Source: a virus. From it: DNA of 28,671 nt. The translations under genes were made by a program, and so were the position numbers. The stretch is from IMG/VR virus record IMGVR_UViG_3300049739_000531, positions 1-28,671 of that record. One strand, given 5' to 3'. Shown in pieces: positions 1-28,671 of the stretch (within the stretch, counting starts at the first letter, position 1; every line of letters begins with the position of its first letter). The notes under the pieces are model-generated. The model ran no database searches, had not been told where the DNA came from, and saw only the letters and a program-made list of their open reading frames with translations.

Positions 1-23
1 TCATTGCTTTCAACAAGGCATAA
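1..23 (+). CDS. Possible 3' end of an upstream gene
   Basis: Frame 3 reads IAFNKA and then a TAA at 21-23 that lies inside the late-promoter motif CATAAATA. The same stop/promoter overlap occurs at most gene junctions in this window, so this frame is the best guess for the end of the preceding gene. Only six complete codons are visible. Frame 1 stops at 25-27 and frame 2 at 47-49, so the choice of frame is an inference and no function can be given. Confidence 0.3.
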
Positions 24-26
24 ATA
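19..26 (+). promoter_or_regulatory. T4-type late promoter (CATAAATA)
   Basis: The octamer CATAAATA lies about 23 bases before the ATG at 49. T4 late promoters consist of a TATAAATA-like -10 read by gp55 with gp33 and the sliding clamp, and need no -35. The motif recurs at gene junctions throughout the structural region, which supports the call. Confidence 0.65.
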
Positions 27-48
27 ATAAAAAGACTATACTAATGTA

Positions 49-840
49 ATGGCAGATAGATATCCGCTAGTTTATAATCCCAGTGCGAACCAGTTGCAAG
101 AGTTGCAATCTGGTGATAGTCTTGATGTAGGCGGAACTACGATTAAGAATGCGGTAGGATACTCTACTGCTGGAGGAACTTCATCACAGTTTCTTAAAGC
201 AGATGGTTCTGTTGATTCTAATACATACCTAACTTCAGTATCAACTCCAAATCTAGATGCTATAACATCGGAAGGTAGTACAACATCTAATACCATTGGT
301 GTTGGTGGAGTTACTGCTACTGGTTCTATTTCTGCTGCTACCGCTGCTTTTAGTGGTAGCATTTCTGTTGGTGGAACGATTACTTATGAAGACGTAACCA
401 ATGTTGATTCTCAAGGTATTGGTACTTTCAGACAGGGTGTCAATGTTGTAGGACATAGTGAACTTGATAATATAAACGTATCGGGTGTTTCTACGTTTAG
501 TGGAAGAATTGTTGCTTCTGCAACTAATAATACAATTCCCTTCCTTTATAATAATCTTTCTGATTTACCATTAGCATCAAGTTATCATGGTGCTTTTGCT
601 CACGTTCACTCAGAAGGAAAAGCATACTTTGCTCACGCAGGTGCTTGGGTTGAACTTGTTAGTGTTGGAGCTGCTGTAACTAGTGGCAACGTACTAGTTG
701 GGACTGGTATTACAATGTATACTAATGCAGGTATTGTGAGTGCTACTGCATTCTATGGTGATGGTTCTAAGTTGACTGGTGTTGCTGCTGCTGGATCTGG
801 CGGTGGAGCACTTGATATAACCTCCTCTCTGTTCATCTAA
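49..840 (+). CDS. Tail-fibre-like structural protein (263 aa)
   Basis: A beta-rich, Ser/Thr/Gly/Val-rich protein of the kind that forms cyanophage tail fibres. Near the N-terminus (about residues 45-62) it has GGTSSQFLKADGSVDSNTYL, a motif common in fibre proteins. The middle consists of short repeats of the SGVSTFSG / GVTATGSISA type. Near the C-terminus (about 236-246) is FYGDGSKLTGV, the GDGSxLxGV motif also present in the proteins encoded at 6410 and 21047. The ATG at 49 follows a late promoter; an ATG at 44 is followed directly by a stop. The next two genes are a small beta protein and a glycine-rich protein, the same order as 21047-22951. It is probably a fibre or baseplate-associated spike. 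The family is inferred from composition and motifs, and the receptor is unknown. Confidence 0.75.
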   Translation: MADRYPLVYNPSANQLQELQSGDSLDVGGTTIKNAVGYSTAGGTSSQFLKADGSVDSNTYLTSVSTPNLDAITSEGSTTSNTIGVGGVTATGSISAATAAFSGSISVGGTITYEDVTNVDSQGIGTFRQGVNVVGHSELDNINVSGVSTFSGRIVASATNNTIPFLYNNLSDLPLASSYHGAFAHVHSEGKAYFAHAGAWVELVSVGAAVTSGNVLVGTGITMYTNAGIVSATAFYGDGSKLTGVAAAGSGGGALDITSSLFI

Positions 841-846
841 TAAATA
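839..846 (+). promoter_or_regulatory. T4-type late promoter (AATAAATA)
   Basis: AATAAATA overlaps the TAA stop (838-840) of the fibre gene and lies 20 bases before the ATG at 866. It is followed by AAAGGAAAACGA, which may supply a weak ribosome site. Confidence 0.6.
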
Positions 847-865
847 AAGGAAAACGAAGTATAAG

Positions 866-1261
866 ATGGCACTTCAAAAGACTAAAGTATTAAATATAAC
901 TTCGGTGACTGGCATTGCAACTGTCGGTATTTTAACTGCTGGGGTTACACCTACTGATGCTGGTGTAGCAGGTACTTGCTATATTAGAAGTGTCATTATG
1001 CATAACACTGGACTTGGTACTGCTAGGGTTTCGCTCTACATTAACCCTGATACTAATCCAGTTTCTATTGCTGTAACTACAAATAGAATTTTAAGGATTG
1101 ATGTTGCTCCTAATGAAACAACATTCTTTGAATCAAATTATCCTATCACACTGACATCTACCGACTCTCTTGGTGTTGAAGTTGGAACACCAGATGCAGG
1201 TGGTGTGGGTATTGGTTCCGCAGTTAATTTCTTGGTGAATGGCGACACTGATATCTCGTAA
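866..1261 (+). CDS. Small virion-surface beta protein, paralogue of the 21572 product
   Basis: A 131-aa protein beginning MALQKTKVLNITSVTG. I do not recognise a named family. It is clearly related to the 120-aa product at 21572. Both start MAL, and both contain CYIRSVIMHN.GLGTA / VYIRSVIVHAAGTGIA, then a D-V-A-x-x-E-T segment (IDVAPNETTFFESNYPITL / VDVAAGETVLLEPSYPLVL), and end in VNFLVNGD / VNFIITGD. The sequence suggests an alternating-strand beta sandwich without signal peptide or membrane segment. In both places it sits between a fibre-like gene and a single-domain glycine-rich gene, so it probably joins the same assembly, for example as a connector or chaperone-like accessory. That role is inferred from synteny only. 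Confidence 0.75.
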   Translation: MALQKTKVLNITSVTGIATVGILTAGVTPTDAGVAGTCYIRSVIMHNTGLGTARVSLYINPDTNPVSIAVTTNRILRIDVAPNETTFFESNYPITLTSTDSLGVEVGTPDAGGVGIGSAVNFLVNGDTDIS

Positions 1262-1266
1262 GTCTC

Positions 1267-2292
1267 ATGGGAATAAAGTCGAATAATATTTCTGCTGCTT
1301 TTCACGACTTCTTTTCTAGGAGTGGAAAGGATGCTGTAAATCCTTATGTTGCATCATTATCATTTGAAGCAACTGGTGGTGATACTACTGCAACTCCGGG
1401 AGATGGATACAAATATCATTATTTTACTACTGTAGGAAACTCAAACTTTGTTGTCGGATCCGGAACTGGTGGTGTTGATGTTTTTGTTGTAGGTGGCGGT
1501 GGTGGCGGTGCTGCTGGATCAGATAATGGTGGATACGGTGGCGGCGGAGGCGGCGCCGGAGGCATCGCCTATAAATCTACACTTTTAATTAGTCCAGGAA
1601 CATATGAGACCACTGTTGGAGATGGTGGTAATGGTGGAACAAATTGGAACAGTGGTGGAAATGCAGTTAACGGAGATGACTCTACATTTGATGCACCAGG
1701 CGCTGGACCTTTCCCATTCGTAGGAAAAGGTGGCGGTGCTGGTAGAAATAATACTGTTGCTGGTAATGCTGGTGGTTCTGGTGGCGGCAGCGGAAGTGGA
1801 CCATCAGGACCTGCTGCGGGCGGTGCTTCAACTGGAAATAGTGTTCCTGCTGGAGGAACTACTTACGGTAATGTGGGTGGAACCAGTGTAGTTGGTAATG
1901 ATCCGTTTGCTGGTGGTGGCGGCGGTGGCGCTGGTGCTGTTGGAACTCCAGGAGGAAATCAAGGAGATTGGCCAGTAGGTAATAATTCAAAAGGTGGTAA
2001 TGGTATAGGATCACCTACAATTCCTTGGCTTCCCACTTCTTATGGAGATAGTGGATACTTTGCTGGTGGCGGTGCTGGTGCTGCTTGGTCTGATAGTGGA
2101 CCATCTAATGATCCATTTAATATTGATGGTGGTCAAGGTGGAGGTGGTGACTCACGAGGTGGATCTCCACTGGGAACTGTAACTGCTGGTCAAGTGAATA
2201 CCGGCGGTGGAGGTGGTGGCGGTAATGGAAATCCAAGTGTACCGGGTCAACCTGGTGGTTCTGGCATTATAATTATTAGATACTCTACCTGA
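1267..2292 (+). CDS. Glycine-rich adhesin-like protein, one domain (341 aa)
   Basis: An N-terminal stretch of about 35 residues (GIKSNNISAAFHDFFSRSGKDAVNP, shown in part) leads into one glycine-rich domain. The domain begins EATGGDTTATPGDGYKYHYFTT and runs through VDVFVVGGGGGGAAG to a closing beta strand GGSGIIIIRYST at the C-terminus. The same start and end signature occurs in four other proteins here. It resembles the Gly_rich_2-type domain of phage fibres. T-even and S16 gp38 adhesins also use polyglycine-rich segments packed as a polyglycine-II core, so a tip-adhesin role is plausible but inferred. The ATG at 1267 lies 5 bases after the previous stop with no late-promoter motif between, implying co-transcription. 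Several X-Pro-Gly triplets are present. Confidence 0.75.
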   Translation: MGIKSNNISAAFHDFFSRSGKDAVNPYVASLSFEATGGDTTATPGDGYKYHYFTTVGNSNFVVGSGTGGVDVFVVGGGGGGAAGSDNGGYGGGGGGAGGIAYKSTLLISPGTYETTVGDGGNGGTNWNSGGNAVNGDDSTFDAPGAGPFPFVGKGGGAGRNNTVAGNAGGSGGGSGSGPSGPAAGGASTGNSVPAGGTTYGNVGGTSVVGNDPFAGGGGGGAGAVGTPGGNQGDWPVGNNSKGGNGIGSPTIPWLPTSYGDSGYFAGGGAGAAWSDSGPSNDPFNIDGGQGGGGDSRGGSPLGTVTAGQVNTGGGGGGGNGNPSVPGQPGGSGIIIIRYST

Positions 2293-2298
2293 TAAATA
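2291..2298 (+). promoter_or_regulatory. T4-type late promoter (GATAAATA)
   Basis: GATAAATA overlaps the TGA stop (2290-2292) of the preceding glycine-rich gene and lies 20 bases before the ATG at 2318. Confidence 0.65.
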
Positions 2299-2317
2299 AT
2301 TAGAAAAAGTATATAAG

Positions 2318-4303
2318 ATGGGACTTCGTTCGCAAAATAATCCAATAGCAGCATATCTGGATGTATTTTCTGGGACAGGAACGGATGCTGTCTTACCTAA
2401 ACCACCAGATGGTGGTTTAATAGCAACTGGTGGTGTTATTAGTGATTATACCGATGGTACTGATGTTTATAGAGCACACGTCTTTACTTCAACGGGAACT
2501 TTTGATGTAACTTCTCTTGGTACTTTTGGTGGTACTGTTGAGTATCTTGTTGTTGGTGGTGGTGGTGGCGGTTCTAGTTTTGGTGGTGGTGGAGGTGGTG
2601 CCGGTGGATTTAGAACCGGTACTGGTTTACCAGTAGCTGCTCAAAATTACACAGTTACTGTTGGTGGTGGTGGTGCTGGTGGTACTGGTCCTGCTGGAAG
2701 CAATGATGGAGGATATGGTGGTCTATCAATTTTTAGCACAATAACTTCTCAAGGTGGTGGGTTCGGTGGTCATGATGGGAGACTTGATGGTACTCCAGGA
2801 GGTTCTGGAGGTGGAGCTGGAACAGCAGCTGGAGCTAGTGGATCTGGAGGAACTGGAAATAGGGAAATAGGAACAACAAATCCTGCGCCATCACAAGGAA
2901 ATGATGGTGGTGGTCAAGGCGGATCGTATAACTATTCTGCTGGTGGCGGTGGTGCTGGAGGTGTTGGTAATCCTGGTCCAACAAATCCAGGTAGAGGTAA
3001 TGGTGGTGATGGATTAGATAGTGTATATGCATATGGACCAACAAATCCAGTAACGTATGCTGGTGGCGGCGGTGGTGGTATGAGGGCAAGCTCAGGTGAA
3101 CCTGGTGGAGCTGGCGGAACTGGCGGTGGTGGTAATGGGTCTCCATCCACCACTAATAGTCGTACTGCTGGAACTGCTGGTCTTGGTGGCGGCGGAGGTG
3201 GTGGAAGAGGATATCCTGCCAGCGAACCAGGCGCTTCTGGTGGTTCAGGTGTTGTAGTAGTTAGATATCAAATAGGATCAATAGCAGCAACCGCAAAAGC
3301 AACTGGTGGTGCTATTAGTTTCTATGGTGGTAAGACCATACATACCTTTATTAGTTCTGGAACTTTTGTTACACCAGGAACATTTAATGAAACTTGCGAA
3401 GTTCTTGTTGCTGGTGGAGGCGGTGGTGGTGCTGGTGGACAGTCACCTCATCGATATTCTGGTGGAGGTGCTGGTGCTGGTGGTGTAGCATATAATCCAG
3501 GAATACCTATAAGTGGAGCAGCAACAAGAACAGTAACTATTGGATCTGGTGGTAGTGGTGGACCTGGAAGCACACCTGGTGCTTCTAATCACGGACAAAA
3601 TGGAACACCTTCATATTGGGGTCCAGGACCAGCACCTCTTGGCATTACCGCTTTAGGTGGTGGATGGGGTGGTGGTGACCAAGGACCTAGAGGTGTTGAT
3701 GGTGGTGGGGGTGCTTCAGATAGTCCCGGTTCTGTTGGATCTGGTGGTGGAGGTGGTGAACTGTATAATGGAAGCACCGATGGCGGTCGCGGAGGAACAG
3801 CATCTCAACCAGGGCAAACTAATATTGCTGGAACACTGAATTATGGATATCCTGGTGGAAATGGTAGTGGAAGCCCAACAGTAGATTGGCGTAGAGGTGG
3901 TGGTGGCGGTGGTGCCGGTGGTGCTGGAGCAACAGGATCCTCCAATGACAACAGTACTATTGCTCATGGTGGTATAGGTATACAATTGCCATCAACATTC
4001 CACGATCCCTCTTCTGGCGTAGGAGCTCCCGGACCCAATGGTGAGGGATTCTGGGTTGCTGGTGGCGGAGGTAGTGGAGCTACTACTCCAACCCAGACTG
4101 CTGGTGAGGGTGGAGGTGCTGGTGGACCATATGCAGGAGGTGGTAGGGGATTTGCTACTCCACCACGAAATTCACCAACATCTCATGGATCTCAAAACAC
4201 TGGTGGAGGCGGTGCCGGTGGGGGTGGAGTTATAGGCTCAACTCCTCAAGCCGATGGTGGTTCTGGTGGTTCCGGTATTATCATCATTGCATATCCTTCC
4301 TAA
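2318..4303 (+). CDS. Glycine-rich adhesin-like protein, two domains (661 aa)
   Basis: Two tandem copies of the glycine-rich domain follow a short N-terminus (GLRSQNNPIAAYLDVFSGTG) that resembles the start of the 1267 product. Copy 1 spans about residues 35-318, from IATGGVISDYTDG through VEYLVVGGGGGG to GGSGVVVVRYQ. Copy 2 spans about 328-661, from KATGGAISFYGGKTIHTF through CEVLVAGGGGGG to the terminal GGSGIIIIAYPS. Glycine runs are interrupted by Pro-Gly and Asn-Gly turns. No catalytic motif, signal peptide or membrane segment is visible. It is probably a virion-surface adhesin expressed late. The two-domain layout matches the 14473 and 19146 products. The repetitive GGT/GGC-rich DNA produces many spurious ORFs in other frames. 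Confidence 0.75.
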   Translation: MGLRSQNNPIAAYLDVFSGTGTDAVLPKPPDGGLIATGGVISDYTDGTDVYRAHVFTSTGTFDVTSLGTFGGTVEYLVVGGGGGGSSFGGGGGGAGGFRTGTGLPVAAQNYTVTVGGGGAGGTGPAGSNDGGYGGLSIFSTITSQGGGFGGHDGRLDGTPGGSGGGAGTAAGASGSGGTGNREIGTTNPAPSQGNDGGGQGGSYNYSAGGGGAGGVGNPGPTNPGRGNGGDGLDSVYAYGPTNPVTYAGGGGGGMRASSGEPGGAGGTGGGGNGSPSTTNSRTAGTAGLGGGGGGGRGYPASEPGASGGSGVVVVRYQIGSIAATAKATGGAISFYGGKTIHTFISSGTFVTPGTFNETCEVLVAGGGGGGAGGQSPHRYSGGGAGAGGVAYNPGIPISGAATRTVTIGSGGSGGPGSTPGASNHGQNGTPSYWGPGPAPLGITALGGGWGGGDQGPRGVDGGGGASDSPGSVGSGGGGGELYNGSTDGGRGGTASQPGQTNIAGTLNYGYPGGNGSGSPTVDWRRGGGGGGAGGAGATGSSNDNSTIAHGGIGIQLPSTFHDPSSGVGAPGPNGEGFWVAGGGGSGATTPTQTAGEGGGAGGPYAGGGRGFATPPRNSPTSHGSQNTGGGGAGGGGVIGSTPQADGGSGGSGIIIIAYPS

Positions 4304-4308
4304 ATATA
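4300..4308 (+). promoter_or_regulatory. Probable late promoter (CTAAATATA)
   Basis: CTAAATATA overlaps the TAA stop (4301-4303) and lies 25 bases before the ATG at 4334. It is a variant of the TATAAATA late element, so confidence is lower. Confidence 0.45.
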
Positions 4309-4333
4309 TAAAACAAATAAACAATTATTAAAG

Positions 4334-4777
4334 ATGGCTCATTTTGCACAACTAGATGATAACAATGTTGTCACCCAAGTCATTGTTGTGAGCAACGATG
4401 ACACATCCGATTCAAACGGTGTAGAAACAGAAAGCATTGGTGTTGCTTTCTGTCAGAAACTTCTTGGTGCTTCTACTAACTGGAAACAAACTTCTTATAA
4501 TAGTACTATCAGAGGCAATTATGCAGGCATTGGTTATGCGTATTCGACTGGAGTAGCAACTCTTGGAGTTGGTTCTACTGATGTCTTTATGCCAGCAAAA
4601 CCATATGCATCGTGGACAGTTAGTACCACAGCAGCACAATGGGAACCACCCTCAACTCCTGGTGCAGCACCTACACTGACTGATGAAGAAGTAGCAGCAA
4701 ATAAGTATTACGTATGGAACGAAAGTAATTATCAAGCAGACCCAGCAACTGCCTGGGTTCTAACCACACCAGAATAA
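4334..4777 (+). CDS. Conserved short structural protein (147 aa)
   Basis: It starts MAHFAQLDDNNVVTQVIVVSND, a pattern I associate with short proteins found near tail-fibre genes of T4-like cyanophages and other marine phages. Other family-like features are WKQTSYN (about residues 51-57), RGNYAGIGYAY (62-72), FMPAKPYASW (about 84-93) and an aromatic C-terminal segment AAQWEPPSTPG (100-110). A mixed alpha/beta virion or assembly protein is likely; I cannot name its position. An intrinsic terminator follows six bases after the stop, making it the last gene of its unit. It differs from its neighbours in lacking glycine runs. Confidence 0.7.
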   Translation: MAHFAQLDDNNVVTQVIVVSNDDTSDSNGVETESIGVAFCQKLLGASTNWKQTSYNSTIRGNYAGIGYAYSTGVATLGVGSTDVFMPAKPYASWTVSTTAAQWEPPSTPGAAPTLTDEEVAANKYYVWNESNYQADPATAWVLTTPE

Positions 4778-4782
4778 ACATC

Positions 4783-4806
4783 AGGAGGGGCAACCCTCCT
4801 TTTTTT
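4783..4806 (+). terminator. Intrinsic terminator
   Basis: A perfect 7-bp stem, AGGAGGG / CCCTCCT, closes a GCAA tetraloop and is followed by six T. It ends the unit whose last gene stops at 4777. Confidence 0.85.
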
Positions 4807-4808
4807 AT

Positions 4809-4816
4809 GATAAATA
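4809..4816 (+). promoter_or_regulatory. T4-type late promoter (GATAAATA)
   Basis: GATAAATA lies directly after the terminator and 24 bases before the ATG at 4841, so it restarts transcription for the next fibre genes. Confidence 0.65.
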
Positions 4817-4840
4817 CTTGAACAGGATATAATAGAAGCG

Positions 4841-6379
4841 ATGCCTTATATCGGTAATTATCACGTTACTGGAGATACCGCAAGTAACTTTAGATTGTTG
4901 GACGATATTTCGTCGTTTACTCAGACCTTTAATGGTGGAACAGCATCTATTGTTGATGTAAGTAATGATAGAATAAAATTACTTGAACATAGATTTGTAA
5001 CTGGACAGAGAGTAACTTATGGAAACGGTGGCGGGTCTGATGTTGGTGGGTTATCTAATAGTGGTGTTTACTTTGTTATAAAGTATGATAGAGATCATAT
5101 TCGATTAGCAGCATCATCTGCTAATGCATTCAATAATGTAGCAGTACCTCTGTCTGCTGCTGGTGGTGGAACAGCACATACTCTGAATGTTGCTTTTGAT
5201 GGAGTCAATAAAGTCTTCCGTCCTACAAAAGATAATGGAAACTTCTGTAGGATTTCTAGACCAGCACAGTTACAGATTTCAGTTAACGGTGTAATTCAGA
5301 AACCTAATCCTACTCCAGGAACACCTACTGAAGGTTTCAAGATTGATGTTGGTGGTAACATTGAGTTTGCTTCGGCACCTACCATAGCAGAAACTTTCTG
5401 GGGTCAGATTACTGCCGAAGCATTAGCAACGTTTGATATTGCTGATAATGAACTTGATAACTTTACTGGTGATGGAACCACAACAGATTTCACTCTGTCA
5501 AGAACAGTTCCTAATAATGCAAGTGTTGTAGTTACAATCAATGGTGTTGTTCAACACGCCACTGATAATCAAGGTGCGCGTGCATATTCCGTCTATGATA
5601 CAATCTTATCATTTACTGGAGCACCATCTCTTGGTGATGAGATTCAAGTACGTCACATTGGATTTGCTTCACCAGTTAATAGTGATGTAACTTCATTTCA
5701 TGGAAGAGTTGGAACAGTTACTATTGTTGATAGTGACCCTGTTGTTGCTATTCAATCTGGTGGTGTTGGTATTGGTACTGTCAGAACTATTAACTTTGTT
5801 GGTACTGGAAACAGTATTAAGCAAGTTGGCGATACAATTGAAGTCACTATCTCTGGTTCTGGTGGTGGCGGATCAGGTGTTATCCATAAGGAGACATTCA
5901 ATGTCACTACTAATCAGACTGTATTCAACTTAAGTAACTCTTATAATTCTGGATACGTAGATGTATTCATTAACGGTGTTAGATTATCACCTTCTGATTT
6001 TACTGAGACTGATTCTACTACAATCACACTTGCCGAAGCAGCAATACCTGGTGATGTTGTTGATGTTCTGATTCATAGTTCTGTAGTTCAGAATACTATT
6101 ATTGATTCATCGATTGATAATCTAACTGTCAATGATTCTTTGACTGGTCAGATTGGTGGTGGTGAAGAAACTGTAGGTACGGGTTCTGCTTCATTCTTAG
6201 CAGAAGTTATTAGTATGCCAAAAGTTCTTAGTTGTGGAACAACATCAACGGTTCAACCTAAGACAGGACACGATATCACATTCGTTAAATATGAAGAGGT
6301 TCAGATCACTGGAGATGCTGATTTAATTCTTGGTGGAACTGCTGATTTTGTAATTAACGTGTACAACCTCACGGTATAA
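4841..6379 (+). CDS. Tail-fibre/structural protein (512 aa)
   Basis: The N-terminus MPYIGNYHVTGDTASNFRLL resembles the start of cyanophage fibre-type structural proteins. It contains two kinds of repeated beta unit. One is a 'function of NGV' unit, QISVNGVIQKPNPTPG (about residues 146-161) and VVTINGVVQHATD (about 229-241). The other is ETFNVTTNQTVFNLSNSY...VDVFINGVRLSPSDFTETD (about 352-392). The second, with the preceding INFVGTGNSI...VEVTISG stretch (about 318-344), reappears in the 17170 product as LNFVGAGNTF...VDISIAG plus ETFNVSGTQSVF. The C-terminus (VQITGDADLILGGTADFVINVYNLTV, in part) resembles the end of that protein in containing a LILG.....VIN strand. No enzyme motif is seen. It is probably a fibre shaft or attachment protein of the tail or baseplate. 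Confidence 0.75.
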   Translation: MPYIGNYHVTGDTASNFRLLDDISSFTQTFNGGTASIVDVSNDRIKLLEHRFVTGQRVTYGNGGGSDVGGLSNSGVYFVIKYDRDHIRLAASSANAFNNVAVPLSAAGGGTAHTLNVAFDGVNKVFRPTKDNGNFCRISRPAQLQISVNGVIQKPNPTPGTPTEGFKIDVGGNIEFASAPTIAETFWGQITAEALATFDIADNELDNFTGDGTTTDFTLSRTVPNNASVVVTINGVVQHATDNQGARAYSVYDTILSFTGAPSLGDEIQVRHIGFASPVNSDVTSFHGRVGTVTIVDSDPVVAIQSGGVGIGTVRTINFVGTGNSIKQVGDTIEVTISGSGGGGSGVIHKETFNVTTNQTVFNLSNSYNSGYVDVFINGVRLSPSDFTETDSTTITLAEAAIPGDVVDVLIHSSVVQNTIIDSSIDNLTVNDSLTGQIGGGEETVGTGSASFLAEVISMPKVLSCGTTSTVQPKTGHDITFVKYEEVQITGDADLILGGTADFVINVYNLTV

Positions 6380-6382
6380 ATA
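6375..6382 (+). promoter_or_regulatory. Consensus T4 late promoter (TATAAATA)
   Basis: A perfect TATAAATA overlaps the TAA stop (6377-6379) of the preceding gene and lies 27 bases before the ATG at 6410. Confidence 0.75.
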
Positions 6383-6409
6383 TATTTAAATTGGTACTAG
6401 GATAATTTA

Positions 6410-7552
6410 ATGTCTAGGCTTAGATCTAATAAGGTAGTAAATCAAGCGGGCACGGGCGCACCCGAACTTACCTATGGTGCTGTTGTTCCTGCTACTGGTA
6501 CGATCTCTGGTGCTGGAGGCATTAATGTAACTGGGGTAGTAACCGCAACGAGTTTCAGTGGAGACGGTTCAGCGTTATCGGGAATTGATGCTAGTACTCT
6601 AAAAGACGGAAGCAATACAAAAGTTCAGGCAGTATCTACTGGTGCTAATGTTACTGGTAACGTTGCTGCATCAGGAAATGTAACCGCATCTGGAAATGTA
6701 ACTGCTGTTGATGGTACATTTAGTGGTAACTTAACAGTTCAAGGAACCACAACAACTATTGATACCGCTGTTACTGCTGTTGATAGCTTAGCAGTTGATG
6801 GTTCGGTTGGTATTGGAACCACAAATCCAACTGCAAAACTATCCGTTTTTACTGACGGAGTAGAAGACTCTTTTAGAATAGGAACTCCTAGTGGTTCTGA
6901 TACATTTATTAGACTTGGTTCTACAGGAACTGATCCAGATACACACGCTGTCATAAAATATGATAAGGAGGATAATTACCTATCATTACTTGTTTCTGGT
7001 GAATCTCATGGTGCGGGTGGAGTTCTGATTGCCAACGGTGGTAACGTTGGTATCAAATCTGCAATACCAAAAACATCGCTTGATATTGGAAGCACTGACG
7101 CAGTAGTAGTTCCCGTTGGCACAACAGGTCAGAGACCAGGAAGTGCTGCTGCTGGTATGTTCAGATACAACAGCACCGAAGGAAAGTTTGAAGGATACAC
7201 CACAGAGTGGGGAGAGATTGGTGGTGGAGGAGGTATTACAACAGAAGCATCAGTAGCATCAGGAGCAGTTGTAACATTAGACCTCACCGCAGCACAAGAT
7301 CATAAGGTGACAGCAACTGGTATCTGTACAATTACGTGTACTGGTGGAACAGAAGCAGATAGTCATACAGTAAGAATTATCAACAGCGGATCTGCAACAA
7401 TTGGATTTAGCACTTACTTCTTATTCCCGTCAGGTTCTACACCAAGTTTACCGAGTGCAGACGGATCAATTAATTTGATTTCATTCACGGTAAATAGGGT
7501 AGGAGCAGCAGGAACACAACTGCTTGCTGGCGCATCTGTAAACTTTAGCTGA
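6410..7552 (+). CDS. Tail-fibre protein with GTGAPEL N-terminus and TTTIDTAVTAVDSL module (380 aa)
   Basis: The N-terminus MSRLRSNKVVNQAGTGAPEL closely matches the starts of the 18240 and 21047 products, suggesting a shared virion-docking segment. Next come GVVTATSFSGDGSALSGIDAS, the repeats GNVAASGNVTASGNVTAVDGT, and the module NLTVQGTTTTIDTAVTAVDS (about residues 107-126), present in four genes. After this comes VGIGTTNPTAKLSV, a motif frequent in fibre proteins upstream of a variable head. The C-terminal part (about 283-380) is a separate beta domain, starting ASGAVVTLDLTAAQDHKVTATG, that is not shared with the other three genes. The layout suggests fibres with a common base and exchangeable tips. 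Its late promoter overlaps the previous stop. Confidence 0.75.
   Translation: MSRLRSNKVVNQAGTGAPELTYGAVVPATGTISGAGGINVTGVVTATSFSGDGSALSGIDASTLKDGSNTKVQAVSTGANVTGNVAASGNVTASGNVTAVDGTFSGNLTVQGTTTTIDTAVTAVDSLAVDGSVGIGTTNPTAKLSVFTDGVEDSFRIGTPSGSDTFIRLGSTGTDPDTHAVIKYDKEDNYLSLLVSGESHGAGGVLIANGGNVGIKSAIPKTSLDIGSTDAVVVPVGTTGQRPGSAAAGMFRYNSTEGKFEGYTTEWGEIGGGGGITTEASVASGAVVTLDLTAAQDHKVTATGICTITCTGGTEADSHTVRIINSGSATIGFSTYFLFPSGSTPSLPSADGSINLISFTVNRVGAAGTQLLAGASVNFS
6722..6790 (+). repeat. Dispersed fibre-module repeat, copy A
   Basis: A 69-nt segment encoding SGNLTVQGTTTTIDTAVTAVDSL in the 380-aa fibre gene. Homologous in-frame segments occur at 13951-14019, 18417-18485 and 21338-21406. This copy is conserved in protein but has diverged at many third positions. 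Confidence 0.7.
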
Positions 7553-7562
7553 GAGTAGATAA

Positions 7563-10500
7563 ATGGGAATCGCATTACCTCAGGTAGTTACATCTGATAG
7601 GGCATCTGGTGCTCAGGTTATTGATGGTAGTTTAAAGTTTGATGGATCTAATAAAACTAGGATAATAAAAACTTTTAGTAGTGCTGGCAATAGACAATCT
7701 TGGACTTGGAGTTGTTGGACAAAAAGAGATACACTTACTCGGTCAGATAGACAAGTAATCTTTGGTGGATATGGCGCTAGTAATAATACTGACTGGTTAG
7801 AAATTGGATGGGATAGTGGCGCAGATCACGTTTATTTTACAACTAGTGGTATAACTGCTGATGGAACAGCACAACGACGTGACCCTCAAGGATGGTATCA
7901 TTTCTTTTCTACCTATGATGGAAGCACCCTTAAAATTTATGTGAACAACCGATTAGACCTAAGTCATTCATTTACAGGGGATCGTGGCATAAATGTAAAT
8001 GGTGCTCATTATATTGGTCAGACACCTGCTAATTCTGTAGATAGATATCTTTACGCTAAATTATCTCAGTGTTATTTCATAGATGGACAAGCACTTGGAC
8101 CTGAAAGTTTTGGATATACTGACGGACTCACTAATACTTGGAGACCTAAGAAATATACTGGTGACTTTAATGTTGGTTCATCAAGTCTTACTACTCAACC
8201 TGCACCATATTCAGCAGCAGCAAGATTTAGTGCATATGAAGAATTTGGAACAGTAACAAATAACGATACAGGATATACTCTTCCTATGAGCAACCCATCA
8301 CATTATGGTGGAAAAGTGAGAGAGTTGGACGCTGGTGGATTTAAAGTTACAACAGTTAACTCTGCCACCACAGATTTCTTTATGGGAATGTGGGTAAAGT
8401 TTGAAACTTATTCAGAAAATGAACAGTTTGGTATTGATTTGTTTGGTGGTTATGTATATTTTGAAACTCGGGCAAATGGTGCAATTGGTATTAGGCAAAG
8501 TCCGGGAGGTAGAGTAGATAGTAGTGCAACATCCTTAAATGATGGTAATTGGCATCATGTTGCATTATCACGAACTGGTGGTACACTTTATGGTTTTTTA
8601 GATGGTTCAGCTGTTGTAAACACAACTAGTGGTGTTAGTGGAGATAGTGTTGGAGCAAATGAAAACTTTTGGTTCTGGGGAGGAAGTGGCACATCTTATA
8701 ATATCGATGGACAAGTAATTGATACATTCATTTATATTGGACAAGGAGTTTCAAGTTATACAACTCCAACTGCACCATTAATTGATGCCTCAGGAAACAT
8801 CAATCACTTCAGTGGTTTTTCTGATACTCAAGCATATTATATCAGTCCTGGTGTGGACGTTAGTGGAAGTAGTCCAAATCCAGTACCTAATTACTTTGTT
8901 ACTGGTACTAATAGTTTCTACCTCCCAATGGATGGAAACTCACCAATTGGAGAAGATAAATCTGGTAATGGAAACAACTGGACACCAGTAAACTTTGGTG
9001 GTTCCAATTCACTTGAAAAAGCAACAGGAGCACTTCCAATCTTGAATACTGATGGTGGTGGTAGGACCGCAAGACCTGGTACAAGAACAGATCCATATGC
9101 AAGTAGTATTGTGATGGCAATTCCTTTCTTGGGTAATGCTAATGATATTTCTGCGGATATCAAGGGAAGTGGTTCAAATTTAGCGGTAACTACATCTGGT
9201 TCTCCTGCTGCTGATAGTGACCCAGTTCAATGGTATGGTAGTAGTTTTAATGTAAGTACCAATAATCATATTGATACAATAGGAACGACATCTACGTTTG
9301 CTTTTTTGCATCAACCAGAAGTTGCTGGAACTATTGAGGGGTGGATTAATACAAATGCGGTTAATGTTCAAGGTCCATGGTTTCAGACATCTAATGGGAC
9401 TAATGAAATAGGAGTTAGGTTCAGGCAGAATAGTTCTACAAATCTGGCTGTTCAAATTGATAGAGGAACATCTGGTACTTATATTGTTATTGATAGTTCT
9501 ATTACAATAGCACTTAATACGTGGTATCATTGGGCATTTGTAAAGAGTGCTGATGGATATGCTCAATTCTTTTTAAATGGAGTTCCAACGGGCAGTAAAG
9601 TACCACTTAGTACTGCTGCTGGCGCATCCAATGCCGCAGCAACTAATACTAGTTCTTCTTATGCTGGAAGAATTGCAAAGAATAATGGAGAGGCTAGAGG
9701 TATAGGAGCAAATATTTGTGATTACCGAGCATATACAGTTCAGAAATATGCTTTCGATACGTCATTCATACCTGCATCAACCAACCCTGACATTCTCCCA
9801 GATACTCCATCAGGTGTGAGTGGTAGTTCTAAACTTGCTAAAATCACTGATGGTGCTGTGTATTTTGATGGTACTGGTGATTATTGTTCTACTGGGAGTA
9901 GTAGTGATTTTACAATGGGAACGGGTGATTTTACTGTAGAGTGTTTTATAATTAAAGACGATAGTTCTCATAGGGGTATCTGGCAAATATCAAGCACAAG
10001 TGGTGGACTTCAATCAACAAACTACACACAAACGCTTGCATTAGGTTATCAAGTGAATAGATGGCAATTATATGCTGGAGGATCTGCCATTACAGGAGCA
10101 TCACCACCAACAAATGGATTAGTAATTCCAAGAAAATGGTATCATTTGGCTGTTGTTAGAAATAGTGGAACAACAAAATTATATGTTGATGGTAGAGAGG
10201 AAATGTCAACATCAGATACCTATAACTATACTGGAACATATATGGCATTTGGTGGGTATTATAATACAAGTTACTTACATTATGGAAATATTTCCAATCT
10301 TCGTGTTCTCAAAGGAACCGCACTTTACACATCAAACTTCACACCACCAACCAGAGCACTGACTAATGTAACAAACACAAAACTTCTGTGTTGTCAGTCT
10401 AATACTTCTCCGACTGCTGCTGCTGTAACTCCTGGAACAATCACTGGTCCAGGTACGAATTATCGTTTTAGTACCATGAAAGCATATTCTGTTTATAATG

Positions 10501-13052
10501 GTGGATCTAGAGGTGCTAATTATACCGTTCAATATAGTGCAGACGGTAGCAATTGGTCCGACGCTTGGACTGGCAATTTCTCTACCAGCGGATGTGGTTT
10601 GATAAGTGGAACAGGTGGGGGAGGAGATTATGGAGAACATAAGTATTGGAGATATCAAGTTGGTAGCTCCACTGATAACCACCACCCAAATATCGCACGT
10701 ATTGTATTGGTGACTACAGGTGGAACGGAAATTGATATTGTCACAGTTACTTCCGATAACTGCTCCGATAGTGGATCATTTAACAGTACTACTTTAGGTG
10801 CAACCTACACAAATCCAAATAATCCAACAGCAACCACCTTCAACCCATTCACAACTGATATAAATGCAGTTCGTGGACAAGAGACTGGTTATCCTACTTT
10901 TAATCCACTTATTAATACACATGGACTTAGTAATGGTAATCTGACAGCATATGATACAGATAATACTTGGGATACAGTACCTGCTAATATTAGTTTTAAT
11001 ACTGGAAAATATTACGCAGAATTTACAGTAGATGTAAAAGGTTGGAACGTATTTGGAGTTGTTCAACTAGATGTATCAAGTACACCAAACTTTTATGGAA
11101 CTCATCCAGGTGGTGGTGCCGGTAATAAAGGTTTTGGGTGGGTTTTTGATCCTAGTGATTCTAGGGGTGATTTAACTTACAATAATACTAATTCACTTTA
11201 TACATATGGATCTGGACTTTCATCTAGCGTCGGTGATGTGATGTCAATAGCAATAGATTTGGACAATAATAATATTAGATTTTATAAGAACGGAGCACAA
11301 ATTTATAATCTTAATAATAAACTAGAGAGTGGTGGTAGGTATACTTATTCGTATGGTACTTATGCAACAGCAGGTGCAACTGTAAACTTCGGTCAAAAAC
11401 CTTTCAAGTTCCCACCACCTGATGGTTTCCAACCACTGAATGCTGCTAATGTAAGACCAGAGACTGTGATTGCACGTCCTGATCAGTTTGTTGGGGCAAC
11501 AATTTGGAGTGGTGATGCAAGTGGTAGTGGTGGAACAACACGGTTTATAGAAACTCAACATCAACCAGATTTTGTATGGATTAAACAAAGAAATCAAGCA
11601 TTTTCAACAGGACATCAACTTTATGATTCTGTAAGAGGTGCTGGTGCAGAGAAAGAACTTAATTCTTCTAGTACTGCTGCTGAAGGTGCAGGTAACATTG
11701 AAACTTGGGGTTGGGTAAATTCTTTTGACAAAACTGGATTCACAACTAAAGGTGGTCCATCAGGTTATGATTATGTTAATAATATTGGAGATGATTATGT
11801 AGCATGGACTTGGAGAGCTGGTGGAAACAAAAACACCTTTAATGTTGATGATGTAGGTTATGCAAGTGCCTCTGATGTTAATATGAGTGTTGGTGCTTTG
11901 AATAGTGCTACTTATAATACATCTCAAGTTTGGAGTGATGACGTAACAAAAGGCACAGGTAATGTTTACTCTAACAATATTTACGTGCCAGCTAATATTT
12001 TTAATGGGAATACTAGCAGTTATTGTAAAGTCGAGAAAGGAAGCAATTCTAATACTGTATCCATGCAACTGAGTAGTACAATTTCAGGAGTTACAAAGAT
12101 CCGCGTTAATACTAATTCTGTCGATAATTTTAATATTAACGGTGGATCAAACATTGCTTCAACTGACGGATATCAAACTATTTACGAAGGTTCTGCTATA
12201 ACACTCAGCGATTTGGATTTTACAAGAACAAATGGTGTATCAAGTGGTAATTCAGATACTGGATTTTTTGTTTATTCTATTGAAATAAACGGTTTAGAAC
12301 TACTTGACTCCGGCGTAACACCATCAACCAACTTCCCATCAATTGCTGCGACTGGTGCATCTGTTGGAACCAAGCAAGGGTTTAGTATTGTATCTTATAC
12401 ATCAGAATCTGGCACAGGAACTTTAACTGCAACTATTCCACATGGATTAAATGAGAACATTGGATTTATGATTATTAAAAGTAGAGACTTTTCACCTTCA
12501 TCTCAAGGTTGGGCTGTTTGGCATCAATCAAGTCCCACAGCAACAAGATATCTTGATAGCACTGAGATATTTTTAAATAGTGAGTATACTGCATTTTTTG
12601 ACGCCAACCCAACAAACTCTGTATTTAGTGTGAAGTGTAGTGCAAGTGTCAGTAGTGGCAATCGTTATAGGACTTATGGAAACTCACATAATTATATTGC
12701 ATATCTGTGGCACGATGTCCCCGGACTACAGAAATTTGGAAAATTCTCCGCTAATAATAGTACCGATGGTAATGTCATAGAACTTGGATTTAGACCCACA
12801 CTGGTGATTGCGAAGCAAATAACAGGTGGTGGTGGAAATTGGTTTATTCTTGACTCAAAAAGAAATACTTCTAATCCACTTAATAATATTCTTGATGCTA
12901 ATTTGGCTGATGATGAACGACAGGCTATAATATATGATTTCTTAAGTACTGGATTTAAACTTCGTATTGCTTTAACCGGAGACTTCATCTACTGTGCCTG
13001 GGCAGAAGCACCAACATTTAACTTGTATGGCGCACAGTCCAACGCTCGATAA
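7563..13052 (+). CDS. Giant multidomain lectin-like tail-fibre protein (1829 aa)
   Basis: A 1829-residue protein made of repeated carbohydrate-binding-type folds. Four LamG/concanavalin-like units are recognisable: about residues 20-200 (SLKFDGSNKTRI, WSCWTKRD, GWYHFFSTYDGS), 255-400 (FFMGMWVKFE, NWHHVALSRTGG, GFLDG), 570-745 (EGWINTN, WYHWAFVKSADG, FFLNG) and 764-930 (FDGTGDYCS, WYHLAVVRNSGT, LYVDG). About 965-1080 looks like a discoidin-type sandwich (YTVQYSADGSNWSDAW, KYWRYQVG). About 1120-1295 is SPRY-like (TGKYYAEFTVD, NNNIRFYKNGAQI, NFGQKPF). Two units of the type found in marine phage fibres follow (DUF7483-like). The first has FVWIKQRN, HQLYDSVRGAG and YVAWTWRAGGN (about 1336-1421). 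The second runs from about 1604 to the end (GFSIVSYTSESGTGT, GFMIIKSRD, and the closing WAEAPTFNLYGAQSNAR). It is likely the main host-surface glycan binder. Domain names come from motif recognition only. Confidence 0.8.
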   Translation: MGIALPQVVTSDRASGAQVIDGSLKFDGSNKTRIIKTFSSAGNRQSWTWSCWTKRDTLTRSDRQVIFGGYGASNNTDWLEIGWDSGADHVYFTTSGITADGTAQRRDPQGWYHFFSTYDGSTLKIYVNNRLDLSHSFTGDRGINVNGAHYIGQTPANSVDRYLYAKLSQCYFIDGQALGPESFGYTDGLTNTWRPKKYTGDFNVGSSSLTTQPAPYSAAARFSAYEEFGTVTNNDTGYTLPMSNPSHYGGKVRELDAGGFKVTTVNSATTDFFMGMWVKFETYSENEQFGIDLFGGYVYFETRANGAIGIRQSPGGRVDSSATSLNDGNWHHVALSRTGGTLYGFLDGSAVVNTTSGVSGDSVGANENFWFWGGSGTSYNIDGQVIDTFIYIGQGVSSYTTPTAPLIDASGNINHFSGFSDTQAYYISPGVDVSGSSPNPVPNYFVTGTNSFYLPMDGNSPIGEDKSGNGNNWTPVNFGGSNSLEKATGALPILNTDGGGRTARPGTRTDPYASSIVMAIPFLGNANDISADIKGSGSNLAVTTSGSPAADSDPVQWYGSSFNVSTNNHIDTIGTTSTFAFLHQPEVAGTIEGWINTNAVNVQGPWFQTSNGTNEIGVRFRQNSSTNLAVQIDRGTSGTYIVIDSSITIALNTWYHWAFVKSADGYAQFFLNGVPTGSKVPLSTAAGASNAAATNTSSSYAGRIAKNNGEARGIGANICDYRAYTVQKYAFDTSFIPASTNPDILPDTPSGVSGSSKLAKITDGAVYFDGTGDYCSTGSSSDFTMGTGDFTVECFIIKDDSSHRGIWQISSTSGGLQSTNYTQTLALGYQVNRWQLYAGGSAITGASPPTNGLVIPRKWYHLAVVRNSGTTKLYVDGREEMSTSDTYNYTGTYMAFGGYYNTSYLHYGNISNLRVLKGTALYTSNFTPPTRALTNVTNTKLLCCQSNTSPTAAAVTPGTITGPGTNYRFSTMKAYSVYNGGSRGANYTVQYSADGSNWSDAWTGNFSTSGCGLISGTGGGGDYGEHKYWRYQVGSSTDNHHPNIARIVLVTTGGTEIDIVTVTSDNCSDSGSFNSTTLGATYTNPNNPTATTFNPFTTDINAVRGQETGYPTFNPLINTHGLSNGNLTAYDTDNTWDTVPANISFNTGKYYAEFTVDVKGWNVFGVVQLDVSSTPNFYGTHPGGGAGNKGFGWVFDPSDSRGDLTYNNTNSLYTYGSGLSSSVGDVMSIAIDLDNNNIRFYKNGAQIYNLNNKLESGGRYTYSYGTYATAGATVNFGQKPFKFPPPDGFQPLNAANVRPETVIARPDQFVGATIWSGDASGSGGTTRFIETQHQPDFVWIKQRNQAFSTGHQLYDSVRGAGAEKELNSSSTAAEGAGNIETWGWVNSFDKTGFTTKGGPSGYDYVNNIGDDYVAWTWRAGGNKNTFNVDDVGYASASDVNMSVGALNSATYNTSQVWSDDVTKGTGNVYSNNIYVPANIFNGNTSSYCKVEKGSNSNTVSMQLSSTISGVTKIRVNTNSVDNFNINGGSNIASTDGYQTIYEGSAITLSDLDFTRTNGVSSGNSDTGFFVYSIEINGLELLDSGVTPSTNFPSIAATGASVGTKQGFSIVSYTSESGTGTLTATIPHGLNENIGFMIIKSRDFSPSSQGWAVWHQSSPTATRYLDSTEIFLNSEYTAFFDANPTNSVFSVKCSASVSSGNRYRTYGNSHNYIAYLWHDVPGLQKFGKFSANNSTDGNVIELGFRPTLVIAKQITGGGGNWFILDSKRNTSNPLNNILDANLADDERQAIIYDFLSTGFKLRIALTGDFIYCAWAEAPTFNLYGAQSNAR

Positions 13053-13055
13053 ATA
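13048..13055 (+). promoter_or_regulatory. T4-type late promoter (GATAAATA)
   Basis: GATAAATA overlaps the last codon and TAA stop (13050-13052) of the giant fibre gene and lies 13 bases before the ATG at 13069. This is shorter than at the other junctions, so the leader would be very short. Confidence 0.6.
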
Positions 13056-13068
13056 ATAAGAAAGCACG

Positions 13069-13485
13069 ATGTCTGTATCAAAGGCAAGACAACTAGCAAG
13101 AGACTTGGGTACTGTAGGTATCAGTTCTTCTGGTACCAGTATCCATACCTCTGTTGCCACCCTCAACTTTGTTGGTGCTGGTAATACTTTTGCTGTTCAT
13201 AATGATCAGGTAGACATTAGTATTGAAGGTGGTGGTGGAACCAAAGCAGGTGAGGCAATCGACTATCCAAGTGGAACCAAGTCACCATTTATTCTCAACA
13301 CTGTCGTAATCTCAGAGTCTATTACTCTTGGCAACTCAAACTCTGGAACTGGTGCTGCTAACATTGTGACTGGTGAGTCAATGATAACCGTTGATGATAG
13401 TGTTACGATTACGATTGAGGAAGGTAAGAAAGTAATTCCTGACCTCTTTAATGTGTTTGATACTCCAGAAAGATTTAGAAACTGA
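13069..13485 (+). CDS. Small structural protein with FVGAGN module and duplicated C-terminal unit (138 aa)
   Basis: Two parts are visible. Residues about 1-65 (MSVSKARQLARDLGTVGISSSG, in part, then LNFVGAGNTFAVHNDQVDISIEGGGG) match the N-terminal region of the 17170 product, including a near-identical DNA stretch at about 13163-13195 versus 17263-17295. Residues about 77-133 (VVISESITLGNSNSGTGAAN ... VDDSVTITIEEGKKVIPDLFNVFD) match the whole of the next gene. The protein is therefore a fusion of two circulating modules. It has no membrane or signal segment and is probably a minor fibre or virion surface component. The TGA stop overlaps the next ATG by one base (TGATG), indicating translational coupling. 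Confidence 0.7.
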   Translation: MSVSKARQLARDLGTVGISSSGTSIHTSVATLNFVGAGNTFAVHNDQVDISIEGGGGTKAGEAIDYPSGTKSPFILNTVVISESITLGNSNSGTGAANIVTGESMITVDDSVTITIEEGKKVIPDLFNVFDTPERFRN

Positions 13486-13694
13486 TGGAACTTCAACAGG
13501 TTGGTGATAGTAATTTTAATAAATCGACAGTTGTTATTACTGAATCGATGACACTTAATGATGCTAACACTGTTACTGGTGCTGCTCATATTGTAACCAA
13601 TCAAGCAATGCTTATAGTAGATGATAGTGTTACTATCACGATTGGAGAAGGTAAAACTGTGATACCTGACGTTTATAATATATTTGATAAATAA
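13485..13694 (+). CDS. Small protein duplicating the C-terminal unit of the preceding gene (69 aa)
   Basis: Nearly the entire protein consists of a unit (VVITESMTLNDANTVTGAAH ... VDDSVTITIGEGKTVIPDVYNIFD) that aligns without gaps to residues about 77-133 of the upstream product. This is a tandem duplication. The sharing of VDDSVTITI.EGK.VIPD shows conservation at protein level with many silent DNA differences, so the duplication is old or under selection. The start ATG overlaps the upstream stop (TGATG). The function is unknown; the beta-rich unit and location suggest a virion protein. The last codons contain the late promoter of the next gene. Confidence 0.7.
   Translation: MELQQVGDSNFNKSTVVITESMTLNDANTVTGAAHIVTNQAMLIVDDSVTITIGEGKTVIPDVYNIFDK
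13686..13693 (+). promoter_or_regulatory. T4-type late promoter (GATAAATA)
   Basis: GATAAATA is embedded in the final Asp-Lys-stop codons of the 69-aa gene and lies 23 bases before the ATG at 13717. Confidence 0.65.
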
Positions 13695-13716
13695 CTAGAA
13701 AGAAAGACTGAAGGCG

Positions 13717-14457
13717 ATGTCACAAATTAATGTAAATACTATTACTGGTAAAGATGGTGGAAGTGCTGTTAATTTTCCGAACGGTATTACTGTTACAGGC
13801 GTCGTAACAGCGACACAATTAAATCAGAATGTTAGTGGAAATGTAACTGCTAGTAGTTTTACTGGACCTCTTACTGGTAATGTTACTGGTAATACTTCTG
13901 GAACTGCAGGTAGTTTAGCATCAGGTGCTACTGGTGCTGATCTTACATTAAGTGGCAACCTGACTGTAAATGGTACTACAACCACTATCGACACTGCCGT
14001 TACTGCAGTAGATAGTTTAGAGGTTGATGGTAATATAAACGTTGGTGCTGGATTAAGTGCTTACGGATTTAAGGTAGAAGAAGGAGCGTATGGTACTGCT
14101 GCTCTCAATGGTTTATTTAATTTAAACCTTACAGATGGGCACGTTCAAGAATTTAATGCTGCAACTTCTGGCAATTATGTACCAAACTTTAGGATAAGTC
14201 CTACTGTTAGTTTAGAATCCAAGATGGGTGTTGGTGATGTAACTGCTGCAACTATCATTGTTCAATCAAGTTCTCATTACTGTTTGAATGAGTTTAGGAT
14301 TGATGGAGCACAAACAGGTATTACAACGTCTTGGATAGGAGGTTCTGCGCCGACTGCTGCGAATGGTTCTGGATTTGATATTTACGCTTTCACAATTATG
14401 AAGACTGCTTCCACACCGACGTATCATATCATCGCTAACGCAACATCCGCTGCTTGA
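13717..14457 (+). CDS. Tail-fibre protein, first gene of duplicated cassette (246 aa)
   Basis: The N-terminus MSQINVNTITGKDGGSAVNF differs from the GTGAPEL group but keeps the same position and a following FPNGITVTGVVTATQLNQN. Then come SFTGPLTGNVTGNTSGTAGS, a motif common in fibre shafts, and NLTVNGTTTTIDTAVTAVDS (about residues 82-101). The C-terminal domain (about 120-246) ends in GGSAPTAANGSGFDIYAFTI. It is related to the end of the 18240 product (GGSAPSAGASGYDVYTFALQ), including similar spacing to the stop. A two-domain glycine-rich gene follows directly after AGGAGGT in both places, so the two genes form a cassette present twice. A fibre subunit paired with an adhesin or chaperone is a plausible role. 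Confidence 0.75.
   Translation: MSQINVNTITGKDGGSAVNFPNGITVTGVVTATQLNQNVSGNVTASSFTGPLTGNVTGNTSGTAGSLASGATGADLTLSGNLTVNGTTTTIDTAVTAVDSLEVDGNINVGAGLSAYGFKVEEGAYGTAALNGLFNLNLTDGHVQEFNAATSGNYVPNFRISPTVSLESKMGVGDVTAATIIVQSSSHYCLNEFRIDGAQTGITTSWIGGSAPTAANGSGFDIYAFTIMKTASTPTYHIIANATSAA
13951..14019 (+). repeat. Dispersed fibre-module repeat, copy B
   Basis: A 69-nt segment that matches 18417-18485 at 65 of 69 positions. The four differences are all single bases at third codon positions (T/C, T/C, A/G, A/C). This is much closer than the flanking coding sequence and suggests recent recombination or gene conversion between the two fibre genes. Confidence 0.8.
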
Positions 14458-14472
14458 TAGGAGGTAATAACA

Positions 14473-16602
14473 ATGTTAAATAACTGGTTTAAAAAAGAAA
14501 AACCATTCGTTGGTTTTGCAGGTTTTGGTGGCGGTGCTACTGGATTAGCATTTGGTGGCGGGGGTGCTGTTGTTGCTACTGGTGGCATTAAGCATTGGAA
14601 TTCTTCGGAGAATAGTGGTACGATGTACCACATATTTACGCAACCAGGAAACTTTGTGGTTACTGGCGGTGGTAATGTAGAAGTATTAATTGTTGCTGGT
14701 GGTGGATCAGGTGCTAATGGACAGGCTGGTGGAGGTGGCGGCGGAGGTGTCGTTCATGGAACAGAAATTGCCGTTTCTGATGGAACAATTCCAGTTGTCG
14801 TTGGTGATGGTGGCGGTGCTGTAAGTGGTGGAAGTTATAATTATTGTGGAAATAAAGGTGCTTCTAGTTCATTTAATGGTGTAACTGCCATAGGTGGAGG
14901 TGGAGGAGTTAGAAATAATTATGCTTGGGGTGGTATGCCAACCGCTCAACAAGATCAGGTTGCTGGTGCTAACTGTGGTGGCGGCGGTGGTGGAAGTATG
15001 TCTGGCAGTGGTCCCGGTTTTCCTACTGCTGCTATACTTCCTCAACCTGTACCAGGTTCTTATGTAGCTTATGGTGGTAATTATGGTGCTCCTGCTGCTG
15101 GCGCTGGTGGAGGTTCTGGTGGCGGTGGCGGTGGTGCTGGTGCAAATTCGCCAGGTCCAGCAGATCCTAGAGGAGCAGATGTAAATTCCCCAGGTGGTGC
15201 TGGTAAAGCAATACCATCTTTTAACAGTACAACTATTACATATATGCCTTCTTCTTGGTCAACTGCTGTTGGTCCTACTGGTCTCTATGGAGGTGGAGGC
15301 GGTGGTGGTGAAGATGGTCCAAATGGGCGTGGTCTTGGTGGACCTGGTGGTGGTGGTGCTGGACAAGATCCAACAAACACTACATCACCTGGTGCAGTAC
15401 AAAATACTGGAGGTGGAGGTGGCGATAGAGGAACACCTGGTCTTCCTTATACCAATACCGCTGGTGCAAAAGGTATTGTCCTGGTTAAATATACATCAAA
15501 AATTACTTCTGATATAACCACACTTTCTGGTGGGAATCAGTTTACTATTGGAAATTATTCATATCATGTATTCTCTGCAGGAGAAGATACATTTACTACA
15601 CAAACAGACATTACTTATGATATTCTTCTTGTAGCAGGTGGAGGTGGCGGTGGATCTGATAAGGCTGCAGGAGCTTGTGGTGCCGGAGGTGGTGGTGGTG
15701 TAATTTATGCCGAAAACCAAACTCTAACGGCAAATTCATATAAGACTTTTGTTGCTGGTGGTGGATTATCACAACCAGGAGATCCTTCACCCAATCCAAA
15801 GGGTGATAATGGCGGAAATACTGTCTTCTCTGAAGTTAATATTCCTAGTTCCACAAAAACAAATATGAGTGGTTTTTCCATGCCATCAGGTACTTGGATT
15901 GCCTTAGGTGGAGGTGGTGGGGCAGGATCGGGACCTGGTAATGCTGATCTTGCTGGTCGTGAAGCTGGTACTGGTGGCGGCGGTGGTTCTGACAGTGGTG
16001 GTGGCGGTGGTGCAGTCCAAACTACACAATCATCACTCCCAGCAATATCTAGAAGTAATGGTTCTGGAAATAGTGGTCGTACTTCTTCTACCGCCTACCC
16101 AGCTAGAGGTGGCGGTGGTGGTGGACACGCACCATCTGGTTATGGTCAGGGTAATCAAAATCAAGGTGGTAGAGACGGATATCAAGTTCCAGCATCTTTC
16201 TTGCCAACTTCAGTTCCATCAAATTTTGCAAATTTATTAGGTGCTAGTCATCCTGCTGCTAAAGGTGGTGGAATTGCAACCAATAGTCCTGAATGGAGAT
16301 ACTTCGCTGGTGGTGGAGGTGCTTCTGATAATGTTCCTGCTACTAACGATACTTACCAAGGATCTGGTGGTTTAGGTGGAGGAGGAAATGCTGGTGGAGA
16401 AGGAAGGTCATCACCATCTAATCCAAGAACTGCTAAAACTGGAAATACTTATTATGATCCTAGTAACCAAACTTCACCTGGTGTTGATGGAAGAGGTGGT
16501 GGCGGTTCTGGAAATGGTTTAGATAATAATGGAAGTTCTTACAGCTACTTTGGTGGAAATGGTGGTAGTGGTATAATTATTATCAGGGTTCATAATAGTT
16601 GA
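14473..16602 (+). CDS. Glycine-rich adhesin-like protein, two domains (709 aa)
   Basis: The N-terminus MLNNWFKKEKPFVGFAGFGG resembles MFNLFNKKEAPLLGLQGSGG of the 19146 product. Domain 1 spans about residues 34-342, from VATGGIKHWNSS through VEVLIVAGGGSG to GAKGIVLVKYTS. Domain 2 spans about 348-709, from TLSGGNQFTIGNYSYHVF through YDILLVAGGGGGG to the terminal GGSGIIIIRVHNS. Long Gly runs are mixed with Pro-Gly, Ser and Asn, as in polyglycine-II adhesins of the gp38 type. A strong ribosome site AGGAGGT (14459-14465) lies 7 bases before the ATG, unlike most genes here. It is probably a receptor-binding tip protein; this rests on composition and context. The next gene, 3 bases on, encodes a 2OG-Fe(II) oxygenase. 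Confidence 0.75.
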   Translation: MLNNWFKKEKPFVGFAGFGGGATGLAFGGGGAVVATGGIKHWNSSENSGTMYHIFTQPGNFVVTGGGNVEVLIVAGGGSGANGQAGGGGGGGVVHGTEIAVSDGTIPVVVGDGGGAVSGGSYNYCGNKGASSSFNGVTAIGGGGGVRNNYAWGGMPTAQQDQVAGANCGGGGGGSMSGSGPGFPTAAILPQPVPGSYVAYGGNYGAPAAGAGGGSGGGGGGAGANSPGPADPRGADVNSPGGAGKAIPSFNSTTITYMPSSWSTAVGPTGLYGGGGGGGEDGPNGRGLGGPGGGGAGQDPTNTTSPGAVQNTGGGGGDRGTPGLPYTNTAGAKGIVLVKYTSKITSDITTLSGGNQFTIGNYSYHVFSAGEDTFTTQTDITYDILLVAGGGGGGSDKAAGACGAGGGGGVIYAENQTLTANSYKTFVAGGGLSQPGDPSPNPKGDNGGNTVFSEVNIPSSTKTNMSGFSMPSGTWIALGGGGGAGSGPGNADLAGREAGTGGGGGSDSGGGGGAVQTTQSSLPAISRSNGSGNSGRTSSTAYPARGGGGGGHAPSGYGQGNQNQGGRDGYQVPASFLPTSVPSNFANLLGASHPAAKGGGIATNSPEWRYFAGGGGASDNVPATNDTYQGSGGLGGGGNAGGEGRSSPSNPRTAKTGNTYYDPSNQTSPGVDGRGGGGSGNGLDNNGSSYSYFGGNGGSGIIIIRVHNS

Positions 16603-16605
16603 GTT

Positions 16606-17160
16606 ATGTTTTTTCGTTATGATTTTATTGAAAGATATCCTAAATTAATATCACCATCTGACTGTGAAAGAATAATTAATAAATTTGAGGGGTGTCCTAA
16701 TAAGGCACCCTGTTTTGATCTTGAGAAAAAAGATTGTTCTCAGATAGGTTTGAATTTTGATAACTTTGATATTGTATCAAATTTAATTCAAGAACCATTA
16801 AGAAAAAGTATATTTAAATATTATGATAAGTATAATTCTTATGATGTTATAACTGCAAATAAGATAACCAGTGATTATAATATTCAGAAGTATGATCCTG
16901 ACCAAGCATATCATAGAATACACTGTGAGAATGGTGGATTGGAGATATCTAAAAATAGAATTTTGGCGTGGATGATATATCTAAATGATGTTACTGATGG
17001 TGGTCAAACATATTTTCCACAACAAAGAAGAAAAATAAAACCTAGAGTTGGTGATCTTTATGTTTGGCCAGCATATTTTACTCATCCACACAAAGGATTG
17101 ATTAGCAAGACACAAACTAAATACATTGCTACAGGTTGGTGCCATTTTATAAATATCTAA
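16606..17160 (+). CDS. 2-oxoglutarate/Fe(II)-dependent oxygenase, prolyl-4-hydroxylase-like (184 aa)
   Basis: Members of this superfamily hydroxylate proteins or small molecules using Fe(II), O2 and 2-oxoglutarate. The sequence shows the expected order: YHRIHCENGG (about residues 102-111) with H106 and E108 as the proximal iron ligands (HxE rather than HxD), AWMIYLNDVTDGGQTYF (121-137), KPRVGDLYVWPAYFTHPHKG (145-164) with H160 as likely distal ligand, and SKTQTKYIATGW (167-178) with K172 as a candidate 2-oxoglutarate anchor. The fold appears complete at 184 aa. It lies 3 bases after a glycine-rich adhesin gene and inside the fibre region. Its DNA is visibly more A/T-rich than its neighbours, suggesting separate acquisition. 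A role in modifying the Pro-Gly-containing fibre proteins is possible; modification of host or lipopolysaccharide targets cannot be excluded. Confidence 0.88.
   Translation: MFFRYDFIERYPKLISPSDCERIINKFEGCPNKAPCFDLEKKDCSQIGLNFDNFDIVSNLIQEPLRKSIFKYYDKYNSYDVITANKITSDYNIQKYDPDQAYHRIHCENGGLEISKNRILAWMIYLNDVTDGGQTYFPQQRRKIKPRVGDLYVWPAYFTHPHKGLISKTQTKYIATGWCHFINI
17148..17155 (+). promoter_or_regulatory. Consensus T4 late promoter (TATAAATA)
   Basis: A perfect TATAAATA lies within the last codons of the oxygenase gene, 14 bases before the ATG at 17170. Confidence 0.7.
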
Positions 17161-17169
17161 AAAACCATA

Positions 17170-18213
17170 ATGTCATTCACAAAGGTAGAATATAGAGGTT
17201 TAGAAGTCGGTAAAGTCGGCATTAAAACCTCTAATGGCGTCATTGCTGTTGGCGCTACGATGCTCAACTTTGTTGGTGCTGGTAATACCTTTGCAGTTAG
17301 TGCTGATGGAACTACTGTTGATATCAGTATCGCTGGCGGCGGCGGTGGTGGTAATAGTGAGATATTAAAAGAAACTTTCAACGTATCAGGAACTCAATCA
17401 GTATTCAATATTACTGAAGGACAGTTTAGTACTGGGTTCCTTGAAGTATATTTGAATGGTGTTAAACTCAATCAATCTGACTTCACTGAAAATCCCCCTA
17501 CACAATTCACTCTTGACGTTGCTGCAGAAGCAGGTGATGTAGTTGAGATTATTGGATTTAAAGATAGAGGAACTAATACTTCTATCAACGCAGAACTTAC
17601 AAACTTAAACGTCACTGGTATCGTTACTGCTGGTCAGTTTGTTGGTAATGGTTCTAGAATTACAGGTGTTATTGGTTTAGGAACTGCCATCATACATGAT
17701 ACACCTGTACTTGGTAATATCTTCTATAGAAATAACACTCTAAGTGTTGGCAGCACAGTCACAATGGACGTGCCTAGTGCTGCTGAAAGTAATGTTGGTT
17801 ATACTCACCATTCAGATCTTGCTGTAGAAGATGGTGCTGACTTCATTGTTGCTGATGGTGATGAGTTTATTGCTGATGTATTAGGTATCGGAACTGACTC
17901 TGTTCCTCTTCCTGGCAATGGTGGTAGAGTTCGTGCTGATAACTTTACTAACAGAGCAGGTAACGGACCGCCATCATTCCCATTTGGTATTCAGTTAAGC
18001 GGAAGTTCTGCTATCAATGATGAAAGTCCACTGACTACTAACACTGGATTTATAACCATTCAGAATGTTCTTGATGTAAGTACCGACACAACAATTGCTG
18101 GTTCTACAACTTCTACTGTAACCACAAAGCGTAGAGCAGTTGTTGTTGCTGCTACTAAGAGTTTGATACTTGGTTCTGATTGTGAATTAGTTATCAACAC
18201 ATCAGGCATATAA
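17170..18213 (+). CDS. Tail-fibre/structural protein with FVGAGN and ETFNV modules (347 aa)
   Basis: The N-terminal region (MSFTKVEYRGLEVGKVGIKT, then LNFVGAGNTFAVSADGTTVD and a glycine run) matches the 13069 product. The next part, ETFNVSGTQSVFNITEGQFS and LEVYLNGVKLNQSDFTENPP (about residues 74-115), matches the 4841 product. Then follow NLNVTGIVTAGQFVGNGSRI (about 146-165), a variant of the GDGSxLxGV shaft motif, and FRADNFTNRAGNGPPSFPFG-like residues that echo the GTGAP start of other fibre genes (actual text RVRADNFTNRAGNGPPSFPF, about 257-276). The C-terminus ends in KSLILGSDCELVINTSGI. It is a mosaic of modules from at least three neighbours. A virion fibre role is likely; no enzymatic motif is seen. 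Confidence 0.75.
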   Translation: MSFTKVEYRGLEVGKVGIKTSNGVIAVGATMLNFVGAGNTFAVSADGTTVDISIAGGGGGGNSEILKETFNVSGTQSVFNITEGQFSTGFLEVYLNGVKLNQSDFTENPPTQFTLDVAAEAGDVVEIIGFKDRGTNTSINAELTNLNVTGIVTAGQFVGNGSRITGVIGLGTAIIHDTPVLGNIFYRNNTLSVGSTVTMDVPSAAESNVGYTHHSDLAVEDGADFIVADGDEFIADVLGIGTDSVPLPGNGGRVRADNFTNRAGNGPPSFPFGIQLSGSSAINDESPLTTNTGFITIQNVLDVSTDTTIAGSTTSTVTTKRRAVVVAATKSLILGSDCELVINTSGI

Positions 18214-18216
18214 ATA
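18209..18216 (+). promoter_or_regulatory. Consensus T4 late promoter (TATAAATA)
   Basis: A perfect TATAAATA overlaps the TAA stop (18211-18213) of the preceding gene and lies 23 bases before the ATG at 18240. Confidence 0.75.
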
Positions 18217-18239
18217 TAATTAAAAGTTGGTCGTAGTTA

Positions 18240-19133
18240 ATGTCGATACTTAGAGCTGATAGTATTCGTGATAGATCGGGCACGGGTGCTCCTGACTTTC
18301 CTAATGGTCTTACTGGCAATGTAACTGGTACGGCAACCACTGCTACTAATGCACAAGGAATTACTGGTACTCCAAACATTACTGTTGGAACTGTAACGGG
18401 TACTGATGCTACTTTCAGCGGCAACCTGACTGTAAATGGTACTACAACCACCATCGACACTGCCGTTACTGCGGTCGATAGTTTAAATGTTGAGGGGTCG
18501 GTTGGTATTGGAACAATTACTCCTACTAAAAAATTAGAAGTTGCAGTAGGTAATAGTGCTAGTGATGGTATTTTACTAAAGGGGAATAGCAGTCCCGCTA
18601 TTCAAATAGATGAGGGTTCTGGTGTATCGGCAAATTTTGCTTTAGATGGCAATGGATCTTATTTCGGTCCTACTTCCAATCATTATCAAGTATTCCGAAC
18701 AAACAGTGCAGAAAGACTTCGTATCACATCAGGCGGCACAGCAATCTTCAAGGGTGGACTTGCTGAAAAATATAATTCTATTTCGGGAAATCTTGCAAGT
18801 AATACAAATCATTCAATATTTAATGGAAACGTTATTGCCTTTGCAGTTGGTGATACAGGCACCTCTCTCACAATCAACTTTACTGATGTTCATGCAACAT
18901 TAAGTCAACAAGAGTTTTGTTCTTTCACAGTCATACTTGATCCTGGCGGAGCTGGTAAAATTACAACAGTTCAGATAGATGGTCAATCCCCAGCAGGTGG
19001 ATTGAAATGGTCAGGTGGTTCAGCACCTTCTGCGGGAGCATCTGGTTATGATGTTTATACTTTTGCTCTTCAAAAATATGGTACTGCAGCAAATAATTAT
19101 ATAGTTTATGGTGCTGCAACCAACTACGATTGA
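18240..19133 (+). CDS. Tail-fibre protein, second cassette copy (297 aa)
   Basis: The N-terminus MSILRADSIRDRSGTGAPDF belongs to the GTGAPEL group (with 6410 and 21047). It continues with LTGNVTGTATTATNAQGITG and the TTTIDTAVTAVDSL module (about residues 70-83), then VGIGTITPTKKLEV, similar to the 6410 product. A middle section (about 95-180) includes YFGPTSNHYQVFRTNSAERL and LRITSGGTAIF, typical of fibre C-terminal heads. The last about 115 residues (GDTGTSLTINFTDVHATLSQ ... GGSAPSAGASGYDVYTFALQ) are related to the end of the 13717 product. The gene is thus a hybrid, with a start like 6410 and an end like 13717. It is followed 12 bases later by a two-domain glycine-rich gene, with AGGAGA as ribosome site. 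Confidence 0.75.
   Translation: MSILRADSIRDRSGTGAPDFPNGLTGNVTGTATTATNAQGITGTPNITVGTVTGTDATFSGNLTVNGTTTTIDTAVTAVDSLNVEGSVGIGTITPTKKLEVAVGNSASDGILLKGNSSPAIQIDEGSGVSANFALDGNGSYFGPTSNHYQVFRTNSAERLRITSGGTAIFKGGLAEKYNSISGNLASNTNHSIFNGNVIAFAVGDTGTSLTINFTDVHATLSQQEFCSFTVILDPGGAGKITTVQIDGQSPAGGLKWSGGSAPSAGASGYDVYTFALQKYGTAANNYIVYGAATNYD
18417..18485 (+). repeat. Dispersed fibre-module repeat, copy C
   Basis: The partner of 13951-14019, identical at 65 of 69 positions. It encodes SGNLTVNGTTTTIDTAVTAVDSL inside the 297-aa fibre gene. Confidence 0.8.
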
Positions 19134-19145
19134 TAGGAGAATATA

Positions 19146-20993
19146 ATGTTTAATTTATTCAATAAAAAGGAAGCACCTCTTCTGGGACTGCAAGGTTCTG
19201 GTGGAGGTCTTGGTTTCTTGACAGGTGGCGGCGGAGGAGGTGTTCGAGCATCTGGTGGAACAATTCTGGATTACGGTGGTTATAGATCACATAAATTTAC
19301 TTCACTAACACCGAATACTTTCGATGTTCAAACTGGTGGACCTGTTGATATCTTAATCGTCGGAGGCGGCGGCGGAGGCGGCGGTGATAACGCTGGTGGA
19401 GGAGGTGCTGGTGCTGCCAGAGTTATTCCAAATGTTGAAGTTGCTGCCGGTGTCAATTATGCTATTCAAATTGGTCAAGGTGGAAGGGGGAGTATAAACA
19501 GTGATGGTGATGGCACTCCTATAGCAAACAACCAAGCTTATTCTGGCGGTGCCTCACGTTTTCAAAATGGTGGAATTGATTACGTTGCCAATGGTGGTGG
19601 TCTTGGTGCTTCTGCTGGAGCGATTAATGCATATCCTAGCCCCAACCTGACTGGTGGTTCAGAATCTCAGACTAATTCTCCTGGCGGAAATGGATCTGGC
19701 GGTGGTGAAAGAGGAGATCAACCACCATTTGGTGGTGCTGGATCGGGTGGAACTTATGGATATAATGGTGGTACTGGCGCTAGTGGTGCAGGCGGCGGTG
19801 GCGGTGGTGCTGGTGCTGTCGGTCAAAATGGTGATGTAAGAGGAACTCAACTTGGTGGTAATGGTGGAGCAGGTATTCAAAATAATTATGAAACTGGTAC
19901 CAATCAGTGGTATGGTGCTGGTGGTGGCGGAGGAAATAATAATGGTGTTTGGGACGCACAGTCTCCAACAAATGGTATTGGTGGTGTGACGCAAGGTGGT
20001 CCTTCAACACCGTCAACGAATGGTGCAACTAATACTGGTTCTGGTGGTGGTGGAGGAACTCATCCTCAATCTTCTGTTGGTGGTAATGGTGGACCTGGAG
20101 TTATTATTGTTAGATATCTTTACTCGGCACCTACTAGTGTTGATGCAACTGGTGGAACTAAGACTACTTCTGGTAATCAAACAATTCATACATTCACTAG
20201 TGATGATACTTTTACTGTTAATAGTAACTCAACATCTTTAGGAAAAATCTTACTCGTCGGTGGTGGCGGTGGTGGCGGCGGAGATAACTCTGGTGGTGGC
20301 GGCGCAGGTTGTCTTCAGTATAGAGAAAATTTCACAATTTCTCCTGGATCTTATCCAATTAATATTGGATCTGCTGGTGATGGAGCTCCAGGGACAAACA
20401 ATGCAGCAGGAGGTGGTGGTGCGACTACTGGAATGTCAATAACTGCACCTGGTGGTGGTTATGGTGGAACTGGTGATACTAATAAGTATGCTGGTGGCGC
20501 TGGTGGTTCTGGTGGCGGTGGTGCTGGTGAAACAGCTGCTAACTCAAGTTCTGGTGGCGGTGGTGCTGGTAGTGCTGGTCATCCAGGTGGAATTGATGTA
20601 GTTTCTCCAAGTTCGGGATGGGGTAATCCTGGTGGTGGTAATAGTAATAATGGCGGCGGCGGAGGAGGCGGCGCTGGTGCTAGAGGTAGTGACGGAGCAA
20701 GTGATACTATTGGTGGAAACGGTGGAAATGGTGCTAGATATAGCATCAGTGGATCTACTGTTTATTATGCTGGTGGTGGAGGCGGTGGAAATGAAAATGA
20801 CACCCAATCACCTGAACCTCAAGGCGGACTAGGTGGTGGTGGAAATCACAACTATGATTATCCAAACAAACCTGCTGCTGCAAATGGTGATACTAATACC
20901 GGTGGAGGCGGTGGAGGCGGTACCTATAATTCTGGTGGAGTTACAGGTGGAAATGGTGGAACTGGTATTGTAATTATTTCTTATCCCACTTAA
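19146..20993 (+). CDS. Glycine-rich adhesin-like protein, two domains (615 aa)
   Basis: The N-terminus MFNLFNKKEAPLLGLQGSGG pairs this protein with the 14473 product. Domain 1 spans about residues 33-326, from RASGGTILDYGGYRSHKF through VDILIVGGGGGGGGD to GGPGVIIVRYLY. Domain 2 spans about 334-615, from ATGGTKTTSGNQTIHTFTSD through GKILLVGGGGGGGGD to the terminal GGTGIVIISYPT. The two domains of this protein resemble each other closely (both have VGGGGGGGGDN.GGGGAG), which suggests internal duplication. The role is inferred to be a tip adhesin or fibre cap in the same class as the other glycine-rich proteins. No membrane or signal segment is visible. Confidence 0.75.
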   Translation: MFNLFNKKEAPLLGLQGSGGGLGFLTGGGGGGVRASGGTILDYGGYRSHKFTSLTPNTFDVQTGGPVDILIVGGGGGGGGDNAGGGGAGAARVIPNVEVAAGVNYAIQIGQGGRGSINSDGDGTPIANNQAYSGGASRFQNGGIDYVANGGGLGASAGAINAYPSPNLTGGSESQTNSPGGNGSGGGERGDQPPFGGAGSGGTYGYNGGTGASGAGGGGGGAGAVGQNGDVRGTQLGGNGGAGIQNNYETGTNQWYGAGGGGGNNNGVWDAQSPTNGIGGVTQGGPSTPSTNGATNTGSGGGGGTHPQSSVGGNGGPGVIIVRYLYSAPTSVDATGGTKTTSGNQTIHTFTSDDTFTVNSNSTSLGKILLVGGGGGGGGDNSGGGGAGCLQYRENFTISPGSYPINIGSAGDGAPGTNNAAGGGGATTGMSITAPGGGYGGTGDTNKYAGGAGGSGGGGAGETAANSSSGGGGAGSAGHPGGIDVVSPSSGWGNPGGGNSNNGGGGGGGAGARGSDGASDTIGGNGGNGARYSISGSTVYYAGGGGGGNENDTQSPEPQGGLGGGGNHNYDYPNKPAAANGDTNTGGGGGGGTYNSGGVTGGNGGTGIVIISYPT

Positions 20994-21021
20994 ATACTGA
21001 TCTAATATAATCAACTAAATA
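20989..21021 (+). promoter_or_regulatory. Two late-promoter-like elements (CTTAAATA and ACTAAATA)
   Basis: CTTAAATA (20989-20996) overlaps the TAA stop (20991-20993). ACTAAATA (21014-21021) lies 25 bases before the ATG at 21047. The second has the usual spacing and matches the element at 21548. Both depart from TATAAATA at their first bases. Confidence 0.5.
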
Positions 21022-21046
21022 CTTTCATAAAGGCATAAGATAATCG

Positions 21047-21544
21047 ATGTCCAGAATAAGAGCTGATAAATTAGTCAACAGGGCAGGAACGGGCGCACCT
21101 GAACTTCCATTTGGTCTGAATGCTCCTGGTGGATTAAATGTAACTGGCATTGTAACTGCTACCAGTTTTCAGGGAGACGGTTCGGCACTAACTGGAGTTG
21201 GTGATCCTAGTGCTCTGAAAGATGGAAGCAATACAAAAGTTCAAGCAACTTCTACTGGTGCTAATGTTACTGGTAACGTTGCTGCAACAGGAAATGTAAC
21301 TGCAGTTGATGGTACGTTCAGTGGTAATGCTATAGTTCAAGGAAACTTAACTGTAAACGGAACCACAACCACTATTGATACAGCGGTAACTGCAGTTGAT
21401 AGTTTAGCAATCGATGGAGACGCTACTGTTGGTGGTGCTCTGACAGTTACTGGTAATATAACTGCCAACTCTTTTAATGGTGATGGATCAAATTTATCAG
21501 GTATTGATGGAACATTAGATACCTGGTTATACGGTGGCGGTTAA
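21047..21544 (+). CDS. Short tail-fibre protein with GTGAPEL N-terminus (165 aa)
   Basis: The N-terminus MSRIRADKLVNRAGTGAPEL is nearly the same as that of the 6410 product. It continues with GIVTATSFQGDGSALTGVGD, LKDGSNTKVQATSTGANVTG and GNVAATGNVTAVDGTFSGNA, again parallel to 6410. The module NLTVNGTTTTIDTAVTAVDS (about residues 101-120) follows. It ends with SFNGDGSNLSGIDGTLDTWL and GGG. Compared with the other members it has lost the C-terminal head domain and stops right after the shaft. The following small beta gene and single-domain glycine-rich gene mirror 866 and 1267. The head could be supplied by those separate proteins, which is an inference. Confidence 0.75.
   Translation: MSRIRADKLVNRAGTGAPELPFGLNAPGGLNVTGIVTATSFQGDGSALTGVGDPSALKDGSNTKVQATSTGANVTGNVAATGNVTAVDGTFSGNAIVQGNLTVNGTTTTIDTAVTAVDSLAIDGDATVGGALTVTGNITANSFNGDGSNLSGIDGTLDTWLYGGG
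21338..21406 (+). repeat. Dispersed fibre-module repeat, copy D
   Basis: The fourth in-frame copy of the 69-nt TTTIDTAVTAVDSL segment, conserved as protein and partly diverged at silent positions. Confidence 0.7.
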
Positions 21545-21547
21545 TTT

Positions 21548-21555
21548 ACTAAATA
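21548..21555 (+). promoter_or_regulatory. Probable late promoter (ACTAAATA)
   Basis: ACTAAATA is identical to the element at 21014 and lies 17 bases before the ATG at 21572, shortly after the stop of the short fibre gene. Confidence 0.5.
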
Positions 21556-21571
21556 ACTAAAAAGAGAAGTC

Positions 21572-21934
21572 ATGGCACTGGAAAGGGGAAAATTGAGTGA
21601 TGTGGTGCAGGTTGCTGCAGGTACAACTGTGAGCATTATTACCTGTGCTTCTTCTAAGAAAGTTTATATTAGATCAGTCATTGTGCATGCTGCAGGAACT
21701 GGTATTGCTACTGGAACTGGTCAGGTTTACTTCGTTCCTAATGGTGGTACTCCAGGAATGACGAATAAAATCTTTGATGTTGATGTAGCAGCAGGAGAAA
21801 CAGTATTGTTAGAACCATCATATCCTCTTGTATTAGATACGACTGGTGAAAGTCTGCAAGTTGGAACAGGAAACTTCGTCGGTGTTGCAGCAACTCACGT
21901 AAACTTTATCATTACTGGCGATAAGGAGGCTTGA
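21572..21934 (+). CDS. Small virion-surface beta protein, paralogue of the 866 product (120 aa)
   Basis: It begins MALERGKLSDVVQVAAGTTV and contains KVYIRSVIVHAAGTGIA (about residues 30-46), FDVDVAAGETVLLEPSYPLV (68-87) and VNFIITGD near the end. These match the 866 product in order and spacing. The predicted character is all-beta without membrane segments. The gene lies between a short fibre gene and a glycine-rich gene, as its paralogue does. I recognise no named family; a connector or accessory role in a fibre assembly is inferred. The stop is three bases before the next ATG and GATAAGGAGG near its end supplies the ribosome site for the next gene. Confidence 0.75.
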   Translation: MALERGKLSDVVQVAAGTTVSIITCASSKKVYIRSVIVHAAGTGIATGTGQVYFVPNGGTPGMTNKIFDVDVAAGETVLLEPSYPLVLDTTGESLQVGTGNFVGVAATHVNFIITGDKEA

Positions 21935-21937
21935 TAT

Positions 21938-22951
21938 ATGTCACCATTTAAGTCATCACTTGCAAGGAGTGCAGGAAAACTTCTTGGTGTTTTAAAAGAA
22001 AAAGATTTATCACTGAGAGGTGTTGCTCAGACTAATAGATTTATTCCACCACCTCCAATTCCCATCGTTGCTTCAGGCGGAAATATTGCAGATGGTGTAC
22101 AACCTGGTAATGGGTATAAGTATCATGTATTTACTACTTCTGGAGCACTTACAGTAACAAGTGGTACTCAAGATATGGAGTATCTTGTAGTTGGTGGTGG
22201 TGGTGCTGGTGGTAATGTAAATGTTGGTGGTGGTGGAGGTGGAGCAGGAGGTCTTAGATCAGGAATTCTTGCTGCAAATGGAAACCCAGTTACGGTTACT
22301 ATTGGAGATGGTGGAAATTATCCAGGTAACAATGGAGGGCATACTATTTTTGGATCCATAAGATCAGAAGGGGGAGGATGTGCTGGCAATCCTGGTCCTA
22401 ATATAGGATCAAACGGTGGTTCTGGTGGTGGTTCATCTCAAACTCAAGCAACTTCAAAAGGACTTGGAAACTTTGAAGCAGGAACCAGCAATGCTGTTCC
22501 ATCACAAGGATATCCGGGTGGTGTAGCAGGAGCTCCAGGATCTAACGAAGCTGGAGGTGGCGGCGGTGGTGCTGGCGGCGCAGGTGAAGATGGAGTTAAT
22601 GATGGAAATGGAGGAGATGGTGGAATTGGATCTGCACATCCTGCATATGCTGCACCACTTTCGGCATTTAACCCAATGCCATCTGATTGGAAAACTGCTG
22701 TAGGACCTACTGGATTATATGGTGGTGGAGGTGGCGGTGGTATAATTAGAAGCCCAGGATCTGAAGGAGCACCTGGTCCTGGTGGTGGTGGCGCTGGCGG
22801 CGGTACTGACACAAGTCTCAACGCGAGTCCTATTGTTGCCACAGCTGGTGTTCATGGAACTGGTGGAGGTGGGGGAGGATCAGCATATGCACCCACTCCA
22901 GATAGTCAACCTGGTGGAAATGGTATTGTTATTGTCAGATATACTGTATAA
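21938..22951 (+). CDS. Glycine-rich adhesin-like protein, one domain (337 aa)
   Basis: An N-terminal segment of about 45 residues (MSPFKSSLARSAGKLLGVLK, then NRFIPPPPIPIVASGG) precedes one glycine-rich domain. The domain goes from GNGYKYHVFTTSGALTVTSG through MEYLVVGGGGAGGNVNVGGG to the terminal GGNGIVIVRYTV. The segment GYKYHVFTTSG matches GYKYHYFTTVG of the 1267 product, its closest relative by layout and context. The section PSDWKTAVGPTGLYGGGGGG is also found almost unchanged in the 14473 product (PSSWSTAVGPTGLYGGGGGG), a sign of domain shuffling. It has many Pro-Gly pairs. It is the last gene of the structural region; the next promoter is an early-type one. Confidence 0.75.
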   Translation: MSPFKSSLARSAGKLLGVLKEKDLSLRGVAQTNRFIPPPPIPIVASGGNIADGVQPGNGYKYHVFTTSGALTVTSGTQDMEYLVVGGGGAGGNVNVGGGGGGAGGLRSGILAANGNPVTVTIGDGGNYPGNNGGHTIFGSIRSEGGGCAGNPGPNIGSNGGSGGGSSQTQATSKGLGNFEAGTSNAVPSQGYPGGVAGAPGSNEAGGGGGGAGGAGEDGVNDGNGGDGGIGSAHPAYAAPLSAFNPMPSDWKTAVGPTGLYGGGGGGGIIRSPGSEGAPGPGGGGAGGGTDTSLNASPIVATAGVHGTGGGGGGSAYAPTPDSQPGGNGIVIVRYTV

Positions 22952-22972
22952 TTAACTCTTCGTCTTAAAATA

Positions 22973-22981
22973 TGCTATAAT
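22973..22981 (+). promoter_or_regulatory. Extended -10 promoter (TGCTATAAT)
   Basis: TGCTATAAT is a perfect -10 with the extended TGN element and no clear -35. It lies 22 bases before the glutaredoxin ATG and marks the change from late structural genes to early or middle genes. The same nonamer occurs at 25542. Confidence 0.65.
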
Positions 22982-23003
22982 AATTGAGTGTAACTAATTT
23001 GAT

Positions 23004-23240
23004 ATGAATTTTTTAGTATATTCAAAGGCAGGTTGCCCTTTCTGCACTAAAATAATGACAGTCCTAGAGATGACTGGTAAGAGATTTGTTGAGTATAAAC
23101 TTGACAGAGACTTTACACGGGAAGAATTCTATGATAAGTTTGGAAATGGTTCAACCTTTCCACAAGTTCTTTGTGATGATCAAAAGTTGGGAGGATGTAG
23201 TGACACCATTCAGTTTCTCAGAGAAGAAAAAGTTATCTAA
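23004..23240 (+). CDS. nrdC: Glutaredoxin
   Basis: Glutaredoxins pass electrons from glutathione to disulfides. In T4-like phages they supply ribonucleotide reductase. The 78-aa length is normal for the family. The active site CPFC is at residues 11-14, directly after the first strand NFLVYSKAG. The cis-Pro segment TFPQV (51-55) and the glutathione-side motif GGCSD (63-67) are present, with an additional Cys at 66. The ATG at 23004 follows an extended -10 promoter. The following gene probably starts inside this one (GTG at 23200). The symbol follows T4 usage; the specific partner of this copy is inferred. Confidence 0.92.
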   Translation: MNFLVYSKAGCPFCTKIMTVLEMTGKRFVEYKLDRDFTREEFYDKFGNGSTFPQVLCDDQKLGGCSDTIQFLREEKVI

Positions 23241-23418
23241 TCGAGACATAAATAAAACTACCATCCGTGAGGTGAATCGCGGAGTTGAACTTATTCTTAA
23301 CGGGGGGAAGAAGCAGAAAAAACCATTTCATATTATATTTGATCAGATGGTTTCCTTCTTCAATAGGGAAGTAACTATCTACTTCGAGTTTTCCTTAAAG
23401 GCAAGGAAGAAAAATTAG
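23200..23418 (+). CDS. Conserved cyanophage-type hypothetical protein (72 aa), overlapping nrdC
   Basis: The C-terminal part of this frame has clear protein character: LSNRDINKTTIREVNRGVEL, then GGKKQKKPFHIIFDQMVSFF and a basic C-terminus KARKKN. I choose the GTG at 23200 because GGGAGG (23189-23194) stands 5 bases before it. An ATG at 23176 and more upstream starts exist but read through glutaredoxin codons without such a site. The overlap with nrdC is then 41 bases. No known domain is recognised. The basic charge would fit a nucleic-acid-associated protein, but that is weak. Start confidence is moderate. Confidence 0.6.
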   Translation: MTPFSFSEKKKLSNRDINKTTIREVNRGVELILNGGKKQKKPFHIIFDQMVSFFNREVTIYFEFSLKARKKN

Positions 23419-23436
23419 TTCCCAGAGGTAAGAACA

Positions 23437-23667
23437 ATGTTAGCAGTAAGTTTAGTCTTAGGTTCATTCTTAACCATCTTGTTTCTTTTAGTGGGACTAA
23501 TTGGAGGTTGGACTGCTAGAGAATATATGATGAACTATCGGGAAGTACCTAGACCTCACCCCGAAATGTTTGATAATCAAGGAAACTTGATTCCTGATGA
23601 GGTAATTGCATTTAATTTTGAAAACTATCATGACGACAGCGAAGAAAACGACGACAGCGAGGACTAA
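23437..23667 (+). CDS. Small single-pass membrane protein (76 aa)
   Basis: Residues about 3-26 (AVSLVLGSFLTILFLLVGLI, then GGW) form one strongly hydrophobic helix at the N-terminus. It is followed by an Arg-containing stretch and an acidic cytoplasm-type tail (HDDSEENDDSED at the end). The pattern fits a signal anchor and not a cleaved signal. AGAGGTAAG upstream may act as ribosome site. The acidic 3' end overlaps the start of the next gene by 38 bases in another frame. The function is unknown; small anchored proteins of this kind are common in T4-like cyanophages. Confidence 0.65.
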   Translation: MLAVSLVLGSFLTILFLLVGLIGGWTAREYMMNYREVPRPHPEMFDNQGNLIPDEVIAFNFENYHDDSEENDDSED

Positions 23668-24241
23668 AAAACCCGCAACACTGAAAGTTGTGAAGGAACC
23701 ACAATCCATTCCCAATCTTCCAGCAAATCCATTTATTTTTGAGATCTTTGAACTCTGCGGAAAACAACGCAGTAAAGCAAAGAAAGTGGAAGTGCTTCAA
23801 AAATATGCACATCCATCCTTAAAAACAATTTTTATTTGGAACTTTGATGATACAGTTCAATCTGTATTACCTCCAGGTGATGTTCCTTATGCAGCACTTG
23901 ATGGTGAAGATGGGTTTCGTGGAACTCTCACTGAAAAGATTGATGATGCTGTATCTAAAATGGGTGAACTTGGATCCAAATCTCTTGGGTCTCAAGATCA
24001 AGGTCAAACCTCACTCAGAAAAGAATATCAAAAGTTTTATAATTTTGTAAAAGGTGGCAACGATGGTTTAAGTAACCTTCGTAGAGAAACTATGTTTATT
24101 AATATTCTCTCTGGTCTTCATCCATTGGAAGCACAGATTGTTTGTCTAATCAAAGATAAACAACTTGAAACAAAATATAAGATTCCAAAAGACATTGTAT
24201 CTGAAGCATATCCTGATATTAATTGGGGAAATCGCTCATAA
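23630..24241 (+). CDS. DUF6433-like conserved phage protein (203 aa)
   Basis: After a Lys/Thr-rich, likely disordered N-terminus (MTTAKKTTTARTKKPATLKV), the core NPFIFEIFELCGKQRSKAKK (about residues 34-53), LKTIFIWNFDDTVQSVLPPG and ETMFINILSGLHPLEAQIVC (about 154-173) match what I recall of the DUF6433 family of T4-like phages. Its biochemical role is not known to me. The helical core ends in PDINWGNRS. I choose ATG 23630 over an upstream ATG at 23606 because the latter adds eight residues read through the upstream gene. Overlap with the upstream membrane-protein gene is 38 bases and with the next gene one base (TAATG). Family assignment is from memory of the motif. Confidence 0.7.
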   Translation: MTTAKKTTTARTKKPATLKVVKEPQSIPNLPANPFIFEIFELCGKQRSKAKKVEVLQKYAHPSLKTIFIWNFDDTVQSVLPPGDVPYAALDGEDGFRGTLTEKIDDAVSKMGELGSKSLGSQDQGQTSLRKEYQKFYNFVKGGNDGLSNLRRETMFINILSGLHPLEAQIVCLIKDKQLETKYKIPKDIVSEAYPDINWGNRS

Positions 24242-24606
24242 TGATAAAGGAACTCACAGAGGTGTCAACAGATACCGATAACGATAACGAAAAGAAACCT
24301 ATGAATTCTTGGACACAATCAGAAAAAGAAAACTCCAAAAAAAAGTATGGGGTGGAAATTATGATTGATAATGGTACTTTGGAGCAAGTGAGAACAAAGG
24401 ATTGCCCAAATGACGCTAATATTGTTACATATACTGTTGATGGTCAAGTGCGATATGATCTTACACGAGGTGCAAAAGCAGTAAGTATTTTTAATATGTA
24501 CTGGGATAAGTTTCGTGATGGGTTGAAGGGTATTGATTACGGTCTGGGCACACATAATCCTAAGTTATGGGGAGCACCGCCCCCTAAAATCAAAAAGAAA
24601 AAATAA
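24241..24606 (+). CDS. Conserved hypothetical protein (121 aa)
   Basis: The start ATG overlaps the upstream TAA by one base, so translation is probably coupled. The N-terminal 40 residues are polar and charged. The core has MIDNGTLEQVRTKDCPNDAN, VTYTVDGQVRYDLTRGAKAV (about residues 60-79) and NMYWDKFRDGLKGIDYGLGT, followed by NPKLWGAPPPKIKKKK at the end. The basic proline-lysine tail and the DGQVRYDLTRGAK segment are distinctive, but I recognise no named domain. An intrinsic terminator follows immediately, making it the last gene of the unit that starts at nrdC. Confidence 0.7.
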   Translation: MIKELTEVSTDTDNDNEKKPMNSWTQSEKENSKKKYGVEIMIDNGTLEQVRTKDCPNDANIVTYTVDGQVRYDLTRGAKAVSIFNMYWDKFRDGLKGIDYGLGTHNPKLWGAPPPKIKKKK

Positions 24607-24611
24607 TTTCA

Positions 24612-24644
24612 AAATTGTCGGTAAATTTTTCCGGCAATTTTTTT
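24612..24644 (+). terminator. Intrinsic terminator
   Basis: A 10-bp stem AAATTGTCGG / CCGGCAATTT (one G-T pair) closes a 9-base loop, with the T run at 24638-24644. It begins 6 bases after the stop at 24606. Between it and the promoter at 24691 I see nothing gene-like. Confidence 0.8.
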
Positions 24645-24690
24645 GTCTGTGAGGATTTTAAATAAAATGTTTGTGTTGATACTGAGACAC

Positions 24691-24719
24691 TTGACTAAAT
24701 AATGCATAAGGTCTATAAT
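24691..24719 (+). promoter_or_regulatory. Strong sigma70-like promoter (TTGACT-17-TATAAT)
   Basis: The -35 TTGACT (24691-24696) and the perfect -10 TATAAT (24714-24719) are separated by exactly 17 bases. Predicted start of transcription is around 24726, immediately before the glutamine-riboswitch aptamer. It is the best consensus promoter in the window and would be read by the host polymerase early in infection. Confidence 0.82.
24693..24700 (+). promoter_or_regulatory. Possible late-promoter element overlapping the -35 (ACTAAATA)
   Basis: ACTAAATA is identical to the elements at 21014 and 21548 and shares bases with the -35 of the sigma70-like promoter. It could give a second, late transcript starting near 24707 that also includes the riboswitch. 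A chance match is possible. Confidence 0.3.
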
Positions 24720-24726
24720 AAGACCT
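24709..24726 (+). repeat. Inverted repeat AGGTCT-N6-AGACCT over the -10
   Basis: A perfect 6-bp inverted repeat with a 6-base centre contains the -10 hexamer. The position fits an operator for a repressor or for polymerase control. Because transcription should begin at about its right edge, it is less likely to act as an RNA hairpin. Confidence 0.5.
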
Positions 24727-24728
24727 GA

Positions 24729-24772
24729 CGTTCATCCCACTCTTGAGTGGGACGCAAGTAAGTCGCGGAACG
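24729..24772 (+). ncRNA. Glutamine riboswitch aptamer, Downstream-peptide/glnA class
   Basis: P1 is CGTTC (24729-24733) paired with GAACG (24768-24772). The second helix is TCCCACTC / GAGTGGGA (24735-24752). The junction carries ACGCAAGTAAGTCGCG, matching the family signature GACGSAAGUAGG...GGAACG that I recall from the glnA and Downstream-peptide RNAs. These RNAs bind L-glutamine, occur in cyanobacteria and their phages, and the Downstream-peptide class precedes short ORFs, as here. The expression platform probably runs to the ATG at 24787. CGTTCATCCCA at 24777-24787 repeats the 5' aptamer strand exactly and can pair GAACG (24768-24772) with CGTTC (24777-24781) around a GAGC loop that holds part of the ribosome site. 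Confidence 0.85.
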
Positions 24773-24786
24773 GAGCCGTTCATCCC

Positions 24787-24951
24787 ATGATTGAATTACT
24801 TTTATATTCATCACTCAGTTGTTCTGATGCCGATGCTATTATGTTTCGGATGAGGAATAATAAAAATCTTGACAACCAAGTTAAGATTGAACTAATAGAA
24901 GCCGTAAAGGAATCTACACCTGATTGCTATCCATGGGACGCAAACGACTAA
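24787..24951 (+). CDS. Riboswitch-controlled small protein (54 aa)
   Basis: The gene directly follows the glutamine riboswitch, so it is the regulated 'downstream peptide'. The protein begins MIELLLYSSLSCSDADAIMF, with an amphipathic helix, continues with RMRNNKNLDNQVKIELIEAV and ends KESTPDCYPWDAND. Two Cys (positions 12 and 47) and a Trp near the end are visible. I recall related proteins in other T4-like cyanophages but no function. Because the aptamer senses glutamine, a role in adjusting host nitrogen metabolism is a reasonable inference: the host glutamine synthetase inactivating factor IF17 is likewise controlled by a glutamine riboswitch. No sequence similarity to IF17 is claimed. A GGAG ribosome site lies at 24772-24775. 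Confidence 0.8.
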   Translation: MIELLLYSSLSCSDADAIMFRMRNNKNLDNQVKIELIEAVKESTPDCYPWDAND

Positions 24952-24993
24952 AGGAACGGACCTAAAAATCCAACTACTTTAGGAGTAACTACA

Positions 24994-25161
24994 ATGAACA
25001 CCCTTCAAATAGTAAAACAGCAGATCAACAAAGCATCTGCACTTCACAACGCACAGATTACCCACACCTCATATCGTGGTGTTGAGTATGATACTCGTTG
25101 TGTAGAAAGTAAAGAGTCGCACGGTACATTCTGCTATCGTGGTCGTACTTATACTAAGTGA
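24994..25161 (+). CDS. DUF4278-like small protein (55 aa)
   Basis: The protein ends in two copies of a short YRG motif, SYRGVEYDTRC (about residues 26-36) and CYRGRTYTK (47-55), which is the hallmark of DUF4278 proteins of cyanobacteria and their phages. The first 24 residues (MNTLQIVKQQINKASALHNA, in part) form a polar helix. The role of the family is unknown to me. The ribosome site AGGAG (24981-24985) is followed by the ATG 8 bases later. CCTAAA (24961-24966) can pair with TTTAGG (24978-24983) and might hide part of it. The gene lies in the same transcript as the riboswitch peptide and is followed by a terminator. Confidence 0.75.
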   Translation: MNTLQIVKQQINKASALHNAQITHTSYRGVEYDTRCVESKESHGTFCYRGRTYTK

Positions 25162-25179
25162 TTCATTAACTTACATTAC

Positions 25180-25208
25180 AGAGAGGGTTATAAACCCTCT
25201 CTTTTTTT
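25180..25208 (+). terminator. Intrinsic terminator
   Basis: A perfect 10-bp stem AGAGAGGGTT / AACCCTCTCT with a 3-base loop is followed by six T (25203-25208). It closes the riboswitch operon. Confidence 0.88.
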
Positions 25209-25242
25209 GTCTTTAAGTAACGAATTAACAAATGTTAGTGAA

Positions 25243-25271
25243 TTAACACAAAGTAGTCTACATAGTATAGA
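25243..25271 (+). promoter_or_regulatory. Candidate sigma70-like promoter (TTAACA-17-TATAGA)
   Basis: The -35-like TTAACA and -10-like TATAGA have 17-base spacing, between a terminator and the next gene at 25331. A palindrome AGGCTAGCCT (25276-25285) lies near the expected start and could be an operator or part of the leader. Both hexamers deviate from consensus, so confidence is moderate. Confidence 0.45.
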
Positions 25272-25330
25272 ATTAAGGCTAGCCTATGAAGTAATTCCTT
25301 CTTATGGTATTAAAATCTATGGAGGTGAAA

Positions 25331-25504
25331 ATGCATAATCGCATTTCCCGTAATCAATTGGCAGAATGGGTACATATCGAAAATGTACTTTCTAAATCTA
25401 ACGAAGAATTGGATTTGGTAAATGACTATTTTGACTGTTTAATCGAATGCGAAGAGGACCAAGGAACATGTAAAAGAATTTGTAAAATTCTACTAGCAAA
25501 TTAA
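25331..25504 (+). CDS. Small Cys-rich hypothetical protein (57 aa)
   Basis: The ATG at 25331 is preceded by GGAGGTG (25321-25327), a strong ribosome site; the upstream in-frame ATG at 25304 lacks one. The protein is MHNRISRNQLAEWVHIENVL, then a Glu/Asp-rich middle and CLIECEEDQGTCKRIC near the end. The four cysteines form a C-x3-C-x6-C-x3-C pattern within a predicted helical hairpin, suitable for two disulfides or a metal site. I know no family for it. It forms a single-gene unit between a candidate promoter and a terminator, which suggests independent, probably early, expression. Confidence 0.65.
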   Translation: MHNRISRNQLAEWVHIENVLSKSNEELDLVNDYFDCLIECEEDQGTCKRICKILLAN

Positions 25505-25513
25505 TTTAAAATC

Positions 25514-25540
25514 GGGGGGGGGAAACCTCCCCCTTTTTTT
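25514..25540 (+). terminator. Intrinsic terminator with G9 tract
   Basis: GGGGGGGG (25515-25522) can pair with CCTCCCCC (25526-25533), including one G-T pair, around an AAA loop, followed by seven T. The homopolymeric G run (nine G) makes the register of the stem ambiguous and is prone to length change. Confidence 0.8.
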
Positions 25541-25541
25541 G

Positions 25542-25550
25542 TGCTATAAT
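25542..25550 (+). promoter_or_regulatory. Extended -10 promoter (TGCTATAAT)
   Basis: It is identical to the nonamer at 22973 and lies directly after a terminator and 21 bases before the ATG at 25572. It opens the unit that leads to thyX and probably phoH through gp59. Confidence 0.7.
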
Positions 25551-25571
25551 ACTTACAGTGTACACACTATT

Positions 25572-25751
25572 ATGGACAAAGAACGATTGAAACTCATCGT
25601 CCGTAACTTGGAACTCTTGGTTGATGGGTTAAAGGCAGAGGTGTATTCGGATCCGAATGCTTATACAGATAAGCGAGAGAATTTCGATGATCCTGCACAT
25701 TACGGCGATTACGACGAGGTTTTTAACGATGACGATGGGTATCCCGACTGA
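25572..25751 (+). CDS. Small acidic hypothetical protein (59 aa)
   Basis: The ATG at 25572 lies suitably behind the promoter; earlier in-frame starts would lie within the terminator. The N-terminal half MDKERLKLIVRNLELLVDGL is an amphipathic helix. The C-terminal half is very acidic and aromatic (FDDPAHYGDYDEVFNDDDGY). Such a tail could mimic DNA or bind a basic partner, but no family is recognised. It overlaps the next gene by 17 bases. It is probably an early gene because of its promoter. Confidence 0.65.
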   Translation: MDKERLKLIVRNLELLVDGLKAEVYSDPNAYTDKRENFDDPAHYGDYDEVFNDDDGYPD

Positions 25752-25905
25752 TAGGGCAAGAAAGTATATGAAACTGCTTCGCAGACTAGTGAAGCAAGAG
25801 CATCTTTATACAGAAGAAAAACTGATTGAGATGAAGAAACAACTGCGAGATCTTGAGGAAGAATTGGCAGTATTAGAGAAAAAAGTATCAAAAGGATTTA
25901 AATGA
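25735..25905 (+). CDS. Small coiled-coil protein (56 aa)
   Basis: The ATG at 25735 lies inside the end of the previous gene. The protein is MGIPTDRARKYMKLLRRLVK, then EEKLIEMKKQLRDLEEELAV and EKKVSKGFK. Heptad-like Leu spacing in the second half points to a coiled coil or long helix. Its TGA overlaps the thyX ATG (ATGA), indicating coupling. I recognise no function. Charged helical proteins in this location are usual for T4-like cyanophages, and the alternative frames are poorer. Confidence 0.6.
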   Translation: MGIPTDRARKYMKLLRRLVKQEHLYTEEKLIEMKKQLRDLEEELAVLEKKVSKGFK

Positions 25906-26537
25906 GTGTAAAACTGATTAGTGTAACTCCCGATGCGGAGAAAATGATGGCATACGTTGCTCGTGTGTCAAACCCTAACAATCAAGAGAATCCAAATTAT
26001 GCAAAATTGCTAGGATACTGCATCAAGCACAACCACTGGTCAGTGTTTGAGCAGGCATTTATGACTCTTGAATTAGAAACTACTAGAGGTGTGGCAGCTC
26101 AAGTGCTCCGCCATAGATCTTTCACATATCAAGAATTTTCTCAACGGTATGCTGATAGTTCTATGCTTGCGGATACAATTCCTCTTCCAGAACTTCGCAG
26201 ACAAGATACCAAGAATCGTCAGAATTCTATTGATGATATTGATGCGTTTACTCATCAAGAATTCCAAATCAAAATGCAAAAACATTTTGAAGAAGGAATG
26301 AAACTATACAAAGAGATGCTTGATGCATCGATTGCAAAAGAGTGTGCTCGTTTTGTGCTCCCACTCGCCACACCCACCAAAATCTATATGTCGGGCTCAT
26401 GTAGGTCGTGGATCCATTACATAAATCTGAGAACTGCTAACGGTACTCAGAAAGAGCATATGGATCTTGCAGAAGGTTGTAAAAAGATCTTTATTGAACA
26501 ATTTCCCACCTGTGCAGAAGCACTTGAGTGGATCTAA
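25902..26537 (+). CDS. thyX: Flavin-dependent thymidylate synthase
   Basis: ThyX makes dTMP from dUMP using FAD, NAD(P)H and methylenetetrahydrofolate. The family motif RHRx7S is exact: R70-H71-R72, then SFTYQEF, S80, followed by QRY (81-83). Other conserved points are HNHWSVFEQAFMTLELE (43-59) for FAD and substrate binding, ECARFVLPLATPT (147-159), and RSWIHYINLRTANGTQKEH (168-186), which carries the dUMP-side Arg. The length of 211 aa is typical for the family. The start overlaps the preceding stop by four bases. Cyanophages commonly encode ThyX to support DNA synthesis after host DNA degradation, in step with nrdC and ribonucleotide reductase. Confidence 0.96.
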   Translation: MSVKLISVTPDAEKMMAYVARVSNPNNQENPNYAKLLGYCIKHNHWSVFEQAFMTLELETTRGVAAQVLRHRSFTYQEFSQRYADSSMLADTIPLPELRRQDTKNRQNSIDDIDAFTHQEFQIKMQKHFEEGMKLYKEMLDASIAKECARFVLPLATPTKIYMSGSCRSWIHYINLRTANGTQKEHMDLAEGCKKIFIEQFPTCAEALEWI

Positions 26538-26540
26538 ATA
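26533..26540 (+). promoter_or_regulatory. Possible late promoter (TCTAAATA)
   Basis: TCTAAATA overlaps the thyX TAA stop (26535-26537) and lies 21 bases before the ATG at 26562, the same geometry as at the structural genes. The sequence deviates from consensus, so it is only a candidate for extra late expression of phoH and later genes. Confidence 0.35.
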
Positions 26541-26561
26541 AAATACCTTGGAGTTAATACT

Positions 26562-26804
26562 ATGCCATCATATCCTGTAAAGAACAGCAAAACTGGGGAA
26601 GAAAAAGAGTTGAATATGACCATTGCAAATTATGAGCAATGGCGCAAGGACAATCCTGATTGGGATAAAGATTGGAGTAAAGGATGTGCCTCTGCACAGG
26701 AAGTGGGTGAGTGGAAAGATAAATTAGTTGCTAGAAATCCTGGATGGAATGATGTACTTGGCAAAGCATCGAAAGCACCTGGTTCAAGAGTAAGAAGGAT
26801 TTAG
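26562..26804 (+). CDS. Small conserved phage protein (80 aa)
   Basis: The sequence MPSYPVKNSKTGEEKELNMT, YEQWRKDNPDWDKDWSKGCA (about residues 24-43) and AKNPGWNDVL-like RNPGWNDVLGKASKAPGSRV (58-77) belongs to a short protein type that I remember next to phoH in T4-like cyanophages. The first part, PVKNSKTGEEKEL, resembles the beginning of small FmdB-like regulatory proteins, but the Cys pairs of a zinc ribbon are missing. Tryptophan-rich and charged, it is probably soluble. GGAG upstream of the ATG serves as ribosome site. It is one base from phoH and likely cotranscribed. The function is unknown. Confidence 0.7.
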   Translation: MPSYPVKNSKTGEEKELNMTIANYEQWRKDNPDWDKDWSKGCASAQEVGEWKDKLVARNPGWNDVLGKASKAPGSRVRRI

Positions 26805-26805
26805 T

Positions 26806-27564
26806 ATGCCTAGAAGAAAGAGAGCATCTGCAGAACAACCCATTGGAGTTGGTCTTACAACCAAGCAGATGAAGCGGAAAAAACCACTTAGTCGAGAATA
26901 TTTGGTTGATATTGATCCTTTATCAGATAATCAAAAACGACTATTTGATTCTTATAATGAAGGCAAGCATATTATTGCATATGGATGTGCAGGTACAGGA
27001 AAGACCTTTATAACCCTCTACAACGCACTTCGTGATGTTTTAGATGAGAATACACCGTATGAGCGTATCTACCTTGTACGTTCTCTTGTTGCTACTAGAG
27101 AGATTGGTTTTCTTCCTGGATCTCATGAAGATAAGGCAGATATTTACCAGATTCCTTATAAGAATATGGTCAAGTATATGTTCCAAATGCCTAGTGATGC
27201 TGACTTTGAGATGTTGTATGGTAACCTGAAGTCTCAGGAATCGATCAAGTTCTGGTCCACTTCATTCTTACGTGGAACCACTCTTGATAATGCTATTGTT
27301 ATTGTAGATGAGTTTCAAAATCTAAACTTCCACGAACTTGATAGTATTATCACTCGTGTTGGTGAAAATACTAGGATTTGTTTCTGTGGTGACTCTCGTC
27401 AGTCTGATTTAAATAAGGCAAATGAGAGAAATGGTATTGTTGATTTTATGAACATCTTGCGTAAAATGCAATCATTTGATATAATTGAATTTGATGTAGA
27501 TGACATTGTTCGTTCTGGACTTGTCAAAGAATACATTATCGCAAAAATGGAATCTGGATTTTAA
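26806..27564 (+). CDS. phoH: PhoH-like P-loop ATPase
   Basis: PhoH proteins are NTPases with a helicase-type fold; in phages their role is not settled (phosphate stress or RNA metabolism have been proposed). The Walker A GCAGTGKT is at residues 60-67, the Walker B IVIVDEFQN at about 164-172, and the sensor-type CGDSRQSDL at 194-202. The motif LVRSLVATREIGFLPGSHED (about 90-109) is characteristic for the PhoH family. The basic N-terminus (PRRKRASAE) is plausible for nucleic-acid contact. The length of 252 aa fits phage PhoH. The stop overlaps the following nuclease gene start (TAATG), implying coupling. PhoH is very common in T4-like cyanophages. Confidence 0.94.
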   Translation: MPRRKRASAEQPIGVGLTTKQMKRKKPLSREYLVDIDPLSDNQKRLFDSYNEGKHIIAYGCAGTGKTFITLYNALRDVLDENTPYERIYLVRSLVATREIGFLPGSHEDKADIYQIPYKNMVKYMFQMPSDADFEMLYGNLKSQESIKFWSTSFLRGTTLDNAIVIVDEFQNLNFHELDSIITRVGENTRICFCGDSRQSDLNKANERNGIVDFMNILRKMQSFDIIEFDVDDIVRSGLVKEYIIAKMESGF

Positions 27565-28241
27565 TGTTCAATCACGTTGATGTGGATCTTCCATCTCTAG
27601 AAAGAGAAACTATTGATGGGGTCCGTTATTATAAAGTGCCTGATGAAGAAGAACTCCTTAGACTGGTCTCCATTACTTCGGTGACCAGTCATTTCAATAA
27701 GGAAATCTTTGTCAAATGGCGTAAAAGAGTTGGTAATGAGGAAGCAGATCGTATCACTAAACGTTCTACAAGACGTGGTACAGATATGCATACATTGGTT
27801 GAATACTTCATAAAAAATGAACAACTACCAGATGTTCCTCCTATTTCTAAATTTCTTTTTAATATCTGTAAAGAAAAGTTAAATCTTATAAATAATATTT
27901 ACGCCCTTGAAGGGTCTCTGTACAGCAAACAATTAGGCGTAGCAGGGACTGTAGATTGTATCGCTGAATACGACGGCGAGTTAGCTATAATCGACTTCAA
28001 AACATCTGCCAAACCCAAACCACGGGAATGGATCGATCATTATTTTGTACAGTGCATGGCATATGGTTGTATGCTGTATGAACTGACTGGAATATCAGTC
28101 CAAAAACTTGTAATTATTATGGCTTGTGAAAATGGAGAATGCGTCGTCTATGAAGAAAGAGACAAATCAAAGTACATCAAACTTCTTACCGAGTACATTG
28201 GAAAGTTTGTTAGAGATAAACTGGAGCTCTATGGAACCTAA
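27564..28241 (+). CDS. PD-(D/E)XK nuclease superfamily protein
   Basis: A 225-aa protein with the core of RecB/Cas4-type exonucleases. The helix motif RGTDMHTLVEYF is at about residues 71-82. Motif II is GVAGTVDCIAEYDGELAIID, with D131 as the metal ligand. Motif III is IIDFKTSAKP (142-151), with D144 and catalytic K146. The downstream helix is HYFVQCMAYG, with Q163. This order and spacing are as in the superfamily. It likely degrades or processes DNA during replication or recombination, or takes part in breakdown of host DNA. The gene starts on the stop of phoH and overlaps the gp33 gene by 11 bases. The neighbourhood with gp33 and gp59 is typical of T4-like cyanophages. Confidence 0.88.
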   Translation: MFNHVDVDLPSLERETIDGVRYYKVPDEEELLRLVSITSVTSHFNKEIFVKWRKRVGNEEADRITKRSTRRGTDMHTLVEYFIKNEQLPDVPPISKFLFNICKEKLNLINNIYALEGSLYSKQLGVAGTVDCIAEYDGELAIIDFKTSAKPKPREWIDHYFVQCMAYGCMLYELTGISVQKLVIIMACENGECVVYEERDKSKYIKLLTEYIGKFVRDKLELYGT

Positions 28242-28491
28242 TAAAGAACTAGAGAAGGCAATCGAAAGTAAATTTCTAACTCCTTCCAAATTTGCTTTGG
28301 AGATTGAAAAAATTGCCTCTGAAGAAAAATTTAATTACATTGATGCTATCGTACACTATTGCGAAATCAATGAACTTGAGGTAGACTCAATTACCAAACT
28401 CGTTTCAAAACCTCTAAAAGAGAAACTTAAGTGGGACGCAACACGTCTTAACTTTATGAAACGAACTTCAAGAGCAAAACTTCCTTTATGA
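28231..28491 (+). CDS. 33: gp33-like late-promoter transcription accessory protein
   Basis: In T4, gp33 links the host RNA polymerase beta-flap to the DNA sliding clamp and activates late promoters with gp55. This 86-aa protein has the pattern I recall from cyanophage gp33: TPSKFALEIEKIASEEKFNY (about residues 16-35), DAIVHYCEINELEVDSITKL, SKPLKEKLKWDATRLNFMKR and the end TSRAKLPL. I use the ATG at 28231, giving 86 aa; the longer frame from 28126 runs through the nuclease gene. It overlaps gp59 by four bases (ATGA). The T4 order 33-59 supports the call. Its likely targets are the TATAAATA-type promoters of the structural region. Confidence 0.85.
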   Translation: MEPNKELEKAIESKFLTPSKFALEIEKIASEEKFNYIDAIVHYCEINELEVDSITKLVSKPLKEKLKWDATRLNFMKRTSRAKLPL

Positions 28492-28671
28492 TCGTGACAC
28501 CCTTTGAAACATATCAACATTATTTGTCACTAAAAAATCATTTCACAAATCCCAAATACGACTTCTTCAAATACGGAGCTAAGACTCGTGCTAGTGTGTC
28601 CTCTTTCAATAAGAGAAAGGATAAGTACTGGTTTGAAAAGACTTCTCGTAAGTATTCTGATGAAGAAGTCG
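28488..28671 (+). CDS. 59: gp59-like helicase loader, 5' part
   Basis: The reading frame stays open to the window end (61 codons) and begins MIVTPFETYQHYLSLKNHFT, followed by YDFFKYGAKTRASVSSFNKR and KYWFEKTSRKYSDEEV. This agrees with the N-terminus of T4-like gp59, which loads the gp41 helicase on gp32-coated single-stranded DNA at forks and recombination intermediates. The N-terminal domain of gp59 is helical and basic, matching the visible part. The gene is translationally coupled to gp33. The C-terminal part lies outside the window. Confidence 0.85.
   Translation, partial: MIVTPFETYQHYLSLKNHFTNPKYDFFKYGAKTRASVSSFNKRKDKYWFEKTSRKYSDEEV

Follow-up and report, generated by a model that had tools for sequence, protein, structure and literature searches.

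The window analysed here, a 28.7-kb virus record, encodes a 2OG-Fe(II) oxygenase with a prolyl-4-hydroxylase (P4H)-like predicted fold directly behind a glycine-rich, probable receptor-binding adhesin, and the adhesin body and the oxygenase gene are exchanged jointly among sibling phages. Tight linkage of this kind recurs in other marine myophages, and the joint exchange together with the recurrent pairing in cultured marine phages suggests that the enzyme modifies the phage's own adhesin. Our best explanation, which we give an even chance of being right, is that the oxygenase is an adhesin-dedicated protein hydroxylase within an exchangeable receptor-binding cassette, acting on the co-exchanged adhesin. 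A P4H-type protein hydroxylase encoded in such a cassette of a T4-like cyanophage would hydroxylate side chains (Pro, or Asn/Asp/Lys) of the adhesin from the gene just upstream, the hydroxylation would precede assembly, and it may tune loop stability or receptor binding to the putative benefit of the phage.

The oxygenase and its place in the fibre cluster

The flanks of the window were 92-99% identical in nucleotide sequence to a 231-kb contig (G034), both psbA and psbD were present on that contig, and at its end the window carried genes for thyX, phoH and an exonuclease ordered as in S-CAM9. By these sequence criteria the source is identified as a T4-like cyanophage, with the window representing its fibre cluster. 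Two cassette copies (13717-16602 and 18240-20993), each pairing a phrog_5906-type protein with a KKE[KA]P-type glycine-rich protein behind it, flank the oxygenase, whose ATG lies 3 bases past the stop of the 709-aa ORF (TGA-GTT-ATG); the gene layout thus confirmed both the spacing and the location between two cassette copies given in the first-pass annotation. The other four of the window's five glycine-rich genes lack an oxygenase immediately after them, a count that weighs against our best explanation. Small MAHFA..D proteins (phrog_7759 in the window, 4334-4777; L194, 4906-5472; L089) trail glycine-rich genes in many loci and are perhaps fibre-assembly chaperones; searched by sequence, the PDB yielded no relative of the 4334-4777 protein.

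Table 1. Features of the fibre cluster around the oxygenase gene (window coordinates).
Feature	Position	Strand	Remarks
phrog_5906 fibre-associated protein	13717..14457	+	Upstream cassette partner, kept in siblings
709-aa Gly_rich_2 protein, probable receptor-binding adhesin	14473..16602	+	Directly 5' of oxygenase
5' end of glycine-rich gene	14473..14572	+	Conserved N-terminal anchor MLNNWFKKEKPFVGFAGFGGG, common to sibling phages
Exchanged block (glycine-rich body + oxygenase gene)	14573..17150	+	blastn vs sibling L105/L186
2OG-Fe(II) oxygenase, prolyl-4-hydroxylase-like, 184 aa	16606..17160	+	Predicted Fe ligands H106, E108, H162; predicted 2OG-binding K172
Fibre-associated protein phrog_28668	17170..18213	+	First gene 3' of exchanged block; 83-90% identity in siblings
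phrog_5906-type protein	18240..19133	+	Second cassette copy
615-aa glycine-rich protein	19146..20993	+	Second cassette copy; anchor MFNLFNKKEAPLLG; no oxygenase behind

The oxygenase matched PF13640 (2OG-FeII_Oxy_3; E=2e-10, 41.8 bits against a curated cut-off of 27) and phrog_61 (E=3e-35). Its AF2 model had a pLDDT of 93.7, and 49 of the 50 PDB matches listed in a fold search with this model were P4H- or PHD-type prolyl hydroxylases. The best PDB relative by both fold and profile was the PBCV-1 viral collagen P4H (5c5t), followed by a Pseudomonas P4H, PHD2, a Bacillus P4H and an algal P4H; AlkB was not among the profile and fold matches listed. Profile and predicted fold therefore bore out the earlier description of the gene product as a prolyl-hydroxylase-like enzyme. 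The motif is HxE..H..K, with H106, E108, H162 and K172 invariant in 28 aligned phage sequences. In the profile alignment H106/E108, H162 and K172 lined up with the HxD motif, the His and the Lys of both 5c5t and 5hv0, and K172 lies 10 residues past the distal His H162, as does the 2OG-binding Lys of P4Hs. The carboxylate departs from the HxD of P4Hs, with Glu in place of Asp both in the window oxygenase and throughout the 28 phage sequences aligned. HxE is found in other active 2OG oxygenases, e.g., AsnO and clavaminate synthase, and for this reason enzymatic activity of the window oxygenase is plausible despite its HxE.

Relatives of the oxygenase were matched in 442 phage records, nearly all of them cyanophages, with a best identity across most of the length of 41% and identities of 32-42% among the best 60 of the 442. 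The closest oxygenases (51% identity) came from two loci, L002 and L003, which formed a clade with the window oxygenase (SH-aLRT 97); dN/dS between these two was ~0.29, indicating that the gene is under constraint. Members of the phrog_61/PF13640 family were also matched by phrog_2297 and phrog_274 (DNA endonuclease) as well as by phrog_3531 (ferrochelatase), labels that are probably wrong.

The probable glycine-rich adhesin and its exchange among sibling phages

The 709-aa protein matched Gly_rich_2 (PF21722) over two stretches (E=3e-14, 54.2 bits, cut-off 24.3). The AF2 model of its C-terminal glycine-rich domain was of low confidence (pLDDT 72), and its best PDB fold matches, the Bxb1 tail tip, the Pam3 cyanophage fibre and the ALK glycine-rich domain, had TM-scores of 0.33-0.35, too low for a claim of homology. 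At the sequence level, the PDB gave only poor low-complexity matches to the 709-aa protein, tblastn against phages returned nothing, probably owing to low-complexity filtering, and a scan with the N-terminal anchor gave no confirmed match.

The first-pass annotation had proposed hydroxylation of X-Pro-Gly sites that would stabilize a polyglycine-II or collagen-like core. A polyglycine-type adhesin is plausible given the Bxb1 and Pam3 matches of this low-confidence model. The collagen-like part of the proposal was dropped, as no (Gly-X-Y)n collagen repeats were found in the 709-aa neighbour, in which the longest strict G-X-Y run was three triplets. The site argument fared no better: the quoted examples (APGPNGEG, VPGQPGG, TPGG) come from the glycine-rich proteins encoded at 1267 and 2318, with none inside the adjacent 709-aa protein, and Pro-Gly was at chance in all five glycine-rich proteins of the window (z from -0.9 to 0.6; z=-0.4 for the 709-aa neighbour), so that X-Pro-Gly enrichment was discarded as evidence of a substrate. 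Nor was the proline content of oxygenase-linked glycine-rich proteins significantly higher than that of unlinked ones (p=0.07).

Comparison with sibling phages gave evidence of a different kind. By blastn, sibling L105/L186 was colinear with the window at 83% identity over 12700-14572 and at 90% over 17150-18514, and between these homologous stretches it carried a different glycine-rich body and no oxygenase. Homology broke off ~33 codons into the glycine-rich gene, past the conserved anchor, and restarted just before the end of the oxygenase gene; since these two points enclose both, the adhesin body and the oxygenase differ as one block. A second sibling (L187), which lies on a contig carrying psbA and psbD and has flanks 88-99% identical to the window, encoded a different 331-aa glycine-rich protein and, in the oxygenase slot, an unrelated 153-aa ORF (6531-6992) that had no PHROG match and is possibly another adhesin-linked accessory gene. 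In siblings L186, L187 and L188, the second glycine-rich gene of the window was also swapped behind its anchor, here without an oxygenase. The conserved N-terminal KKE[KA]P anchor (window 14473-14572 and 19146-19261; L186, L187, L188) precedes freely exchanged glycine-rich bodies. Judged from these alignments, the glycine-rich genes look like exchangeable receptor-binding cassettes.

The sibling comparison also bears on the earlier suggestion that the gene is A/T-rich and a recent arrival. The oxygenase is indeed A/T-rich (GC 0.29), which results mostly from its amino-acid composition; GC at third codon positions (0.178) was similar to that of neighbouring genes and GC at four-fold sites was only slightly low (0.083, n=48; other genes 0.11-0.34), making composition alone a weak sign of recent import. 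The sibling alleles, in comparison, are strong evidence for a recent gain or loss of the oxygenase at this locus. Decay of the oxygenase gene in sibling contig G034, where an oxygenase-like frame is disrupted, was considered and rejected; assembly frameshifts are more likely because other genes on that contig are broken as well.

Recurrence of the oxygenase behind glycine-rich genes

The two closest oxygenases (L002 and L003) each start 24 bases after a glycine-rich gene. The window glycine-rich domain (residues 361-626) matched only that of L003 among 35 glycine-rich proteins compared (41% over 275 columns), and a scan of the collection with this domain recovered only L003 and a contig that also holds L002, so that all three carriers of the window-type domain, a small number, have an oxygenase. 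An oxygenase was also found directly behind a glycine-rich gene in L014, L059, L067 and L189 (reverse strand), and after a glycine-rich gene and an intervening 118-127-aa gene in L010, L045, L059, L067 and L081; all of these loci were located via the oxygenase and so illustrate the arrangement while giving no measure of its frequency. In six loci with glycine-rich genes that were instead retrieved through phrog_5906 from other phages (L106, L121, L136, L145, L147, L155), no glycine-rich gene was followed by an oxygenase, two of these genes running to the contig edge, and the association is therefore not universal.

Twelve cultured cyanophages, picked for possessing a relative of the window oxygenase, contained 138 oxygenase genes, of which 38 lay at most 6 kb from a Gly_rich_2 gene, whereas circular shifting predicted 9.4 (p=5e-5, the lowest value attainable with 20,000 shifts). 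Among the eight genes downstream of glycine-rich genes, 42/100 were 2OG oxygenases compared to 4.9% genome-wide; the nominal binomial p of 1e-28 overstates the significance of this enrichment because synteny is common between the genomes and these were chosen for an oxygenase relative. A downstream oxygenase was present for 11 of the 13 glycine-rich genes, the two exceptions closing an array, and the oxygenase arrays lay mainly on the downstream side. The link between the two families, whose co-occurrence the first-pass annotation had put forward as a check, proved real, recurrent and modular. Arrays of oxygenases behind a glycine-rich gene occur in cultured cyanophages (L091, 10893-17055; L089; L194), with at least eight each in S-RSM4 and S-SM1; in Syn30, a gap of 29 bases separates the Gly_rich_2 gene from the oxygenase behind it. 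Many other relatives of the oxygenase are far from glycine-rich genes, e.g., beside UvsX and gp41. A single clade of adhesin-linked oxygenases was rejected, as the tree carried five label changes with at least two forced by starred branches; the only supported linked clade was that of the window with L002 and L003.

Alternative explanations and comparison with known systems

A broader form of our explanation is that T4-like cyanophages carry adhesin-maturation cassettes open to exchange, in which each glycine-rich receptor-binding protein would have its own modifying enzymes (2OG hydroxylases and, in some phages, a tryptophan halogenase or carbamoyltransferase) that put post-translational chemistry on the fibre tip, altering receptor binding or evading host resistance. 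We put this forward tentatively; if true, it would help explain the presence of up to 24 such oxygenases in one phage. The same accessory genes feature in the first alternative, a pathway that tailors another product, be it a polysaccharide of the host surface or capsule or a halogenated small molecule, with its genes in this same part of cyanophage genomes. Arrays by glycine-rich genes include a tryptophan halogenase in Sf-CH11 and, in S-SSM5, a gene annotated as a Nol-like carbamoyltransferase, located on the opposite strand (L090, 12514-14178), overlapping the end of the glycine-rich gene and preceding the oxygenases; P-RSM4 and S-CAM8 (L197, L198) have an ORF of similar size in the equivalent place. 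Similar genes in S-SSM6a have been proposed as a secondary-metabolite or capsule-decorating cluster (PMC7824862), which counts in favour of tailoring. The window, however, has one oxygenase with no other tailoring enzyme adjoining, this oxygenase is co-exchanged with the adhesin body, the oxygenases most closely related to it are found immediately after glycine-rich genes and its nearest fold relatives act on proteins. On balance we regard a tailoring pathway as unlikely.

A passenger gene, lodged in a region between tail-fibre genes that serves as a recombination hot-spot for adhesins and unrelated cargo, appears rather improbable. The whole area is hypervariable, the slot in L187 holds an unrelated ORF and the glycine-rich-adjacent oxygenases do not form one clade, all in keeping with cargo. 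Chance cargo would nevertheless sit poorly with a single superfamily making up 42% of the genes downstream of glycine-rich genes in the cultured cyanophages, in arrays mainly on one side, and the conserved catalytic residues and the dN/dS of ~0.29 argue for use of the enzyme.

An auxiliary metabolic gene, which would consume 2-oxoglutarate or act on a host protein and so reprogram host nitrogen or energy metabolism, is the role already in print: Sullivan et al. (2010; PMC3037559) put forward 2OG/NtcA metabolism for the whole class of 2OG oxygenases in cyanophages, and a host-metabolism role was proposed for the 24 oxygenase copies of S-SCSM1 (PMC9602691). For the window gene we consider it less likely still, since it leaves unexplained the joint exchange with one adhesin allele, the place directly behind adhesins and the sibling allele free of the gene. 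Least probable by far is an AlkB-type DNA-repair or DNA-modification enzyme: a repair role was proposed for Syn9 homologues beside UvsX and UvsY (review PMC2984593) and copies adjoin UvsX in S-RIM50 and ACG-2014g, but the window gene is located among fibre genes, and protein P4Hs are what it matches best by profile and by fold. None of the proposals in PMC3037559, PMC2984593 and PMC7824862 accounts for the enzyme being exchanged along with an adhesin body.

Among the unexplained genes of marine cyanophages, those for 2OG-Fe(II) oxygenases rank with the most abundant, and a role in host metabolism is usually ascribed to them; should many of them instead serve to mature receptor-binding proteins of the phage itself, a large class of annotations would take on a different meaning. 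These enzymes form a well-known family, and no report of phage virion hydroxylation, or of linkage between such oxygenases and tail fibres or adhesins, was found in the literature searched, subscription papers being outside its reach. Adhesin modification by a dedicated hydroxylase would, if true, amount to a post-translational diversification of adhesins in phages, likewise not found in that literature and directly testable in cultured phages.

Among known systems, the PBCV-1 enzyme vCPH (5c5t, 5c5u) is the best PDB match to the window oxygenase by fold and profile. It differs in having HxD where the window has HxE, in its ~20% identity and in coming from an algal virus, and the neighbour of the window oxygenase is without collagen repeats. 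Mimivirus hydroxylases (L230 and others) modify the virus's own collagen-like protein (PMC9546862), a precedent that differs from the window in involving true collagen repeats and a eukaryotic virus. On the adhesin side, the available parts of the descriptions of Pam3 gp24 and S16/PP01 gp38 portray glycine-rich receptor-binding tips in which conserved parts are combined with hypervariable receptor-binding regions (PMC9608196, PMC12892980), and those for Pam3 gp24 and S16 gp38 make no mention of an oxygenase. The third fold match of the window glycine-rich model, the Pam3 fibre 7ypx (TM-score 0.35, model pLDDT 72), fits this picture, though at a score too low to establish homology. Finally, the phrog_61/PF13640 oxygenases of cyanophages belong to the same family as the window gene and share the same HxE..H..K in those aligned; these are generally taken for auxiliary metabolic genes or repair genes, whereas the window oxygenase is present in one copy, immediately follows a glycine-rich adhesin and is co-exchanged with it.
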